Positions 1 through 64,000 of a stretch of 64,000 nt of DNA are shown piece after piece. The DNA lies in the NCBI GenBank assembly GCA_913060875.1, contig CAJXSL010000004.1, forward strand, positions 62,001 through 126,000, in the 5' to 3' direction. The position numbers and the translations under genes were made by a program. The stretch's first letter is position 1; the number at the start of each line of letters is the position of its first letter. The notes under the pieces were generated by a model. That model was not told where the DNA came from. It saw only the letters and a list, made by a program, of their open reading frames with translations, and did not search any database. This stretch comes from an uncultured Desulfobacteraceae bacterium (GTDB taxonomy: Bacteria > Desulfobacterota > Desulfobacteria > Desulfobacterales > UBA5852).

Positions 1-890
1 TTGAATGGCTGGCCCTTCTTGATGCCTATCGATGCCAAAAGGCCGAGAAGTTCCGGGCTCTGGCCCTCGGTAGGTTCGGCCTGCACAACCTCGTTGATCT
101 CCTCGTAGATCCCGTAGTCCATTCGATGAATCGTATTGTGGAACTTGCCGGATACATTAATAAAGTTCATCTTCGGCGGATTGGCCTTCTGAGACAGCGA
201 ATACACGCGAAATATCTTCTTGGTTGTATTGACGGCTGGAGCGGTGTCACCGTCCACCTGGAATCCGCGCCAAATGACCCAGTTCCCGTAGGTGTTCGTA
301 GGTGCCACATGGTATCCCTGCAGGACTTCACCCGCATAACCTGGAGGAATAATCAAAAACTTGCCGCCCTTGCCTTTGTCCGGTCCGGCGTTGCCGAAGT
401 CAGCCACATAGTGAAACCAGTGATCGTCAATAATACCAAGCACGTTGGGCGGCGTCTCGATGACCATCGGCTCATCACTCAATTCAAGCCACATCGCCAT
501 GTAGATGCTCACCGTGTTCGGTGTCAGCCACAGCGCCTTGGAATCCATGAGGTCTTCAAATAGAAGGACCGTCGTATTCGCCGGCCCAAAGTTTAGAAGA
601 CCCTTACGCATACCAGCCATGGATGCGATCGGGATGCTGCTCAAATAAGCCTGTACACCTCGCTGAAAATCCAGGTTGTCATAGACCTTCTGCGCGGTTT
701 TCTCGTCGGGAACGCCATCGAAGAGATTCAGGGTGCCAATGCGTGTCTGCAGTTTGTCCGGTGTGGCGATCCCCGGCGGGATGTCGGTGGTCATCTTCAT
801 TTGGGGCGGCGGGGTGGCCACATGGGAGCACGCCATGCCGGCGCTCATGACGAGGACCGCGATCAGAATAAACAAACGTTTGGTTTTCAT
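1..890 (-). CDS. DUF1254/DUF1214-type exported protein, C-terminus outside window
   Basis: The frame opens at an ATG at 888-890 on the minus strand and stays open to the window edge, so the C-terminus is missing. The N-terminus MKTKRLFILIAVLVMSAGMAC is a hydrophobic signal with a possible but weak lipobox at GMAC. The body has features of DUF1254/DUF1214 proteins: a GTLNLFDGVPD start, an AYLSSIP stretch, TPNTVSIYM, and DDHWFHYVADFG followed by PPGYAG. These are exported proteins of unknown biochemical role, common in marine and soil proteobacteria and often next to outer-membrane proteins. It is the last gene seen of a leftward operon and lies 29 bp after the beta-barrel gene. Family assignment is by motif recall. 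Confidence 0.85.
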   Translation of the reverse strand, partial: MKTKRLFILIAVLVMSAGMACSHVATPPPQMKMTTDIPPGIATPDKLQTRIGTLNLFDGVPDEKTAQKVYDNLDFQRGVQAYLSSIPIASMAGMRKGLLNFGPANTTVLLFEDLMDSKALWLTPNTVSIYMAMWLELSDEPMVIETPPNVLGIIDDHWFHYVADFGNAGPDKGKGGKFLIIPPGYAGEVLQGYHVAPTNTYGNWVIWRGFQVDGDTAPAVNTTKKIFRVYSLSQKANPPKMNFINVSGKFHNTIHRMDYGIYEEINEVVQAEPTEGQSPELLGLLASIGIKKGQPF

Positions 891-919
891 AATATCTCCT
901 TGGGAGCATAGGTTTCAGA

Positions 920-1702
920 CTAAAAGGCGACCACCAGACCGAGAATGGGGCCGTGCAGGGTCACGTCCCACTCGAATTGGTTCACCCCGCTGCCGTCTTC
1001 GTAATCCCAGGAAAGGGCGCGGTAACCGCCGATGAATTTGGCATCTTTTTCCCCGAACAGATCAAACCGGAAGCCCACCAACCCGCCGGCGTGCCAGGTG
1101 ACGTCGGAAGCCACGCCGAACCCACCGATACTGCCTTCCAGAGAGAGGGTCCAGCGCTCCGAGAGATCGAAGAGCGCCCGCAGGCCGACAACCGGATCGA
1201 GCCAATCCTGATCGCCGCTGACCTTACTGAAGCCCTTGAAATCGAGCTCGAGGTCGAGATAGGTGTAGCGACCGCCGGCCGTGCCATCGATGCTCACCGA
1301 GGGTCCGCCCCGGGCCGGTCCATCGGTAAGCGCCCAGTTGCCGAACCGGTAAAACCCGCCCAGCGACATCACGATCAAATCCATAGAGGGTTCGATCTTG
1401 ATGCCCTTGGTGTTGGTATCCTGGCCCAGGTTGGCATAGATAACGTTGGAGAGAATCCCCCAGCGATCGTTGCCGGCCTCGAAGGCGATCATGGCGCCGA
1501 TGTTCATCTCGTCCCAGATATCGCTGAAGTCCATGTCGATGTCCGATGTCCGGCCTTTCATAGTCACATCCCCTTCTAGGGAGACAAACCAGGCATAGGG
1601 GGCCACCGCGTAGGTCCATTCGGTGTCACCGATAGCGTCTCCGGCCCAAACGGTCGACGGCCCAAACAGAAGTACAAGGCCAATTGTCATCCGCACGACC
1701 AT
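920..1702 (-). CDS. predicted outer-membrane beta-barrel protein
   Basis: This 260-residue protein begins with a signal peptide (MTIGLVLLFGPSTVWAGDA). Alternating hydrophobic and polar strands rich in aromatic and glycine residues follow, and the protein ends in a strand finishing LGLVVAF. The terminal phenylalanine is typical of BamA-recognised outer-membrane barrels. The ATG at 1702 was chosen because the frame upstream (to 1966) reads through the end of the neighbouring lipoprotein gene and precedes the signal peptide. An AAGGAG lies 13 bp ahead, and a second ATG at 1690 is possible. Proteins of this look often sit beside DUF1254 genes. No enzymatic function is implied, and a porin-like or structural role is an inference. 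Confidence 0.8.
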   Translation of the reverse strand: MVVRMTIGLVLLFGPSTVWAGDAIGDTEWTYAVAPYAWFVSLEGDVTMKGRTSDIDMDFSDIWDEMNIGAMIAFEAGNDRWGILSNVIYANLGQDTNTKGIKIEPSMDLIVMSLGGFYRFGNWALTDGPARGGPSVSIDGTAGGRYTYLDLELDFKGFSKVSGDQDWLDPVVGLRALFDLSERWTLSLEGSIGGFGVASDVTWHAGGLVGFRFDLFGEKDAKFIGGYRALSWDYEDGSGVNQFEWDVTLHGPILGLVVAF

Positions 1703-1829
1703 CGTCCCGCCGGATCTCCTTCGGAGTGCCTTCAACACAACACCTTCCTGAAAAAAGCGAGAGCACGCACGGGCATTGCGTTCCCGTATCGAAAAAAGGC
1801 CAACACGCCGGGTAGGGGCATCATTTCCG

Positions 1830-2513
1830 TTATTGGCTCCCACCGTGAACATTGTCGAAAAAGGTTCGAATCCTTTCTGCCCAAAACTTGAACGCCTCTT
1901 CCGCAGACCCCCATGCGCTGAAGCGCTCGGTAAAGCCGGCACTGCGCTTGTCTTTGGCCACCGCAATAACCTCCTTGGTCGAGGTGTCCAGAACCATCAG
2001 TTCAACACCGGTCTCTCCTGAACCGGCCCAGGCATCGGTGGCGCCTTTCTTAATGATACTGACCCCCAGTCCGACCGGAATGACACTGGAGACGGCACTG
2101 ATGCCCGGATTGCTCTGCTCGATATCCGTGATGGCAATACGGATGCGGGCAACGCCCGGGCCCGGATCGGACACAACCGGGTAGCGGTCCCTGAGGGCGT
2201 TGATCATCTCCAGGTTGAAGGCATCGGTCAGTTCTTTCATTGCGTTGCCGTCGATACCCTTGTTCTCCGATTCCTCGGACAGGTAGAAAACAACGCTGTC
2301 CAGCATGAATTTGTCGTAGGTTTTAAAATCGACACCCGGCTTGAGCCAGCGCAGTTTGGCGCCATCGTCGGGACCCGCCTCGAGCTTTTCATAGTAGCCC
2401 GCCAGAAAACCAGGCCTGGACGACATCGCTTCGTCTGCCACGTTTTTTCCCGAAGCAGCACACCCCGCCAATGTGAACATCAATCCAATTGCCAGAATGG
2501 TCATTCGTTGCAT
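1830..2513 (-). CDS. DUF3313-family lipoprotein
   Basis: This 227-residue protein starts at the ATG at 2513, which has a good Shine-Dalgarno (AAGGAGACGGGA). It carries a clear lipoprotein signal with lipobox LAGC about 17 residues in. The mature part fits DUF3313: a KLRWLKPGVDFKTYDKFMLD segment, a long helix around NAMKELTDAFN, a conserved GVARIRIAITDIE strand, and a C-terminal AFKFWAERIRTFFD helix. Family members are uncharacterised periplasmic or outer-membrane lipoproteins. It sits between a small conserved gene and the beta-barrel gene, all leftward, which suggests one envelope operon. Confidence 0.88.
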   Translation of the reverse strand: MQRMTILAIGLMFTLAGCAASGKNVADEAMSSRPGFLAGYYEKLEAGPDDGAKLRWLKPGVDFKTYDKFMLDSVVFYLSEESENKGIDGNAMKELTDAFNLEMINALRDRYPVVSDPGPGVARIRIAITDIEQSNPGISAVSSVIPVGLGVSIIKKGATDAWAGSGETGVELMVLDTSTKEVIAVAKDKRSAGFTERFSAWGSAEEAFKFWAERIRTFFDNVHGGSQ

Positions 2514-2550
2514 TCCCGTCTCCTTCTCGTTGAGGTTCCGATTCCATGTA

Positions 2551-2826
2551 TTATTCATCGTTTGGCGATTCCGACGAAATGCAGCTCACCGACAAAATCG
2601 GCAGATGCAGGTCGTAAAGATGGTTCAACACGCCGGTCAGCTCGCTCTGATCGCGCAACCGTCCGATCAAGGTTGTCACAACGGTATGATCTTTTCGGAT
2701 TCGACGGGTAATGCGCATACCACCGAGACTGTCCGACCAGGATTCCTGCAGTCTTCCATCGACTTCGATCCGGTAGATTGCCGGCGTCCAAAGCTTTAGA
2801 CGGGGAGCATTATTCGAAGTTGTCAT
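2551..2826 (-). CDS. small conserved protein, first gene of the envelope operon
   Basis: This 91-residue protein matches a small family recognisable by a YRIEVDGRLQESWSDSLGGM start, a central TVVTTLIGRLRDQSEL segment and a closing LYDLHLPILSV. Relatives of unknown function have the same order: a beta-strand opening with ESWSDW, GxxxDQxxLxGLL in the middle, and LxxLGLPLLSV at the end. The ATG at 2826 is preceded by CAAGGATT at a usable distance. It lies 37 bp before the DUF3313 lipoprotein and about 200 bp after the MalT-like regulator, so it probably opens the operon. No signal peptide is visible, so the product is likely cytoplasmic. Confidence 0.75.
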   Translation of the reverse strand: MTTSNNAPRLKLWTPAIYRIEVDGRLQESWSDSLGGMRITRRIRKDHTVVTTLIGRLRDQSELTGVLNHLYDLHLPILSVSCISSESPNDE

Positions 2827-3020
2827 ATGGGATAATCCTTGCCAGGGTTGACCGGTTGATAGCCCATGGGGACGGTGGTGCTAGTGTTGTCTCTATCAGG
2901 CTCGGGGGGTGGGATTCATCCCCCGAAAAGGGGGAAAAACGGGGGATGAGGGGATGACGGGCAGAAAAAAATCGAAAAAAACGAGGACGCCGCCGGTCGG
3001 TCAGGCGGAGGGGCTCTTCT

Positions 3021-5747
3021 TCAGCGGTGGGAGAGAATCCCCAGCGCGGTTGCCTTTTCAACCGCCGTCCGGCGGCTGTTGGCGTCAAGCTTCTGGTAGA
3101 TATTCTTTAAATGAGTTTTAACGGTCGATGGCGACACACCCAATCTGGCCGCAATCTCTTTGTTCTGCAGCCTTTGGGCCAGCAATTCGAGAACATCGAG
3201 TTCGCGGTGGGAGAGCGGCTCCACCAGGGGCTGCGATAACGTAGATACGGTGGGGCCCCGCTTGACGTCTGCCGGTGGCCCATTCTCGCCTTGGACGATG
3301 GCCATCTTTGCGTGCGCTTCAAGGGCCCCCAGGAGTATATCGACCGGGTTCGCCAACCCTTTCCGGGTCCGCAGCTGCATCAGAAGGTTCTCCATCGACG
3401 GGCCCGCTTCGATAAACGGACGGATCCATCCCAGGGGCACGGCCACGGCCACCACTTTTCCCAGCGCTGTCAGGGCCTTCTCAGTAAGGCCCTGTCGTTC
3501 CAGAAGCAGGGCTTCTATTAGAGTCACCTCGATGGTTTGGCAGGTAAACCGGCAAGTCTCGCTCTGGTGCCGGATGTCACCCAGCAGACGAACCGCGCTT
3601 TCCAGACTCTCGGGGGACCCGTGCGCAACCAGAACCCGAGCCTTCGTGATCGGCGGCGATTCCAACCACATGAACAAATTGCCCGGCATCGGTGTGTCAT
3701 GGATCATCTGCGTTATTTGGATGGCGGACGTCACGTCCCCCCGCAGCAGAGCGATGCGGGCTTCGCAGGAATGAACCATGGATACGTATTGCGGCGCTTT
3801 CAACCCATGGGTGAACGTCGCCAGGCGACCGACCGTCGCCCTTGCGTCATGGCCCAACCCCCTGAGCTGTTGGGTCAGGGCCAACCCCGCCAGCGCATCG
3901 AGGGCGGCCATGGGTTCCAGGGCATACCGTTTCGTCTCCGCATCTGCGAAGTATCCCAAGGCAGCCTCGAATGCGCCGGCATGCAGGTGGGCGCATCCGC
4001 TCATATAGGCGGCCCACGCCAGGGTGAGCCGCATATTAAAAGCCTCGGCAACTTGCTGGAGGCGCCGGGCTTCCAGGCGGGCTTGGGGCAAATCGCCGCA
4101 AATCAGGTGAATGAACGCCAAACCTGCGACCAGGCGCGAAATCAACTGCCCCTCCGACGCATCGGTCGCCTGGATTTTTCGCTTCACATCCCGGACCGTT
4201 CGCTCCGTTTGCCCGGCCATGCATCGGGCAAGGCCCAACATGAGCTCGGCTTCCCCTATAAAGGGGCTTTTCTTGCCCGCTAGCTTGGCAATGGCCGCTT
4301 CATTGTATTGGATGCAACGTTCGGCCTGCCCCTCCCAGTAAACGACATAGCCGTTGAAAAAAGCCAGTTCGCCCGCCAGCGACGGATCCGCTGTTTGGTG
4401 GTTCATAAGCGCTTCCGCTTTCTGAAGGAGCAGCGGGACGCGTTCCATCTGGTGTTGCAGGTTGGCGATCCAGGCTTCGGTCAAAAGCAGCTTCGGGCGT
4501 TGTTGTTTGATATCACCCGGCAGCATGGCCATCCAGCGATGAACAGCAAACCACCGGTCCGCGATGAACGCCCCATCACGATGGGTTTCGACGGCCTGGG
4601 CGGCCTGCTCCGCATCCCCGGCCGCGAGGGCATGCTCGATCGCCTCGGTGATCAGCCCCTGCGAAGCAAACCAATCTCCGGCAGCGCTATGCAGCGCGAT
4701 AACGTCATCGGACTTTCTTTGGGCGCGCAGCTGCCGCTCCAGGAGATCCCCGAAAAGATGATGATATCGGAACCAGCGATCTTCCGTATCCAGAGGGATT
4801 ACAAAGAGGTTGTTCTCGCGCAAAAACTGGATAAAGGCCTGACCGGTCATGCCATTCTTTTCTGTCGTGCCGGGGGTTGAACCTAGCGCCTCACACAGGG
4901 GCGCGCAGAAGCGGTGGAGGATGGCCGTATTCAAAAGCAGGCTGCGGATGCCGGGCGGCTGGTTGTCCAAAACCTCGCTGACCAGGTAATCCATCACATA
5001 TCGCGTGTTGCCCTTCAATTGCAGCAATTGCTGGCTGGAAAGATTTCGCCCGCGCATGGCAAGGGCCGCCAGACGCAAGCCCGTCACCCATCCCTCGGTC
5101 TTCTGCGCCCATTCGACCGCCATGGCCTGAGTCCCTTGATGCCCCAGCATCCGCTGCAGGAGTTCAAACGTCTCCTCCGGCGTAAAAAGCAAATCCCGCA
5201 TGCGAAACTCGCTCAGCAACCCTTTGGCACGCAAGGCGGCAATCGGCAACAGGGGATCGCGCCGGCCCACCAGTACAAGCTGCATGGAGCGTGGTGGATG
5301 CTGCAGCAGGCCATTGAGGAATTCGTATATCAATGGGTTTTGAATACAGTGAATATCATCCAGGACGATGATAAACGGGGACGGGATTCGATCCAACTCG
5401 TTCAGGAAAGTCACTAACAGCGTCGGTGTTGGCGGAAGCGTCGGTGCGTCGATCAGGTCGGCGGTTTCGTTTAAGGCCTCGGGATATATCGAATGAACGG
5501 CGGCGACAACATAGGAAAGAAACAGATGCAGGTCGTTATCTGCTTCGTCCAGGGAAAGCCAGGTGCTTGGTCGGGCGGAGTCTTCCAGCCAGTAACTGAC
5601 CAGGGTACTTTTGCCATATCCGGCTGGTGCGGTGACCAACGCCACCGGGCGATCGAGATTTTTCTCCAAGCGCGCCTTGAGACGCGTGCGACTCACATGG
5701 TCTGCCGGTATCGGCGGCCTGTAGAGCTTCGTTTGCAATAGGGGCAT
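3021..5747 (-). CDS. MalT/LAL-type LuxR transcriptional activator
   Basis: This 908-residue protein has the three-part layout of large ATP-binding LuxR (LAL/MalT) regulators. An N-terminal STAND-type NTPase comes first, with Walker A APAGYGKST near residue 41 and a FIIVLDDIHCI Walker B segment near 125. A long helical TPR-like sensor region fills roughly residues 380-820. A C-terminal LuxR helix-turn-helix follows, with LSHRELDVLELLAQ and KEIAARLGVSPSTVKTHLKNIY. The family binds ATP and a small inducer, oligomerises, and activates promoters. It lies just upstream of the envelope operon in the same direction, so that operon is its likely target. The inducer cannot be read from sequence. Confidence 0.9.
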   Translation of the reverse strand: MPLLQTKLYRPPIPADHVSRTRLKARLEKNLDRPVALVTAPAGYGKSTLVSYWLEDSARPSTWLSLDEADNDLHLFLSYVVAAVHSIYPEALNETADLIDAPTLPPTPTLLVTFLNELDRIPSPFIIVLDDIHCIQNPLIYEFLNGLLQHPPRSMQLVLVGRRDPLLPIAALRAKGLLSEFRMRDLLFTPEETFELLQRMLGHQGTQAMAVEWAQKTEGWVTGLRLAALAMRGRNLSSQQLLQLKGNTRYVMDYLVSEVLDNQPPGIRSLLLNTAILHRFCAPLCEALGSTPGTTEKNGMTGQAFIQFLRENNLFVIPLDTEDRWFRYHHLFGDLLERQLRAQRKSDDVIALHSAAGDWFASQGLITEAIEHALAAGDAEQAAQAVETHRDGAFIADRWFAVHRWMAMLPGDIKQQRPKLLLTEAWIANLQHQMERVPLLLQKAEALMNHQTADPSLAGELAFFNGYVVYWEGQAERCIQYNEAAIAKLAGKKSPFIGEAELMLGLARCMAGQTERTVRDVKRKIQATDASEGQLISRLVAGLAFIHLICGDLPQARLEARRLQQVAEAFNMRLTLAWAAYMSGCAHLHAGAFEAALGYFADAETKRYALEPMAALDALAGLALTQQLRGLGHDARATVGRLATFTHGLKAPQYVSMVHSCEARIALLRGDVTSAIQITQMIHDTPMPGNLFMWLESPPITKARVLVAHGSPESLESAVRLLGDIRHQSETCRFTCQTIEVTLIEALLLERQGLTEKALTALGKVVAVAVPLGWIRPFIEAGPSMENLLMQLRTRKGLANPVDILLGALEAHAKMAIVQGENGPPADVKRGPTVSTLSQPLVEPLSHRELDVLELLAQRLQNKEIAARLGVSPSTVKTHLKNIYQKLDANSRRTAVEKATALGILSHR

Positions 5748-5997
5748 AGAGGGCGCTCATTTCCAATCATGCCAGTCCACGAATGCCATAATGAATGATC
5801 GCGCAACCAACTAAATCACGACTAAATTGATCTTTTCATCTTGGCCGTGGATTGGTTTTCCGTTTTTTGGCAAAATAGCGCAAATGTGATTGGCCCACAC
5901 ACAAAAACGGCAGGTAGTCCTTGTCTACAATAAAACCTCCATGCAATTCAAGTTTCGCGTGTTTGGGTGAAATAACGACGTGACCGGATGGTCAGAT

Positions 5998-6034
5998 AAA
6001 AAACGCCGGTCGTGCCCGCAGGCATCGACCGGCG
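5998..6034 (-). terminator. intrinsic terminator after gdhA
   Basis: A 9-bp perfect stem (CGCCGGTCG at 6004-6012 with CGACCGGCG at 6026-6034) is followed on the minus strand by six T (5998-6003). It lies 65 bp past the gdhA stop. The rest of 5748-5997, between this terminator and the LuxR gene, shows no gene. It is AT-richer and presumably holds the regulator's promoter. Confidence 0.88.
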
Positions 6035-6098
6035 CTTGGTGATTTACGCGTGGTGCTTTTTGGCCGCTCCAGATGAACACGGCGGCCGGGGCTTCCTC

Positions 6099-7812
<1,714 letters not shown>

Positions 7813-9396
7813 TCAGCCGTCGATAACCGCCAGGGCTTCTTCCCGGTAAGCGTCCATGACATAGGGGATTTGGGTGACTTTGGCGCACTCCTCGGTGAGG
7901 GAGAAGATATCCTGCCGGCTGATGTAGGGCACCTGCCAGTTGCGGGAGCCCGCCATGATCTGCTGCAGGCCGACCTTGATCTTGTCCACCGCGCTGTAGA
8001 TGCCGATGGCGCCCAGGGGCAGGTCGTCCACTTCGGAACCGATTTTTTCCTTCAGGACCTCATAGTTCATGAAAATTTCTTCCTTGGTGTCGCCGAAACG
8101 GGAGACCGTGGACGGCAGGCCGCCTTCTTCACCGCGCAGCCAGCGCTCGCAGTTTTTTCCCACCATGCCCGGAATCATCAGCGCCCGGCCCATGCAGACG
8201 GCTTTGCAATAGGGCGCTCCCAGGGCCAGGGCCTTGAAGACGTGATCTTCCGCGGAAAACCCGCCGGCAAAGGCGATATCCGGCACCGGCCGGCCTTTTT
8301 CCCGCAGGCGATCGCACAGCTCGTAGGCCATGGAATGGAGATAAATGGAGGGGATGCCCCATTCGCACATCATGCGCCAGGGGCTCATACCGGTGCCGCC
8401 CGGGGCGCCGTCGATGGTCAGCAGATCGATGCCGGCATCCGAGGACCAGCGGATGGCCATGGCCAGCTCGCGCATGGGGTAGGCGCCGGTCTTGAGGGTG
8501 ATGCGCTTGGCCCCCAGGGCCCGGATGCGCTCCACTTCCTTCATGAAGCCTTCCTGGTCGATGAACCCCAGGCGGGAATGGCGTTCGAACTGTTTCAGGG
8601 GGCCGGCCTTGAAGGCCGCCTGATAGGCCGGCATTTCCGGATCCGGGGTGACGATGTAGCCGCGGCTTTTCAAATCCAGGGCGCGTTGGAGGGAGTTGAC
8701 CTTGATCTCGCCGCCGATGCATTTGGCCCCCTGGCCCCATTTGAGTTCGATGGTCTCGACCCCCAGCTGGTCCAGGACGTACTCGGCCACGCCGTTGCGG
8801 GTGTCCTCCACATTCATCTGCACCAGGATATCCCCGTAGCCGTCATGGTAGCGGCGATAGGTCTCCACCCGGCGCTTCATCTCCGGCGATTTCTTGACCA
8901 GGCCGTTCCCGTTGAACTCGAGCTCCGGATCGATACCGCAGACGTTCTCGCCGCACACCAGGCAGATGCCGCTGATGGCGGCCCCCACGGCGAAATGCTC
9001 CCAGTTCCGGCGGGCGATGTCCGTGCTGCCCAGGGCCCCCGTAAAAATCGGCACCCGCATCTTGATCTTGTCTTTGGTGCCGAATTCGGTCTCCGTGTTC
9101 ACGGCCGGAAAGGTGGCCTTGTCCGGATCGGCATCGATGCCCTTGGCCCCCAGGGCATACCCCATGATGTTGAGGTGGGAGTAGTCCACCGGATAATCCT
9201 TGTCCGCACCGGCGGTCACATAGCCGAAGGGCTCGGGGTAGAGCAGCTCCCGGCCGCGGAAAGTGGCCCGGAAGGTATCGCAGTTGCCTTTGCACCCGTC
9301 GATACAGCGGCTGCACAGGCCCGATTGGGGGGCGACATTGCGGGATCGGTTTTTGGTCTGGAGAACATCGTTGGCGTTCGGTCGCTGCAGGTTCAT
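7813..9396 (-). CDS. FMN-binding glutamate synthase family protein
   Basis: This 527-residue protein corresponds to the central and FMN domains of the glutamate synthase large subunit (GltB) without the amidotransferase domain. FMN-barrel signatures include VPIFTGALGST, ETIELKWGQGAKCIGGEI, ITLKTGAYPMRELAMAI, TIDGAPGGTGMSPWRMM and FAGGFSAEDHVFKALALGA. A cysteine cluster near the N-terminus (C28, C31, C35, C39 in CSRCIDGCKGNC) probably holds an Fe-S cluster. The start at 9396 has AAGGAG. Stand-alone proteins of this kind are common in anaerobes and archaea; some make glutamate with partner subunits, while others have unknown substrates. The gdhA and ANTAR neighbours support a nitrogen role, but no GltD-like subunit is adjacent. 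Confidence 0.88.
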   Translation of the reverse strand: MNLQRPNANDVLQTKNRSRNVAPQSGLCSRCIDGCKGNCDTFRATFRGRELLYPEPFGYVTAGADKDYPVDYSHLNIMGYALGAKGIDADPDKATFPAVNTETEFGTKDKIKMRVPIFTGALGSTDIARRNWEHFAVGAAISGICLVCGENVCGIDPELEFNGNGLVKKSPEMKRRVETYRRYHDGYGDILVQMNVEDTRNGVAEYVLDQLGVETIELKWGQGAKCIGGEIKVNSLQRALDLKSRGYIVTPDPEMPAYQAAFKAGPLKQFERHSRLGFIDQEGFMKEVERIRALGAKRITLKTGAYPMRELAMAIRWSSDAGIDLLTIDGAPGGTGMSPWRMMCEWGIPSIYLHSMAYELCDRLREKGRPVPDIAFAGGFSAEDHVFKALALGAPYCKAVCMGRALMIPGMVGKNCERWLRGEEGGLPSTVSRFGDTKEEIFMNYEVLKEKIGSEVDDLPLGAIGIYSAVDKIKVGLQQIMAGSRNWQVPYISRQDIFSLTEECAKVTQIPYVMDAYREEALAVIDG

Positions 9397-9493
9397 AAAC
9401 TCCACTCCTTGGCTGTTGGTTGACTTTCTTAACGGGCCAAAGCATCGCATGCACCCCGGCCGGTTTACATTTTATTCTTCCACCCTATTTAGA

Positions 9494-9620
9494 GGTACGG
9501 CTTCGTAAAATGTTCAAGATCAAGGCGTGCAAGTTCCGAGGAGAGAGGCGTACATCGGTACGCCGCAACGACGAGGAACGCCGCACAACGCAGCTATTGG
9601 GCATTTTACGAAGCCGTACC
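9494..9620. repeat. 127-bp element with perfect 19-bp terminal inverted repeats
   Basis: GGTACGGCTTCGTAAAATG at 9494-9512 is exactly reverse-complementary to 9602-9620. The interior contains a smaller palindrome, GGCGTAC-ATCG-GTACGCC, at about 9548-9565. There is no coding capacity worth calling. It lies in the leader between the attenuator at 9627-9662 and the FMN glutamate-synthase-like gene. The structure suggests a non-autonomous, MITE-like palindromic element that would form a long hairpin in RNA. Confidence 0.8.
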
Positions 9621-9626
9621 CCCAAT

Positions 9627-9662
9627 AAAAAAAGGCGCCCCTTCCCTCAGGAAGCAGACGCC
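9627..9662 (-). terminator. intrinsic terminator / probable attenuator
   Basis: Read leftward, GGCGTCTGCTTCC-TGAG-GGAAGGGGCGCC forms a stem with a few mismatches. It is followed by seven T (9627-9633). It lies 141 bp after the GAF-ANTAR gene and 231 bp before the FMN glutamate-synthase-like gene, so it could end the regulator mRNA or attenuate the next gene. Its 5' arm overlaps the hexaloop hairpin at 9654-9672. Confidence 0.8.
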
Positions 9663-9672
9663 ATTGTCTTGC
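9654..9672 (-). promoter_or_regulatory. candidate ANTAR-binding hexaloop hairpin
   Basis: On the minus-strand transcript GC(A)AGAC-AATGGC-GTCTGC folds into a 6-bp stem with one bulged A and a six-base loop. The loop has A at position 1 and G at position 4, the signature of ANTAR RNA targets. The 3' side of the hairpin is also the 5' arm of the terminator at 9627-9662, so the two structures exclude each other. Known ANTAR targets have two such hairpins, and I could not find a convincing first one just upstream. Confidence 0.5.
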
Positions 9673-9802
9673 CGATCACCAAATTGTCGTTGCCGGAAAA
9701 CCGCCCCGGCGGATGTCTAATGCAAACACGTCGTTGTGTTAAGAGGCACTATTAGCAATACTAACAAAACTTGTCAAATCCGGATTTGATCGTCAGCGAA
9801 AC

Positions 9803-10573
9803 TTATTTGCGGGGCAGCTTGTCCAGGAGATCCAGGGCGTGGGGAATGCTGGTGTAATGACCGGTTTCAGAGGATAAAATGATGGTTTCCGCCACATCGC
9901 GCATGCTCCGGCGGGTGTCCATGCTGCGTTTCTGGATCCAGCGGTAGGCTTCCTCGGCGTTCATGCCGCGCTCGTCCATGAGAATCTCTTTGGCCCGATC
10001 GACCCGCTTGCGGGTGTGCAATTCCGCCTTGGCGCGCCGGGTGGCGCCTTGCAAGGCCGTCAGGTGCCAGACCATACCGGCCTGCCGGGCCAGGGCCTCG
10101 GCCACCTGAACGTCCAGATCGGAGAAGGCATGCCGATCAGCGGTAAAACCCATCAGGACGCCGGCCGCGGTTGACCCCTGGGCGGCCACCGGCATGCACA
10201 ACAGGGAAACCAGACCACCCTGGGCGGCAAGGTCGCGTTCCGCGGACGGGGGTGCCGCGGCCAGGTCCGGGACGGTGTGGCAGGTGCCACTCGCCAGGGC
10301 CTGCCGGCTGACGCTTCCGGAAAGATTCAGGGTCTGGGGGAAAAAGCGCCGGTCTTTCGCGTCGCCAACCGCGGCCAGCCGGAGCCGGTCCACGGGCGAG
10401 GATGTCTCCCGGCGCCACAGGCTGCAGACCGCCAGGGGCAACAGCTTGGTGGCCGCCTTGGCAATCTCCGGCAACAGGGTCTCCGGGTCGTCCCGGGACA
10501 CGATCTCCCGGTCCAGGTCGTTGAGGGTTTGGAGAATGCGGCGGAAGGCATCGGAGGGTTCGGGGTTCGGCAT
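9803..10573 (-). CDS. GAF-ANTAR transcription antitermination regulator
   Basis: This 256-residue protein has an N-terminal GAF domain (about residues 15-165, with a SLLCMPVAAQGSTAAGVLMGF core) and a C-terminal ANTAR domain (about 185-245, with KRVDRAKEILMDERGMNAEEAY and RRSMRDVAETII). ANTAR domains bind paired hexaloop RNA hairpins and prevent terminator formation. Many known examples control nitrogen or amide metabolism (NasR, AmiR). GAF would sense a small ligand. The downstream glutamate-synthase-like and gdhA genes, with an attenuator between, fit that role. The ATG at 10573 lacks a clear Shine-Dalgarno sequence, so the exact start is less sure. Confidence 0.9.
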   Translation of the reverse strand: MPNPEPSDAFRRILQTLNDLDREIVSRDDPETLLPEIAKAATKLLPLAVCSLWRRETSSPVDRLRLAAVGDAKDRRFFPQTLNLSGSVSRQALASGTCHTVPDLAAAPPSAERDLAAQGGLVSLLCMPVAAQGSTAAGVLMGFTADRHAFSDLDVQVAEALARQAGMVWHLTALQGATRRAKAELHTRKRVDRAKEILMDERGMNAEEAYRWIQKRSMDTRRSMRDVAETIILSSETGHYTSIPHALDLLDKLPRK

Positions 10574-10760
10574 GGGAAGACGTATTCACCCGTTCGTTGA
10601 AGAAGCATTCACGATTAGAACGGCTAATACCACTAGCCATGTCCAGCGTCAAACCGGCCGGCAGGCCCCGGCCCGGGGCCGGAACATTGCGGCCCGGGGA
10701 GGATTGTGTTAGAGGCAGACGTCTGCTGCCCATACCGACCGCCCAACATTTGTTCATAAA

Positions 10761-10792
10761 TAGTGTTCGTCCAGAGATGGTAGAGGACACTA
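10761..10792. repeat. collapsed copy of the TA-ended palindromic element
   Basis: TAGTGTTCGTCCAGAGATGG at 10761-10780 matches the left end of the elements at 24864-25076 and 53112-53257. After TAGA it is followed directly by GGACACTA (10785-10792), which matches their right end. This looks like a copy that lost nearly all of its interior. It sits about 20 bp ahead of the ThDP-enzyme start codon. Confidence 0.7.
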
Positions 10793-10811
10793 ACTGACGA
10801 TAGAGGACCCT

Positions 10812-12422
10812 ATGGCCAATTGCGCTGATGTTTTTGTCGACCGCCTCCGGGACCACGGTGTTCGTTATGCCTTCGGCATACCGGGCGGCCCCTGGATCCC
10901 TTACATGGAAGCCATGCGCCGCCGAGAGATGCCCTTCATCCTGGTGGCCCACGAAGCCGCGGCCGGCTTCATGGCCGATGTATGCTATCGCCTCACCGGG
11001 GCGCCGGCCCTCTGCCACGGCACCTTCGGCCCCGGCGCCACCAACCTGGCCACCGGTGTGGGCGGCGCCCTTCTGGATCGGTCGGCCCTGATCGCGGCCA
11101 CCTCCGAGCAGAGCGATGCCATGCGCTACAGGGTCACCCAGATGAATATCGACCACCAGGCCCTTTTTCGTCCCATTACCAAATGGACCACCCGGGCGGA
11201 GGCCGGCACCCTGACCGACACCATCGACCGGGCCATGGCCACCGCCTGTGCCGAAGTGCCCGGCCCGGTGCACATCGGCCTGCCGGTGGACCTGGCGGAC
11301 AAGGCCTGTGCAAGCGACGGCCCGCCACCCAAAACCGGTGCCGAAGCCGAGCTGCCAACCCCCGACGCCATCCAGACCGTCATCGACCGGATCCGGCAGG
11401 CCCGACGCCCGCTCATCGCCGTGGGCCTGACCGCCGCGCGCCTGAAATGCCACCACCTCCTGGCCCGCCTGCTGGAAGCCGTCCCGGCCCCGGTGGTGTT
11501 GACGCCCATGGCCAAGGGCCTCCTGCCCGAAACCCATCCCTGGTATGCGGGGGTCGTCTTTCACGCCGGCAGCGGCCGGCTGGCCGACATCGCCCGCCAG
11601 GCCGATCTCGTCGTCGGATTGGGGTACGATCCGGTGGAGTTCGATTATGAAGCCTGGCTGCCCCAAGCCCCCCTGGTGCATATCGACACCGCCCCGGCAA
11701 CCTTGTCCGCGCCCTGCGAACTGGCCGCCGAATGCATCAGCGACCTGGGAGCGGCCCTGGAAACCCTTGCCGCCATGGCGCCGCTTGCCACCGAATGGGA
11801 CCCGGCAATGCTGGCGCAGCACCGGGAAGACCTCTACCGCGCGGTGCGTCCCGGCTCCGGGAATTTCGGGCCGGCCGAAGCCCTGGACATCCTGCGGGAT
11901 GTCCTGCCCCCCGAGGGCATCCTCACCTGCGACGTGGGGGCCCACACCCACCTGCTCGGACAGCTCTGGCCCACGCCGGCCCCCGGCCGTTTCCTCATGA
12001 CCAACGGCTGGTCTTCCATGGGATACGGCATCCCGGCCGCCCTGGGGGCTTCGCTGTGCCGCCCGGACACGCCCGTGGTCTGCGTCACCGGGGACGGGGG
12101 TTTCAGCATGATGGCCGGCGAACTCGTCACGGCCCGCCGGCTGGGGCTGAATACCGTCATCATGGTCCTGGCCGACCGCATGCTGAGCCTGATCGAGGTC
12201 AAGCAGGGCTGGAAGGACTGCCCGGCCGACACGTCACGCCTTTTCTCGGGCGCCTTCCTGGATGCGGACCGCATCTTCGGCGTGCCCGTGCTCAAGGCCG
12301 ACACCCCGGAAAGCCTGCGCCGGTCTCTGAACCAGGCATTCGCAACCCAAGGCCCGGTGGTCGTGGAGGCCGACATCGACGGCCGCGACTACCACCAACT
12401 GATTGCAAGGAGCTATAAATGA
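10812..12422 (+). CDS. acetolactate-synthase-like ThDP-dependent enzyme
   Basis: This 536-residue protein has the three-domain layout of ThDP enzymes: an N-terminal PYR domain with the activating glutamate (HEAAAGFMAD, E48), a central Rossmann-like domain, and a C-terminal PP domain with VTGDGGFSMMAGELVTARR. In the Mg-ThDP motif the usual paired Asn is replaced: the stretch after GDG reads IMVLADRM, so metal binding may be atypical. Relatives include acetolactate synthase, sulfoacetaldehyde acetyltransferase and sulfopyruvate decarboxylase. The substrate is unknown. Its stop codon overlaps the start of the homoserine-dehydrogenase-like gene (ATGA), which implies coupled translation and a shared pathway. 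Confidence 0.85.
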   Translation: MANCADVFVDRLRDHGVRYAFGIPGGPWIPYMEAMRRREMPFILVAHEAAAGFMADVCYRLTGAPALCHGTFGPGATNLATGVGGALLDRSALIAATSEQSDAMRYRVTQMNIDHQALFRPITKWTTRAEAGTLTDTIDRAMATACAEVPGPVHIGLPVDLADKACASDGPPPKTGAEAELPTPDAIQTVIDRIRQARRPLIAVGLTAARLKCHHLLARLLEAVPAPVVLTPMAKGLLPETHPWYAGVVFHAGSGRLADIARQADLVVGLGYDPVEFDYEAWLPQAPLVHIDTAPATLSAPCELAAECISDLGAALETLAAMAPLATEWDPAMLAQHREDLYRAVRPGSGNFGPAEALDILRDVLPPEGILTCDVGAHTHLLGQLWPTPAPGRFLMTNGWSSMGYGIPAALGASLCRPDTPVVCVTGDGGFSMMAGELVTARRLGLNTVIMVLADRMLSLIEVKQGWKDCPADTSRLFSGAFLDADRIFGVPVLKADTPESLRRSLNQAFATQGPVVVEADIDGRDYHQLIARSYK

Positions 12423-13486
12423 CCCCCATCCGGATTATCGTCTGCGGTTACGGCAATGTCGGCCGCGCCTTTGTCAACCTGGTCGCCACCAAACAGGCCG
12501 ATCTTGCAACCCGCTATGGCCTCGCCCCCAAGATTGTCGCCGTGGTGGATATCGGCGGTGCGGCCGTGGACGCAACGGACGGGCTGCCCCTGGATCAGCT
12601 GCAGGCCGCTGTCGAAAACGGCCAGGCCATCGAGACCGTGGCCGATTTTGGCCGCCCCGGCCTCTCGGGCAAGGACGTGCTTCAGTCAATGCAGGCCGAT
12701 GTGCTGGTGGAGGCCACCCCCACCAACCTGACGGACGGGGAGCCGGCCCGCACCCACATCACCGCCGCCCTCACCAACGGCATGGACGTCATCACCGCCA
12801 ACAAAGGGCCGGTCGTCCTCTTTTATGACGAACTCCGGACACTTGCCCAGTCAAAGGGCGGGCGCCTGTTCATGAGTGCGGCCACGGCGGCCGCCCTGCC
12901 CACGCTCGATGTGGGCCGCCTTTGCACGGCCGGCGCCCAAATAACGGCCGTGGAAGGCATTCTCAACGGCACCACCAATTACATCCTGACCCGCATGGGC
13001 CAGGAGGGCTGCGACTACGCCACGGCCCTGCAGGCGGCCCAGGACCTGGGCATTGCCGAGACCGACCCGACCCTGGATGTGGAGGGCCTCGACACCCGCA
13101 ACAAGATCATCCTGATCGCCAACCAATTGTTTGATCAATCCCTGGGGCTTGCGGATGTGGACACCACCGGGATCACCGGCGTCAGCCCGGAGGACATGGA
13201 CCGCGCCAAGGCAGACGGCAAGGTGATGAAACTGATCGGATCGGCCCGCTGGCAGGACGGGAAACTGGTGGTCAAAGTCGCCCCGGAGGCGCTGGAGGCC
13301 AGCCACCCCCTGGCCGGCGTCCATCTTTCCGAAAAAGGCATCAGCTTCGACACCGATTCCATGGGACGCATCACGGTAACCGGCGGCCACAGCTCCCCCA
13401 CCGGCGCTGCTGCGGCCCTGTTGAAGGATTTAATCCACACACAAATTTTTAGCTCATTCTCGAAAACAAGGAAAAACAAAAAATAA
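12419..13486 (+). CDS. homoserine-dehydrogenase-like NAD(P) oxidoreductase
   Basis: This 355-residue protein has a Rossmann start (IIVCGYGNVGRAF) and the homoserine dehydrogenase motifs VLVEATPTN, ITANKGPVV with the catalytic-type lysine, VEGILNGTTNYIL and ETDPTLDVEGLDTRNK. Homoserine dehydrogenase reduces aspartate semialdehyde to homoserine. The C-terminal ACT regulatory domain is absent, and the protein ends in a lysine-rich tail. Translational coupling to a ThDP enzyme rather than to threonine-pathway genes raises the possibility of a different substrate. The start overlaps the upstream stop by 4 bp. The family is sure; the physiological reaction is less so. Confidence 0.85.
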   Translation: MTPIRIIVCGYGNVGRAFVNLVATKQADLATRYGLAPKIVAVVDIGGAAVDATDGLPLDQLQAAVENGQAIETVADFGRPGLSGKDVLQSMQADVLVEATPTNLTDGEPARTHITAALTNGMDVITANKGPVVLFYDELRTLAQSKGGRLFMSAATAAALPTLDVGRLCTAGAQITAVEGILNGTTNYILTRMGQEGCDYATALQAAQDLGIAETDPTLDVEGLDTRNKIILIANQLFDQSLGLADVDTTGITGVSPEDMDRAKADGKVMKLIGSARWQDGKLVVKVAPEALEASHPLAGVHLSEKGISFDTDSMGRITVTGGHSSPTGAAAALLKDLIHTQIFSSFSKTRKNKK

Positions 13487-13513
13487 TACCGGGGGCAGGT
13501 GGTTAAATAGAAT

Positions 13514-13543
13514 AAAAAAAGGCAAGGCCTTGGGGACCTTGCC
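13514..13543 (-). terminator. intrinsic terminator of the PEP-CTERM gene
   Basis: GGCAAGG at 13521-13527 pairs with CCTTGCC at 13537-13543. On the minus strand the stem is followed by seven T (13514-13520). It lies about 30 bp past the stop of the leftward PEP-CTERM gene. On the plus strand no T-run follows, so it should not efficiently end the homoserine-dehydrogenase-like mRNA. Confidence 0.88.
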
Positions 13544-13571
13544 TGGCAAGTTTAAAGAAATCGGGGATAAG

Positions 13572-14198
13572 TTATTTATTTCGTCTCCGAAAAACAGCGA
13601 GGCCCAGCAAACCGGTGCCCATAAGCAGTAGGGTGGTGGGCTCTGGAACAGGTGTTGTGCCGCCCTCATTGGAGGGAAATTCAACATTCTCTGGATATTC
13701 AAAAGGGTTATCAAATGTCGTGAAACCAATTCGCCCCACGTATCGCTTCCGGTCGTTTTTGAAGACCAGCTTGAAGAGTTGATCTTCCAGCCGCCCGGCT
13801 ACCCAATCGTCCATCCATTCCTGCCGATCCTCTTCAGCCAACAACCCCTTCTGGATCAGCTTGCGGGACCTTTTTTTGGCTTTCCTATCTAATTTTTTGA
13901 ATTTTCGTGACTTATCGGTATCTATTTGACGGAAAGTTATGCCCTCATTTCCCATTTGATTCGTCAATTGGAAAAAGTCACGTTCCACAGATTGTTTTTT
14001 AAATTTGATGCCTTTCAGTTTGATCCTTTTAAGATCAGCTTCTTTGACAACAAGAAAATATTCATCCGTGGCCTGGTTATTTTCAATGTGCTGGGCTACC
14101 CAGGCATCCCCGGAAAACTTCAACGCATAAGCGTTACCTGTTAAAACAAATGCCAGCGTAACGAGCAAGGTGGCCAATATTCTTATGATATGAGGCAT
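13572..14198 (-). CDS. PEP-CTERM sorted exported protein
   Basis: This 208-residue protein starts at the ATG at 14198 with a signal peptide (IIRILATLLVTLAFVLTGNAYA). It ends with a PEP-CTERM tail: VPEPTTLLLMGTGLLGLAVF followed by the basic cluster RRRNK. Such proteins are exported, cut by an exosortase and placed on the cell surface or in extracellular polymer. The middle region (about residues 60-140) is very rich in Lys and Arg and has no domain I recognise. The DNA is clearly lower in GC than its neighbours. The frame is open upstream to 14342, but the signal peptide and a weak GGGGG decide the start. No exosortase gene is in the window. Confidence 0.85.
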   Translation of the reverse strand: MPHIIRILATLLVTLAFVLTGNAYALKFSGDAWVAQHIENNQATDEYFLVVKEADLKRIKLKGIKFKKQSVERDFFQLTNQMGNEGITFRQIDTDKSRKFKKLDRKAKKRSRKLIQKGLLAEEDRQEWMDDWVAGRLEDQLFKLVFKNDRKRYVGRIGFTTFDNPFEYPENVEFPSNEGGTTPVPEPTTLLLMGTGLLGLAVFRRRNK

Positions 14199-14612
14199 AG
14201 CAACCCCCAGTTTATCTAAGGCGAGTAATTGAAAATACTTAGAAAATGTTGTTTTGCAAAATTCATACCAATATCTGGTAAAAGGTTTACCCCCAAATCG
14301 ATAAGTTATAATTTTGAATCTTTTCAATGAGTTTTCATACAATTACTTAAAACCGCGACTCTTTTTTTCATTATAGCGCCACTAAATATAGGAAACAGAA
14401 GTTCTAACATACAATATATTGTATGTAATTAATTACCCATTTCGAGTGGCGCAATTTTCGTGGCCGCCTTTGCACAACCCTTCAGACGCCCGGCGGATCG
14501 GAAGCCCTCAATGGACCGAAGCATCAAAAAATGCTATCAGGACCAACATGACAACACATTTTCACCCGGTCGTCTAAGACACAAAGTTAACGCGATTGAG
14601 AGGAGGGCCAGC
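14199..14612. promoter_or_regulatory. AT-rich divergent region with a 20-bp perfect palindrome
   Basis: This region separates the leftward PEP-CTERM gene from the rightward DUF1445 gene. ACATACAATATATTGTATGT at 14407-14426 is a perfect palindrome in AT-rich DNA, the form of a dimeric-repressor operator. No family can be assigned. No gene is supported in the interval. Confidence 0.45.
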
Positions 14613-15395
14613 ATGTCCGCAACCATGCCCGCATCGGAACTGCGCCGCCAAATTCGCAGCGGCGAATGGACCACCCCCACCTCCGGGGCCGCCACCGGCT
14701 TTCTGCAGGCCAACCTGGTGATGCTGCCGGAGGCCCAGGCTTTTCATTTCCTGCTCTTCTGCACGCGCAACCCCAAGCCCTGCCCGGTGCTGGACGTGTT
14801 GGAAGCAGGCGTCAGCGCCCCTTCGATTGCCGCCAAAGCCGACCTGCGGGACGACCTGCCGCGCTACCGGATTTTCGAAAAGGGAGAAATGGCGGAAGAG
14901 GTCACCAGCGTGAAAGACCGCTTTCAGCCGGACATGGTCAGCTTTCTGCTGGGGTGCAGCTTTTCTTTTGAAAACGCCATGCTGGCGGCCGGCCTGCCCA
15001 TCCGCAATATCGAAGAAGACAAAAACGTCTCCATGTACATCACCAACCGCCAATGCCGCCCGGCAGGCCCGTTTACCGCCCCCCTGGTGGTAACCATGCG
15101 CCCCATGACGCCGGAGCAGGCCGTGCGGGCCGTCCAGGTGACCACCCGCTTTCACCTGACCCACGGCGCCCCCATTCACATCGGCGATCCGGCGGACCTG
15201 GGCATCCGGGATCTGGACCGCCCGGACTTCGGCGATCCTGTCACCATCCGCCCAGGTGAGGTCCCGGTCTTCTGGGCCTGCGGCGTCACGTCGACCCTGG
15301 CCGCCATCTCGGCCCGCCTCGACCTGACCATTACCCACGCCCCGGGCCACATGTTCGTCTCGGATCTTAAGGATGAGCACCTGGCTATTTTATAA
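14613..15395 (+). CDS. YcsI / DUF1445 family protein (D-glutamate cyclase family)
   Basis: This 260-residue protein has DUF1445 features: an ASELRRQIRSGEWTTPTSG start, QANLVMLP, FLLFCTRNPKPCPVLDV, the FLLGCSFSFENAML segment, a central CRPAGPF, VVTMRPM, THGAPIHIGDPADLGI and FWACGVTS near the end. The ATG at 14613 has AGGAGGG. The family is annotated as a putative hydro-lyase. It includes the N-terminal part of mitochondrial D-glutamate cyclase, which forms 5-oxo-D-proline, and in Bacillus subtilis ycsI lies among the 5-oxoprolinase genes. The pxpABC genes about 17 kb downstream make a related role here plausible but unproven. Confidence 0.85.
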   Translation: MSATMPASELRRQIRSGEWTTPTSGAATGFLQANLVMLPEAQAFHFLLFCTRNPKPCPVLDVLEAGVSAPSIAAKADLRDDLPRYRIFEKGEMAEEVTSVKDRFQPDMVSFLLGCSFSFENAMLAAGLPIRNIEEDKNVSMYITNRQCRPAGPFTAPLVVTMRPMTPEQAVRAVQVTTRFHLTHGAPIHIGDPADLGIRDLDRPDFGDPVTIRPGEVPVFWACGVTSTLAAISARLDLTITHAPGHMFVSDLKDEHLAIL

Positions 15396-15769
15396 TTCAA
15401 CAGGGCGGCCTCTTTTCCATATTGAATCTTAGCGGAATTCAGGGCCGCCTAATTAGGTCCCCTGGCACGTTGACCAGCGCAATCCCTCTGTACCCATTGA
15501 CAAAAACCTGCCCCAGGATATATGAGCATTAGATCAGAACGGGCGCTACCCGCTTCCGCATCAAGCATCACCAGCATTATTCCCCAAGCCGGCATTACGA
15601 CAATTTGAACGACCAGGGCATTATCCTTCAGGAGGTTGCGCATGGGTTGTATTGGTCCGCAGTATCGGTACATTCGATAGCGTTCAATACTTGCTGACTA
15701 TTCTGATGAGTTGCACTCATCGGGTGATCAACGGCGATAAGATCGCCTCCAGTTTTCTCAAAAAATGGT

Positions 15770-15797
15770 TGTTAAATGTTGAGACCTGACCATACCG
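15770..15797 (+). repeat. direct repeat, left copy
   Basis: TGTTAAATGTTGAGACCTG and the bases after it resemble 20251-20277 in the same orientation, with about five differences over 27 bp. The two copies bracket a lower-GC stretch of about 4.5 kb. The rest of 15396-15855 shows no supported gene. Confidence 0.5.
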
Positions 15798-15855
15798 GTT
15801 GATCCTAACGTCGGTTGCCGGTGAATTCCACGTTAGATGCCAAAGGAATGCTTGT

Positions 15856-17385
15856 ATGAAGATTAAATCGGTTACCATCAGTTGCTTTCGCTGTTATGCA
15901 GAAACGGTTCAAGTCGACATTGCTGACCTGTGTGTTCTGGTTGGAAAGAATGATATTGGCAAGTCAACTTTTCTTGAGGCCTTGGATATCTTTTTTAATG
16001 AAGGTAAGGGATGCATAAAAATAGATAAAGAAGACATTAACAAGAAGGCCCTATCTGAGGGGAATAATTGCGTTGAAATCTCAGTCGAGTTTGAATCCTT
16101 ACCATCGTCAATAATCATAGATGCAACCAACCAGACGACCTTAGCGGATGAACACCTTCTTACCGATTCCGGTACACTTCATATAGTGAAACGTTATCCA
16201 AATGCTGGAAAGGAAAAAGTGTTTATTAAAGCGTTGCATCCAACTAATCCCTTGTGCAAAGATTTGCTTCTGAAGAAAAACACTGAACTAAAGAAGATTC
16301 TGCAGGACCAAGGACTTGAATGCGAAGATAAAACAAAGAACGCTGAACTTCGTAAGGCCATATGGCTAGGGCAAAATGAGCTTAAACTTGAGGAATATGA
16401 AATCGAGGTCGCGAAAATTGATGCCAAGAGCATTTGGGATCAATTGAAGTCATACATGCCCCTATACACACTATTTCAGTCTGATCGGAAGAATAGCGAT
16501 GGTGACAGTGAAGTTCAGGATCCAATGCGTTTGGCTGTTAAGGAGATATTAGGGGATGCGCAGATACAGGAAGATCTGGCACAAGTGGCCGAGACTGTAA
16601 AAAATCGGTTAGATGAGGTAGCGCATAGAACCCTAGAAAAGCTTAGTGAAATGAATCCGGCTATCGCAAGTTCTCTTGATCCAAAACTACCAGACACAGC
16701 AAGCTTGAAATGGGCTGATGTATTCAAGAATGTATCAATTGCAGGTGATGAAGATATTCCAGTAAATAAACGTGGTAGCGGAGTTAAAAGACTCATCCTA
16801 ATAAACTTCTTTAGAGCAGAAGCCGAACGTCGTCAGCAAGACGAGAATCTCCCCAATATTGTATACGCCATCGAAGAACCTGAAACCTCACAGCACCCTG
16901 AACATCAACGATCCCTTGTTGATGCTCTGGTTGCGTTATCAGACACAGAAAATGCACAGGTTCTCATGACAACTCACAGTCCAGAAATTGTAAAAAGGCT
17001 TAAATTTGAAAATATTCTCCTTATTGCTGGTCAAGAGCCGGGGCAAATTAATCATGTTCAAGAACATGAATTGCCATACCCGAGCCTCAACGAAGTCAAT
17101 TATGCGGCCTTTGATGAATTGTCCCTTGAGTATCACAACGAGTTGTATGGTTATATTGAAGCAGAAGGTGCCCTCGGCACCTATAAAGCTGGCAAAACTG
17201 TTAGAGATTACAACAGATTAAACCGAGATGGCAGCACATCACAGCAATCCATAGTTCTTACCGAGTATATCCGGCATCAAATCCACCATCCTGAAAATGA
17301 TAAGAACGTGCGTTTCACTGGCCAGGAACTTAGAGAGTCAATTGAGGCTATGAGGAACTTTATTTCAGGTGGTTCGCGAACATGA
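15856..17385 (+). CDS. OLD/AAA15-type ATPase with HEPN-like C-terminal motif
   Basis: This 509-residue protein has Walker A GKNDIGKST at residues 30-38, in the position seen in RecF/OLD-like ATPases. It has a signature-like KRGSGVKRLILINFF and a Walker B segment (YAIEEPETSQHPE) with LMTTHSPEIVKRL after it. No Toprim nuclease motif is apparent. The last part contains EYIRHQIHHPEN (R473 to H478), the Rx4H spacing of HEPN ribonucleases. AAA ATPases with such tails occur as possible single-gene phage-defence or abortive-infection factors. Base composition is clearly AT-richer than the surroundings, suggesting transfer. The start follows AAAGGAA. The defence role is an inference. Confidence 0.8.
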   Translation: MKIKSVTISCFRCYAETVQVDIADLCVLVGKNDIGKSTFLEALDIFFNEGKGCIKIDKEDINKKALSEGNNCVEISVEFESLPSSIIIDATNQTTLADEHLLTDSGTLHIVKRYPNAGKEKVFIKALHPTNPLCKDLLLKKNTELKKILQDQGLECEDKTKNAELRKAIWLGQNELKLEEYEIEVAKIDAKSIWDQLKSYMPLYTLFQSDRKNSDGDSEVQDPMRLAVKEILGDAQIQEDLAQVAETVKNRLDEVAHRTLEKLSEMNPAIASSLDPKLPDTASLKWADVFKNVSIAGDEDIPVNKRGSGVKRLILINFFRAEAERRQQDENLPNIVYAIEEPETSQHPEHQRSLVDALVALSDTENAQVLMTTHSPEIVKRLKFENILLIAGQEPGQINHVQEHELPYPSLNEVNYAAFDELSLEYHNELYGYIEAEGALGTYKAGKTVRDYNRLNRDGSTSQQSIVLTEYIRHQIHHPENDKNVRFTGQELRESIEAMRNFISGGSRT

Positions 17386-17464
17386 CAAAATATCTAACCA
17401 GTCGCTTCTAATGACCTCGGACACGCCCTCGGCCCCAGAGCTTGTCGTTATCTATAATAAATTT

Positions 17465-18856
17465 CTATGAACCAGGCCTTACCTCACAATTTTCCACGAT
17501 CTTTTTGTGGGGTTTGTACATTTCAGTTTTTATTCTGCGATAGAATTCTTTTCTGAATCCCGGGATTCGCGTCAGAAGCCTCACCACGAAATTGGTCAAT
17601 CGGGATTTGTAGCGTTTGTGGGGAAAATTGAAAGCCCCGTTTTTTTTGTAGTACCGATAGTCAGCCTGGAAGACATGGCGAAGCTTGCCCCAGATATCAT
17701 CCCGGAAAATTTTTGAGCCACCAACGCCTAAAAAGGTTTGCGGTTGGCAATAGTCGTTTGTTGAAAATGCGATCACTTGCTCGGCCAGTTTTTGAATGCT
17801 GGTGTCAATTTCATTGGAATCGCCGATTTCATCGCAAACCATACCGGCGAAATTGGCTTGCTGCGATTCAACAATACCCTGGCAGAAATCGTGCAGATAT
17901 GGCATTTGACTCACTCGGCCGGAAATAAGATACCCGACCTGTTTAGCCTTTAAATCCGGGACGTGATTCATAAAAAACCGCCTATCGAAATATTCTTTGA
18001 ATTTTGAAGAGAGGTTTCTGCCCGTCAGCGCCATGGCAAAAATAACAATATCGGCTGGCAGAATTCTGGAATGATAAAAAGAGGAAAATTCGTCTTTGTA
18101 CATGCAGTTATTGTCATAGCCGCACTTGATGCATCCGGTACACCCACCCTGGATATTAAGCTCCCACAGGTTTACGATGTCGATGCCTTCGGTATAAGCA
18201 TTCGAGAATCTCTTGATCATTGCCTGAATATTGGCGTCATGCGGTTTGTGGTCTGTAACCAGGACGATTTTCTTGTTCCCGGCATCCATTTTTTTCGCGA
18301 CGATGGCCGGTTCGTAAGCGTATTCGCTTTGGGTGACGGGTTGATATCTTTTCAGGTGATGGCATTTTTCCCCTGATGATTCAAAATAGTATTGGGCAAA
18401 CTTGAGGAGTGTTTCCCTGCCGCGGCTTTTTCTGAGATCATCCATTTCAGCTGAAAAATAACCGATATAATTCATCTCGAGATCGTCACAGACGGCATGC
18501 ATATAGCGGTGCGCGGTGTGGTCATAGAAATGAATCGACGTTGTCATGACAATGGTGGACTTGTTTTTGAACGCCCGGGCAGCGTTTCGTTCATGGATAA
18601 GCTCAATGAAGCGCATATATTGGGCCGGCACGAATAATGTGTATACGGGTGTGGACCATATGATGCTGTCACAAGATTCTATGTCGGCAATGATGTCATT
18701 AAAGAGATCATCATTCTTTTCGATTTTTTTTATCCGGCTTGAAATGTTGTGAAACAGGTATTCGTGCTGAGGATAATGTTTCTGAATATATTTTACATAC
18801 TGCATGGTAACGCTGGGTTCACCCTTAGGGCTTCCATTTAAAATGACGATCTTCAT
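17465..18856 (-). CDS. tandem flavodoxin-fold NADPH-dependent FMN reductase family protein
   Basis: This 463-residue protein contains two flavodoxin-like halves. The first (about residues 1-190) begins MKIVILNGSPKGEPSVTMQY and has SIIWSTPVYTLFVPAQYM. The second (from about 195) begins KIVLVTDHKPHDANIQAM, has a CTGCIKCGYDNNC cysteine cluster, and continues with ADIVIFAMALTGRNLSS. Iron-sulfur flavoproteins and FMN-dependent reductases share this build; the substrate is unknown. The ATG at 18856 follows AGGAGG. It is divergent from a TetR gene, with two palindromes in the shared region, so it is most likely that repressor's target. GC is lower than average for the window. Confidence 0.82.
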   Translation of the reverse strand: MKIVILNGSPKGEPSVTMQYVKYIQKHYPQHEYLFHNISSRIKKIEKNDDLFNDIIADIESCDSIIWSTPVYTLFVPAQYMRFIELIHERNAARAFKNKSTIVMTTSIHFYDHTAHRYMHAVCDDLEMNYIGYFSAEMDDLRKSRGRETLLKFAQYYFESSGEKCHHLKRYQPVTQSEYAYEPAIVAKKMDAGNKKIVLVTDHKPHDANIQAMIKRFSNAYTEGIDIVNLWELNIQGGCTGCIKCGYDNNCMYKDEFSSFYHSRILPADIVIFAMALTGRNLSSKFKEYFDRRFFMNHVPDLKAKQVGYLISGRVSQMPYLHDFCQGIVESQQANFAGMVCDEIGDSNEIDTSIQKLAEQVIAFSTNDYCQPQTFLGVGGSKIFRDDIWGKLRHVFQADYRYYKKNGAFNFPHKRYKSRLTNFVVRLLTRIPGFRKEFYRRIKTEMYKPHKKIVENCEVRPGS

Positions 18857-18884
18857 AGCGGCCTCCTGTGATAGACATTCTAAA

Positions 18885-18932
18885 GTTGACAACGTCAACA
18901 TTTCATATAAACCGCAAAATTGACAGTGTCAA
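18885..18932. promoter_or_regulatory. two palindromic operator-like sites between divergent genes
   Basis: TTGAC-N3-GTCAA occurs twice, at 18886-18898 (within GTTGACAACGTCAAC) and at 18920-18932. The sites lie between the flavodoxin-fold gene and the TetR gene, and each contains a TTGAC that could serve as a -35 element. Twin palindromes in a divergent TetR promoter usually mark the repressor's own operators. Confidence 0.7.
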
Positions 18933-18995
18933 CATCAAATGTTAATGAATGGCAATAAGTGAAGATGGTGACGTCTGATTAACCGGGGGACAACA

Positions 18996-19655
18996 TTGGC
19001 AACAAAGAAAAGCTACCACCATGGTGATTTGCGTAAAAAACTGCTGGAAACAGCACTTGAAATTATATCCGAGGATGGGCTTGAAAAAGTTTCTATGCGT
19101 AAGCTTGGGCAGCGGATAGGGGTGTCTAGGACAGCACCCTACAGGCACTTTGCCGATAAAAGTATGCTGCTATGTGCAATTGCCGAACAAGGGCATATAA
19201 AATTAACGACCGTGCTGAAAAACGCCAATCGGCAGCTTATTGATGATCCGTTGACAAGAATTAGGAATACCGGGATTGGCTATGTAGAATTCGCTGTTCG
19301 CAACCCGGTACATTACAGGATCATGTTCGGTAATGAGATCCTGGAAAATCAAAGAACCCCCGAACTTGTCCAGGCCGCTGAAACGTCATTTAATGAATTA
19401 TTATATGCCGTAAAGGCGTGCCAGGAAGAAAAGCTTATCAAGCCAATTAACCCCTATATTATTGCAAACACGTTGTGGTCATTGACCCATGGCACCTCCA
19501 TGCTCTTGATCGATGGACAGATCCAGTCTGCAAATGCGTTCCGAGGAATGCCGGCAATGCTTCAAACGGATATTGAAGCCGGCGAGATCGATGTGCGAAA
19601 GATCTTTGAATATAAAAGCGATATTTTATTCTCCGGTCTTGCTGCAGAATCCTGA
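18996..19655 (+). CDS. TetR/AcrR family regulator
   Basis: This 219-residue protein has an N-terminal TetR helix-turn-helix (YHHGDLRKKLLETALEII, then VSMRKLGQRIGVSRTAPYRHF). The ligand-binding part begins near residue 80 and contains YVEFAVRNPVHYRIMFG, typical of the WHG/TetR_C_33 group. The likely start is TTG at 18996: the conserved YHHGDLR begins only seven residues in, GGGGGA precedes it, and no ATG fits. It is divergent from the flavodoxin-fold gene and likely represses that gene and itself through the twin palindromes. Confidence 0.88.
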   Translation: MATKKSYHHGDLRKKLLETALEIISEDGLEKVSMRKLGQRIGVSRTAPYRHFADKSMLLCAIAEQGHIKLTTVLKNANRQLIDDPLTRIRNTGIGYVEFAVRNPVHYRIMFGNEILENQRTPELVQAAETSFNELLYAVKACQEEKLIKPINPYIIANTLWSLTHGTSMLLIDGQIQSANAFRGMPAMLQTDIEAGEIDVRKIFEYKSDILFSGLAAES

Positions 19656-19695
19656 TGACGCAATATTAACCTGGCAACAAAATATACAAGCGCCC

Positions 19696-19770
19696 GTCAT
19701 CCCGGCGCAAGCCGGGATCTCCATGCAAACCGCCCATTTGCCAATAGATTCCGGCTTTCGCCGGAATGAC
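19696..19770. repeat. REP-like palindrome pair
   Basis: GTCATCCCGGCGCAAGCCGG at 19696 and CCGGCTTTCGCCGGAATGAC ending at 19770 are inverted copies of the GTCATTCCGGCGAAAGCCGG unit. The same unit recurs at 28710, 36811, 43657, 47697 and 56592. The surrounding 1-kb gap (19656-20689) otherwise holds only the pseudogene at 20024-20197 and a repeat at 20251. Confidence 0.85.
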
Positions 19771-20023
19771 AACCCTGGTGTGATTAATCGCCGGGTTAAT
19801 AATATAGCCGGCCGCCGTAGCATCGCGAAATAAGATAACCTTAATAAGAAAAGACATTAAGGCCTCAACACTTGACAACTTTATCCTTGTCTTCTGCTCC
19901 CTAAAAACTTTGGGTCTTCTCCCGAATAGTTGGTGCAAATGAGCAATTGGGTCACAGGGTATTACCGCTTGGGCATCTCGGGAGCATAAGGGTTCCAGGC
20001 GTCAAGGGGTCAAGGATCCAGGT

Positions 20024-20197
20024 GAAATACTAAAAAATTACAAAGAATGGCAAGTGTGGCAAAAAGCATATGCCCTTTGTTTGCATCTATATAGTGTATC
20101 GAAACGTTTTCCAAAATTAGCAGGGAAAATTGGGCCAATCGAGCGAATGCTGAAAGCACTGATTAAATCTCCAGAGAACAAACCCTTGGCCACTTGA
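20024..20197 (+). pseudogene. remnant of a four-helix-bundle (S23/IVS-type) protein gene
   Basis: The frame encodes KNYKEWQVWQKAYALCLHLY then SVSKRFPK, the usual start of four-helix-bundle proteins of the 23S-rRNA intervening-sequence family. It jumps directly to IERMLKALIKSPENKPLAT and a stop, the usual C-terminus. Full-length members are about 115-125 residues, so roughly the middle half is missing. No clear start codon or ribosome site is present. It is best read as a decayed gene with an internal deletion. Confidence 0.7.
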
Positions 20198-20250
20198 ATC
20201 ATAGACCCCTCAGACCCTTTCTCCCAACTAATTGGGAGAAGAACCAAAAA

Positions 20251-20277
20251 TGTTAACTGTTGAGACCTGTCCGTTCC
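20251..20277 (+). repeat. direct repeat, right copy
   Basis: TGTTAACTGTTGAGACCTG and the bases after it resemble 15770-15797 in the same orientation. Together they bracket the lower-GC stretch with the AAA ATPase, the flavodoxin-fold gene and the TetR gene. Confidence 0.5.
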
Positions 20278-20689
20278 GTTTATATTCTTACCCGGTAGCG
20301 TCTGCAAACCTTGCATCCACACTTCCCGCCAAAACAGCCATTACAATTGATTGGGCCGCACCGATTTCCTGATCGGTGACCTGATTTTCCTTAGCATCGC
20401 TAAGGCAGTGGTTCATTCATGGATAACACCCGACGGCCATGGAAACGGCAAGGTAGATCAGACGGGTGGTTTTTGGATCCAAAATGTCATTTTGCCGGAC
20501 AATGCCGGAAAAAGTTTGAAATGCCTGCTTTTGCGGTTCGGGAAGCATGGTGTTTCCTTTCATTTTTGGTTCTTGCGGTTTTGGGTTGACCCTCAAGGCA
20601 AATCGTGTTTTTCGATTATTATAGATCTTTAATCGCGTCTAACGATTTATTTCGATGCACTGCATCGCCTTGGCCGATGGAAGGAAACC

Positions 20690-21592
20690 ATGGAAATCCG
20701 GCAATTGAAAACGTTTGTCACGGTAGCGGACGTGTTGAGTTTTACCAAGGCGTCGAACCGGCTGAATATGGCCCAGTCGTCGGTATCGGCACAGATCAAG
20801 GCGCTGGAGGAGGAACTGGACTTGAAGCTGTTCGACCGCATCGGCCGGCGAGTCGTGCTGACAGAGGCCGGCCGCAGACTGTATGCCTACGCGCGCCGGA
20901 TGGATGAGATGACCCGCGAAATCAAGTCCGAATTCTCGACCGCCCAGTATGCCCAGGGAGCCCTGACGGTCCGGGTGCCCGAGACCATTGCCAGTGTATA
21001 CATGCCGTCCGTGGTTGAGCGGTTCCATACGGATCACCCCAAGGTCAAACTGGAACTCATCAACTGTTCGGACGAGCAGCTCAGGGAAGAGCTCAATACC
21101 GGACGGATCGATCTGGCCTTTTTGCTCACGGATTCCATCCACTTTAAAGAAGTCAATGTCGTTCCGCTGAAAACAGAAAAGATGGTCTTGGTTTCCGGCC
21201 CGTCCCACCCCCTCGCACAGCAGCCTCAGGTTGAATGGGACAACCTGACGGAACAGACCCTGCTTTTACCGAAAACCGATTGAAATTACCCCAAGGCATT
21301 CGAGCGGTCGCTCGAAGAAAACAACATCCGGCCGAGAATCCTGAAATTTTCAAGCATCCGGGGGATGAAAGCCTGTCTGAAAAGGGGCATCGGGGTCACC
21401 CTCTGCCCCGAAGTCTCCGTTGAAGACGAGCTGAAGCAAAAAAGCCTGGTACGTCTGACGTCCAGGTGGGATGATGATGAAGCCGCGCTCATCATGATCT
21501 GGCATTCGGAAAAGTGGTGCTCGCCCCTTTTGAAGCACTTTATGGAATTATCGAAAGCGGTTCTCTGCAAAGCGCCAGTCAAAAATGAATAA
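20690..21592 (+). CDS. LysR-type regulator with in-frame TGA, probable selenocysteine
   Basis: The first 197 codons give a standard LysR N-terminus: QLKTFVTVADVLSFTKAS and the helix-turn-helix MAQSSVSAQIKALEEEL, followed by an effector domain. A TGA at 21281-21283 (codon 198) then interrupts it. The same frame continues, with no further stop until TAA at 21590, as NYPKAFERSLEEN, ILKFSSIRGMKACLKRGIGV and LCPEVSVEDELKQKSLVRL. This is clear LysR C-terminal sequence, and the total of 300 residues is the normal family length. Many LysR proteins carry Cys in a GCSYRxxFE motif here, so the local reading PKTD-U-NYPKAFE fits selenocysteine. A hairpin follows at 21299. A recent nonsense mutation is the alternative. 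AAGGAAACC precedes the ATG. Confidence 0.75.
21299..21316 (+). promoter_or_regulatory. candidate bacterial SECIS hairpin
   Basis: TTCGAGC-GGTC-GCTCGAA forms a perfect 7-bp stem with a GGUC loop. The loop starts 22 nt after the TGA at 21281-21283, inside the reading frame. Bacterial SECIS elements lie directly after the UGA and present a G (often GU) in the apical loop; the Escherichia coli fdhF element has GGUC in its loop. The bulged U found in fdhF is not seen here. Base pairing is directly visible, but function is inferred. Confidence 0.6.
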
Positions 21593-21711
21593 CCACGAAG
21601 GGCACGAAGAAAGACCGACCAGAGCAGATAAATCCCTTTCGTGAATCAAGCTGTTGCACTTTACCAAACTTGGCCTTTTGGGATATCCGCATTATCGGGA
21701 GATGTCATTTC

Positions 21712-22197
21712 ATGATTAAAAAGAAAATGATTATTATGATATGCATCTTTATTTCAGGTGCTTGTTTTGCAAGCTGCGGCATCAATAGACTGCAGGTCTT
21801 TAAGCATAATTTTCTTGTTTATCCGAACGAAATAAATGAACAAGATATTGATAAAAATAATCCCAGGGAAATCCTTTTTGGCCGTGGATACCTTATCCTT
21901 ATGATTGAAAATAAGGATGGGGAAATAGTCCCTGTTCAACACTACTGGCCCGAGCATACATTTGGCTTTAGAGTATGGCCGGAAGAAGTCTCCTGGAGCG
22001 ACCCGTTACGCATATCCAGCAATATTATTGTAGATAATATTTCGGCGCAAAAAAATGGCCTCGCCATAAAAAGAGATGGTAAAGAGCCATGGCGAGTTTA
22101 TTGGTTTACGGAAGAATCGATTAAAACAATTAAAGGTAACGGAAGGCTCTTTTTACCGCCATACCAGAGCTTTTCGTTGTTAAACGCAAGACATTAG
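21712..22197 (+). CDS. hypothetical lipoprotein
   Basis: This 161-residue protein begins MIKKKMIIMICIFISGACFASC, a lipoprotein-type signal with a possible cleavage at the cysteine after FAS or after SGA. The mature part contains ILFGRGYLILMIENKDGEI, HYWPEHTFGFRVWPEEVSW and WRVYWFTEESI. I recognise no family. The ATG at 21712 follows GGGAG at a rather long distance. It lies about 120 bp after the LysR gene in the same direction and 61 bp before the oxidoreductase gene, so all three could be co-transcribed. Its GC is low compared with the window. Confidence 0.7.
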   Translation: MIKKKMIIMICIFISGACFASCGINRLQVFKHNFLVYPNEINEQDIDKNNPREILFGRGYLILMIENKDGEIVPVQHYWPEHTFGFRVWPEEVSWSDPLRISSNIIVDNISAQKNGLAIKRDGKEPWRVYWFTEESIKTIKGNGRLFLPPYQSFSLLNARH

Positions 22198-22258
22198 GAT
22201 CATTAGATGCCTCCAGGCCCCTCAAAAGGAGGCTGTTAATTTTTGGGAAAAGAAACAT

Positions 22259-22876
22259 ATGAAAATATCGTTGATCATTGCCCATCCAAATAGAGATAGT
22301 TTCAACGCTGCAATTGCAGAACGTTGCCGTGAGACTCTAATTAACAACGGTCATACGGTTCATTTTCATGATCTTTATGAAGAAAAGTTTGATGCCTTAC
22401 TTCCGGCGCATGAAATTCAACGGTCTGCCCCATTGTCAGGTGAATTAAAAAAACACTGTGATGAAATTTCCAACGTAGACGGGATTATTATCGTTCATCC
22501 TAATTGGTGGGGGCAACCGCCTGCAATTTTGAAAGGCTGGATAGATCGCGTTTTGAGGCCTGGCGTTGCCTATGAATTTATAGAAGGTGACGCGGGAGAA
22601 GGTGTCCCCGTTGGGCTGCTTAAAGCAAAATCCGCATTGGTTTTTAACACATCGAACACGGAGACGAATCGTGAGATAGGGGTTTTCAAAGATCCTCTTG
22701 AAACCATATGGAAGAACTGCATTTTTAATCTTTGCGGCGTCCATGATTTTTATAGAAGAATGTTCAACATTATTGTCACCAGCAGTGAAGAGCAACGTAT
22801 TCGCTGGCTTTCCGAAGTCTCGGAAACTGTCAATACATATTATCCCAATGGGAAAGTCGCAAAACCCGTGCATTAG
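22259..22876 (+). CDS. NAD(P)H oxidoreductase of the NQO1/KefF flavodoxin-like family
   Basis: This 205-residue protein has the flavodoxin-like fold of NAD(P)H:quinone oxidoreductases: ISLIIAHPNRDSFNAAIAER at the start, a HDLYEEKFDALLP segment, and the FMN/FAD-binding DGIIIVHPNWWGQPPAILKG with WIDRVLRPGVAY. Members reduce quinones or act as potassium-efflux ancillary proteins, using a flavin in the cytoplasm. It follows the LysR and lipoprotein genes and could be a target of that regulator. Its TAG stop is the first three bases of a palindrome repeat. Confidence 0.88.
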   Translation: MKISLIIAHPNRDSFNAAIAERCRETLINNGHTVHFHDLYEEKFDALLPAHEIQRSAPLSGELKKHCDEISNVDGIIIVHPNWWGQPPAILKGWIDRVLRPGVAYEFIEGDAGEGVPVGLLKAKSALVFNTSNTETNREIGVFKDPLETIWKNCIFNLCGVHDFYRRMFNIIVTSSEEQRIRWLSEVSETVNTYYPNGKVAKPVH

Positions 22877-22889
22877 CCCGAACAATTCA
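22874..22889. repeat. half copy of the TAGCCCGAACATTTCAT palindrome
   Basis: TAGCCCGAACAATTCA begins exactly at the TAG stop codon of the oxidoreductase gene. It matches the left half of the palindrome at 36134-36165 and 47567-47598. The right half is not recognisable here. Confidence 0.6.
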
Positions 22890-22943
22890 TGATTTTTTTC
22901 TACACCATAAATTTTATGCAACTATTCGGTTTAAGAGAATAGC

Positions 22944-23291
22944 ATGATAGCATTTTCAGCCATTTGGTTTCTACTAATCGCTGCCGCAGCACTCTATCCC
23001 ACGATTGCGCTGCGGAGATACCAACGCATCACCTGGTGGGATTACGTCTACCCATTAACAGGGGTTATCGCATGGTTTCCGCTGTCAGGCGTCGGCTCAA
23101 CCGTATCCCTCTCCAATTTTGTTGTTGAATTGTTCTGGATTGCCGTCCTTTCGGCTCTGCTTCCGTGGGGGCGCTGGTTGTTGTCCAGAATTGAAAAAGA
23201 TCAGATCAAAACATTGTCTTTCTTGCTGACCTTCGTGCCAATTCTCGCAGCAGTCGTCATGCGGCTGACAATGCCGACATTGCCGGAATGA
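22944..23291 (+). CDS. small integral membrane protein
   Basis: This 115-residue protein has three likely membrane helices: about residues 3-22 (AFSAIWFLLIAAAALYP), about 35-75 in one or two passes (YPLTGVIAWFPLSGVG and VVELFWIAVLSALLPWG), and about 90-108 (LSFLLTFVPILAAVVM). It has no recognised domain, and relatives of this size are annotated as hypothetical membrane proteins. It stands alone between the oxidoreductase and the methyltransferase genes, both rightward, with short gaps. The hydrophobic pattern and fit between neighbours support coding. Confidence 0.65.
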   Translation: MIAFSAIWFLLIAAAALYPTIALRRYQRITWWDYVYPLTGVIAWFPLSGVGSTVSLSNFVVELFWIAVLSALLPWGRWLLSRIEKDQIKTLSFLLTFVPILAAVVMRLTMPTLPE

Positions 23292-23393
23292 AAGAAAACC
23301 AACCCAGCTTTTGCACTTTTCAGCACCTGTCGCGCCGAAGGTAACGACAGGCGACCTGTGTGTGAAAAACATGATGTTGACACAGCGTAAAAA

Positions 23394-24866
23394 ATGAAGA
23401 CAACAACGAACAAAATTTCACATGAGGCCTATGACAAAGGAATTCGCCTGGAAAAAGAGGCGCAATTCGACAAGGCCAGAGTGATTTATGAAGACCTCTT
23501 GCGCCATGTTGCCGACGAGACGCTTCTGAAAAAAGTTCGCTGTCGGATGGCGGATATCGACGATCTGATCGCCGAGAAGGCGATTTACCGGCGCATTGAC
23601 GAAAACGCGAAACGAGTGCTTACGGAAATCGGCATCAACATCACGGAGAATCAAATCCTTATGGATCTTCTTGTTGAAGCCGGTGGCATCGATTTCGACA
23701 ACGAAACCGCGCTGTTCATCCCCTTGAAGCGGGATTATATCGATCGTTGTCTGGAGATGGTGCCGCGTGAATTCCCCGGCGACCCGGGAATGAACACATT
23801 CGGCACCGGGGCGACATCCCCCTTTCTCAAACGAACCGGCGACGATGATCTGCGGCCGGCCAACCGTGAGGAGTATAAGGAAATAGTTCGCACGGCGGGC
23901 GAACAGCAAGATATTGTCGGCATTTTCAGTCTGCCGGTTGCCTGCGACAAGAGCACGTCGCTCTTCGAGATCGCCCAGTTGATGGAGAAACATTTTCAGG
24001 GGCTCAAGATGACGACAACCAATACCATGGGCGCAAACGAGGCCGCCTTTTTAAAAGGCAAAGATGACTGGGTCGACGGGACCTGTCTGGTTTCCTCCCT
24101 GGCGCCGATGAACAACATGGTTGTCCCTTTTTTGAGCAGCGCCCGCATCGGCAACAACCTTTTGATGATCGACCAGAGCCTTGCCGGCATATCGGCTCCC
24201 GCGAGCCCGGAGGCTTTCCTGACGCAGGTCCATGCCCAGGTCCTTTTCATGATGGTTGTCGCCCAGACCGTCAACCCGGGTGTATCCTGCATCCACTGCG
24301 GCATACCCTGTGTTGTCGACGCCGGCGGCAATCTCGCTTACAGTTCGCCCCGGCAAACATTCATCAATGCCGCCATGGCGCGCGTCAACACCTGGATCAC
24401 CCATTTTCCCTCCGCCCAGACCGGGGGCAGTACAAGCCTGCCCGATGCCACCCCCCAGGCGCTCTTGGATTCGGAATTGAGCCGCAACACGCTGCGCAAG
24501 TACGGCGTGCATATTGTGCGGCACGCCATGGGGGCGTTGGGCAACCTCAACTTCTTCAGCCTGGAAAAATTTTTAGAGGACTGCGAGCGTGAAAGGCGCT
24601 CCAAAAAAATCTTCGATGCCATGCCAAAGGATTTGGGCGTCATACCGATGCTCTTCCCCGCTGACGACCTGGCCCTTGAGGGCATCCGGGAGATTGCCGA
24701 AAAGGGCAACCCCAAAAATGCGGATCACACCCTGATAAACGTGGATTCATTCCGCCAGTGGGAGGACAGGATCCGGCAGGCAGCTCAAAAGAAGCTATAT
24801 TATCCACACCTCAACGACACGGTTATCGATCAAAACGCTACGTCTTCTCAATGCTTCCATAAATAG
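23394..24866 (+). CDS. MttB-family corrinoid methyltransferase, non-pyrrolysine type
   Basis: This 490-residue protein belongs to the trimethylamine methyltransferase (MttB) superfamily, which moves a methyl group from a quaternary or tertiary amine to a corrinoid protein. Recognisable parts are the RVLTEIGINI opening of the TIM barrel, EEYKEIVRTAGEQ, HFQGLKMTTTNTMGANE, and SGISAPASPEAFL-like and VNTWITHFPSAQTGG segments. The frame has no internal TAG, so unlike true MttB it lacks pyrrolysine, as in glycine-betaine-type (MtgB-like) members. No corrinoid protein or reductive activator is adjacent. An extra helical N-terminus of about 60 residues precedes the barrel. The TAG stop lies in the end of a repeat element; the start has no strong ribosome site. 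Confidence 0.82.
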   Translation: MKTTTNKISHEAYDKGIRLEKEAQFDKARVIYEDLLRHVADETLLKKVRCRMADIDDLIAEKAIYRRIDENAKRVLTEIGINITENQILMDLLVEAGGIDFDNETALFIPLKRDYIDRCLEMVPREFPGDPGMNTFGTGATSPFLKRTGDDDLRPANREEYKEIVRTAGEQQDIVGIFSLPVACDKSTSLFEIAQLMEKHFQGLKMTTTNTMGANEAAFLKGKDDWVDGTCLVSSLAPMNNMVVPFLSSARIGNNLLMIDQSLAGISAPASPEAFLTQVHAQVLFMMVVAQTVNPGVSCIHCGIPCVVDAGGNLAYSSPRQTFINAAMARVNTWITHFPSAQTGGSTSLPDATPQALLDSELSRNTLRKYGVHIVRHAMGALGNLNFFSLEKFLEDCERERRSKKIFDAMPKDLGVIPMLFPADDLALEGIREIAEKGNPKNADHTLINVDSFRQWEDRIRQAAQKKLYYPHLNDTVIDQNATSSQCFHK

Positions 24867-25076
24867 TGCCCATCCATAGATGGTAGATTTTGGTTCCTGG
24901 CAAGGCCCGAGCGCGTTTTCCCTCTTCGCGGGATATTATCCCGCTATAAGGGACTTCCCGTCTAATCGATTCCGATCGGTGGGTGTCAACCGGAGGAATA
25001 GTCCGCTATTTCGAGGATTGAAAACGAGCGAGAACGCCGCCAGGGGCCAAAAGATGCCATCTATGGATGGGCACTA
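24864..25076. repeat. 213-bp MITE-like element with perfect 20-bp inverted ends and TA termini
   Basis: TAGTGCCCATCCATAGATGG at 24864-24883 is exactly reverse-complementary to 25057-25076. Inside, GTAGATTTTGGTTCC, GGAATAGT, GCTATTTCGAGGATT and AAAAGATGCCAT are shared with the element at 53112-53257. This copy has about 67 bp more, including the palindrome GCGGGATATTATCCCGC. Both ends are TA, as expected for an IS630/Tc1-type target duplication. Its first bases form the TAG stop of the methyltransferase gene. The rest of 24867-25193 is without genes. Confidence 0.85.
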
Positions 25077-25193
25077 AATAACATTTTCGTCCTTGCCTTC
25101 CGCCTGATATTTTGAGATTACAATAGGTATCCTATCAAAATAGTTGGCCTTTTTGTACTCATTGGGTCTGACACCTGACCAGGAGCATCAAAA

Positions 25194-26870
25194 ATGACCA
25201 CCCAACCAAGATCGGGGAAGTCGGCAGATGAGATTAAAACGTTAACATCAGCGAATGCCGAACTTACGCGCAAGGTCAAATCGCTTGCCGAGGAAAACCA
25301 GCGTTATCGCAACTTTTTCGAGCAGGCCATCGCAAAGGAGACCACCGAGCTCAATTCCGCCCGGAAAGCCCTGCGCGAACGCGATGAGGAGTACCTCACC
25401 CTTTTTGACATGGTTTCGGATGCGCTCGCCTTGATCGACATCGAAACCGGGCAAATGCTCGACGTCAACAAAGCGTTTATCGAGCTTTACGGCTACAGCA
25501 AACCGCAAGTGCTTCGGATGAAAAACACCGATTTTTCGGCCGAGCCGGAAAAAACCAGGCATGTTACCCATTCGCGCGGCATCTATGTGCCCGTGCGATG
25601 GCACAAAAAGAAAGATGGGACGGTCTTCCCCACGGAAATTACCGCCCGAATCCTTAAATACAAAGGCCGCGATGCCCACATGGCCGCCATCCGGGATATT
25701 ACCGAGCGCCATCGCTACGAAGCCCGGCACCGACGCTCCCAGAAGATGGAATCGCTGGGCCTCCTGGCGGGAGGCGTTGCCCACGACCTCAACAATGTCC
25801 TCTCCGGCCTGGTAAGTTATCCGGAATTGCTGCTGCTGGACCTGCCCGACGACAGCCCTCTCCGGCGCCCGATCGAAACCATCCAGAAATCCGGGAAACG
25901 CGCGTCGGCCATCGTGGAGGACTTGCTGACCATTGCCAGGGGGGTTGCCATCACCAAGGGGCCCCTTCGCCTGAACGACACTGTAAAAGAGTATTTGGCC
26001 TCCCCTGAATTTGAAAAGCTCCGGCATTTCCATCCGGGTGTTGCCGTTGAAACCACTTTGCATGCCGGGCTCAAGAATATTTCCGGCTCCCAGGTTCATA
26101 TCCGCAAAGCCCTGATGAACCTGGTGTCCAACGCCGCGGAAGCGATCGACGGCAAGGGTACCATCACGATTTCGACGGCCCGTCGCCACGTCGACAAGGA
26201 TTTAAAAGACGATGAACGTCTGAAGGAAAACACCTATGTGATTTTATCGGTCACCGATGACGGCCCGGGGATCTCGGCCGAAGAATTGGAGCGTATATTC
26301 GAACCGTTCTACACCAAAAAAATAATGGGGCGCAGCGGTACCGGATTGGGGCTGGCCGTTGTCTGGAACGTAATGCAGGACCATGGCGGGACCATCGAAG
26401 TGACGTCCGGCAGTGCCGGAACGACTTTTCAGCTATACTTCCCGATAACGAAGGAAACCATTCCGGACAGCGACGCGACCGTGCCCTTTGCCGCTTATCA
26501 GGGCAAGGGGGAAGCCATACTGGTTGTGGACGACGTGGAACACCAAAGGGAAATCGCCTGCAAGCTGTTAAATCGATTGGGCTATAAAGCCACGGCCGTT
26601 GCAAGCGGCGAGGAAGCCGTCGAATTCCTGAAGCACGGTGCGGCGGATCTGGTCCTGCTGGACATGATCATGGAACCCGGCATGAACGGGCATGAAACCT
26701 ACGAGGCAATCACCGCCTTGCATCCCGCCCAAAAAGCCATTTTGGTGAGTGGTTTTGCCAAAACGGAAGAGGTCCTGAAAGCCCAGCAAATCGGGGCGGG
26801 TCGTTTTATAAAGAAACCGTATACGTTAGAGAAAATAGGGGTGGCCATCCGGGATGAATTGCGCACTTGA
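25194..26870 (+). CDS. PAS hybrid histidine kinase with receiver domain
   Basis: This 558-residue protein starts with a coiled coil (about residues 10-65), followed by a PAS domain (about 65-175, with YLTLFDMVSDALALID and IRDITERHR). A HisKA domain has the phospho-acceptor motif GGVAHDLNNVLSG, then comes a HATPase domain (NLVSNAAEAI, DDGPGIS, GRSGTGLGLAVV). A C-terminal receiver domain has the acceptor aspartate in LVLLDMIMEP and lysine in FIKKPYT. There is no membrane segment, so it is a cytoplasmic sensor. It is likely to pass phosphate internally to the receiver or to an unlinked regulator. CAGGAG precedes the ATG. No partner gene is adjacent. Confidence 0.93.
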   Translation: MTTQPRSGKSADEIKTLTSANAELTRKVKSLAEENQRYRNFFEQAIAKETTELNSARKALRERDEEYLTLFDMVSDALALIDIETGQMLDVNKAFIELYGYSKPQVLRMKNTDFSAEPEKTRHVTHSRGIYVPVRWHKKKDGTVFPTEITARILKYKGRDAHMAAIRDITERHRYEARHRRSQKMESLGLLAGGVAHDLNNVLSGLVSYPELLLLDLPDDSPLRRPIETIQKSGKRASAIVEDLLTIARGVAITKGPLRLNDTVKEYLASPEFEKLRHFHPGVAVETTLHAGLKNISGSQVHIRKALMNLVSNAAEAIDGKGTITISTARRHVDKDLKDDERLKENTYVILSVTDDGPGISAEELERIFEPFYTKKIMGRSGTGLGLAVVWNVMQDHGGTIEVTSGSAGTTFQLYFPITKETIPDSDATVPFAAYQGKGEAILVVDDVEHQREIACKLLNRLGYKATAVASGEEAVEFLKHGAADLVLLDMIMEPGMNGHETYEAITALHPAQKAILVSGFAKTEEVLKAQQIGAGRFIKKPYTLEKIGVAIRDELRT

Positions 26871-27018
26871 GATTGCGCGGCCCAACAAGGGTAGCGGATA
26901 ACCCCACACAATCCATTTACCATGCGGCTCTATCTTGACAGCCGGACCGACATCCAGTAAGTTCCAGCAAATGAACCGCATTCATTTATTTCTTGAATTT
27001 TCATACCATCACATCGAA

Positions 27019-27048
27019 ACGAGGGCGCTGAACTGTAGGCGCCCTCGT
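27019..27048. other. 10-bp perfect hairpin in the livK leader
   Basis: ACGAGGGCGC at 27019-27028 pairs with GCGCCCTCGT at 27039-27048 across a 10-nt loop. It sits about 63 bp before the substrate-binding protein gene and about 150 bp after the kinase gene. It lacks a T-run, so it may be an RNA leader structure or a poor terminator. Confidence 0.5.
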
Positions 27049-27111
27049 GCTGCTTCAACCGATGGGGCAGGCGCCCACCGGCAACCCCAACGTTAGACAG
27101 GGAGGATCATC

Positions 27112-28425
27112 ATGAAACGATTGCTCCAAGGGACAGCGTTCCTGGCTGCTTTGGCCATCCTCTGCGGCTTGATGGTACCCACTGCGGCATTGGCCGCCAA
27201 GGAAATAAAGATCGGCGTCATCTATCCGCTGACCGGCGGCGCTGCGGCGGCGGGCCGGGAACTGCGGGCCGGGGCCGAACTGGCCGCCCAGCTCTGCAAC
27301 GAAGTCCACGCCGACATCGACATGGCCATGGCCAAAAACGGCGGCATCCAGAGCATGGACGGGGCCAAAATCACCCTGATTTTCAAGGATCATGAGGGCA
27401 ACCCCACCCTGGGCGCCGACCTGGCCAAGAAATTGATACTGGACGACAAGGTGGACGGCATCCTGGGGTGCTATTTCAGCTCGGTGACCAAAACGGTCAG
27501 CGCGGTGTGCGAGCAGTACGGCGTGCCCATGATCAACGGGTCCTCCACCTCGCCCGGCCTGACCGAACGGGGCTTCAAATGGTTCTGGCGCACCACGCCC
27601 CACGACCGCTGGTTCACCAAGGACCTCTTCGAACTCCTGGTAGGCCTGACCGAAGGCAAGGTCCGGGGGGTTCCGGCCGTGGACCGCAAGGAACTCAACG
27701 CCATATCCTCGGCCTGTGAAAACAGCGAGTGGGGATCTTTTGTCACCCAGGTGATCAAGGAGCTCGCGCCGGAATACAAGTTCAAACTGCGCAAGGCCCT
27801 CCTGTATTCGGACAAATCCCCCGACCTGTCCAGCGAGGTCCGCTCCCTGAAGGCGTCCAAGGCCGGCGTGCTGCTGTTCGCCTCCTACACCTCGGATGCC
27901 ATCCTGATGGTGAAAACCCTCAAGACCCAGCAGGTGCAGCCCAAGATCATCTGGGGCCAGGACGCCGGTTTCGACAAGCCCGAGTTCCGCAGCACCCTGG
28001 GGGATGCCATCGAGGGCATCCTGACCCGTTCGGTTTTCCTGCCCCAGGTGGTCCAGATCAAACCGCTGGCCGGCCAGGTGAACGGTCTCTACAAAACCAA
28101 GACCGGCAACGACCTGGGGGGGGCTTCCGCCCGGGCCTTCACCGGTTTGCAGACCTGGGTGCACGTGCTGGAAATGGCCGGCTCCACCGACCCGGGGGCC
28201 ATTCAAAAAGCGGCCAATGCCATCGAAATTCCCGGCAAGGAACTGGTGGTGCCCTGGAAAGGGGTTAAATTCGCCAGCACGGGCAGTGAAATGGGGCAGA
28301 ACATCTGGGGCTCCGGCCTGATCGGCCAATACCAGAAGGGCGCCGACGGCCAGATGGGGCTGGAAATCGTCTACCCGTTCGACGTGGCGTCGGGGGATAT
28401 GATTTATCCTTTCCCCAAATGGTAG
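27112..28425 (+). CDS. livK: branched-chain-amino-acid-type ABC transporter, periplasmic binding protein
   Basis: This 437-residue protein has a signal peptide (AFLAALAILCGLMVPTAALA) and a type-I periplasmic binding fold of the LivK/Leu-Ile-Val group: KEIKIGVIYPLTGGAAAAGR at the mature start, DDKVDGILGCYFSSVTKTV, MINGSSTSPGLTERG and VLLFASYTSDAILMVKTL. It captures a small substrate in the periplasm for the LivHMGF complex encoded next. The ligand cannot be deduced; amino acids, amides and urea are all known for the family. AGGGAGG precedes the ATG. A 419-bp repeat-filled gap separates it from livH. Confidence 0.92.
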   Translation: MKRLLQGTAFLAALAILCGLMVPTAALAAKEIKIGVIYPLTGGAAAAGRELRAGAELAAQLCNEVHADIDMAMAKNGGIQSMDGAKITLIFKDHEGNPTLGADLAKKLILDDKVDGILGCYFSSVTKTVSAVCEQYGVPMINGSSTSPGLTERGFKWFWRTTPHDRWFTKDLFELLVGLTEGKVRGVPAVDRKELNAISSACENSEWGSFVTQVIKELAPEYKFKLRKALLYSDKSPDLSSEVRSLKASKAGVLLFASYTSDAILMVKTLKTQQVQPKIIWGQDAGFDKPEFRSTLGDAIEGILTRSVFLPQVVQIKPLAGQVNGLYKTKTGNDLGGASARAFTGLQTWVHVLEMAGSTDPGAIQKAANAIEIPGKELVVPWKGVKFASTGSEMGQNIWGSGLIGQYQKGADGQMGLEIVYPFDVASGDMIYPFPKW

Positions 28426-28457
28426 TCGTGTCCACGCCGAAACGGCATCTTGCGGCC

Positions 28458-28541
28458 CAGGCCGGCGTTCTCGCGATTTTGCATTCCTCGACGTAGCGCA
28501 AGCTACGCCTGCGGGTGCAAAATCGCTGCGGCCTTGGCCTG
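28458..28541. repeat. palindromic element after livK
   Basis: GCGATTTTGCA (28473-28483) is inverted at 28516-28526, and CAGGCC (28458-28463) is inverted at 28536-28541. The central palindrome GTAGC-GCAA-GCTAC (28493-28506) sits in CCTCGACGTAGC...GCCTGCGG. A related CCTCGACATACTCAAGTATG core occurs at 51737-51755. The element would form a long imperfect hairpin, possibly reducing read-through from livK into livH. Confidence 0.7.
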
Positions 28542-28636
28542 AACCACAATCCACCCTTTCTGCATGGACACGCGTGCGGCGGCTCACGCAGCAGAAGGAG
28601 GACCAAAGCCTGCCAAGGTGATTTAAACGGTTTTTA

Positions 28637-28787
28637 AGATTTTGGTTTTGATTTTCCCATTGTCCCGCGCCGAGCATCGGCGGAATTGATGGAAAAAAGC
28701 TCTTTATTTGTCATTCCGGCGGAAGCCGGAATCTGTTGCATCATCATGTCATTCACTTGAAAAGATGCCGGCTTTCACCGGCATGAC
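28637..28787. repeat. composite repeat: GCCGAGCATCGGC block plus REP-like pair
   Basis: 28637-28683 contains TTTTCCCATTGTCCCGCGCC followed by GAGCATCGGC. The same block stands at 36755-36802, and a shortened one at 51964-51989. It is followed at 28710-28734 and 28764-28787 by inverted GTCATTCCGGCGGAAGCCGG-type units. The pair of block types in the same order also occurs at 36755-36880. Confidence 0.8.
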
Positions 28788-28844
28788 AGTTAGACGGAAT
28801 TTACGACCTTTACGGTATCTTAATTTCTTCACCCAAGGGTATCC

Positions 28845-29759
28845 ATGGAAATATTAGCCAGTTCCATTGTCGCCGGCCTGCTCTTCGGAATGGTGCTTGC
28901 CCTGGTGGCGCTGGGGCTCACCATTATCTTCGGCGTCATGGACATTATCAATTTCGCCCACGGCGAATTTTTGATGTTCGGCATGTACACGGCTTTGCTG
29001 ACCTCCCAGGCACTGGGCATCGATCCCCTGCTCACCCTGCCCCTGGCCGCCCTGGTGGGATTTCTGCTGGGGATCGTCTGCTATCGCGGATTCATCACTT
29101 ACATCCTGAGGGGCCCCATGATCGCCCAACTGCTGGGGACTTTCGGACTGATGCTGCTGCTGCGCAACATCGCCTTGCTCGTCTTCGGCTCCGAAGACCG
29201 GGCGGTTCATCAGGGGCTCCTGGTGGATAAAAGCTTCGAGATGGGCCTGGGCATCATCGTCCCGGCCACCAAACTGGCCGGGGCCGGACTGTCCGTGGTG
29301 GCCTTTATCGGTGTCTGGCTGCTCATGACCAAAACCCGCATGGGCAAGGCCCTGACCGCCACCGCTTTGAATCCCCAGGGCGCCCGCTACATGGGGATTT
29401 CCACCGAAAAGATGAATGCCTTGGCCTGGGGCATCGGCGGGGCCTCGGTCACCGTGGCCGGCGCCCTGATCGTCAACTTCTGGCCGGTCAACCCCTACGT
29501 GGGGCTGCTGTTTACCATGATCGCCTTTGCCATCGTGGCCCTGGGCGGTTTCGGCAGTGTGCCCGGCGCCTTTGCCGCCGCCCTGGTGGTGGGGCTGATC
29601 ACCGAAATCCCCGGCTTCTGGGACTTTTTGACGTATACACTGGAAATGGACTGGATGTACGACGTGCCCATGACGTCTTTTAAATACATGTGGATCTACG
29701 TGGCCTACTTCATCATCATGGTGGTGCGGCCCAGGGGGTTGTTCGGATGGAAGCACTGA
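28845..29759 (+). CDS. livH: branched-chain-type ABC transporter permease LivH
   Basis: This 304-residue, very hydrophobic protein has about eight membrane helices and LivH signatures: VAGLLFGMVLALVALGLTII, FGVMDIINFAHGEFLMFGMY, RGPMIAQLLGTFGLMLLLRN, ALTATALNPQGARYMGI and FVVMGGFGSVPGA-like VALGGFGSVPGA. Together with LivM it forms the inner-membrane channel for the substrate delivered by LivK. It heads a tight cluster whose next gene starts inside its 3' end. Assignment is firm; substrate is open. Confidence 0.95.
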   Translation: MEILASSIVAGLLFGMVLALVALGLTIIFGVMDIINFAHGEFLMFGMYTALLTSQALGIDPLLTLPLAALVGFLLGIVCYRGFITYILRGPMIAQLLGTFGLMLLLRNIALLVFGSEDRAVHQGLLVDKSFEMGLGIIVPATKLAGAGLSVVAFIGVWLLMTKTRMGKALTATALNPQGARYMGISTEKMNALAWGIGGASVTVAGALIVNFWPVNPYVGLLFTMIAFAIVALGGFGSVPGAFAAALVVGLITEIPGFWDFLTYTLEMDWMYDVPMTSFKYMWIYVAYFIIMVVRPRGLFGWKH

Positions 29760-30754
29760 AAAACGCTTTCGATTTTTCGGATCAGCCGCGCCTGGACCTG
29801 ACCATCGCCGCAGGGGTGGCGCTGTTTCTGTTGACCTTCCCGCTGTTGCCCGTTTCGGCCTTCGCCCTGGCCACCATGATCCAGTTTTTTATCTTTTCTC
29901 TCTACGGCATGGGCTGGAACACCATCGGCGGCTACGGCGGGCAGGTGGACCTCGGCAAAGCCCAGTATGTCGGCATCGGGGCCTATACCACCACCATTCT
30001 GCTCATTCGCTGGGATATCCCCTTCTGGTTTTCCATGCCCATCGGTGTGGTGCTGGCGGTCACCTGGTCCTTTATCATCGGCTATCCCCTCTTCCGCCTG
30101 AAGGGCCACTACTTCGCCATCGCCACCATTGCCACCTCGCTGGTGTTGAAAGATATCTTCGAAGTATGGGAATTTGTCGGGGCGGCGCGCGGCCTGGAAA
30201 TCTCTCCCATCGAATACACACCGCCCGATTTCCTGCGGCTGATCTTCAAGGAAGACATCTACTATTATTATGTGCTTTTCGTCTTCTTCCTCGTGGGCAT
30301 CCTGTACCTGAACTGGTTCCGCAAATCCCGCCTGGGCTACCAGCTCCGCGCCATCAAGGACAACGAGGACGTGGCCCGCTCCCTGGGCATCAATGTCCAC
30401 TGGGCCAAAATCAAAACCTATGCCATTGCCACCGCCTATGTCAGCGTGGTGGGCTCCTTCCACGCCTGCTACATCAAGGCCATCGAGCCGGAAGACACCA
30501 TGAGCCTGGACATCTCCATCCTGATCGCGCTCATGGCCATGCTGGGCGGGGCCGGGAGCCTCTGGGGGCCCATCATCGGCGCGGGCATCCTGATCCCGCT
30601 CAAGAGCTACCTCAAGGAGTGGCTGGGGGGCGTGGCCGGGCTGACGGGCATGGACCTCATTCTCTACGCCGTCATCATCATGGTGATATCCGCCAAGGAG
30701 CCCCGGGGGGTCTGGGGCATCGTGGAACGTGTGCGGCGAAGGAAACAGACCTGA
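29747..30754 (+). CDS. livM: branched-chain-type ABC transporter permease LivM
   Basis: This 335-residue membrane protein has LivM features: GYGGQVDLGKAQYVGIGAYT near the start, a long helical middle, the cytoplasmic YQLRAIKDNEDVARSLGINV loop that contacts the ATPases, and MAMLGGAGSLWGPIIGAGIL near the end. The ATG at 29747 overlaps livH by 13 bp and is preceded by AGGGGG. The frame open further upstream lies wholly inside livH. It is the second half of the transport channel. Confidence 0.95.
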   Translation: MEALKNAFDFSDQPRLDLTIAAGVALFLLTFPLLPVSAFALATMIQFFIFSLYGMGWNTIGGYGGQVDLGKAQYVGIGAYTTTILLIRWDIPFWFSMPIGVVLAVTWSFIIGYPLFRLKGHYFAIATIATSLVLKDIFEVWEFVGAARGLEISPIEYTPPDFLRLIFKEDIYYYYVLFVFFLVGILYLNWFRKSRLGYQLRAIKDNEDVARSLGINVHWAKIKTYAIATAYVSVVGSFHACYIKAIEPEDTMSLDISILIALMAMLGGAGSLWGPIIGAGILIPLKSYLKEWLGGVAGLTGMDLILYAVIIMVISAKEPRGVWGIVERVRRRKQT

Positions 30755-31500
30755 TGGCCTTACTGGAAGTCGATAACCTCTCCAAGGATTTCGGGGGCCT
30801 GCGCGCCAACGACAGCATCTCCTTCCGGCTGGCGCCGGGCGAACTGCTGGGACTCATCGGCCCCAACGGGGCCGGGAAAACCACCCTCTTCAACTGTATC
30901 GCCGGCAAGTACCCGGTCACCAGCGGCCGCATCGTTTTCGACGGTGAAGACATCACGGCCCTGCGCGCCCACGAAGTGGCCCGCCGCGGCCTGGCCCGCA
31001 CCTTTCAGGTCTACACCGCCGCCGGCGACCTGACCGTGCGGGAAAACGTCATGGTGGGCTGTTTCATGCGCACCCCTTCCCGCCGCAAGGCCCGGGAGCA
31101 GGCCGACGCCATCCTGACGGACCTGAAGCTGGCCGACACCGCGGATTTATTCGTCAGCGAACTGCCGGTGGCCGCCCAGAAAAAGGTCACCATGGCCACG
31201 GCCCTGGGAACGCGCCCCAAACTGCTGCTGCTGGACGAAGTGGCGGCCGGGCTCAATCCCGGCGAAATCGAAGACATCATGGCCAGCATCCGCCATATCA
31301 ACGATCAAATGGGGATTGCGGTCATCCTGATCGAGCACGTCATGGAACTCGTCATGCGCACCAGCGAGCGCCTGATTGTCCTGGACTCCGGCCGCAAAAT
31401 CGCCGAAGGCCTGCCCGAGGAAATCGCCCGCAACGAGCAGGTGATCAAGGCTTATCTGGGGGAACGCTATGTGCAGGAACACGGCGGGGAGGGCATGTAA
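30754..31500 (+). CDS. livG: branched-chain-type ABC transporter ATPase LivG
   Basis: This 248-residue ABC ATPase has Walker A GPNGAGKTT, Q-loop TFQ within LARTFQVYTAAGDLTV, and Walker B LLLLDEVAAGL. In place of the canonical LSGGQ signature it has the altered ELPVAAQKKVTMATAL, a visible departure from the consensus LSYGQQR of LivG. It ends with the H-loop VILIEHVMELVM. The start codon overlaps the livM stop (TGATG) and AAGGAA lies ahead. It powers transport together with LivF. The loss of the SGG core in the signature is unusual. Confidence 0.93.
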   Translation: MALLEVDNLSKDFGGLRANDSISFRLAPGELLGLIGPNGAGKTTLFNCIAGKYPVTSGRIVFDGEDITALRAHEVARRGLARTFQVYTAAGDLTVRENVMVGCFMRTPSRRKAREQADAILTDLKLADTADLFVSELPVAAQKKVTMATALGTRPKLLLLDEVAAGLNPGEIEDIMASIRHINDQMGIAVILIEHVMELVMRTSERLIVLDSGRKIAEGLPEEIARNEQVIKAYLGERYVQEHGGEGM

Positions 31501-31503
31501 GCG

Positions 31504-32220
31504 ATGAGCGCCCGCATTCTCGAAATCGAAGACATCAAGGTGCGCTACTCCGGCATGCCGGTCCTGCAGGGGATCTCCCTGCACGTAGACGCCGGGGAAA
31601 CCGTGAGCGTACTGGGGGCCAACGGCGCGGGCAAATCCACCCTGCTTCGCGCGGTGATGGGCGCCCAGCCGGCCTTTGCGGGTCGTATCCTGTTCGAGGG
31701 ACGCGAGATCCAGAAACTGAACACCCCGGACATCGTCAACCTCGGCATCGTCTACGTCCCCGAAGAGAAAATGCTCTTCAGCCCCATCACCGTGGAAGAA
31801 AATCTTTTGCTGGGGGCCTACGTGCTGAAAGACGACGAGCGTATCCGCGCCAACCTGGCCTTTGTCTACCGGCTCTTTCCCCGCCTGGAAGAACGCCGGC
31901 GGCAGCCCGCCTCCACCCTTTCCGGCGGCGAACAGCAGATGGTGGCCATCGGCCGGGGCCTCATGTCCAACCCCCGCATCCTCATGCTGGACGAGCCCTC
32001 GCTGGGCCTGGCGCCGGTCCTGGTGGACGAAGTGCTCGACACGGTGCGCAAACTCAAGGACGAAGGCATGACCATCCTGCTGGTGGAGCAGAACGTGCGC
32101 GAAGCCCTCGATCTGGCCGACCGGGGCTATATCCTCCAGACCGGCCGCATTGTCGGCGAAGGCACCGGCGCCGAACTCATGGCCAGCGACGAGGTCAAAT
32201 CCGCCTTCCTGGGGCTTTAA
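31504..32220 (+). CDS. livF: branched-chain-type ABC transporter ATPase LivF
   Basis: This 238-residue ABC ATPase of LivF type has Walker A GANGAGKSTLLRAVMG, the signature STLSGGEQQMVAIGRGLM, Walker B ILMLDEPSLGLAPVLVDEV and H-loop LLVEQNVREALDLADRGYIL. These motifs are complete, in contrast to the LivG partner. It starts 3 bp after the livG stop with GGGAGG ahead. Its 3' end overlaps the convergent pxpC gene by 4 bp, so the transporter and the 5-oxoprolinase genes meet tail to tail. Confidence 0.95.
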   Translation: MSARILEIEDIKVRYSGMPVLQGISLHVDAGETVSVLGANGAGKSTLLRAVMGAQPAFAGRILFEGREIQKLNTPDIVNLGIVYVPEEKMLFSPITVEENLLLGAYVLKDDERIRANLAFVYRLFPRLEERRRQPASTLSGGEQQMVAIGRGLMSNPRILMLDEPSLGLAPVLVDEVLDTVRKLKDEGMTILLVEQNVREALDLADRGYILQTGRIVGEGTGAELMASDEVKSAFLGL

Positions 32221-33179
32221 CCCGCAAAATGCCCCCGCACCCAGTCCACGGCCGCTTCCACCCCTTGTAAAAGCTTCCGGGCCTCCGCCAAAACCGTCTT
32301 CCGGAAACGCACGGTATCGCCGGGGGCCACCTGCCCCAGCAGCGGCAGGTCGGCCGCGATGACCACGGCGATTTTGCGGTAGCCGCCGGTGACGGTCTCG
32401 TTCATCAAAATGATGGGCTTGCCGTCCCCCGGGACCTGGATGGCGCCGCACAGGATGCCTTCGGACAGGATGGAATCGGGCGCCCCGGGCGCCTTGGCGA
32501 TGGGCGGACCTTCCAGGCGCACCCCGGTGCGGTCCGACGAGCCGCTGACCGTATAGGTGGTCTCGTAGAATTGTTCCCGGCTGGCGACGGGGAACTGGTC
32601 TTCCTGGGGGCCGGGAAGCACCCGCAGCACCCCATCGGAGGTCGGCACGGCTTTGAGCGTGTCCGGCAGCGACCGCCCGTCCCGATGCAGATAGTCCTGG
32701 GGATCATGGCCCTGCAAGATGTCCCCGGCCTGCAGGGCACGCCCCTCGTAGCCGCCGAACCCGGACCCGATATTGGTGGCCCGGCTGCCCATGACGGCCG
32801 GGCAATGGAACCCGCCGCCCACCGCCAGGTAGGCCCGGCAGCCGCTTGCCGGCGCGGGCAGGTCGAGAACATCGCCCGGCGCCGCCCGCCAAACCGTCCA
32901 CAGGTGGAGCGGCTGACCATTCAGGGTCGCCTGCAAATCCGCCCCGGTCAGGACAAAAGCGGCTTCGGAACGAAAGCGGGCCTGGAACCCCATGAGAGTA
33001 ATTTCAATGCTGGCGGCATTTTCCAGATTGCCCGCCAGCAGGTTGCCGACGCGGCAGGCATAGCTGTCCGCCGCCCCGCTGGGGGCGACCCCGATCCGGC
33101 CGAACCCAAGGCGCCCCGTATCCTGCAGCGAGGCCAGGATTCCGGGCGACAGGAGTTCCAGAACGTCTATCCTGGCCAT
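32217..33179 (-). CDS. pxpC: 5-oxoprolinase subunit PxpC (biotin-dependent-carboxylase-like)
   Basis: This 320-residue member of the KipA/PxpC (AHS2) family has LLSPGILASLQDTGRLGFGR at the start, GVAPSGAADSYACRVGNLL, FGGYEGRALQAGD, and SDRTGVRLEGP with ILSEGILCGAIQVPGDGKPI and LMNETVTGGYRKIAVV near the end. PxpABC cleaves 5-oxoproline (pyroglutamate) to glutamate with ATP in the cytoplasm. The ATG at 33179 overlaps pxpB by 13 bp and follows GAGGAGG. The upstream open frame lies in pxpB and is not used. Gene order pxpA-pxpB-pxpC is canonical. Confidence 0.93.
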   Translation of the reverse strand: MARIDVLELLSPGILASLQDTGRLGFGRIGVAPSGAADSYACRVGNLLAGNLENAASIEITLMGFQARFRSEAAFVLTGADLQATLNGQPLHLWTVWRAAPGDVLDLPAPASGCRAYLAVGGGFHCPAVMGSRATNIGSGFGGYEGRALQAGDILQGHDPQDYLHRDGRSLPDTLKAVPTSDGVLRVLPGPQEDQFPVASREQFYETTYTVSGSSDRTGVRLEGPPIAKAPGAPDSILSEGILCGAIQVPGDGKPIILMNETVTGGYRKIAVVIAADLPLLGQVAPGDTVRFRKTVLAEARKLLQGVEAAVDWVRGHFAG

Positions 33180-33853
33180 TGCGCCGCCTCCTCGGCCGTC
33201 ATCGGAATAAACCGGACTTCGTCGCCCATGCCCAGGAGGGATGGCTTGTCCTGGCGGGGATCGAAGAGTTCCACGGGAGTGCGGCCGATGATCTGCCATC
33301 CGCCGGGGCTGACCACCGGGTAGATGCCTGTCTGGCGCTGGGCAATGGCCACCGATCCTTTGGGAATACGGGTGCGGGGGGTTTCCCGCCGGGGGGTATC
33401 CAGGGCTTGCGGCAGTTCGCCCATGTAGGGGAATCCGGGGGTAAATCCGATCATGTACACCCGGTAGACCGTGCCGCTGTGCAGGCGAACCACATCGCCG
33501 CGGGTCAGCCCGTGGAAAGCGGCCACATCATCGAGGTCCGGGCCGGATTCGCCGCCATAAACCACAGGGATTTCGACAACGCCCGGCGGCTGCTCAGGGT
33601 GGCCTATATCGTCGAAATGACACAGCCCCCTGATCTGCCGCTCCAGGGCCTCCGGTGCGGCCCGCAACGGATCGTAGACCACCAGGAGGGAGTTGTAGGC
33701 CGGGACGGTTTCCACCACCCCGAAGAGGTTTTCGCGTGCCAGGATCTGATGAAGCTGCTGCACCCGCCGGTTGACGGCCGGATCGATACCGGCCCCCAGT
33801 TCCACCAGCAGACCGCGGTCCCCCATGTGTCGAATCTCAGGCTGCATCCCCAC
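33167..33853 (-). CDS. pxpB: 5-oxoprolinase subunit PxpB
   Basis: This 228-residue protein of the KipI/PxpB (AHS1) family has IRHMGDRGLLVELGAGIDPA, VPAYNSLLVVYDP, VEIPVVYGGE, the strongly conserved YMIGFTPGFPYMGELP, TPRTRIPKGSVAIAQRQTGI and YPVVSPGGWQIIGRTPV. It works with PxpC and PxpA in ATP-dependent 5-oxoproline hydrolysis. The GTG at 33853 overlaps the pxpA stop (TAGTG); an ATG two codons later (33847) is equally possible. It lies inside a three-gene operon with overlapping ends, consistent with equal synthesis of the subunits. Confidence 0.94.
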   Translation of the reverse strand: MGMQPEIRHMGDRGLLVELGAGIDPAVNRRVQQLHQILARENLFGVVETVPAYNSLLVVYDPLRAAPEALERQIRGLCHFDDIGHPEQPPGVVEIPVVYGGESGPDLDDVAAFHGLTRGDVVRLHSGTVYRVYMIGFTPGFPYMGELPQALDTPRRETPRTRIPKGSVAIAQRQTGIYPVVSPGGWQIIGRTPVELFDPRQDKPSLLGMGDEVRFIPMTAEEAAQWPG

Positions 33854-34647
33854 TAGTCCTTGAGAAAGGTGCCCACGGGCTGGATGGCGACGCCTTCTTC
33901 TTCAAGGGTTTCCCGTATACGCCGCACCAGGGCCAGGGCCGACGGGTTGTCGCCGTGGACACAGACCGTATCGCCGGAAAGGGGAATTTCTTCGCCATTG
34001 ATGCAAACCACGCGCCCCTCGGTCACCATCTTGAGCACCCGGGCGGCCGCCACATCGTGGTCCTTGATCACCGCGCCGGCCTCCCGCCGCGACACCAGGG
34101 AGCCGTCCGTATTGTAGGCCCGGTCGGCAAAAAATTCGCACGCCACCCGGATGCCGACACGCCGGCCCATGGCTTTGAGGTCGTCCCGGTTGCTGCCGCC
34201 CAACACGAACAAAATCAGATCCTGGTCGATGGCCGCGATGGCCTCGGCCACGGTCTGCCAGATCCAGGGCGCACCGACGGCCATGGTGTACAGGGCCCCG
34301 TGGGGTTTGACATGCTGCAGCTTCCCCCCCTGGGCGTTCACGAAGGCGGTCAGAGCCCCCACCTGGTAAGTGACATAATCGTGAATCTCCTCGGCGGTGA
34401 CATCCATGTTGCGCCGGCCGAATCCCATGAGGTCCGGGAAGCCGGGGTGGGCGCCGGGGCCGACCCCGCTATCCAGCGCCAGGCGCACCGTCCGCCGCAT
34501 CACCTGGGGATCGCCGGCGTGAAAGCCGCAGGCGATGTTGGCCGAACTGATCAACGGGATCACGTCTTCGTCCATACCGAGCACGTAATTTCCAAAACTC
34601 TCCCCGACATCGGAATTCAGATCGATAACGTTGCGGGCCTGTGGCAT
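33853..34647 (-). CDS. pxpA: 5-oxoprolinase subunit PxpA (LamB/YcsF family)
   Basis: This 264-residue protein has the LamB/YcsF features IDLNSDVGESFGNY, SSANIACGFHAGDPQVM, VGPGAHPGFPDLMGFGRR, HVKPHGALYTM, FFADRAYNTDGSLVSRR and CVHGDNPSALALVRRIR. It is the catalytic-fold partner of PxpBC. The ATG at 34647 follows ATAAGGAGTCAAC and is the first gene of the leftward pxp operon. The operon lies tail to tail with the Liv-type transporter, suggesting import and use of a glutamate-derived compound. Confidence 0.95.
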   Translation of the reverse strand: MPQARNVIDLNSDVGESFGNYVLGMDEDVIPLISSANIACGFHAGDPQVMRRTVRLALDSGVGPGAHPGFPDLMGFGRRNMDVTAEEIHDYVTYQVGALTAFVNAQGGKLQHVKPHGALYTMAVGAPWIWQTVAEAIAAIDQDLILFVLGGSNRDDLKAMGRRVGIRVACEFFADRAYNTDGSLVSRREAGAVIKDHDVAAARVLKMVTEGRVVCINGEEIPLSGDTVCVHGDNPSALALVRRIRETLEEEGVAIQPVGTFLKD

Positions 34648-34727
34648 GTTGACTCCTTATACGGTGTGCGTTTCGGGCAGAGGCCGGGGCGACGCTGCAT
34701 TTTTCCGGCCGCGCCGGCAATCCGATT

Positions 34728-36107
34728 TCAGTGCGCGACCTCACACCCAAAGACCTCCTTAGAGGAAGTCGGGGGGGCTGCAGGGACGCCCTTCCCCGTC
34801 AACCCATCGAAAATCTTGCGCAGGGTATGCTTGGGCAGTTCCTCGGCGCGCGCCTGCAAAATGGCATTGAAAATGGCAACCACATCCTCGCTATGCAGCA
34901 CCTTGACATGGTCTTCATCGAAGCCATACAGCTCCCGGGCCTGCCGCTGGACACGGTAATCCAACTGGCTTTCCAATGTTACCGCACCGTCGTTGTTCTC
35001 GTCCATCATGCCCGAGCGGCCGCTGTAGCTGAAAAACAGGTAATGGGGAATCGCGTCGGGCAGTTCGCGGCTGTAGAGGTCGGCGATAAAGTCACTGTCC
35101 GGCACCATGTCGCGCCAGGAGGGCACGACGGCCGGGGCGTATCGGACCCCCTTGGCGGCGGCCCGGTGGCCGCCCCAGGGGGTGGAAATGGTAATATAGA
35201 GTTTGATGTAATCGTGGTGGTCTTTGTAGACATTGTTTAAAATGGCGTAACGGGACACCAGCCCCCCCATACTGTGGGCCACGATAAACAGCGCATCGAA
35301 ATCGTACTGCTCGTGAAGCCAGTCCATCGCGCCGTTCAGGGAATTGCCGATAAAGTTGAGGTCGAGACCGGAAGGATAATTGAAAAACCAGGGCTGGAAA
35401 CGATCCCGGTCGATGTTTTCAAACAGGATCCGCCAGTTCCGGGCATGCCCGGAAGCGCCGTAGACGAACAACACCGGGATCTTGTCCGGATCGTATTCCT
35501 CCAGGAAAAACAGCCCGATGCCGACTTCCTTCAAGGTGGCGTAAGGCTGCCAGAGCCCCTTTTCCGCATATTGCGGTGAAAAATAGGGGTGATCGAGGTC
35601 GGCCAGCAGCCCCGCCCCGCGGATATAGGCGCTGGCGGAGGATTCCTCCAGGATTTTACGGGACCAGAAATCCGCGTCGATATCCGCTTCGCTGATGTGA
35701 CGATCCAAGACCAGGTCGAGCCCTTTGATCGTCCCCGCCTCATCAACGGTCACGGGGTCCGGCGCGCCGTAGAGGCCATAAGTTTCCCCCCCATCCGGAC
35801 GCATATTGCGGTTCTGATCGATAAACGCCGCCACATAGTAGGTTCCCCGGGGCACCATGAAGGCGTAAAGGCCGGGGCCCGCCATTACGGTAAAATCAGC
35901 GATATCCTTCCCGCCGTCGTTGGTAAAGAGCATCACCAGGACAGGGGCATCGTCCGTTGGCGTATAGACAACCCGTCCCCTGATCAGGGCAACCTTGGAT
36001 TCCGCCTGTTTCAGATCTTCGCTCAGCCGCATGAACATGCAGCCCGACAGCCCCATGGTCATCCAGATACATAGCAGCAGACCGGCGACAATCTTACGGT
36101 TCTCCAT
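34728..36107 (-). CDS. lipase-like alpha/beta-hydrolase lipoprotein
   Basis: This 459-residue protein begins with a lipoprotein signal (lipobox LSGC at about residue 23). Residues 40-150 form a beta-rich domain with ALIRGRVVYTPTDDAPVLVM and an EF-hand-like DQNRNMRPDGG. The second half is an alpha/beta hydrolase: VLFVYGASGHARNWR, then the nucleophile elbow FIVAHSMGGLVSRYAIL, then STPWGGHRAA. A second acidic MDENNDGAV loop may bind calcium. It is most likely a membrane-anchored esterase or lipase acting in the periplasm or at the outer membrane; the substrate is unknown. It stands alone after the pxp operon's start, in the same direction. Confidence 0.85.
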   Translation of the reverse strand: MENRKIVAGLLLCIWMTMGLSGCMFMRLSEDLKQAESKVALIRGRVVYTPTDDAPVLVMLFTNDGGKDIADFTVMAGPGLYAFMVPRGTYYVAAFIDQNRNMRPDGGETYGLYGAPDPVTVDEAGTIKGLDLVLDRHISEADIDADFWSRKILEESSASAYIRGAGLLADLDHPYFSPQYAEKGLWQPYATLKEVGIGLFFLEEYDPDKIPVLFVYGASGHARNWRILFENIDRDRFQPWFFNYPSGLDLNFIGNSLNGAMDWLHEQYDFDALFIVAHSMGGLVSRYAILNNVYKDHHDYIKLYITISTPWGGHRAAAKGVRYAPAVVPSWRDMVPDSDFIADLYSRELPDAIPHYLFFSYSGRSGMMDENNDGAVTLESQLDYRVQRQARELYGFDEDHVKVLHSEDVVAIFNAILQARAEELPKHTLRKIFDGLTGKGVPAAPPTSSKEVFGCEVAH

Positions 36108-36133
36108 AGCAATGTCTCTCTCCGGGTAGGTTT

Positions 36134-36165
36134 TAGCCCGAACATTTCATGAAATATCCGGGTTA
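36134..36165. repeat. TAGCCCGAACATTTCAT palindrome, complete copy
   Basis: TAGCCCGAACATTTCATG followed by AAATATCCGGGTTA is a near-perfect palindrome centred on ATTTCATGAAAT. It has relatives at 22874, 46279 and 47567. This copy lies between the divergent lipase and MazG-like genes and does not overlap a stop codon. Confidence 0.75.
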
Positions 36166-36290
36166 GATCGCATCCGTCTGCGGGTACATGGGCCCGACGA
36201 CAAGCATAAAACAATTGAATGAATGCTGCAGGTGGCTTAAAAAGGGTTGAATTTCCAGAACCCCGTCATTTTAAACAAGCGAGGAATTTC

Positions 36291-36656
36291 GTGCAAGACC
36301 AAGTTTCCAACCGCCCTGAACCGCCGTTGACGCTGGCAGACTATCAAACGATGATCGACGACTGGGTCAATACCGTGGGGGTCCGCTATTTTTCCGAACT
36401 CACCAACACCGCCATCCTGATGGAAGAAGTGGGCGAGGTGGCCCGAATCATGGCCCGGACCTACGGCGATCAGAGCTTTAAAAAATCCGAGGAACGGATC
36501 GACCTGGCCGACGAGCTGGCCGACGTCCTGTTCGTTGTGGGTTGCCTCGCCAACCAGACCGGCATCGATCTGACGGCGGCCGTAAAGAAGAACCTGGCCA
36601 AAAAAACCCGCCGGGATTTCGACCGCCACCGCAACAACCCCAAACTGAAGTTTTAA
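36291..36656 (+). CDS. MazG-like nucleotide pyrophosphohydrolase
   Basis: This 121-residue protein has an all-alpha MazG fold: the first metal-binding helix (ILMEEVGEVARIMARTYGD) carries the ExxE pattern, and the second (ERIDLADELADVLFVVGCLA) carries the ExxD pattern. These coordinate magnesium for NTP-to-NMP hydrolysis in house-cleaning enzymes. The GTG start at 36291 is chosen because GAGGAA lies 6 bp ahead; the frame opens further upstream at 36219 but reads through repeat DNA. It is a stand-alone gene, divergent from the lipase-like gene. Specificity is unknown. Confidence 0.85.
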   Translation: MQDQVSNRPEPPLTLADYQTMIDDWVNTVGVRYFSELTNTAILMEEVGEVARIMARTYGDQSFKKSEERIDLADELADVLFVVGCLANQTGIDLTAAVKKNLAKKTRRDFDRHRNNPKLKF

Positions 36657-36754
36657 GCCGCTTCCGACAACCACCGCAACCCGGAAGGGACACAGGGGTG
36701 GCATTCCATCACGAAGCGCTAGTCCCCAGGCCGCCCCATAGAAAAGAACCCTTA

Positions 36755-36880
36755 AAAGATTTTGGGTTTTGGTTTCCCATTATCCCGCGCCGAGCATCGG
36801 CTGTTTCGACATCATTCCGGCGAAAGCCGGAATCTAATGGTGTCAGTATGTTAGAGATTCCGGATCAAGTCCGGAATGAC
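36755..36880. repeat. composite repeat: GCCGAGCATCGGC block plus REP-like pair
   Basis: 36755-36802 repeats the block at 28637-28683 (TTTCCCATTATCCCGCGCC, then GAGCATCGGC). Inverted REP-like units follow at 36811-36835 and 36856-36880 (GATTCCGGATCAAGTCCGG type). It fills most of the 357-bp gap between the MazG-like and flavoenzyme genes. Confidence 0.8.
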
Positions 36881-37013
36881 TGATAAACCACTTTTACCTG
36901 ACCGTCTTTTCTTTTCCGGAAAAGAAAAGGAATAATAAAATCAATCCCTCTGGATCAGCAAGACCTCTCCGGGCTCCCCACCCGAAATGAAAACCTCAAA
37001 GATAGACACAGGC

Positions 37014-38942
37014 TTACAAGGTCCGGGCGATCTCTTCCCCTTCGGCAATGGCCAGCATCAGGTTGCGGGGCTCCTTGGCATCGCCGATCATATGCACGAC
37101 GGTCGGGCGATCATTGAATAGCCGGCGATCCGGCCGGATGGGCGTCATGCCTTCCGAGACCACGAGCGCATCCATATCGTCCAGGACGTCGCTCTTCTCC
37201 CCCGCCCGGATTCTGGCCCCCCGGGGCAGGAAGGCCTCCACCACGACATTCTTATAGAGGGTGACCTTGTTTCGGTTCAGCCGCTCCCGCAGATAAAAAC
37301 GGTCGTTGCTGGACATTTCTTCGGCAAAATGCCGGCCGCGGTTCAGAACCGTCACTTCCTTGCCCGCTTCGGCCAGGAAATCCGCCAGCATGAGAGCACT
37401 CTGACCGCCCCCCAGCACCAGGACCCGCGCGCCCTCGGGCATGTCCCCTTCCATCACCTCCACCACGGAATAGACCGCCATCCGTGTTTTGGAAAACCCT
37501 TTGATAATGGGGGTGTCCGGCAGGCTGCCGGTGGCCAGGATTGCAACGTCCGGAGCCAGCACGTCGATCAGATCCGCCGAGAGCGGCGTTTTCAACCGAA
37601 TGTCCACCTGCAGCCGCGCGAGTTCCTTTTCGAAGTAGGCGAGGATATCCCCGGCCTCCTGACGCCCCGGCGCCCGGGCGGCCAGCCGGAACAACCCGCC
37701 CAGCGCCGGCCCTTCCTCGACCAGGACCACCTCATGACCCCGCAGGGCCGCCATGCGGGCGGCCGCCAGGCCGGCCGGTCCGCCCCCCGCCACCAAAACC
37801 CTGCGGCGGACATCGGGAGGGGTTTCATCCTTTAGCAGATACTCCCGCCCCACATCGGGGTTCACCACACAGCCGCCGGGCTCCAGCTGCAGCACGGCGT
37901 GAATGCACCCCAGGCAGCAGCCGACACAGGGCCGGATGGCGGCCCCGTTGCTGCGGGCCTTGTTGGGCAGTTCGGGATCGGCCAGAAGGGCCCGGCCCAT
38001 GGCCACGGCATCGGCCCGGCCTTCCGCGATAATCCGGTCGGCCATGTCGGCATGCTTGATCCGGCCCACAGCCACCACCGGAACGGAAACCACCTTTTTT
38101 ACGGCTTCGGCCAGGTGAACGAAACAGCCCTGGGGGGCATACAGGGACGGGATGGTCAACTCCCGCGAACCATAGACGCCCGCCGACACATGGAGGTAGG
38201 CCGCACCGGCATCTTCCAGGATGGGCGCCAGGCGCAGGGTGTCCTCCAGGGTCCAGCCGTCCCGGATAAAATCATTCCCGTTGATACGGATACCCACCGG
38301 GTAATCCGCACCGGCTTTGGCCCGGACATCTTCCAGCAGTTCCATCAAAAACCGGATGCGGTTGTCGAACCCGCCCCCGTAACGATCGTCGCGCTTGTTG
38401 CTGTTGAGGGCCATGAACTGGTTGACCAGGTAGCCATGGGCCCCATGGATTTCAATAAAATCGAACCCGGCCTCGCGGCAGCGCCGGGCCGCATCCCCGA
38501 AGGCCGCCACCAGTTCGTCGATTTCCGCCGGCTCCAGGGCTTTAGGCGTGCCCTTCACCACCGCCGGGGCTGGAATGGCAGAGGGAGCGACCTTCTGGTC
38601 GTGGTAGGACTGACGGCCGCCATGCATGAGCTGGACACCGAAGCAGGTGTCGAAAGGGCGTACGGCCGCCACCATCCGCTCGAGGGAGGGGATGCAGGCA
38701 TCATTCCAGAGTTTGGGAAGATCGGGCAGTTCCACCCCCGTCGGGTGGACCGCACCGCCGCCCACCAGCAGCATCCCGGCCCCGCCGCGGGCCCGGGCCA
38801 CGAAATAGTCCGTGAGCTGCTCGGTGACGAAACCCTGGGCATCGACACCGAAGTTGATGCTCATGGCCGGCATGAGCAGGCGGTTTTTGGCTGTCATGGT
38901 ACCGATCGTGATGGGGCTGAAAAGATGGGCGAGATCCGTCAT
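37014..38942 (-). CDS. OYE-family NADH:flavin oxidoreductase / 2,4-dienoyl-CoA-reductase-like
   Basis: This 642-residue protein has an N-terminal FMN TIM barrel (residues about 1-360, with LFSPITIGTMTAKNRLLMPA, FGVQLMHGGRQ and FIEIHGAHGYLVNQFM). A 4Fe-4S cysteine cluster follows (CVGCCLGCIHAVLQ plus the Cys in GGCVVNP). The C-terminal FAD/NAD half has VLVAGGGPAGLAAARMAALR and VLVLGGGQSALMLADFLA. This is the layout of 2,4-dienoyl-CoA reductase FadH, trimethylamine dehydrogenase and bile-acid Bai oxidoreductases. It is cytoplasmic and reduces an activated C=C bond with NAD(P)H. The ATG at 38942 follows AGGAGG. The substrate cannot be read from its context. Confidence 0.9.
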   Translation of the reverse strand: MTDLAHLFSPITIGTMTAKNRLLMPAMSINFGVDAQGFVTEQLTDYFVARARGGAGMLLVGGGAVHPTGVELPDLPKLWNDACIPSLERMVAAVRPFDTCFGVQLMHGGRQSYHDQKVAPSAIPAPAVVKGTPKALEPAEIDELVAAFGDAARRCREAGFDFIEIHGAHGYLVNQFMALNSNKRDDRYGGGFDNRIRFLMELLEDVRAKAGADYPVGIRINGNDFIRDGWTLEDTLRLAPILEDAGAAYLHVSAGVYGSRELTIPSLYAPQGCFVHLAEAVKKVVSVPVVAVGRIKHADMADRIIAEGRADAVAMGRALLADPELPNKARSNGAAIRPCVGCCLGCIHAVLQLEPGGCVVNPDVGREYLLKDETPPDVRRRVLVAGGGPAGLAAARMAALRGHEVVLVEEGPALGGLFRLAARAPGRQEAGDILAYFEKELARLQVDIRLKTPLSADLIDVLAPDVAILATGSLPDTPIIKGFSKTRMAVYSVVEVMEGDMPEGARVLVLGGGQSALMLADFLAEAGKEVTVLNRGRHFAEEMSSNDRFYLRERLNRNKVTLYKNVVVEAFLPRGARIRAGEKSDVLDDMDALVVSEGMTPIRPDRRLFNDRPTVVHMIGDAKEPRNLMLAIAEGEEIARTL

Positions 38943-39286
38943 GGGTAGCCGCCTCCTTTACCGTGGTCGCGCGTCAGAATCCGGATACAGGTGAAATGGT
39001 TATACGCGGGAAGGCCCCCGCCGTCAAACATCCGCCCGCCGGCAAGGACATATTCGTCGTCGGCCATAGCGTTGGAGGCACCGATCATGCCGGCGGCATG
39101 TCCCGGCGCCCCAATGCGCAGGGCCAAACCAGCCGCGCCAAGCCCCTAATTATCCCTTGACCGCCACCCGGTTTATGGTCATAGTAACGCCATCCCGAAC
39201 GAACTGATTATTTAGGGCAAAATGGCCTTAATTCATCCGTGACCCTGAACTTCAGGCAACACCGCAGGCTATTGCAGGATCAGCGC
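38943..39286. other. divergent intergenic region, no gene supported
   Basis: This region holds the promoters of the leftward flavoenzyme and the rightward Mla-type operon. A 62-codon leftward frame (38939-39127) overlaps the flavoenzyme start and has no ribosome site or recognisable similarity, so it is not called. Confidence 0.5.
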
Positions 39287-40498
39287 ATGTCTCATCCCCT
39301 GATCGAATTTCGTGACGTCCACAAAACACTGGGTTCCACCCCTGTGCTGCGCGGCACCAACCTCAAGATTCCCAAGGGGCAAATCACCACCATCATCGGC
39401 AAAAGCGGCACCGGCAAGAGCGTTTTTTTCAAACATATCATTGGATTGCTCAAACCGGATGCCGGCGACATCATTTGCGACGGCACCCCCATGTCCGCCA
39501 TGACGCGGTCCGAACTCTGGAAATGGCGCGGCAAATTCAGCTACATGTTCCAGAACATGGCCCTGTTCGACTCCATGACCGTTTACGCCAACGTGGCCCT
39601 GCCCCTGGAGCAGGGGACAACCCTTGCCCGCCGCGAGATTCGCAAACGGGTACACGAACGCCTGCGGCAACTGGATCTCGAAGGCATCGACCATAAATAC
39701 CCCTCGGAGTTGTCGGGCGGCATGCAAAAGCGGGTCGCCATGGCGCGGGCGCTGGTAACCGACCCGGAGATCATTCTGTTTGACGAGCCCACCACCGGGC
39801 TGGACCCCATCCGTAAAAATGCGGTCCACAGCATGATTTCCGAATACCAGAGCCGGTACGGTTTTACCGTCATGCTCATCAGCCACGAGATTCCGGACGT
39901 CTTCCTGATTACCCAGCAACTGGCCATGTTGGATGAGGGCAAGATTATCTTCCAGGGACCGCCGGAAGATATCCACAATGTCGACGATCCCATGATCCAC
40001 GCGTTCATCACCGGGCTCCATCATCCCCAGGACGAACTGACCGGCATGGACACGGTCACCCATGGCAAGCAGCACTATCAGGATGCCATGGACCGCCTCC
40101 AAAATGAACGCGCCGCTTTTTCCATCATTCTGCTGACCCTGGAAAGCCTGGACACCATCAATGCCCAACTGGGCCACGTCAAAGGCCAGGTGATTCTGAA
40201 AAATTTCTCCACCGAAGTCAAAAAACATATTCGTGCGGAAGATTCCTGTTCGCGTCACGGCCTGAGCAAACTGATGATCGTACGGCAAAATGCCGGTGCC
40301 CAAAACGCCCGCGACTTCTGTTTCCGGCTTGCCAAAGATCTCAAAGCCGATCATATTGTGAACCACACACTTCCGGAGCTGCCCAGCCTGAACGTCAGCG
40401 CCGGATTTGCCCAGGCCGACCAGGGCGCTTCGTTTGAAAACGTGCTGGCCCAGGCCGAATCACGGGAATCCACCTTTTTGGAGTTTAAGATTCACTGA
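39287..40498 (+). CDS. mlaF: MlaF-type ABC ATPase fused to a degenerate GGDEF-like domain
   Basis: Residues 1-245 form an Mla-type ATPase: Walker A GKSGTGKSVFFKHIIGLLKP, Q-loop FSYMFQNMALFDSMTVYANV, signature ELSGGMQKRVAMARAL, Walker B EIILFDEPTTGLDP and H-loop VMLISHEIPDVF. Together with MlaE and MlaD it would move phospholipid across the periplasm. An extra C-terminal domain of about 150 residues has the strand-helix pattern of GGDEF domains (AFSIILLTLESLDTINAQLG, VKGQVILKNFSTEVKKHI), but RHGLSKLMIV replaces the GGDEF loop, so no cyclase activity is expected. The ATG at 39287 gives a normal ATPase N-terminus. It is the first gene of the operon. Confidence 0.88.
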   Translation: MSHPLIEFRDVHKTLGSTPVLRGTNLKIPKGQITTIIGKSGTGKSVFFKHIIGLLKPDAGDIICDGTPMSAMTRSELWKWRGKFSYMFQNMALFDSMTVYANVALPLEQGTTLARREIRKRVHERLRQLDLEGIDHKYPSELSGGMQKRVAMARALVTDPEIILFDEPTTGLDPIRKNAVHSMISEYQSRYGFTVMLISHEIPDVFLITQQLAMLDEGKIIFQGPPEDIHNVDDPMIHAFITGLHHPQDELTGMDTVTHGKQHYQDAMDRLQNERAAFSIILLTLESLDTINAQLGHVKGQVILKNFSTEVKKHIRAEDSCSRHGLSKLMIVRQNAGAQNARDFCFRLAKDLKADHIVNHTLPELPSLNVSAGFAQADQGASFENVLAQAESRESTFLEFKIH

Positions 40499-40565
40499 TG
40501 GCAATGAATGCGCGGCCATGGCCGCCGGCGCTTTTCGGGCGCAACATGCTGACAGGCGAGGGATC

Positions 40566-40997
40566 ATGTCCCGGAAAATGACCGTCATTCTGGAAAACAA
40601 ACTTGAAGAGCTGAGCGTGCTGACCCAGATGCTGCAGATCTTTTTGCGCCCCTACCGGATGCCCTCGCGCACCCTTTACGCCCTGGAACTCAGCCTGGAA
40701 GAAATTCTCGTCAACATCGTTTCCTATGCCTACGAAGACAATGCGCGCCACGAGATCCAGTTCAATGTCAAGGTGGACGACGATATGATCGCCATGAAAT
40801 TCATCGACGACGGCCGCCCGTTCAACCCCCTGGCCGCCGAAAAAATGACAGCCCATCAGCCCGCCATGGATCACGCGCTGGGAGGGCTGGGGATCAATTT
40901 CGTTCGCCAGATGCGCGATATGATGGAATACCAGCGTCAGGACGACAAAAACATCCTGCGCATATGGTTTCAACGCAAAGCCGGCAAGGAGGGCTAA
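40566..40997 (+). CDS. RsbW/SpoIIAB-like ATP-binding (anti-sigma/switch kinase) protein
   Basis: This 143-residue protein has a HATPase_c_2 fold: the N-box helix LYALELSLEEILVNIVSYAY, the G1-type FIDDGRPFNPLA and the GGLGINFVRQMRDMMEYQR segment. Such proteins phosphorylate STAS-domain partners or hold sigma factors. The ATG at 40566 is preceded by GAGGG. The gene lies between mlaF and mlaE, which is not the classical Mla order. A STAS protein gene lies just past the operon at 43216-43551, so a partner-switch pair acting on the transporter is plausible. Confidence 0.88.
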   Translation: MSRKMTVILENKLEELSVLTQMLQIFLRPYRMPSRTLYALELSLEEILVNIVSYAYEDNARHEIQFNVKVDDDMIAMKFIDDGRPFNPLAAEKMTAHQPAMDHALGGLGINFVRQMRDMMEYQRQDDKNILRIWFQRKAGKEG

Positions 40998-41010
40998 AGG
41001 GAACATCCGG

Positions 41011-41859
41011 ATGGCGCAAATGACAACCAACGGTGCGAAACTCCCCAAACCGGCGCATCAGCCGCCGGAGGCGCTCATGAACCGCCTGTTCGACCCCTTT
41101 GGCCGACGGGTCATGCGCGTGGTGGACAACCTGGGAGCCGCTGCAATTTTCCTGGCCAAAGCGCTGGTCCTGATATTCGGCCGCAAACAGTTTCCCGCCA
41201 TTGTCCAACAGGTCAATATCATCGGGGCCCGAACCGTCAACATCGTCGCTCTGGTGGGGCTCTTTACCGGCATGGTCATGGGGCTGCAACTGTATTACAC
41301 CCTGGTCCAATACGGATCGGTCGGTGTATTGGGCTCGGCTGTCGCCCTCTCCATCATCCGGGAGTTGGGTCCGGTGCTGACCGCCATCATGATCACGGCC
41401 CGGGCGGGATCCGCCATGACGGCTGAAATCGGCATCCAGCGAAATTCGGAACAGATCGACGCGCTTTTCACCATGCGGATCGATCCCGTGGGGTATTTGA
41501 TCAGCCCCAAGATTGCCGCCGCCATCGTGAGCTTCCCCATCCTGACCGCCTTATTTGATTTGATCGGCATCCTGGGCGGGTATATCAGCGGGGTCGTTCT
41601 GATGGGGGTCAATGAAGGCGCCTATTTCTATCGCGTCCAGAGCAGTGTCGACATCGCCGATATCAACGGCGGCTTTATCAAATCCCTGGTTTTCGCCCTC
41701 ATCGTCTCGACCATCTGCTGCTACCAGGGCTATTTCACCCACATGCGTGAAGACAGCTACGGGGCCCGCAGCGTCAGCCGTTCGACGACATCGGCGGTGG
41801 TGCTCTGCTGCGTATCCATTCTGGTGGCGGATTACATCGTTACCTCCTTTTTGCTTTAG
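41011..41859 (+). CDS. mlaE: MlaE-type permease
   Basis: This 282-residue inner-membrane protein has an amphipathic N-terminal region followed by about five membrane helices. MlaE/YrbE hallmarks are IGARTVNIVALVGLFTGMVM, the elbow ELGPVLTAIMITARAGSAMT, AEIGIQRNSEQIDALFTM and SPKIAAAIVSFPILTALFD. It forms the dimeric membrane core that works with MlaF and the MlaD ring. It begins 13 bp after the RsbW-like gene and ends 9 bp before mlaD, a tight operon. The first 20 residues are Pro/Ala-rich, and the start could instead be the Met at residue 23. Confidence 0.93.
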   Translation: MAQMTTNGAKLPKPAHQPPEALMNRLFDPFGRRVMRVVDNLGAAAIFLAKALVLIFGRKQFPAIVQQVNIIGARTVNIVALVGLFTGMVMGLQLYYTLVQYGSVGVLGSAVALSIIRELGPVLTAIMITARAGSAMTAEIGIQRNSEQIDALFTMRIDPVGYLISPKIAAAIVSFPILTALFDLIGILGGYISGVVLMGVNEGAYFYRVQSSVDIADINGGFIKSLVFALIVSTICCYQGYFTHMREDSYGARSVSRSTTSAVVLCCVSILVADYIVTSFLL

Positions 41860-41868
41860 GGGTATGCC

Positions 41869-42324
41869 ATGAAAAAATATTCCAATGAAACCATCGTCGG
41901 CATTTTTGTCGTTCTGGGTCTGGCGGCCATCAGCTTCATGGCCGTACGGCTTGGCAACGTCTCCTTTCTGGGAGACAACACCTACGCGCTGTATGCCCCC
42001 TTCAACAGCGTGAGCGGACTGCGGGTCGGCAATTCCATCGAAATGCTGGGAATGGAGGTCGGTCGCGTGGCCGCCTTTAAAATGGATCAGGACAAACAGC
42101 AGGCCATCGTGGAACTGCGCATCCAAAAAGGGATCGAGGTCTTTGACGATGCGATCGCCTCTATTAAAACCGCCGGCCTGATCGGCGATAAATACGTCGA
42201 AATCGACCCCGGCGGGGGAGGGGACCTCCTGGGCAGCGGCGACACCATTATCGAAACCGAATCCCCGGTGGACATCATGGAACTGGTCAGCAAATACGCA
42301 TTTGGTGATGTGGGTGAAAACTAA
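41869..42324 (+). CDS. mlaD: MlaD-type MCE-domain protein
   Basis: This 151-residue protein has one N-terminal membrane helix (VGIFVVLGLAAISFMAVRL) and a single MCE domain: FNSVSGLRVGNSIEMLGMEV, GRVAAFKMDQDKQQAIVEL, AIASIKTAGLIGDKYVEIDPGG. It would form the periplasmic hexameric ring that passes lipids. The length is close to Escherichia coli MlaD but with a short C-terminal helix. It lies between mlaE and mlaA. No mlaC (periplasmic lipid shuttle) follows, which is unusual for a complete Mla pathway. Confidence 0.93.
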   Translation: MKKYSNETIVGIFVVLGLAAISFMAVRLGNVSFLGDNTYALYAPFNSVSGLRVGNSIEMLGMEVGRVAAFKMDQDKQQAIVELRIQKGIEVFDDAIASIKTAGLIGDKYVEIDPGGGGDLLGSGDTIIETESPVDIMELVSKYAFGDVGEN

Positions 42325-42352
42325 ACCGAAGCATAGGAGTGGAGAGCATAAG

Positions 42353-43204
42353 ATGAAGATACTGCGGGGACTGGTTTTGGCGGTTGTTTGGCTGGGGATG
42401 GGGACACCGGTATGGAGCGCTGCGACGGTGCCGCTGCCGATCGCCACGGTCCACCCTCCGGAAACCGAATCGATCTACCTTGCCCAGCAGAAAGGCGTCA
42501 TCCGGGACACTGCGGAGAGAGACCAAAAAAAAGCGGAAGAAAATCTCTGGGATGATGAGGAGGACCTATGGGAAGATGAAGAGGAAGAACTGACCATTGC
42601 CGACCCGCTCTACTACTTCAATAAAAGCATCTGGCACTTCAACGACGTTGTCTTCCTCTACATTGGTGAACCGGCGGCCAAGGGCTACAATAAGATCTTC
42701 CCTGAAACCATTCGAACCGGGGTGACCAATTTCTTCTCCAACTGGTACACACCCGTGCGGCTTGTCAGCTGCCTGTTGCAGGCCAAATGGGAAGAGGCCG
42801 GCACCGAAACCGGACGATTCTTCATCAATACGAGTTTCGGCATCCTGGGGTTTGCCGATCTGGCCAAAGAAGAGGAATGGACGGGCTGGGATGTGGCCGA
42901 TGAGGATGTGGGACAGGTCTTCGGGGCCTGGGGCATCGGCCATGGCTTCTATCTGGTGCTGCCGCTGGTGGGCCCCTCCTCGGCGCGGGATGGTGTCGGG
43001 CGCATCGGCAACGGGTTTCTGGACCCCCTGACCTATCTCGACATCAAATTCTGGGAATATGCAGCCATATGGAGCTATCGTGAATTCGCCAACTATGCTC
43101 CCTATGCCGTCGAATACCGAAAATTCCGGGACATGAGCCTGGACCCCTATACCGCCATGCGCGATGCCTATATCCAGCTCCGCGCCCGGCAGGTCCGGGA
43201 ATAG
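42353..43204 (+). CDS. mlaA: MlaA/VacJ-type outer-membrane lipid-pathway protein
   Basis: This 283-residue protein has a signal peptide (GLVLAVVWLGMGTPVWSA) and a MlaA domain: ADPLYYFNKSIWHFNDVVF, PAAKGYNKIFPETIRTGVTN, RFFINTSFGILGFADLAKEE, FGAWGIGHGFYLVLPLVGP, SSARDGVGRIGNGFLDPLTY. MlaA sits in the outer membrane as a doughnut that removes misplaced phospholipids. Two oddities are visible: no lipobox cysteine, although most homologues are lipoproteins, and a strongly acidic linker (DDEEDLWEDEEEE) before the domain. AGGAGTGGAG precedes the ATG at 42353. It is the last gene of the operon. Confidence 0.92.
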   Translation: MKILRGLVLAVVWLGMGTPVWSAATVPLPIATVHPPETESIYLAQQKGVIRDTAERDQKKAEENLWDDEEDLWEDEEEELTIADPLYYFNKSIWHFNDVVFLYIGEPAAKGYNKIFPETIRTGVTNFFSNWYTPVRLVSCLLQAKWEEAGTETGRFFINTSFGILGFADLAKEEEWTGWDVADEDVGQVFGAWGIGHGFYLVLPLVGPSSARDGVGRIGNGFLDPLTYLDIKFWEYAAIWSYREFANYAPYAVEYRKFRDMSLDPYTAMRDAYIQLRARQVRE

Positions 43205-43215
43205 CGTAACAGAAC

Positions 43216-43551
43216 TTATGCCAGGAGTTTTTGCTGCCCTTCCGCTATAGTGTCCGTGATGGGAAAAATGGATGCAAAGCCGCTCATGTCCAGGATATGG
43301 CGGACATCGGAGGTGGGGGCACACATGACAAAACGACCGCCGGTGTGCTGAATCTTCTTCGTGGTGGCCAGCAGGACACGTAAGCCGGCGCTGCTGATAT
43401 ATTCCAAAGATGCCAGATTATAAAGATAGCGGCCCTTCTCTTCAATAGCCGCCATCATGTCCGTTTCAGCCTCATCGGAAGTGACCGCATCCAGACGCCC
43501 TTCCATGATGAAAGTGGTAATCCCATCCTTTGGGTTGATTTCAATTTTCAT
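43216..43551 (-). CDS. STAS-domain (anti-anti-sigma-factor-like) protein
   Basis: This 111-residue single STAS domain has IMEGRLDAVTSDEAE, YLYNLASLEYISSAGLRVLL with the usual phosphorylatable serine in ISSAG, and GGRFVMCAPTSDVRHILDMS. In sigma-factor switches, such proteins bind an RsbW-like kinase; in the Mla system, the STAS protein MlaB binds MlaF. It is encoded tail to tail with mlaA, 11 bp away, on the opposite strand, so it is probably expressed separately. Partners could be the RsbW-like protein at 40566-40997, MlaF, or both. Confidence 0.9.
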   Translation of the reverse strand: MKIEINPKDGITTFIMEGRLDAVTSDEAETDMMAAIEEKGRYLYNLASLEYISSAGLRVLLATTKKIQHTGGRFVMCAPTSDVRHILDMSGFASIFPITDTIAEGQQKLLA

Positions 43552-43656
43552 CGATTTTTCTCAGCTCCCTGGACTGACCCCGCCAATCATCACCATGCGA
43601 CCGCCCAATTTTCTTCTCATCCATATAATGATGATCCCATAAAAAGTAATTTATCT

Positions 43657-43751
43657 GTCATTCCGGATCCCGGATCGGCGTCCGGGACAGGCGTTGATCC
43701 GGAATCTCTAACGTCTTGGTACCAATAGATTCCGGCTTTCGCCGGAATGAC
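43657..43751. repeat. REP-like palindrome cluster
   Basis: GTCATTCCGGATCCCGGATC begins at 43657, and CCGGCTTTCGCCGGAATGAC ends at 43751. Between them lie further inverted GATCCGGAATCTC pieces. This is the same family as the units at 19696, 28710, 36811, 47697 and 56592. The rest of 43552-43960 shows no gene. Confidence 0.8.
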
Positions 43752-43960
43752 GTCTAAACGGGGAATTCGACTTTTTTCGGTTCCATCAAATAAAGAACCC
43801 AATGCCCCCCCAGGCCGGTTTGCCGATGTTGCCCACGCGCCCGCTAACAATTGTTTTGTCATTTCTTAATGCCATCCTAATGCCACCATGATGTTCTGAT
43901 CATCAGATTTTAAATCGGTGCCATGTTCACCAAGCAACCCACAGGATCTTCTGTACCGAA

Positions 43961-45820
43961 ATGACGCTGAATAATCAATCGTTCGATCCGCCTGAGATCT
44001 GCAACCGATTAGCGGTGCCTGCCCATCAGGCGCCGTCCGACATCGAACCGCCCTGGCCGGGATTCCTGAACCGGCTACCGGGATATGGCGATTTGCACGC
44101 CAATTACACCCGGGCGGCGGCCACATTGGCAGGTGGTGCGTGCCCCTATACCCATTATCTTCATCAATTGAAAGTTCGGGTGGATGTTTCCGAGATCGAC
44201 CTCCGCCGCCTGCCGCGCCAGGGGCCCCTCCTCGTTATCGCCAACCATCCCTTCGGCGGTTTGGATGGCCTTATGCTGGGCAGTATCCTGGCCCGGGTAC
44301 GACCGGACGTCAAACTGCTGGGGAACCATTTTTTATCACGGATCGACGGCATGGACGATGCCATCATCCCCGTCGACGTTCTCGGAGGACGGGCCGCCAC
44401 AGGCGCCAACAGCGGCGCCCTGCGCAAAGCCGTCGCCTGGCTGCGTTCCGGTGGTTGTCTCGGTGTTTTCCCGGCCGGAGAAGTCAGCCGGTTTCGCTGG
44501 AAGGAGCTGAACGTCACCGACCGGGAATGGCAGCGGCATGTCGGCGCGATTGTCCGCCTCAGTCAAGCGACTGTGGTCCCGGTGTACTTTCCGGGGCGCA
44601 ACAGTGCCTTGTTCACCATGGCCAGCCTTTTACACCCTTTTCTGGGCACCGCCCTTTTGCCGTTGGAACTGGCCCGTCGAAAAGGGCAATCTTTTCGGGC
44701 CGTCATTGGTGAAGCCCGCACGGCATCACGGCTGCCGTCCATGGGCGACGACCAGGCCCTAATGAACCATCTCCAGCGGCAGACCTATTTCCTGTCCCAT
44801 CGCATGGCCACCCGTGGCCTGGCCCGAATTCCCATCCCCAAAAAACCGCGGCAATCGCCGGCCCTGAAGAAAATCATCGCGCCCATTCCCCAAAAACGCC
44901 TCGAAAACGAAATCCAGTCGCTGCCGCCGGACCAGCAACTGGCTCGTCAGGGCCGCTTTGGGGTCTATTATGCGGAAGCCATCCAGGCCCCCCACCTGGT
45001 GAATGAAATCGGACGCTTGCGGGAAACCACCTTTCGCGAAGTCGGTGAAGGTACGGGCCAGCCGGTGGATCTCGATCGGTTCGACCCGCACTACCTGCAT
45101 TTATTCCTCTGGAACCATGAACACGGCGAGTTGGCTGGCGCCTATCGCCTCGGCCTTACCGATCGGCTTCTCCAAACCTGCGGTCTGGCCGGGCTGTATA
45201 CGACAACGCTGTTTCGCTTTAAACCGGAACTGCTGCAGGAGCTGACCCCCGCCGTCGAGTTGGGGCGCGCCTTTGTGCGATCCGCCTATCAGCGTCATCA
45301 TGCCTGCCTTTTTCTCCTGTGGCGCGGCATCGGCCAGTTCATTGTACGGCATCCCCAGTACCACAAGCTGTTCGGCCCGGTGAGCATCAGTCAGGACTAC
45401 CAGAAACTTTCCCGGGACCTTATGATTCGCTACCTGCGGGCCAACAAAATGGATCAGCGCCTGGCCCGCCTGGTGACGCCGCGCCAACCCGTGCGGATTC
45501 GCTCCCGCAGGATTCTCAAAGATCCGACGATCGACAACCGGTGCCACAATCCGGAAGATATCGCCATTCTCGTCTCCGAGCTGGAAGAAGACGGCAAGGG
45601 CCTGCCGGTGCTTTTGCGGCAGTACCTCAAACTGGATGCCACCCTGCTCAGCTTCAACCTCGACAAAGCCTTTTCCAATGTGGTCGATGGCCTTGTCTTC
45701 CTGGATTTGACCCGAACCGCATCCCCGATGGTCAAACGGGTCATGGGCAAGGAAGGTTACCGGCAATTCTGCGCCTTCCACCGATTAGGCCAGGGCGATC
45801 GATTCCGCCAAGCAAGCTGA
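43961..45820 (+). CDS. fused PlsC-like acyltransferase and OlsB/hemolysin-type N-acyltransferase
   Basis: This 619-residue protein has two parts. Residues about 60-300 resemble PlsC-family acyltransferases, with the catalytic HxxxxD box (VIANHPFGGLDG) and VFPAGEVSRF. Residues about 330-560 resemble the GNAT-like OlsB/hemolysin acyltransferase, with YYAEAIQAPHLVNEIGRLRE, TFREVGEGTG, HEHGELAGAYRLGL, ELGRAFVRSAYQRHHA and FGPVSISQDYQ. The fused architecture is known from OlsF-type ornithine-lipid synthases, which first N-acylate ornithine and then O-acylate the product. An aminolipid role is therefore likely, though the amino acid is not certain. The nearby Mla genes fit a membrane-lipid theme. 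Confidence 0.85.
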   Translation: MTLNNQSFDPPEICNRLAVPAHQAPSDIEPPWPGFLNRLPGYGDLHANYTRAAATLAGGACPYTHYLHQLKVRVDVSEIDLRRLPRQGPLLVIANHPFGGLDGLMLGSILARVRPDVKLLGNHFLSRIDGMDDAIIPVDVLGGRAATGANSGALRKAVAWLRSGGCLGVFPAGEVSRFRWKELNVTDREWQRHVGAIVRLSQATVVPVYFPGRNSALFTMASLLHPFLGTALLPLELARRKGQSFRAVIGEARTASRLPSMGDDQALMNHLQRQTYFLSHRMATRGLARIPIPKKPRQSPALKKIIAPIPQKRLENEIQSLPPDQQLARQGRFGVYYAEAIQAPHLVNEIGRLRETTFREVGEGTGQPVDLDRFDPHYLHLFLWNHEHGELAGAYRLGLTDRLLQTCGLAGLYTTTLFRFKPELLQELTPAVELGRAFVRSAYQRHHACLFLLWRGIGQFIVRHPQYHKLFGPVSISQDYQKLSRDLMIRYLRANKMDQRLARLVTPRQPVRIRSRRILKDPTIDNRCHNPEDIAILVSELEEDGKGLPVLLRQYLKLDATLLSFNLDKAFSNVVDGLVFLDLTRTASPMVKRVMGKEGYRQFCAFHRLGQGDRFRQAS

Positions 45821-46059
45821 AGGCGTCTCGGCTCCCCCACCATTTGAATACCTGACAGGTTGAAGGACGACCACCACCGGGGTCTCAATCCGCAACCATC
45901 TTCTCCATCACCCGCCAGACCAACATCCGCCGTCTTCTATGAACAATTGACAAACCGAGGATCCGCCTTACCAGTAATTGAAATAATCCGGGCGGCCATC
46001 AAGTACGGCCTCGCCCGACTGACGATCAGACAATCCACTCAGCAATACGGAGGTTTCCC

Positions 46060-46281
46060 ATGGCATATACCTGTAAACGCTGTGGCGCAGTGGCCAAAGA
46101 ACCCGGGCACCTGTGCAACCCCTGCGGCGATCGGCAAAAATGCTCCTTCTGCGGTGAACCGGAAGTCAATCAGGCCCACATGTGCAAAGGCAAACTGACA
46201 GTCATGAAATTTGTCTGCGACGGTTGCGGCCGCGTCGCCATGGAAAGCGAACATCTCTGCAAACCTTCGCCCATCGGTTAG
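46060..46281 (+). CDS. small zinc-ribbon-like cysteine-rich protein
   Basis: This 73-residue protein is built from repeated Cys pairs: YTCKRCGAVA, LCNPCGDRQKCSFCG, HMCKGK and FVCDGCGRVAMESEHLC. That gives ten cysteines plus several His residues, the pattern of tandem zinc ribbons or rubredoxin-like knuckles. CGGAGG lies ahead of the ATG, supporting translation. Such small proteins are common and uncharacterised in sulfate reducers. It has no close operon partner. Its TAG stop coincides with the first bases of a palindrome repeat. Confidence 0.82.
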   Translation: MAYTCKRCGAVAKEPGHLCNPCGDRQKCSFCGEPEVNQAHMCKGKLTVMKFVCDGCGRVAMESEHLCKPSPIG

Positions 46282-46294
46282 CCCGAACATTTCA
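46279..46294. repeat. half copy of the TAGCCCGAACATTTCAT palindrome
   Basis: TAGCCCGAACATTTCA begins at the TAG stop codon of the zinc-ribbon gene. The expected right half is replaced by unrelated GC-rich sequence. The rest of the gap 46282-46654 shows no gene. Confidence 0.6.
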
Positions 46295-46654
46295 CCCTGC
46301 GGGCGCGCCTGAGATGCCGGAATAGAGCCCGTCCCGGACGACGATCCGGGATCCGGCAGGACGGGCCAAAACCCGTTGCCGGCATCTCGACCCGCCAGAA
46401 ACGGTCGGGAAAATGACAGGTCCATCCATGCCACCCCGAATCGGGTGGTGAGAGGTCAAATCACCCCTTGACAATGCGATGCACGCCCAATAAACTAAAT
46501 ATTATTCATTTTGTTGGGTCGATTCATGCCGGGTTGGGCGCGGATGGGAGCTCATGCGGCTCTTATCCTCCGATCCCCATGCAGCCGTACACGACACACA
46601 GGTCCTCGAAACCAGCAACAGAAGGCCGAGCCCTATCGGCCCAGGGAGGACAAG

Positions 46655-47569
46655 ATGAAGCGTGTCATTCCAATCCTGTTGGGATTTTTCTTGCTGGCGG
46701 GCAACAGCATGCTTCTGGCGGAGGACCTGGTCGACGTGACCGAACGCATGACCCAGATCCCATCACGTCCCGGCATCCAGAACAAAGTCCTCATCTACCG
46801 GCCGGATGCGCCTTTGGCCACGGTCATTCTTTTTCCCGACGGCAATGGCCGCCTGGACATGTCCAACATTTTCAACACACCCTACCTTGGCCGAACAGAC
46901 GACATCCCCTCGGACCTTATCCATCACCTGCTGCGCCAGAATCTGGCCGTGGTTCTGGTGGATGCCCCCAGCGACCACCGGTCCATGCTCGGGATCAACG
47001 GCTGGCACGGCCCGGGCATTTTTCGACTGAGCAACGATCATGCCCGTGACATCGGTGCCGTGGTCGATTACCTCAAACAACAAGATCCCCTGCCCGTCTG
47101 GCTGGCGGGCATTCGCATGGGCGCGTTTTCAGCCGCAACAGCCGCCATTCATCTCCAGGACGAAATAACCGGTCTGGTCATTGCCGGCGGTATCACCCAG
47201 TGTCCCGAACAGAAAATTTTATTGCAGCTTTGCCCGGAAGGCCTGTTGGGGATGCCGCTTTATGCGATTACCGTTCCCACCTTGATTTTATCGGACGGCA
47301 ATGCTTTTCCGGAACCCTTGCTTGCCGCGGCCCTGAGCCAGTCCCCTACCATTCGCTATCAGATGTTTCCGGAATTTGTCGGTTTTGAATCCGTGGGCGG
47401 GAGGGAAACCGGCAGTGCCGCCATCCCGGGGGTCTCGAATACCCACCTTTGTCGGCAGATAACGGATTTCATTCGCTGGCAGAAGATGACCGATCCGGTA
47501 TTGCTCTGCGACAACGCCCCCGGCACCCTGTCATCCCTCGAAGTCTATCTGGTGGGCTGCTACTACTAG
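46655..47569 (+). CDS. secreted alpha/beta-hydrolase-like protein
   Basis: This 304-residue protein has a signal peptide (VIPILLGFFLLAGNSMLLA) and an alpha/beta-hydrolase core: ATVILFPDGNGRLDMSN, NLAVVLVDAPSDHRSMLGIN, HARDIGAVVDYLKQQDPLPV and VWLAGIRMGAFSAATAAIHL. The nucleophile elbow position reads GIRMGA, so the usual serine is missing and catalysis is doubtful. Relatives are annotated as hypothetical periplasmic alpha/beta hydrolases. GGGAGG precedes the ATG at 46655. The TAG stop overlaps a palindrome repeat. Confidence 0.78.
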   Translation: MKRVIPILLGFFLLAGNSMLLAEDLVDVTERMTQIPSRPGIQNKVLIYRPDAPLATVILFPDGNGRLDMSNIFNTPYLGRTDDIPSDLIHHLLRQNLAVVLVDAPSDHRSMLGINGWHGPGIFRLSNDHARDIGAVVDYLKQQDPLPVWLAGIRMGAFSAATAAIHLQDEITGLVIAGGITQCPEQKILLQLCPEGLLGMPLYAITVPTLILSDGNAFPEPLLAAALSQSPTIRYQMFPEFVGFESVGGRETGSAAIPGVSNTHLCRQITDFIRWQKMTDPVLLCDNAPGTLSSLEVYLVGCYY

Positions 47570-47598
47570 CCCGAACATTCTATGAAATTTTCAGGCTA
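47567..47598. repeat. TAGCCCGAACATTTCAT palindrome, complete copy at a stop codon
   Basis: TAGCCCGAACATTCTATG followed by AAATTTTCAGGCTA is a palindrome with a few mismatches. It begins exactly at the TAG stop codon of the secreted hydrolase-like gene. Confidence 0.75.
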
Positions 47599-47696
47599 AG
47601 TGTTGCACCACCGTTGAATAATGGATCAGATGAGAAGAGAAGGGGTCAAGGATTCCGGGATCCAAGGGTCCAGGTGACCAGCATTTCGCTTGAGGA

Positions 47697-47776
47697 GATG
47701 CCGGCTTTCGCCGGCATGACGGGCAAAAACAGGATATCCCGCTGAATTGCGACACGGCCTCGAAAGCCGGGATCTA
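47697..47776. repeat. REP-like palindrome and half unit
   Basis: GATGCCGGCTTTCGCCGGCATGAC-type unit at 47697-47720, with a half unit (GAAAGCCGGGATCTACTG) near 47762-47779. It belongs to the same dispersed family as the units at 19696 and elsewhere. It occupies the gap between the hydrolase-like gene and the convergent response regulator gene. Confidence 0.75.
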
Positions 47777-47788
47777 CTGATATCAAAA

Positions 47789-48541
47789 TTACGCATCCCC
47801 CTGACGGCCATCATCAAACAAGTACCCCACGGAACGAACACTTTTGAAAAAAACCGGCTTCTTTGGGTTTTTCTCAAAATACTTGCGGAACCGCACGATA
47901 AAATTATCGACGGTGCGGGTGGTCATGTCCCCGGTATAGCCCCAGCCGATCTCAAGAATTTTGATGCGTGACAGTGGTCGGCCGCGGTGTCTGATAAAAA
48001 GCTTCAGCAATTTGAGTTCCTGTTCGGTGAGGTGTACATCCCCGCTTTGACAGCGGGCCTTTCCGGTATCGAATGATACGGTGTTGGGGCCAAAAGTGAA
48101 TACGGTCCCGATGGAATTCATTTCCTCCGAATCATTACCATTTTCAGCCCGGCTCCAGGTCGCCCGCTTAATCAGGCGCTCCACACGCAGCTGAAACTCC
48201 TCGAGATTGAACGGTTTGGCCAAATAGTCATCCACCCCGTGGGTCAGCCCCCGAATACGGTCATCCGGTGTGGCCTTGGCGGAAAGGATCAGAATCGGCA
48301 GTTTTTCGTCTTCCAGCCGTATGCTCTGCAAAACCGAAAAGCCGTCGATACCCGGCAGCATGATGTCCAGAACGATCAGGTCCGGCCGCCAGCTTTTCCA
48401 CAGCTGCAAAGCGGCCACACCGTCGCCGGCAATCGTGACGTCATAGCCCAGCAGGGAAAGGTTCAGGCGAATACCTTCGGCGATATGCTTCTCATCTTCG
48501 ACGACCAGAATGCGGGGTTTGGGATCAGTTTTAGCGTTCAT
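47789..48541 (-). CDS. OmpR/PhoB-type response regulator
   Basis: This 250-residue protein has an N-terminal receiver domain (ILVVEDEKHIAEGI acidic pair; phospho-acceptor Asp in LIVLDIMLPGIDG; Lys in YLAKPFNLEE). Its C-terminal winged-helix DNA-binding domain has VHLTEQELKLLKLFIRHRG, LSRIKILEIGWGYTGDMTTR and VDNFIVRFRKYF. It would be phosphorylated by the kinase encoded 19 bp upstream and act at promoters not evident here. GGGGAAA precedes the ATG. The two genes form a leftward operon. Confidence 0.95.
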   Translation of the reverse strand: MNAKTDPKPRILVVEDEKHIAEGIRLNLSLLGYDVTIAGDGVAALQLWKSWRPDLIVLDIMLPGIDGFSVLQSIRLEDEKLPILILSAKATPDDRIRGLTHGVDDYLAKPFNLEEFQLRVERLIKRATWSRAENGNDSEEMNSIGTVFTFGPNTVSFDTGKARCQSGDVHLTEQELKLLKLFIRHRGRPLSRIKILEIGWGYTGDMTTRTVDNFIVRFRKYFEKNPKKPVFFKSVRSVGYLFDDGRQGDA

Positions 48542-48560
48542 ATTTTTCCCCTGTTCGAAA

Positions 48561-49529
48561 TTACATTTTCCGTTTGGGTAAAATCAAAGTAAACACCGAA
48601 CCGGCCGCACCCTCACGGCTTTCGGCTTCCACGCGGCCCTTGTGAAGCCGGGCGATGCTCTGCACCAGGTTCAGCCCCAGCCCGCTGCCCTTGGCCAGTG
48701 ACCGCCCGGGGCGCCCGGCCTGATAAAACCGCCGGAAAATTTTGCGCGCTTCCCCCTTGCCGATGCCGATGCCGTTGTCTTCGAAAAAAAGCCGCAGATT
48801 GCGCCGGTCGCTTTGAAAGCGGATGTCGATGCGGGGCCGATCGGATTTATTGTATTTGACGGCATTGGTCAGCAAGTTCATGACCAGCATGTCGAACAAC
48901 TGCCGATCCACAGGGTGCCGCCAGTCCCCTCCGGCCGGGGGATGCATGCGGATATCGCATCCCTCGAAAAGCGGTGCATGGATCCTTAAAAGGTCTTCGA
49001 TGGACTGCACAAGATCGGTAATCCTGAAATCCCCCTGGTAACTTTTGCTTTCAAGCCGGGCCAGGTTCAGGATGCGATTGATATTGTCCGACAGGCGTCC
49101 CACGTCCGATAGCATGTAGTGGATATACTTCTCCTGCTCGTCGCGGCCTAAATCGTATTTCAAGAACGTTTCCAGGAAAAGCTTCAGGGACGTTACCGGC
49201 GTTTTGAGTTCGTGAGTGAAGTTATTGATAAAATTATGCTGCAGGCGGAAAAGCTGGAGGGTTTTCTGGTTGTAGACGAAAATCGTAAAAATCCCCATCA
49301 GGATGATACCCACGAGCATCGACAGCACCAGCACCACCACCCAGGTCTGGGGCGCCAGCACCTGGTCCGGCTCCAGATTGAGTTTGCGGACCATGGCCTC
49401 GAGCCCTGTGCTGACCTCTACATACCAATAAATATAGAGAAACAAGGAGAGGACCAGGGCCAACGTCGAAAACGCAAAAATCGATATAGGATGAAAAAAC
49501 CAGGCTGCACGTCTCATAGCAGGCACCAT
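48561..49529 (-). CDS. membrane sensor histidine kinase
   Basis: This 322-residue protein has two membrane helices (about residues 14-34, FAFSTLALVLSLFLYIYWY, and 63-88, VVVLVLSMLVGIILMGIFTI) around a short periplasmic loop. The HisKA domain has NFTHELKTPVTSLKLFLE, with His at the phospho-acceptor position. A HATPase domain follows with NLLTNAVKYNK, FFEDNGIGIGKGEARKIF and KGSGLGLNLVQSIA. It is the cognate kinase of the adjacent regulator. The small sensor loop gives no hint of the signal; membrane stress or a partner protein is possible. Confidence 0.94.
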   Translation of the reverse strand: MVPAMRRAAWFFHPISIFAFSTLALVLSLFLYIYWYVEVSTGLEAMVRKLNLEPDQVLAPQTWVVVLVLSMLVGIILMGIFTIFVYNQKTLQLFRLQHNFINNFTHELKTPVTSLKLFLETFLKYDLGRDEQEKYIHYMLSDVGRLSDNINRILNLARLESKSYQGDFRITDLVQSIEDLLRIHAPLFEGCDIRMHPPAGGDWRHPVDRQLFDMLVMNLLTNAVKYNKSDRPRIDIRFQSDRRNLRLFFEDNGIGIGKGEARKIFRRFYQAGRPGRSLAKGSGLGLNLVQSIARLHKGRVEAESREGAAGSVFTLILPKRKM

Positions 49530-49735
49530 GTTAGGGTGTTTACCGTCGCCAAGTCAACGGCCCCCTGTCGACTGCCCCCGGGGTCCAGTTGACGGCGTGT
49601 AAAATTTTTGTAAAAGCGGGGCCTCGACTGTCATGCCCAGAAAATATCAGCTAATGAATACCACAACTAGCGTTGCTTTTACCATGCGGTCATATGCCAT
49701 CATCGCGACCCTTTAACAAGGAGCCGTTCCGCACT

Positions 49736-50674
49736 ATGTTGAATATGATTCCCGGACCGATCCGCGGTCTCGTCTCATTGACCGGTTATACCCTGAACAC
49801 CTTGTTCTGGTGCTTTTTTCTTTTTCTTGCCGCCCTCTTGAAATTCATCGTGCCACTGGCCGGCTGGCGCCGGCAATGCAACCGCGTCCTCAACCTGATC
49901 GCCACCCGATGGATTGCGGTCAACAACCTGAACCTGCGGGTCATGAGCAACATCCATTGGGACATTCGCGGGGTCGAAGCCCTGCGGGCCGGCAACTGGT
50001 ATCTGGTCCTGTCCAACCATCAGTCATGGGTGGACATCCTCGTCTTGCAGCGCATTTTCCACCGCCGCATTCCTTTCTTGAAATTTTTTATCAAGCAGGA
50101 ACTCATCTGGATGCCGGTTTTAGGATTGGCATGGTGGGCGCTGGATTTCCCCTTTGTGAAACGCTATTCCCGGTCGGTACTGGCGCAAAAACCGCATCTC
50201 AAAGGCAAAGACCTCGAGATCACCCGCAAGGCCTGCCGCAAATTCCGCGATATTCCGGTATCCATCATGAATTTTACCGAAGGGACCCGTTTTACCCGGG
50301 CCAAGCACCGTCGCCAGAAATCCCCCTACGCCCACCTGCTGCGCCCCCGTTCCGGCGGCATCGCCTTTGTCCTGGGCGCCATGGGGGAGCAGATGACCAG
50401 TATCCTGGATGTCACCATCGTCTATCCTCAGGGTGCCATGTCCTTCTGGGATATGCTGTGCGGACGTTTGAAGGAGGTGATCGTGCGGGTACGGGAAATC
50501 CCGGTGACGGAGAAATTCCAGGGGGACTATTTCAATGATGAGGCCTATCGCACCTGGTTTCAGGATTGGTTAAACCAGCTGTGGGTTGAAAAAGATGCCC
50601 GCATCAAGGCCATAAAAGCCAAAAAAAAGGCCGGGAAAGCCCCGCGCTCGGATATGCTGCGGAAAGCCGCCTGA
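49736..50674 (+). CDS. PlsC/YihG-like acyltransferase
   Basis: This 312-residue protein belongs to the LPLAT family. It has an N-terminal membrane helix (LFWCFFLFLAALLKFIV), the HxxxxD catalytic box in LVLSNHQSWVDILVL, LIWMPVLGLAWWALDFPFVKR, and the acyl-acceptor motif MNFTEGTRFT. It closely resembles Escherichia coli YihG, a 1-acyl-sn-glycerol-3-phosphate acyltransferase-like protein of the inner membrane. The ATG at 49736 has AAGGAG ahead. It is divergent from the two-component genes. A role in phospholipid acyl-chain composition is likely. Confidence 0.9.
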   Translation: MLNMIPGPIRGLVSLTGYTLNTLFWCFFLFLAALLKFIVPLAGWRRQCNRVLNLIATRWIAVNNLNLRVMSNIHWDIRGVEALRAGNWYLVLSNHQSWVDILVLQRIFHRRIPFLKFFIKQELIWMPVLGLAWWALDFPFVKRYSRSVLAQKPHLKGKDLEITRKACRKFRDIPVSIMNFTEGTRFTRAKHRRQKSPYAHLLRPRSGGIAFVLGAMGEQMTSILDVTIVYPQGAMSFWDMLCGRLKEVIVRVREIPVTEKFQGDYFNDEAYRTWFQDWLNQLWVEKDARIKAIKAKKKAGKAPRSDMLRKAA

Positions 50675-50768
50675 CCAGCCCGGTCGCAACGGTTCCCCGA
50701 CAATCCACCCGGCCCCGGCTTCCTCAGCCGTGCAGCCGCCCGGAAGGCTGCCGCCGGCGACAACAACG

Positions 50769-51674
50769 ATGACCAAACCCACCCCTTATCGTATCGGCAT
50801 TGATCTGGGCGGCACCAAGATCGAAGTGGTGCTGCTCGATGGGGACCATCATACCATACTGCGCGAACGCACACCCACGCCCCGCCAGGGCGCAAACCTA
50901 TACGCCGCCATTCTCGATGCCACGGTTGGACTGGCAAAGCATGCCCTGGCCCAAGTTCCCGGCGGTGAGAGCACCATCGGCATCGGCATCCCGGGCATCA
51001 TCGATCCGGTCCGTGGTCGGGTCATCAATGCCAATGCCACCAGCCTGATCGACAAGGCCTTTCGAGCGGATATTGCCCAAAGGCTCGACCGCCCCGTGGC
51101 CATGGAAAACGATGCCGACTGCTTCACACTGGCCGAAAGCCTGGCAGGCGCCGGGAAAGGTTATGCCATGGTGTTCGGAATCATCATGGGTACCGGCGTC
51201 GGGGGAGGGCTGTGCTTCAACAACCAAATCTTTCGGGGGCGACATGGCATTGCCGGCGAATGGGGGCATATCGCCGTCGTCCCGGACGGGCGGCCCTGTT
51301 TTTGCGGCAACCGGGGCTGCGTGGAAACACTCCTCAGCGGCACCGGCATGGCGGCCGCCTATCAGCGGGCCCATGGCCGGCCACTCGCCGCCGAAGCCAT
51401 CGTCGCCGGGGCCCGTCAGGGGGATGCCGACTGCCGGATCATTTTCGACAACTTCCTGGAGGACTTCGGCCGCTGCGTGGGGGGCATCATCTCCCTGCTG
51501 GATCCCCATGTCATCATCCTGGGAGGAGGCCTTTCCAACATCGACGAACTCTATGACACAGGGGCGGAGCGGGCCCGCCGTTATGCCTTTCATCCCGACC
51601 CCCAAACACCGATCGTGAAGAACCAACTCGGCGATTCCGCCGGGGTATATGGCGCGGCCTGGATCGGAATCTGA
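50769..51674 (+). CDS. ROK-family sugar kinase (fructokinase Mak-like)
   Basis: This 301-residue ROK kinase has the ATP-binding RIGIDLGGTKIEVVLLDGD, the catalytic Asp in MENDADCFTLAE, the MGTGVGGGLCFN glycine loop, GIAGEWGHIAV with the zinc-site His, and the ROK zinc motif CFCGNRGCVETLLSGTG. Overall sequence and length match Escherichia coli Mak (fructokinase) and NagK. It phosphorylates a free hexose, perhaps fructose or N-acetylglucosamine, in the cytoplasm. The ATG at 50769 gives the family N-terminus but lacks an evident ribosome site. galT lies convergent nearby, a sugar theme. Confidence 0.9.
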   Translation: MTKPTPYRIGIDLGGTKIEVVLLDGDHHTILRERTPTPRQGANLYAAILDATVGLAKHALAQVPGGESTIGIGIPGIIDPVRGRVINANATSLIDKAFRADIAQRLDRPVAMENDADCFTLAESLAGAGKGYAMVFGIIMGTGVGGGLCFNNQIFRGRHGIAGEWGHIAVVPDGRPCFCGNRGCVETLLSGTGMAAAYQRAHGRPLAAEAIVAGARQGDADCRIIFDNFLEDFGRCVGGIISLLDPHVIILGGGLSNIDELYDTGAERARRYAFHPDPQTPIVKNQLGDSAGVYGAAWIGI

Positions 51675-52003
51675 ATAGAAGCCATCTCAGAAAAGCCTTT
51701 TCGCCCGATATCGGCGTTGTGCCCTCGTCTCAGGTCCTCGACATACTCAAGTATGCCTGCGGACTGCACCCACCGCTGAGGAATAGATCAGATGGGAAGT
51801 CCCGCTTTACGGGAACACTCGGCCACGCCTTGATCTCGAACGAAAATCCAAATTTTGAAATGGCTTCCAGTGTTCCATCACGGTCTTTCTCCAATCGATT
51901 CGAAGAAAAGGGACCAAGGATTCAAGTGGCCGGCATTTCACTTGCTTCTTGGAATCCTCACCCCATTGCCCCGCGCGAGCATCGGCGGGCGGTTAGATTA
52001 ACA
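51675..52003. repeat. repeat-filled gap between the ROK kinase gene and galT
   Basis: No gene is supported. CCTCGACATACTCAAGTATG at 51736-51755 contains the palindrome CATACTCAAGTATG and resembles the core of the element at 28458-28541. ATTGCCCCGCGCGAGCATCGGC around 51965-51986 is a shortened version of the blocks at 28637 and 36755. Confidence 0.6.
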
Positions 52004-53044
52004 CTACATCCAAAATGGTTGGGCCAGGCGGGCGGTTTCTTCGGGGGCGTGGAACGTGGCCATATCTCCCAGCATGGTCTCGAAGCTGGTGTGGTCGTTG
52101 CGCACCCAGGGGGCGTAGTTGGAGCGGACCATCAGGACCACCCGCAGTTCCAGGCGGCTATCGTCTTTCTCCACCGCAAGCAGACCCAGATTGTACCCGT
52201 TGCGGCAGCAGCTGCGATAAAAACGCTGGGCGTTGAGTACCCCCCGGGCCAGATCTTCCCAGGTCGTGGGGTCCAGCGTCAGCATGGACGTCCGGCCCGG
52301 CAGCAGGCCCCAGATTTCGTAAAATCCCTCCGGCGCATAAGCCGCCAGCCATTCCCAGGCACCGGTGCGGCCGATCATCCGGGTGCCGCGGTTTTTCTCA
52401 TGCTCCAGGTAGTCGGTAAAAAGCCCTTGCCCAGCCGCATTCCAATAGTCCCGGGCGCGCCGGGCCAGGAACCGGTGGTAATTGGGCGCCACGCGGTCGG
52501 CATGCACCTGCAGATGCGGATGCAGCAGGGAACCGCCGGCCGACGGCAGGTGGTTCTGGGCAATCCCCATAAAAACCGCCTCGGCATCCGTTTCCCGGAC
52601 GCGCTGCAAATAGGCGACACAATTCAGGAAACAATCCGTATAAGACGAAACCGACGCCGTGCCGATCGCCACGAAATGCTGATCATCGAACAGGCTGACC
52701 GCAGAGTGGGTGGCATAGGGGAAAAGATTGGGGAACAAAACCGAGCGGCCTCGTATCATGCGGCCTGCCGGATAAAAAGCGCCGGGGAAACGTGGGGTCC
52801 GGGACGCCCTTTGCCCGGGACAGAAGGGGCATTGTCCGGTCTGCTCGGCATGCGGGGGCGGCGCGGGCAACGCTGCGGCACCGGCCTCCTTCTCGCCCGA
52901 ACGGCTGAAGGTGATGCGACAGCGCCGGCCGGTCACCGGATGGGTCCGGATTTCAATGGGGCGATCCGTTTCAACCCCATCCGGCGTAATGATCCGTGCC
53001 GTGACACGCTCCCGCTGAAACCTCAGCCCTTGCAAAGCCCCCAC
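52004..53044 (-). CDS. galT: galactose-1-phosphate uridylyltransferase
   Basis: This 346-residue HIT-superfamily GalT exchanges UMP between UDP-glucose and galactose-1-phosphate in the Leloir pathway. It shows a zinc-site CPFCPGQR, the active-site HPHLQVHADR (His-Pro-His, with Leu in place of the more usual Gln), a GRSVLFPNLFPYATHSAV stretch and the ending YAPWVRNDHTSFE. The likely start is GTG at 53044, with a strong AAGGAGG just ahead. In some bacteria this branch acts on other sugar phosphates. It precedes the ROK kinase gene convergently and follows glpD across a repeat element. Confidence 0.9.
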   Translation of the reverse strand: MGALQGLRFQRERVTARIITPDGVETDRPIEIRTHPVTGRRCRITFSRSGEKEAGAAALPAPPPHAEQTGQCPFCPGQRASRTPRFPGAFYPAGRMIRGRSVLFPNLFPYATHSAVSLFDDQHFVAIGTASVSSYTDCFLNCVAYLQRVRETDAEAVFMGIAQNHLPSAGGSLLHPHLQVHADRVAPNYHRFLARRARDYWNAAGQGLFTDYLEHEKNRGTRMIGRTGAWEWLAAYAPEGFYEIWGLLPGRTSMLTLDPTTWEDLARGVLNAQRFYRSCCRNGYNLGLLAVEKDDSRLELRVVLMVRSNYAPWVRNDHTSFETMLGDMATFHAPEETARLAQPFWM

Positions 53045-53111
53045 GGTCCGTCCTCCTTGCGGTTCGGATGGATAGGGATGGCACGTTTTGGGAAAGCCCC
53101 GCCGGTTTAAG

Positions 53112-53257
53112 TAGTGTGCGTCCAGAAATGGTAGATTTTGGTTCCGAGCAAGGCCTGAGCGATTTTGAAACCGCAGGAATAGTTGGCTATTTCGAGGATT
53201 TCAAAAAAGCGAAAACGCAGCTCGGGGACAAAAGATGCCATTTATGGATGGACACTA
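53112..53257. repeat. 146-bp MITE-like element with TA termini at the glpD stop codon
   Basis: TAGTGTGCGTCCAGAAATGG at 53112-53131 and the reverse complement of 53238-53257 agree at 17 of 20 positions. Interior segments (GTAGATTTTGGTTCC, GGAATAGT, GGCTATTTCGAGGATT, AAAAGATGCCAT) are shared with 24864-25076. The right-hand TA plus first element base supply the TAG stop of the leftward glpD gene. The element lies between glpD and galT. Confidence 0.85.
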
Positions 53258-54820
53258 AGAAGCAGCCATCACGTACTTCCGCGCCAGGTCGGTATAGGCT
53301 TGAACCTGGGCATCCTGCCAGTTGGCGTCATGCCCCAGTTCGGCCGCCATCACTTCGGCGACGCGCGGGGCCATCGCCATGCTGGTCCGGGCATCCAGCA
53401 ACAGGGAGCGGGTGCGCCGGGATAGAAAATCTTCGACGGTGCGCGCCATTTCATGCCGCACAGCCCAGACCACTTCGGCCACCGTGGGCTTCAGGCGGGG
53501 GTGCAGCTGTTCCGCCAAAACCGGATCGCGGCGTTGAATCTCCCGAATAGCCAGGGCATCCGACCCGTAAACCGCCAGATCTCCGAATTGTTTGGCATTG
53601 CGGTGGTAGCCGTGAATATTGAGGTCCTGGGTGGCGCAGGGGCGCTCGTCGAGTTGGGCCACCACGGCTGCCTGGTCCACCGTATCTTCGGCCATCTTGC
53701 GGTAGGTGGTCCATTTGCCGCCGGTAACCGTCACCAGACCGGAACTCGAGATGTGAATGGTATGGTCGCGGCTGATGGCCGCCGTGTTCTCACTGTCACC
53801 CATGCTGACCAGGGGGCGCAGGCCGGCAAACATACTGAGGACATCCTCCGGCGTTGGATCCTTGGTCAGGTACTGGGCGGCGTGGGTCAACAGGAAGTCG
53901 AGTTCTTCTTCCAGGGGAAGCGGTTCCAGGGGCGTGTCGCTGACCGGGGTGTCGGTGGTGCCGACGATGACCCGGTCATGCCACGGGGTGGCAAAAAGCA
54001 CCCGCCCGTCCTGAGTGTGCGGCACCATGATGGCCCCTTTGCCGGGCAGGAAGGAGCGGTCCAGCACGATGTGCACCCCCTGACTGGGGGCGATCATGGG
54101 GGCGGCCTCGGGGGTATCCATGCGCCGGATTTTGTCGGCGAAAACACCGGTGGCATTGACGACAGCCCGGCCCGTGAGCGTGTATTCCCGCTCGTTTTCC
54201 CGGTCCACGGCAATGACACCGCGGGTGAAATCATCGGATTTGACCAGATCGGTCACCGCCATGTAATTCAGCACGGCAGCGCCCTGGTCCACGGCGGTCT
54301 GGGCCATGTTGACCGCCAGGCGCGCGTCGTCGAACTGGCCGTCGTAATAAATGACGCCCCCGCGCAAGCCCTTGGTCTCAATGGTGGGAATGTAATGGAG
54401 CGTCTTCTCGAGGGAAATATTCTTGGATGGTCCGAAGCCGTGCTTGCCGGCCAGAATGTCGTAGAGCCGCAGGCCCACCCCGTAGAAGGGCCCTTCCCAC
54501 CAGTCGTAGTTGGGCACTACAAAAGCCAGGTTGTGCACCAGGTGCGGCGCGTTGCGCCGCAGCAGGCCGCGCTCCTTCAGGGCTTCCAGCACCAGGGAAA
54601 CGTTGCCCTGCTGGAGGTAACGCACCCCGCCGTGGACCAGCTTGGTGCTGCGGCTGGAGGTGCCCTGGGCAAAATCACTTTGCTCCAACAAAAGGGTGCT
54701 GTAACCCCGAGAAGCGGCATCGATGGCCACGCCAAGGCCGGTGGCCCCGCCCCCGATCACGATAAGGTCCCAGATTCGGCGCTCGGATTCGATCCGGCGC
54801 AGCATATCGTCACGATTCAT
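53255..54820 (-). CDS. glpD: glycerol-3-phosphate dehydrogenase
   Basis: This 521-residue FAD enzyme oxidises glycerol-3-phosphate to dihydroxyacetone phosphate at the inner membrane. It has the FAD-binding LIVIGGGATGLGVAIDAASR, EQSDFAQGTSSRSTKLVHGG, VRYLQQGNVSLVLEAL, VIVGTTDTPVSDTPLEPL, SSGLVTVTGGKWTTYRKMAE and a C-terminal GlpA/GlpD helical domain. The ATG at 54820 has AAGGAA ahead. Its TAG stop is the terminal TA plus the first base of the repeat element at 53112-53257, so the last residues of the protein may be defined by that insertion. Confidence 0.95.
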   Translation of the reverse strand: MNRDDMLRRIESERRIWDLIVIGGGATGLGVAIDAASRGYSTLLLEQSDFAQGTSSRSTKLVHGGVRYLQQGNVSLVLEALKERGLLRRNAPHLVHNLAFVVPNYDWWEGPFYGVGLRLYDILAGKHGFGPSKNISLEKTLHYIPTIETKGLRGGVIYYDGQFDDARLAVNMAQTAVDQGAAVLNYMAVTDLVKSDDFTRGVIAVDRENEREYTLTGRAVVNATGVFADKIRRMDTPEAAPMIAPSQGVHIVLDRSFLPGKGAIMVPHTQDGRVLFATPWHDRVIVGTTDTPVSDTPLEPLPLEEELDFLLTHAAQYLTKDPTPEDVLSMFAGLRPLVSMGDSENTAAISRDHTIHISSSGLVTVTGGKWTTYRKMAEDTVDQAAVVAQLDERPCATQDLNIHGYHRNAKQFGDLAVYGSDALAIREIQRRDPVLAEQLHPRLKPTVAEVVWAVRHEMARTVEDFLSRRTRSLLLDARTSMAMAPRVAEVMAAELGHDANWQDAQVQAYTDLARKYVMAAS

Positions 54821-54914
54821 GGCGTATTCCTTATGACACAATCTCTTCTGTCAGAATGAGGTTCAGACAAAATCTATAACCGTTTATGGTTTGATCAATT
54901 GTTTCTGCGAATGG

Positions 54915-55361
54915 TTATTTTGAACGCGTCTGCATCACGGCCAGGGTGACCATCGCTTTGGCCACCAGGCGGCTGTGGTCCGGGGAGCCATCGAAAACCT
55001 CGGATTCAGCCACGATCAGGCGCCGGCCGGGCTTCAAAACAGTGCCGACGCAGTGCAGGCACTCGCCCCGGGCCGCCCGCAACAGGTTGATCTTGAACTC
55101 GGCTGTCAGCACATAGGCGCCGGCTTCAATCTGGGACGCCCCGGCCGTGCCCGCCGTGTGATCGGCCACGGTGGCCAGCACCCCCGCATGCACCACGCCG
55201 TCCTGCTGCAAGTGGCGCTCAGCCAACAGCAGCTTCGTTTCACTACGCCCCGGCGCAATGGAAACCAACGCCATCCCCAGGTCACGGATAAACGGCGCCG
55301 TATCAAACAGGCGGCGAATCTCGTCCATATTTTCAACAGGGGAAGAAGGCATCGTCTTCAT
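54915..55361 (-). CDS. PaaI-type hotdog-fold thioesterase
   Basis: This 148-residue single hotdog domain has APFIRDLGMALVSIAPGRSE, LQQDGVVHAGVLATVADHTAG with the family's catalytic region, and TAEFKINLLRAARGE. The family hydrolyses acyl-CoA (phenylacetyl-CoA, aromatic or medium-chain) in the cytoplasm. The start is uncertain: the frame is open upstream to 55442, and ATGs at 55361, 55352 and 55328 are all possible, none with a strong ribosome site. It is likely co-directional with glpD but separated by about 95 bp. The substrate is unknown. Confidence 0.85.
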   Translation of the reverse strand: MKTMPSSPVENMDEIRRLFDTAPFIRDLGMALVSIAPGRSETKLLLAERHLQQDGVVHAGVLATVADHTAGTAGASQIEAGAYVLTAEFKINLLRAARGECLHCVGTVLKPGRRLIVAESEVFDGSPDHSRLVAKAMVTLAVMQTRSK

Positions 55362-55798
55362 GCGTGATTGGGATGTGCTGTCAGCCACGGTGACATATCC
55401 AATTGGTTGGAAAAAGATGGATTGACCAGTGGGCAAAGCCAACGCCTAAACCATACGATAGGGCCATCGGAATTTCAACTGTCCGCTGATGAAACAAGCG
55501 CTGCGAGGACTCGGATTTGGCTTTTGGCCCTATTGCGCTTTGCATCTTGATCTTATCCATGGCCGGCAGATTACCCCTCCAAACATGTAGCCCTGTTTTA
55601 TTTTGATTGGGCATTTCACCCCCCCACTAATTGGTAATTTTTTCCACAACAACATGGACAATATATTTCATGCTTCAAACAAGGTAACGCCGTTTCTGCC
55701 TTCAACTATTCAATAAATCTGCAATTACAAACATTGGCCTGAATATTGCTTTGTCAAAACGTGCCCACAATTGATGTTTCGTTGAATCTCATCCACAT

Positions 55799-55868
55799 TG
55801 CAAAAGCCAAACCTGCTGTGAAGCAGGGACGGAAAACCACGGATCTCTCGTCAGACAGCCGGGTTGCT
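55799..55868 (+). ncRNA. GEMM-type cyclic dinucleotide riboswitch
   Basis: The segment reads CAAAAGCCAAACCTGCTGTG then AAGCAGGGACGGAAAACCAC then GGATCT...AGACAGCCGGGTTGC. It shows the GEMM-I core: CAAACC, a stem CCTGCT closed by a GUGA tetraloop and AGCAGG, GGGACGnAAAnCCACGG, and AGACAGCCGGGUUGC, with closing helix GCAA/UUGC (55800-55803 with 55864-55867). GEMM-I aptamers bind c-di-GMP, and a variant binds 3',3'-cGAMP. The discriminating base seems to be G in my alignment, favouring c-di-GMP, but this is uncertain. It lies about 70 bp before the PEP-CTERM gene. Confidence 0.9.
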
Positions 55869-55891
55869 CAGCGGAGTTGCCCGGTTTTTTT
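55859..55891 (+). terminator. terminator in the GEMM expression platform
   Basis: CCGGG at 55859-55863 pairs with CCCGG at 55880-55884, with further CTC/GAG pairing inside, followed by seven T (55885-55891). The 5' arm overlaps the aptamer's 3' strand (GCCGGGTTGC). A ligand-bound aptamer should therefore block the terminator and permit transcription, an ON switch. The region upstream (55362-55798) shows no gene. Confidence 0.85.
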
Positions 55892-55941
55892 ATCGGCAGA
55901 GGCGGCAATCAAGAACCTTTAGGCACGATGGAGGAATGCTT

Positions 55942-56505
55942 ATGAAAAACAAAAAGTTCGTTTTAACGGTTTTGTTATGCTGTGGGCTTTTGCTTTTAAG
56001 CCCTGCGCAAAGCGCATTAGCACTAACCAACTCCGGTACTTGGCTGGGGACATTTAGTGGTAACGACAACGACTTGGAATCGGTCTACAATAATATCATT
56101 GCATCAACCTCTTATACAGGAGAGGCCTTTTTATTATCGGATTTTGATTTCTATGCAAAAGTCGATGAGCCTTCGACCACCACCACGGAGGGTAGCGGCA
56201 GCCTTACGATCGGGTATGAACCAGACGGATTGTCTGGCACCTGGGAAGCTGGCGTGGCGATTGATTTCTATACCGTAAAAGGCGGCACATCTTACGCTTT
56301 ATATTGGGAAAATCCGGCAAGCAGTGCAGGGACGTGGAGCACAGAGCACCTGGCTCTGGTCGGTTCGGGAAATATCCCTCAAATTTCTCATTTTAGCGCA
56401 TTCGTAAAATCATCAACTCCCGTGCCCGAACCCTCCACGATCCTCCTGCTCGGATTGGGCCTGGTTGGTCTGGCCGGTATCGGGCGTAAGAAAATAAAGT
56501 CGTAA
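55942..56505 (+). CDS. PEP-CTERM sorted exported protein under riboswitch control
   Basis: This 187-residue protein has a signal peptide (FVLTVLLCCGLLLLSPAQSALA), a beta-rich middle with NSGTWLGTFSGNDNDLESVY and TTTEGSGSLTIGYEPDGLSG, and a PEP-CTERM tail (VPEPSTILLLGLGLVGLAGIG with basic RKKIKS). It would be exported and processed by an exosortase for surface or exopolysaccharide association. The ATG at 55942 was preferred over 55936 because GGAGGA lies at the right distance only for it. The GEMM riboswitch upstream ties the gene to cyclic-dinucleotide signalling, which commonly controls biofilm matrix. Confidence 0.9.
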   Translation: MKNKKFVLTVLLCCGLLLLSPAQSALALTNSGTWLGTFSGNDNDLESVYNNIIASTSYTGEAFLLSDFDFYAKVDEPSTTTTEGSGSLTIGYEPDGLSGTWEAGVAIDFYTVKGGTSYALYWENPASSAGTWSTEHLALVGSGNIPQISHFSAFVKSSTPVPEPSTILLLGLGLVGLAGIGRKKIKS

Positions 56506-56533
56506 CACCCACATTTAAAAGCTCTCACAACAA

Positions 56534-56561
56534 AGCGGGTCGATTTGGCCCGCTTTTTTTT
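56534..56561 (+). terminator. intrinsic terminator after the PEP-CTERM gene
   Basis: AGCGGG at 56534-56539 pairs with CCCGCT at 56549-56554, followed by eight T. It lies about 30 bp after the stop codon. Confidence 0.92.
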
Positions 56562-56591
56562 CAGCCACAGCATAGATTGGGGAAAACCCAC

Positions 56592-56658
56592 CTCCGGCGG
56601 GAGCCGGAATGGATTGCCCAAAAATTCACCATAGATTCCGGATCAAGTCCGGAATGAC
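56592..56658. repeat. REP-like palindrome pair
   Basis: CTCCGGCGGGAGCCGGAATGG near 56592 and GATTCCGGATCAAGTCCGG ending with GGAATGAC at 56658 are units of the dispersed GTCATTCCGG family. No gene is supported between 56562 and 56910. Confidence 0.75.
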
Positions 56659-56910
56659 ATCTGCTGGAATGCTTAATACCCTCCGCACCTACTCCCCAGC
56701 TTTCCCCTCCGCCAGCCTCTCCCACACCGGCTACCCAAGGAAAGGCCCTTCTATGTTGCCTTCCATTTCTTTGAACATTTTCAGAGGTACAGCAAATGTC
56801 ATGAGGTGATCACCCGACTGCTGGCGGGATGCAGGTGCGCGGCGAAAGGTCCGTCAGGCCCACAACAGCCAGGATGACCAGGGCCGAGAGATAGTCCGAG
56901 CTGGCAAAAT

Positions 56911-57201
56911 TTAATGGAATTGTTCCGCGTTATAGGCCTGGGACGCACGGGCCATGTAATCTTCCATGGAATCGAATACGAAATATTGCTGGACCGTATC
57001 CCAGGCCAGGGCCGTGCGCACCCCGGCCACCCAGTCGTTGGCCGAGGCGCCTTCGGCAAAATCGCCGATGATAAAAGGCCGGCCGCCCTGGATTTCAAAT
57101 CCGGCATGCTGCAGCAGAACGCCATCGTCCGGCGGACGCCCCATGAGATAGACAAGGACGATTTTGTTGGAAAAGTCAGGAAACTGCATCATTGAGGCCA
57201 T
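56911..57201 (-). CDS. small protein of unknown function
   Basis: This 96-residue protein starts at an ATG at 57201 with AGGAG 5 bp ahead, a strong translation signal. The sequence (KIVLVYLMGRPPDDGVLLQH, GGRPFIIGDFAEGASANDWV, TVQQYFVFDSMEDYMARASQ) looks like a compact soluble alpha/beta protein. I recognise no family. It is leftward, followed by a repeat-rich gap, and about 100 bp from the DUF374 gene behind it. The function is not assignable from sequence. Confidence 0.65.
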   Translation of the reverse strand: MASMMQFPDFSNKIVLVYLMGRPPDDGVLLQHAGFEIQGGRPFIIGDFAEGASANDWVAGVRTALAWDTVQQYFVFDSMEDYMARASQAYNAEQFH

Positions 57202-57305
57202 GGGCGCTCCTGGGAATCAAGTTCAGGTTGAGATTACTGTAGCGGAAAAACGCATGTCCGAAAAGGCCAAACTGGTTTCGGCAAAGGCCGCGGACGCCCC
57301 CCCCT

Positions 57306-57761
57306 TTATTCGAAAGCGGTCCGTATCCGTTCCGTGTCCAACCATATTCGATCCGTTTCGGCATAGAGTTCCTGCATACGCTGTTCGACAAATAGCCGTT
57401 TCTGTTCGAAAGCGTCGCCATCCAGTTCCGCCGGGATCTCGATGGGTTCCCCGAAACGGATGACTACCCGGGAGAAGGGTTTGGGCACCATGAAGCGGTC
57501 CCAGCTGTTGAAGACCCATTTCTTCTCGGCCGAAGTGAGCGTGGGGACAATCGGCTTGCGCTGGGAAAAAAACGTGATTCCGGGAAAGAACCGTTGGTGC
57601 CACGAGGCATAGACGAGGCTGCCGCGACGATCAAGGACGCCCTGCTCATTCTCCGGATCGAGAATCCGGATGCGATAGGTTACCGAAAGCGCCTTGACCA
57701 ACAGCAAACCGCCATAGGGAATGACATAGCGATAGATAAAAATAAGAAATGCCCGTCGCAT
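57306..57761 (-). pseudogene. DUF374 lysophospholipid-acyltransferase-like gene with internal deletion
   Basis: The 151-residue frame starts like DUF374 proteins (PYGGLLLVKALSVTYRIRIL, then LVYASWHQRFFPGITFF) and ends like them (VPTLTSAEKKWVFNSWDRFM, VPKPFSRVVIRFGEPIEIP). The middle block of about 60-70 residues is absent: RKPI runs straight into VPTLTS, joining two places that are far apart in full-length members of about 215 residues. The missing part normally contains SRGG and the DGPRGP motif. The deletion keeps the frame. The product is probably inactive, although a shortened protein cannot be excluded. Confidence 0.65.
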
Positions 57762-57819
57762 AGCACTGTCCCGGCAATATAAGATGGAGCAGTGACAGGC
57801 AGTCGGACCGCCTTAAAAA

Positions 57820-58107
57820 TTATGCGGGTTCTGCGGAATCCGTGCTCTGGGCCGCCAGTTCTTCCTGAATGATCAGCAACTTTTCGATGTCTCGGGATAA
57901 CTGCGAACACCAGTCGATAGAGTCGAGCCAGTACTGTCGCAATGCCATGATTTCAAGGGTAAGTTCGCCGGCGGCCATCGCCTTGTCGGCAGCGGCCTGA
58001 AGCGCTCGCAGCCGGACCAGCGTCTGCGCTTCGACGTGGCCCGAAGGTGCCAGATTACCTTCCAGCCTGGTGATCAGGGAATGAATTTCCTCTCGAAGAC
58101 TTTCCAT
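57820..58107 (-). CDS. small helical protein of unknown function
   Basis: This 95-residue protein is almost entirely helical, with EEIHSLITRLEGNLAPSGHV, LVRLRALQAAADKAMAAGEL, TLEIMALRQYWLDSIDWCSQ and LSRDIEKLLIIQEELAAQ, likely a small coiled-coil bundle. The ATG at 58107 is the first standard start; a TTG six codons earlier is possible. No ribosome site is strong. It is leftward between the HNH gene and the DUF374 remnant, with short gaps. I recognise no family. Confidence 0.6.
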   Translation of the reverse strand: MESLREEIHSLITRLEGNLAPSGHVEAQTLVRLRALQAAADKAMAAGELTLEIMALRQYWLDSIDWCSQLSRDIEKLLIIQEELAAQSTDSAEPA

Positions 58108-58160
58108 GGAAACGTCGCTTTGCAAAGATCTGGGATTTTGCCCGCCATCGGCAGCCGCTG

Positions 58161-58544
58161 CTATTTTTGGCCCTTGAGCAGGGATTCGAGGTCGGCAAAA
58201 GGCCGGAAACCCGTCGATGCCGGGCCTGATTCCCCGGACGGGGAGTCACCATAGGCCTCGGCCGTCTTATAGCGGGAATGTTCATTGTCATGACAATAGA
58301 TGCACAATAATTCCCAGTTGCTGCCATCCGGGGGATTGTTGTCATGATTGTGATCTTTATGGTGGACGGTAAGTTCACGCAGCTTTTTCCCGCTGAATTC
58401 CCGCCCACAGCGGGCACATATCCAGGGGAATAGCTTCAGCGCCTGTTCGCGATAGGTGTGCTCACGCTGCTCTCTGATCTTCCGGGCTTCCGCAACCACA
58501 CGATTCCGGCCGTCCTGGCCGGAAGTCGGTTTGTTCGATGTCAT
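58161..58544 (-). CDS. yajD: YajD-like HNH nuclease family protein
   Basis: This 127-residue protein has an HNH domain: two zinc-binding CxxC pairs (WICARCGREF and LLCIYCHDNEH) around the catalytic LTVHHKDHNHDNNPPDGSNW. It matches Escherichia coli YajD in length and layout, a putative HNH nuclease of unknown role. The ATG at 58544 follows GGAGG. The C-terminal tail (SGESGPASTGFRPFADLE) is longer and less conserved than the domain. It is leftward, after the HU gene. Confidence 0.88.
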   Translation of the reverse strand: MTSNKPTSGQDGRNRVVAEARKIREQREHTYREQALKLFPWICARCGREFSGKKLRELTVHHKDHNHDNNPPDGSNWELLCIYCHDNEHSRYKTAEAYGDSPSGESGPASTGFRPFADLESLLKGQK

Positions 58545-58656
58545 ACGGCCCTCCTGCCATGTGGAATGCCTGTGGTCTTCAGTATAACACACCGCATCGC
58601 TTTTGGTGAAATGATTTAACGCCTAATCGCCAATACAAAATTTTGCCGGGCTTCAA

Positions 58657-58695
58657 CCAAAAGGGCGGTGTGGAAACCCCACACCGCCCTTTTGG
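58657..58695 (-). terminator. long-stem terminator after the HU gene
   Basis: A perfect 17-bp stem (58657-58673 with 58679-58695) closes on a 5-nt loop. The stem itself ends in TTTTGG on the minus strand, giving a short T-run. It lies about 20 bp past the HU stop codon. Confidence 0.8.
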
Positions 58696-58714
58696 TTCGC
58701 GTTTTCTTTCGAAA

Positions 58715-58984
58715 TCAGTTTACGGCATCTTTCAAAGCCTTGCCGGGAACAAACTTGGGCACCATGCGCGCGGCAATCTGAATTTCTTCTCCGGTCTGGG
58801 GGTTGCGGCCTTTGCGGGCATCCCGTTTGCTGACCTTGAAGCTGCCGAAACCGACAACCTGGACGTTTTCATTTTTCTTCAAAGCCGCCTTGATGGTATC
58901 AAAAACACAATCCACTGCTTCCTGTGCTTCTTTCTTGGTTGAAAGTACTTCTGCCACAGCATTGACCAAATCACCTTTATTCAT
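58715..58984 (-). CDS. hup: HU family DNA-binding protein
   Basis: This 89-residue protein matches bacterial [22 protein letters not shown] at the start, [20 protein letters not shown], the [20 protein letters not shown] arm with its DNA-intercalating proline, and [12 protein letters not shown] at the end. HU dimers bend and compact DNA across the nucleoid. It is a monocistronic gene with its own strong terminator, and the upstream 58985-59130 region presumably holds its promoter. Confidence 0.97.
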
Positions 58985-59828
58985 GTCTACGCTCCTTTTC
59001 TTCTTTGCATATTATGGGTTGGCCCCTTTGTCTTAACTTGTGCAGAGGGGAGAGATATCCTCGATACGTTCGGTGTCCGTTTCGCATTATAGGTTGAAAC
59101 GGTTAACAGGACGCGCAGGATATAGGGTTTTTGCCCATTTATGTCAAGAAGTATTCCTTTTTCAAACCTGGAAGAATTTACTACAGGGTGGCCACAATGG
59201 AATTGTCATTTTATATACAGGCACCCTGTCGCATAAGATACGAAAAACAATACGCATCCAGCAGGAAGAAAACTGAAACCCGCATTCAATACAACCAACC
59301 GATTCCTTTAGGTAATTTCATATTGGCTTCAATCTCTGGCAGGATCATCGGCATCTGATCCAATCCACGGGTAGTGTCAACACGCTTACCACGCCCAACC
59401 AGAACCCCTCAATTAATTTAATTGGCCCAATCCCATGGCCAATATCAACGGCGGCTGCGGGCCGGCTTAATATTACGACAAAGACCGCAGCGTTCAAACC
59501 GTCCACAGCCTTACGCACACAACCGGAATCGCAAAGCATGATTTCCGCAGGCCCAGCATCCTCGGCTGGAATCACCGAAGGAGAAGTAAAAAACTTTTCC
59601 GGCCGAAGACAATCCGCAACCATAATGATGTCGCGCGGCATGATCCGTTTTAAACAGAGTTTCGAAGATTTCTTCTCCCGGCTCCAACCCCATGTCCGTC
59701 TTGCACTTAAAACAAAATAGCAATTTAAGGTTGTTTCTAAACGTCTGGAAATTGGCTTTGACACACCACGCAAGCTTGGCTATCCTTAAATGAGCATATG
59801 CCAGATATTTATATTGCAGGAGGTTGCC
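58985..59828. other. intergenic region with no well-supported gene
   Basis: The part near 58985-59130 should hold the HU promoter. A leftward frame at 59511-59723 begins MLFCFKCKTDMGLEPGEEIF, which resembles the start of a small zinc-ribbon family of sulfate reducers. It then loses the family pattern, so it may be a frameshifted remnant. An overlapping frame (59345-59773) is not recognisable. Neither is called as a gene. Confidence 0.4.
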
Positions 59829-60326
59829 ATGCGCTTGCAGGCCCGAACGCTTTTGATCCTTGTCCTATCCTTGCTGCTGCTGGTTGCGGTTTCCAATGCT
59901 GACACCCAGAGCGGGGCCATCACCGGCCGGGTTTCCCTGACGACCCCCTCGGGGGATGTGATCTATGGCGACTGGGTGCGGGTATTTCTGACCACCGCCC
60001 CCCTCGACATCCCCACCGTAGATCTCGAGTCCGTTGACGTATCCATCGAACGCCGGTCCAGGATCAACACCGGCCACCTGGAATTTTTCCGCCATTTCAG
60101 CCGCCAACAGCGCGAAACCGGATATATTTATGACAGCAAATTGACCCGCCCCGATGGCACCTTCGCCTTCCATGGCGTCCCGGTGGGCCAATATTATGTC
60201 GTGGTCACATTTCCCACCATGATCGCCGGCTTCAAATGTGCCTGGCAGGCCGGGGTCGCGGTGACCGGCAAACAAGACGTCGTTGTGGAATTGAACAATG
60301 AGAATATGGCCCTGCCGGCCTATTGA
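59829..60326 (+). CDS. exported protein with carboxypeptidase-regulatory-like fold
   Basis: This 165-residue protein has a signal peptide (LLILVLSLLLLVAVSNADT) and a single beta-sandwich-like domain: AITGRVSLTTPSGDVIYGDW, KLTRPDGTFAFHGVPVGQYY and VVTFPTMIAGFKCAW. The PDGTFAFHGVPVGQYYVVV pattern is typical of CarboxypepD_reg or transthyretin-like modules. CAGGAGG precedes the ATG at 59829. It is alone on its strand, and its end overlaps a short convergent frame by 7 bp. A periplasmic structural or binding role is likely. Confidence 0.82.
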   Translation: MRLQARTLLILVLSLLLLVAVSNADTQSGAITGRVSLTTPSGDVIYGDWVRVFLTTAPLDIPTVDLESVDVSIERRSRINTGHLEFFRHFSRQQRETGYIYDSKLTRPDGTFAFHGVPVGQYYVVVTFPTMIAGFKCAWQAGVAVTGKQDVVVELNNENMALPAY

Positions 60327-60547
60327 CAGTTTCCGGAACCGAAACCGTTGCGGGGATAAAAAATGGGACGCAGGTCGGTGGCATCATCAAGCCGTCTGTC
60401 AAACACCTCTCCGCGTTTGCAAATCCAGTCGTCCCGGCCCATCGGTTGGGGCCCGTGGTGTCCTCCAATGAACACCGGCCGAAATAACCAGTTGCCCGTT
60501 GACGGCACATCGCTTTCGCAAGTCGACCCAACGATCCTGCGCCCCAT
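60320..60547 (-). CDS. possible small protein at the end of the AOR operon
   Basis: This 75-residue frame begins 11 bp after the polyferredoxin stop in the same direction. It is rich in Gly, Arg, Trp and His (WLFRPVFIGGHHGPQPMGRD, DWICKRGEVFDRRLDD). I recognise no family. The start is preceded only by AAGAG very close to the ATG. Composition and operon position make it plausible, but overlap with a convergent gene at 60320-60326 and the lack of homology knowledge keep it tentative. Confidence 0.4.
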   Translation of the reverse strand: MGRRIVGSTCESDVPSTGNWLFRPVFIGGHHGPQPMGRDDWICKRGEVFDRRLDDATDLRPIFYPRNGFGSGNCQ

Positions 60548-60558
60548 CTCTTAAGCGT

Positions 60559-61038
60559 TCATACACCGGGCGCAAAGGGCCCGTCCAGCGCTTTTTTCTC
60601 CTCCTCCGCCATGTCGACCACCGCTTTCATGCTGACCGCATCCACCGGGCACTCCAACGCACAAAACCGGCAGGCAATACACGCCGTGCGGTTTGCCAAC
60701 CAGGGATAGGCCTTGCGGTTTTCCGTATCTTCGGTGTAGGCGACGGCCAGGCAGGCCGCCGGGCAGGCATCGATGCAGGCCGCGCACGACATACAGCGGT
60801 CATAGTCAAAAAGGGGCTTTTCCCAATTCAGGTTGCGACGCCGGATACGCTCACAGCGTCGGCCCATGTCGTCCAGAACCGCATCATGGGGACAAATCCG
60901 GCCGCAGGCGCCGCAGTCGATGCAGCGATCGCGATCCACCGCGTGAAGCTTGCGGGGTTTTCCGGCAATACAGGCCACGGGACAAATTTTGCGGCACATG
61001 CCGCAGCCAACACATTTATCGGTGATCCGGTAGGTCAT
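60559..61038 (-). CDS. polyferredoxin, four 4Fe-4S clusters
   Basis: This 159-residue protein has four CxxCxxCxxxC motifs: CVGCGMCRKICP, CIDCGACGRICP, CMSCAACIDACP and CIACRFCALECP. Each has the following Pro, so it probably carries four 4Fe-4S clusters. It lies 7 bp after the aldehyde:ferredoxin oxidoreductase gene in the same direction and very likely is its electron acceptor or a link to further electron carriers. There is no signal peptide, so it is cytoplasmic. Four-cluster partners are less usual than small single ferredoxins for this enzyme family. Confidence 0.92.
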   Translation of the reverse strand: MTYRITDKCVGCGMCRKICPVACIAGKPRKLHAVDRDRCIDCGACGRICPHDAVLDDMGRRCERIRRRNLNWEKPLFDYDRCMSCAACIDACPAACLAVAYTEDTENRKAYPWLANRTACIACRFCALECPVDAVSMKAVVDMAEEEKKALDGPFAPGV

Positions 61039-61045
61039 GGCTGCC

Positions 61046-63010
61046 TCAAACGCCCGGTTTGGTCTTGATGCCCCATCGGTTCAAAACGGCTTCCCCGGGT
61101 TTGCCCGTGTCCGGATCCCAGCCGAAATGGCGCCAGTAGGCCCGCATCAGATCTTCGATGGCCACGCTGCGCCCGGCATTCGCACCGGCCGTCTGGGGCG
61201 GGCGGCCAAACGTGCGCGGGTTGGCCTGGAAAGATTTCGGTTCGACACCATGCTTGATGTTAAAGGCCTGCTTGAAATTCTGGATGCGCTCGCCCATCGC
61301 CATATAATCGGCCGGCGACCGGTTCCAGCCGGTGGCGGCATCGAGCCACTCGAACAGGGGCAGCCGCTCGACCCCCAAAAGGGCGCCGAAAAGACAGGTG
61401 CCGGTCCCGTTCAGGACATTCATGAACCGGCTGCAAGCCGCCGCGGCGGCAATCTTCTCATCATCGACATCGTACTTGCTGCCCTTGGTGTACAGCAACC
61501 CGACATCCGGCAAATCCGGCATTTTCTCCCAGAGGCGAAACATCTCGTAATACAGCTGGGAACCGATCGTGTGCCGTCCCGGGGTGGGTTCGACACTGTA
61601 GTGCAGGGCGAATCCGGGATCATAGCGGCCGTCATGCATGCCCAGCTCCTGTCCGCCGGCGTGCATGGCCAGCCGATCGGCATCGCCCCCGATCTTCCGG
61701 GCGGCCGTCCGGGAGCCATCCGCCAGAAGGTCGCCGATTCCCTCGCGCCGGATCATTTTGTCCACCAGGGCCAAAATCGCCGCGCTGTTGCCCCAGGTGA
61801 GTTCCAGGCCATCGGTTTCCGCACGCGTCAGGATCCCCTTTTCGTAACACTCCATGGCGAAGGCAACCGTACCCCCGGCGGAAATGGTATCCATGCCGGC
61901 CCGGTTCAGCATGTCATTCAATTGATAAATGCTGTCGGCATCATCGTTCATCAAAAGCCCACCCAGGGCCATGACCGATTCATACTCGGGCTTATGGGCC
62001 CCGGGCCAGGGGCTCTTTTTGGCCATCAGACCGCCGCACCCCAGGGGGCAGCTGTAGCAATGGTATTTGACCACCATGGGGTCTGTAAATACTTCGGGAC
62101 TCAGGTTGACGGAACGGTCCCGGTCAAAATCCTCATTGCTGCCGCGCCAGTTCTTGATCGGCGTGTCGCCCACCTCCACCATGATCTGGTTCAAACTGGC
62201 GGTGCCGTATTTATCCAGCATGAGCTTGTAGAGCATGCCGTCAAAAGCCATCTGCACCGGCAGCATGCGCATGAGGGAACCGGCATACGCCATCATCATG
62301 CCGTTCATGAATGGGGGAGCAAACTGCACGGTTTCGTTGCATTGCCGGCTCAGGGTTTTGACGGCCTCCCGATCGTGGACCGGGATGCGCTGCCCCCCTC
62401 CCAAAACGACCGCTTTTAAACGTTTGGCCCCCATGACCGCGCCCAGTCCCGCCCGGGCGGCCATGCGGCCTCCATCGTTGGCAACCCCCGCTATCAGGGA
62501 ACGGTTTTCACCGGCCGGACCGATGCAGGCCACGCGCATGTGGCGGCCATCTTTCTGCTGCAGGCGCTTTTCCGTCTCGAGGGTATCGCAGCCCCATAAA
62601 TCACCCGCATCCCGCAATTCGACCTGCCCTTTGTCGGCCCAGAAATACACCGGACGCGGGCTGACACCCGTAAAAAAAATACCGTCGACGCCGCATCGTT
62701 TGATGGCCGGCGAAAAATTGCCGCCGCAGTTTGCATCGCCCCAGCCACCGGTCAGGGGGGATTTCCCGGTGACCATCCAACGCCCGGTAAACAAACTGCC
62801 GGTACCGGTCAGCAGGCCGGATACGAAGCCAAGGATGTTATCGGGACCGAGGGGATCGGCCCCGGCAGGTATGCGGTCGTATAAAAGATGGGCAGCCAGC
62901 CCCACGCCGGACAGAACCTGTTCATATAAGCGATCGGGAATCGGTTCGATGGCGATCGTACCCCGGCCGAGATCGACCCACATGATTTTGCCCATGGTGG
63001 CGTGGCCCAT
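61046..63010 (-). CDS. aldehyde:ferredoxin oxidoreductase family protein (tungsten)
   Basis: This 654-residue protein belongs to the AOR family, tungsten or molybdenum bis-pterin enzymes that oxidise aldehydes to acids with low-potential electrons. It has the N-terminal pterin region GFVSGLLTGTGSLFTGRWMV, GNFSPAIKRCGVDGIFFTG, MRVACIGPAGENRSLIAGVA, the 4Fe-4S cysteines in YHCYSCPLGCGG with a fourth Cys in GTGTCLFGALLG, and NRAGMDTISAGGTVAFAMEC. The ATG at 63010 has GGAGAGG ahead; the open frame upstream is not family-like. It leads an operon with the polyferredoxin gene. The actual aldehyde is unknown. Confidence 0.93.
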   Translation of the reverse strand: MGHATMGKIMWVDLGRGTIAIEPIPDRLYEQVLSGVGLAAHLLYDRIPAGADPLGPDNILGFVSGLLTGTGSLFTGRWMVTGKSPLTGGWGDANCGGNFSPAIKRCGVDGIFFTGVSPRPVYFWADKGQVELRDAGDLWGCDTLETEKRLQQKDGRHMRVACIGPAGENRSLIAGVANDGGRMAARAGLGAVMGAKRLKAVVLGGGQRIPVHDREAVKTLSRQCNETVQFAPPFMNGMMMAYAGSLMRMLPVQMAFDGMLYKLMLDKYGTASLNQIMVEVGDTPIKNWRGSNEDFDRDRSVNLSPEVFTDPMVVKYHCYSCPLGCGGLMAKKSPWPGAHKPEYESVMALGGLLMNDDADSIYQLNDMLNRAGMDTISAGGTVAFAMECYEKGILTRAETDGLELTWGNSAAILALVDKMIRREGIGDLLADGSRTAARKIGGDADRLAMHAGGQELGMHDGRYDPGFALHYSVEPTPGRHTIGSQLYYEMFRLWEKMPDLPDVGLLYTKGSKYDVDDEKIAAAAACSRFMNVLNGTGTCLFGALLGVERLPLFEWLDAATGWNRSPADYMAMGERIQNFKQAFNIKHGVEPKSFQANPRTFGRPPQTAGANAGRSVAIEDLMRAYWRHFGWDPDTGKPGEAVLNRWGIKTKPGV

Positions 63011-63260
63011 GCCGCCTCTCCATCGTGCCTGCAGGGAATATTGGATAGAGGATAGAAAACAATAGCCGACCAGGACGGCCACAACAGGATGTCAGCGGAA
63101 CAACCCGGTTGATCAACGATGAACAGATGTGAGGTCGCTGGGTCGCCTGGTCGGCTATCGAAATTATGAGCATTAACCCGAATTCAACCGTAGCGGTTTG
63201 GTACCGATTTGTCAATCCAATTTCGTTCAAGCCGCTGCCGATATCGTGGTGGTGGGATAA

Positions 63261-63293
63261 AGAAAAAGAACCGGCATCCATTGCACCGGCTCT
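63261..63293 (-). terminator. intrinsic terminator after the 65-residue gene
   Basis: On the minus strand AGAGCCGG pairs with CCGGTTCT (one G-U) around an 11-nt loop, followed by TTTTTCTTT. It lies about 35 bp past the stop of the small gene at 63328-63525. Confidence 0.85.
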
Positions 63294-63327
63294 TTAGGGG
63301 GCCCTTCACGGGGGCGGTGTGTACTTA

Positions 63328-63525
63328 TTACAAAACGTTGGTCGGTCCCTTGGCCTCGCATCGGTTTCCCGGACAAAATACCGCCAACCAGGCGCTCTCT
63401 TGTTCGACCCGACGGGCCCTTTTCAATGGAACCGCCAACGATTCTGCCTCAGTCAGACAAGCGCCGCCGGGGCAGAACACCTTAAGCCAGGGATCACGCA
63501 GCTTATCATATTTCTCCGTCGTCAT
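63328..63525 (-). CDS. small protein with paired FCPG cysteine motifs
   Basis: This 65-residue protein has an excellent ribosome site (GAAAGGAGG) before its ATG at 63525 and its own terminator, so it is very likely real. The sequence contains two similar half-repeats: WLKVFCPGGACLTEAESLAV and WLAVFCPGNRCEAKGP. Each has CPGxxC, which could coordinate a metal or form a disulfide. I recognise no family. It lies leftward about 250 bp before the aldehyde:ferredoxin oxidoreductase start, behind its own terminator. Confidence 0.8.
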   Translation of the reverse strand: MTTEKYDKLRDPWLKVFCPGGACLTEAESLAVPLKRARRVEQESAWLAVFCPGNRCEAKGPTNVL

Positions 63526-63709
63526 GATGTGCCTCCTTTCACATCATAATTCCAGGCTCGATGCCCGGTTATAAGTAGAGGGTAGCCATTCTTAGGGAAG
63601 ATGCAAGACGGTGGCGCTGTAGCGCAACGACATCCCGATGCACCGTGCCCGGGTGGTGAAAACCACCGGCATGACAATGGAGGAGAATCGATTTCAGAGA
63701 AATGCACAC

Positions 63710-64000
63710 CTAGAAGACAAGCAGCGGCATCGCTTCCGGCTTTTTATCGCGTTCGATGGGCAAAAACTGCAGGGACTTTTGCTGATGGGTTTCCGCTTCC
63801 TTCTCGTTTACCTTGCTGGCAATGGGCATGTAGTAAAACGCCAACTTCATACGACGATCTTTCTGGTAGAATTTCAACTTCATGCGTATCGTCTTATATT
63901 GCCATTTGTATATCGTCTGGTCGCCGGCCACCGACCACGTTATTTTGGGGAAGCCATAACGGCTTTCCATGTAAGTTTTAATGGCGTCAAACGTTTCCAT
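63710..64000 (-). CDS. hypothetical protein, possibly continuing beyond the window
   Basis: The frame of 96 residues ends at 63710 and runs to an ATG at the very edge (63998-64000), so the true start may lie outside. The sequence (YGFPKITWSVAGDQTIYKWQ, YKTIRMKLKFYQKDRRMKLA, FYYMPIASKVNEKEAETHQQ) looks like a small beta-rich domain with a charged tail. I recognise no family. Confidence 0.55.
   Translation of the reverse strand: METFDAIKTYMESRYGFPKITWSVAGDQTIYKWQYKTIRMKLKFYQKDRRMKLAFYYMPIASKVNEKEAETHQQKSLQFLPIERDKKPEAMPLLVF

Follow-up and report, generated by a model that had tools for sequence, protein, structure and literature searches.

The 64,000-nucleotide stretch of DNA that we analysed (the window), from an uncultured Desulfobacteraceae bacterium, contains an mla operon in which a gene for an RsbW/SpoIIAB-type serine kinase lies between mlaF and mlaE, and whose last gene stands tail to tail with the gene for a phosphorylatable STAS protein. 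A phosphorylation-controlled partner switch acting on the transporter, as an earlier note on this DNA had proposed, remains the best explanation of this arrangement. Conserved linkage in the genus, an apparently independent case with a phosphatase in another family, and a sibling kinase beside an ABC transporter all speak for that proposal; the earlier reading had, however, left out a GGDEF-like domain on MlaF and the rarity of the linkage, and its remark on MlaA carries no weight.

A kinase gene and a STAS gene at an mla operon

The genes run mlaF-rsbW-mlaE-mlaD-mlaA, with the STAS gene convergent with mlaA and a domain fused to mlaF:

39287-40498, plus strand: mlaF, ABC ATPase with a fused C-terminal degenerate GGDEF domain (PF00005, 120.1 bits; PF00990, 49.1 bits)
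40037-40495, plus strand: the GGDEF-like domain within MlaF (GLSKL in place of the catalytic motif, RxxD retained)
40566-40997, plus strand: rsbW, RsbW/SpoIIAB-type serine kinase (PF13581, 69.6 bits; cut-off 27.4)
41011-41859, plus strand: mlaE, permease of the type II subfamily, a label coined in this analysis (PF02405, 242.5 bits; tree)
41869-42324, plus strand: mlaD, MCE protein (TIGR04430, 136.3 bits; cut-off 135)
42353-43204, plus strand: mlaA, outer-membrane component (PF04333, 198.4 bits)
43216-43551, minus strand: STAS protein of SpoIIAA/RsbV type (PF01740, 61.2 bits; TIGR00377, 70.9 bits; cut-off 53.45)

Intergenic gaps are short (mlaF-rsbW 67 bp, rsbW-mlaE 13 bp, mlaE-mlaD 9 bp, mlaD-mlaA 28 bp), and 11 bp separate the stops of mlaA and the STAS gene. 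The mlaF frame has an alternative GTG start at 39239; the start at 39287 agrees with relatives. Promoter-like sites at the locus are about as frequent as the shuffle mean, and terminator-like sites fall below it.

The siting of an RsbW-type gene between mlaF and mlaE, claimed in the earlier note, is confirmed by its PF13581 match. This HATPase_c_2 domain carries both conserved motif sets, which we take to be the N-box and the ATP-lid, and residues E46, N50, D81 and G83 and the GGLG motif are invariant within the genus. The kinase scores under the equivalog cut-offs of RsbW (26.7 bits; cut-off 145) and SpoIIAB (25.9 bits; cut-off 135). A profile of the kinases of seven relatives matches SpoIIAB structures (E 5e-8), and one of the four genus kinases alone matches no PDB chain at E 0.01. 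The claim of a phosphorylatable STAS protein tail to tail with mlaA also stands, as Ser54 aligns with the SpoIIAA phosphoserine, presumably Ser58, in an alignment to SpoIIAA structures. The pair shares its kinase and STAS families and the phosphoserine position with SpoIIAB-SpoIIAA and RsbW-RsbV, but differs from them in its sub-cut-off equivalog scores, in having no recognised sigma factor alongside, and in its linkage to a lipid transporter.

As in E. coli Mla (MlaFEDB-C-A), an MlaF ATPase, an MlaE permease (here TIGR00056, 221.5 bits; cut-off 212.2), an MlaD MCE protein, MlaA and a STAS protein are encoded alongside one another. The window differs in that its MlaF bears a GGDEF-like domain where E. 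coli MlaF has a short C-terminal tail, its STAS protein is of SpoIIAA type rather than MlaB, an RsbW kinase gene lies in the operon, and the locus has no mlaC. The STAS protein has no match to the MlaB model NF033618 at E 1, its best model being TIGR00377, and scores 29.9 bits against STAS_2, just over the cut-off of 29.2. The genome encodes four stand-alone STAS proteins, of which one is the window's and the others lie singly on contigs 9, 2 and 1, and none reaches the NF033618 cut-off; the contig 9 protein matches that model weakly (19.7 bits; cut-off 90), and the third MlaE of the genome has a weak N-terminal STAS match, under cut-off. The absence of mlaC, remarked on earlier, holds at this locus but not for the genome, whose sole PF05494 match (MlaC, 144 bits) lies in a second mla operon on another contig; we found no STAS gene beside that operon. 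MlaA has a signal-peptide-like N-terminus, as judged by eye, without a lipobox, in agreement with the earlier note. The lipobox pattern is present in just three of 22 other Desulfobacterales MlaA N-termini (starts taken mechanically), so a lipobox-less MlaA is ordinary here, and we rejected it as an indication of anything unusual.

Linkage within the genus and beyond

The six-gene order is kept in four of the five genus genomes searched, namely the window's and three further ones, the fifth genome being about 80% complete. The kinase motifs and Ser54 are intact in all four. The genes are under purifying selection, with dN/dS of 0.07-0.26 in the 17 of 18 gene pairs that could be scored, although many dS values are close to 1 or higher. 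When one half of the genus is compared with the other, identity is 72% for the kinase and just 50% for the STAS protein. Because the same order recurs in three further genomes at these dN/dS values, and the RsbW background is low, we rejected a chance neighbourhood.

Outside the genus the linkage is rare, and it is not typical of Mla. Four of 80 RsbW loci in a bacteria-wide scan (80 kept out of 268 found) adjoin mla, three of them from the genus and one from another family. Among the stretches fetched around mla operons, RsbW occurs near none of 21 type I and one of 30 type II operons, where the types are our own labels assigned by score, stretch lengths differ, and one type II stretch (L169) is counted through its MlaF. 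The loci compared are best-scoring matches rather than a random sample, and many stretches stop at contig ends. Co-occurrence of the gene order, a check suggested earlier, comes out as retention in the genus and rarity elsewhere. A complete mlaBC elsewhere in the genome together with no conserved linkage in relatives, which the earlier note would have counted against its proposal, was found only by half: mlaC is present, but no stand-alone STAS gene fits the MlaB model, and genus members retain the linkage.

In the single other-family genome, an mlaE gene of the same subfamily has STAS and receiver-PP2C genes in line beside it and a convergent RsbW gene. That RsbW belongs to a different branch of the tree from the genus kinases, so recruitment to mla seems to have been independent. 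A receiver-PP2C gene near the type II operon L159 of another genome was judged to be at chance level because PP2C genes are common, the window's genome alone having 20 matches that score over 120 bits.

Association of such kinases with ABC transporters extends beyond mla. Both strong PF13581 matches of the genome (99 and 69 bits, against at most 33 bits for the remaining 14) lie amid ABC-transporter genes, the sibling of the window's kinase adjoining an MsbA-like ABC exporter. At 24 of the 78 kept loci in which the kinase ORF was recovered, a gene for a large ABC protein precedes the kinase gene on its strand by no more than 1.2 kb, and a STAS gene lies directly downstream in all 24. The MsbA-like ABC exporter-(cNMP-binding protein)-RsbW-STAS cassette, also present in this genome, resembles our locus in setting a switch pair amid ABC genes, but involves another transporter class, carries its STAS gene in line, and has its kinase on another branch.

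The GGDEF-like domain of MlaF

The best NCBIfam model for MlaF is NF008809 (MlaF), which it matches at 198 bits (cut-off 441), and its PDB matches include MlaF chains. The C-terminal domain, which went unmentioned in the earlier note, matches the GGDEF model TIGR00254 (55.9 bits; cut-off 37.4); its best NCBIfam match is SiaD, at 62.3 bits far under the cut-off of 290. The isolated domain was modelled at pLDDT 83.5, with GGDEF proteins as its PDB matches. The full-length MlaF model is poor (pLDDT 66.7), so the placement of the domain cannot be read from it. The catalytic GG(D/E)EF motif is found at the aligned place in none of 70 aligned MlaF sequences, a set in which a few genes, including the window's, appear twice, and we therefore rejected an active diguanylate cyclase. 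Across those sequences the RxxD site keeps its R in 21 and its D in 29; both are retained in all four genus members.

The fusion is present in 24 of 247 Desulfobacterota genomes. It also occurs in mla operons with neither kinase nor STAS, and thus did not evolve for this switch; moreover, in the stretches fetched, STAS genes adjoin none of the 21 type I operons, so a GGDEF-fused MlaF seems independent of a STAS. The domain is an obvious possible second docking site on MlaF, absent from the earlier reading. Passages of one paper (PMC8457831) describe the GGDEF proteins SiaD, HsbD and BgrR as switched by STAS or STAS-like partners. The SiaABCD, HsbA-HsbD and BgrV-BgrR systems are alike in that such a protein acts on a GGDEF protein, where we only propose docking; they differ in that our GGDEF domain has no catalytic motif and is joined to an ABC ATPase. 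In addition, SiaC is a DUF1987 protein and binds the SiaD stalk, outside the region matched by the MlaF domain. The window has three parts of a SiaABCD-type set (kinase, STAS-like phosphoprotein, PP2C and GGDEF target), namely kinase, STAS and GGDEF-like domain. The linked PP2C seen at the other-family locus did not turn up in three genus relatives, within the stretches that were read, and no PF07228 match lies inside the window's span.

A proposed partner switch and its alternatives

We put slightly better than even chances on a partner switch that targets the MlaF ATPase, with the STAS protein in place of E. coli MlaB and off when phosphorylated. The locus would then be an Mla-type phospholipid ABC transporter (MlaFED plus MlaA) with its own partner switch, presumably borrowing MlaC from elsewhere in the genome. 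In the mechanism we infer, unphosphorylated STAS would bind MlaF and maintain the ATPase in an assembled or active state; its docking place would be either the helical subdomain, where MlaB sits, or the fused GGDEF-like domain. The kinase would phosphorylate Ser54, breaking the contact and stopping transport, and one of the approximately 20 PP2C (SpoIIE-type) phosphatases of the genome may reverse the modification. According to passages of a study of E. coli Mla (PMC7367683), Thr52 of MlaB lies close to the middle of the interface with MlaF and Thr52Glu lowers MlaF binding; phosphoregulation of MlaB is treated there as an open possibility, without supporting evidence in those passages. The T52A mutant, in the same passages, still bound yet was non-functional, so the analogy with MlaB is not simple.

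RsbW and SpoIIAB hold sigma factors by direct clamping, and the kinase could act in this classical direction, itself clamping or inhibiting MlaF or MlaE until dephosphorylated STAS removes it, which would make the kinase the direct regulator. The embedding of its gene between those of both subunits favours stoichiometric co-assembly, and in the tree a long stem (0.86) sets the clade of this kinase off from other RsbW. The ATPase partner in E. coli Mla is, however, a STAS protein (passages of PMC7367683), and we regard direct inhibition by the kinase as rather improbable. We give marginally less credence to an ordinary partner switch with its output at some other target (FliA, a diguanylate cyclase or another regulator), for which the mla operon would merely provide co-expression. 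Such a reading fits the presence of STAS somewhere in the stretch read at 62 of the 80 RsbW loci, the lack of any mla gene in that stretch at 76 of the 80, and a genome that has a FliA-like gene as well as its many PP2C matches. Against it stand the retention of the kinase between mlaF and mlaE in the genus and the apparently independent linkage in another family. Moreover, no SigB/SigF-like sigma factor was found in the genome by PF04539, the two sigma-70 region 3 matches being one in a 749-aa, RpoD-sized frame and the FliA-like one. A reading with no switching at all, in which STAS constitutively takes the place of MlaB and the kinase has become a structural or silent subunit, would agree with the genome's lack of a stand-alone STAS reaching the MlaB cut-off and with the borderline STAS_2 score; we consider it very unlikely, given intact kinase motifs and Ser54 in four genomes and type I operons in which, over the stretches fetched, a GGDEF-fused MlaF seems to manage without a STAS neighbour.

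Our search of open-access PubMed Central found no paper joining RsbW or partner switching with Mla, or MlaF with GGDEF, and a term search of the text of a STAS review (PMC8256260) found no mention of Mla. It is tempting, though the chances are against it, to extend the switch on MlaF to a wider history, in which a subset of Desulfobacterota replaced the need for MlaB by a dead GGDEF domain in MlaF, and this lineage added a dedicated serine-phosphorylation switch docking there or at the MlaB site. This would be the first phosphoregulated Mla, and one of two ABC classes in the genome under partner switches.

The on/off control of phospholipid traffic between bacterial membranes is poorly understood. 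In this group of sulfate-reducer-like bacteria, phosphorylation may act as a switch on the movement of lipids to the outer membrane, as has hitherto only been speculated. With a kinase and its likely substrate encoded together with the transporter, the idea of Mla phosphoregulation becomes directly testable. If true, partner switching would reach beyond transcription and cyclic-di-GMP enzymes to the control of a membrane transporter, and dead GGDEF domains might serve as handles through which an ABC ATPase is regulated.

An RsbW-type kinase gene within an mla operon

The arrangement described in an earlier note, an RsbW-like kinase gene between mlaF and mlaE with a STAS gene convergent with mlaA, is real: the genes and their families could be identified, and their order is kept in relatives. 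In the window genome (5.88 Mb, 30 contigs) the locus is organized as follows.

39287-43551 (with the STAS gene), plus strand: mlaF, RsbW-type kinase gene, mlaE, mlaD and mlaA, in this order
3' end of 39287-43551, convergent with mlaA: STAS gene

The intergenic gaps are, in order, 67, 13, 9, 28 and 11 bp, and each protein of the locus is, judged by sequence, a member of a known family. The kinase retains E46, N50, D81, G83 and the GGLG motif, all invariant across the genus. Ser54, in the ISSAG motif of the STAS protein, corresponds in the alignment to the leading serine of the SpoIIAA DSSG motif; this serine is residue 58 when the numbering includes the initiator methionine, and Ser58 is the phosphorylation site of SpoIIAA.

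Between the STAS gene and an acyltransferase gene lies an inverted-repeat-like stretch (43640-43760) that resembles a dispersed repeat, as judged by eye only. The acyltransferase gene (43961-45820), divergent from the STAS gene, encodes a 619-aa protein with acyltransferase (PF19576) and GNAT-type (PF13444) domains, which had no match in the compared stretches of three genus relatives, one of them ending shortly past STAS.

The co-occurrence check proposed in the earlier note favors conservation within the genus. Three further genus genomes (L054, L055 and L056) have the full gene order, convergent STAS gene included; no kinase of the window type was found in the fifth (G002, about 80% complete), so that the linkage is kept in four of the five genus genomes searched. 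Kinases of these relatives are 72-76%, and STAS proteins 50-71%, identical to those of the window. The genes are under purifying selection, with dN/dS of 0.07-0.26 in 17 of the 18 gene pairs; saturation affected the remaining pair, of mlaA, and dS is frequently near or above 1. Across 389 genomes of the order, a kinase profile scored 289-300 bits in these four genus genomes and at most 113 bits elsewhere, and an MlaD gene lies within the 1.5 kb flanks of only one of the 26 next-best kinase loci. A scan of an 84,980-species collection recovered 268 kinase relatives; mla genes adjoin four of the best 80, namely three of the genus and that single next-best locus, L112. Among the stretches fetched, RsbW lies near none of 21 classical (type I) mla operons and one of 30 operons of a second subfamily (here called type II), again L112. 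The background of RsbW beside mla operons is low.

L112 (the same place as L208) comes from another family of the same order. It carries in line STAS, a receiver-PP2C phosphatase, mlaE, mlaF with a GGDEF-like tail, mlaD and mlaC, with RsbW convergent at the end, every gene family being supported by a Pfam match above cut-off; its MlaE is the top match outside the genus (454 bits). In a kinase tree of few columns and many weak forks, the L112 kinase groups with other Desulfobacterota RsbW, away from the window clade (100/100 support, stem 0.86). We read L112, a single genome, as a probable independent recruitment of a full partner switch beside the same kind of transporter. Past this locus (L112:11198-14853) is a second MCE operon, encoding an MlaE with a weak STAS match, an ATPase, a long MlaD-like protein and an ABC_trans_aux lipoprotein.

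A GGDEF-like domain fused to MlaF

The account of MlaF in the earlier note was incomplete, as it overlooked a C-terminal GGDEF-like domain. The window MlaF is 403 aa long, whereas a PDB chain of E. coli-type MlaF has 269. Its C-terminal ~155 residues score as GGDEF (PF00990, 49.1 bits, cut-off 23.8), and the C-terminal part also matches TIGR00254 (55.9 bits, cut-off 37.4). The predicted structure of the isolated domain has a pLDDT of 83.5, and the 50 PDB matches listed for it are GGDEF proteins. The catalytic motif is lost, being present at the aligned place in none of 70 MlaF rows (the window gene and a few others entered twice). The ABC and GGDEF-like parts share one reading frame in all 20 relatives fetched, which were chosen as best hits. 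Among the matches listed for 247 phylum genomes, 24 genomes have MlaF matches reaching at least position 393 of 403, and the remaining matches end by position 284, mostly near 245. By these sequence comparisons, the ABC-GGDEF fusion is an established feature in part of the phylum. Outside the genus, the GGDEF-fused MlaF operons examined are nearly always without a neighbouring kinase or STAS gene. Another phylum member (G519:C15:480-5972, the L258 region) has two GGDEF-tailed MlaF genes about 3 kb apart on the same contig, perhaps from a type I operon and a type II operon lying side by side.

Quick trees of 44 operons place the window MlaE with type II and the window MlaF with classical type I, each split having an SH-aLRT of 99; MlaD, less firmly supported, is likewise placed with type II. 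On these placements the window operon (39287-42324) looks chimeric. The reported absence of mlaC holds for this operon but not genome-wide, as the sole mlaC lies in a separate classical operon, whose MlaF is also GGDEF-tailed (24.5 bits, cut-off 23.8). A third MlaE of the genome has a weak N-terminal STAS match (20.3 bits, cut-off 29.2). All four stand-alone STAS proteins of the genome match TIGR00377, an anti-sigma-antagonist model, without any reaching the MlaB cut-off, and the three outside the window have no mla operon of the GGDEF-fused kind beside them. The earlier note had named a complete mlaBC elsewhere, with linkage not conserved, as evidence against its proposal; an mlaC is present elsewhere, none of the stand-alone STAS proteins scores as MlaB, and the linkage is kept in the genus.

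A possible partner switch acting on the transporter

A sigma factor is not our first guess as the output of the switch, since only two sigma-70 region 3 matches were found in the genome, one in an RpoD-sized frame of 749 aa, the other in a FliA-like protein whose gene adjoins an FlhG-like gene (names from size, sequence and neighbour). Elsewhere, some members of the RsbW family accompany ABC exporters. Two PF13581 matches of the genome are strong (99 and 69 bits), and 14 further ones score at most 33 bits; the stronger gene, on contig 9, shares its strand with genes for an ABC exporter, STAS and a MASE10-HAMP-SpoIIE phosphatase. In 24 of 78 RsbW loci, an ABC protein longer than 450 aa is encoded at most 1.2 kb upstream on the same strand, with STAS directly downstream in all 24; the mla loci fall outside these 24. 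In one relative (L113), a cyclic-nucleotide-binding protein is encoded between exporter and kinase, and the best NCBIfam model of the exporter is MsbA, with a score under cut-off. This cassette of MsbA-like ABC exporter, RsbW and STAS recurs in Desulfobacterales/Deltaproteobacteria records (L113:1842-7507; L053:5749-11220, from the window genome). Its exporter, of about 840 aa, has an ATPase domain with a long insertion; both of these examples also have a SpoIIE phosphatase, and L113 the cNMP-binding protein.

Known partner switches pair a STAS or STAS-like protein with a GGDEF protein on which it acts: SiaC with SiaD, HsbA with HsbD and BgrV with BgrR (PMC8457831). Among NCBIfam models, SiaD matches the window MlaF tail best, with a score under cut-off. 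SiaC binds the SiaD stalk, which is outside the region matched by the tail, so the analogy is loose. No paper found in the open-access PubMed Central literature searched described an Mla operon that combines a GGDEF-fused MlaF with an internal partner switch.

The parallel in E. coli is MlaB, a STAS protein that binds MlaF and is required for its association with the complex (PMC7367683). MlaB Thr52, at the position that is the phosphorylation site in other STAS proteins, lies near the interface centre; Thr52Glu weakens binding, Thr52Ala still binds yet is non-functional, and the authors pose phosphorylation as a regulator of MlaB as a question. By its genes, the window offers a kinase and a phosphorylatable STAS protein for the step corresponding to MlaB-MlaF binding. 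STAS bound to MlaF would be the active state, and phospho-STAS, released from MlaF, the inactive one. The sequences show the genes, their motifs, their linkage and the selection on them, while the protein contacts, STAS phosphorylation, the sense of the switch and a reversing phosphatase are inferred. A phosphorylation-controlled partner switch on the Mla transporter, as the earlier note suggested, is plausible, and the proposal is strengthened by these comparisons.
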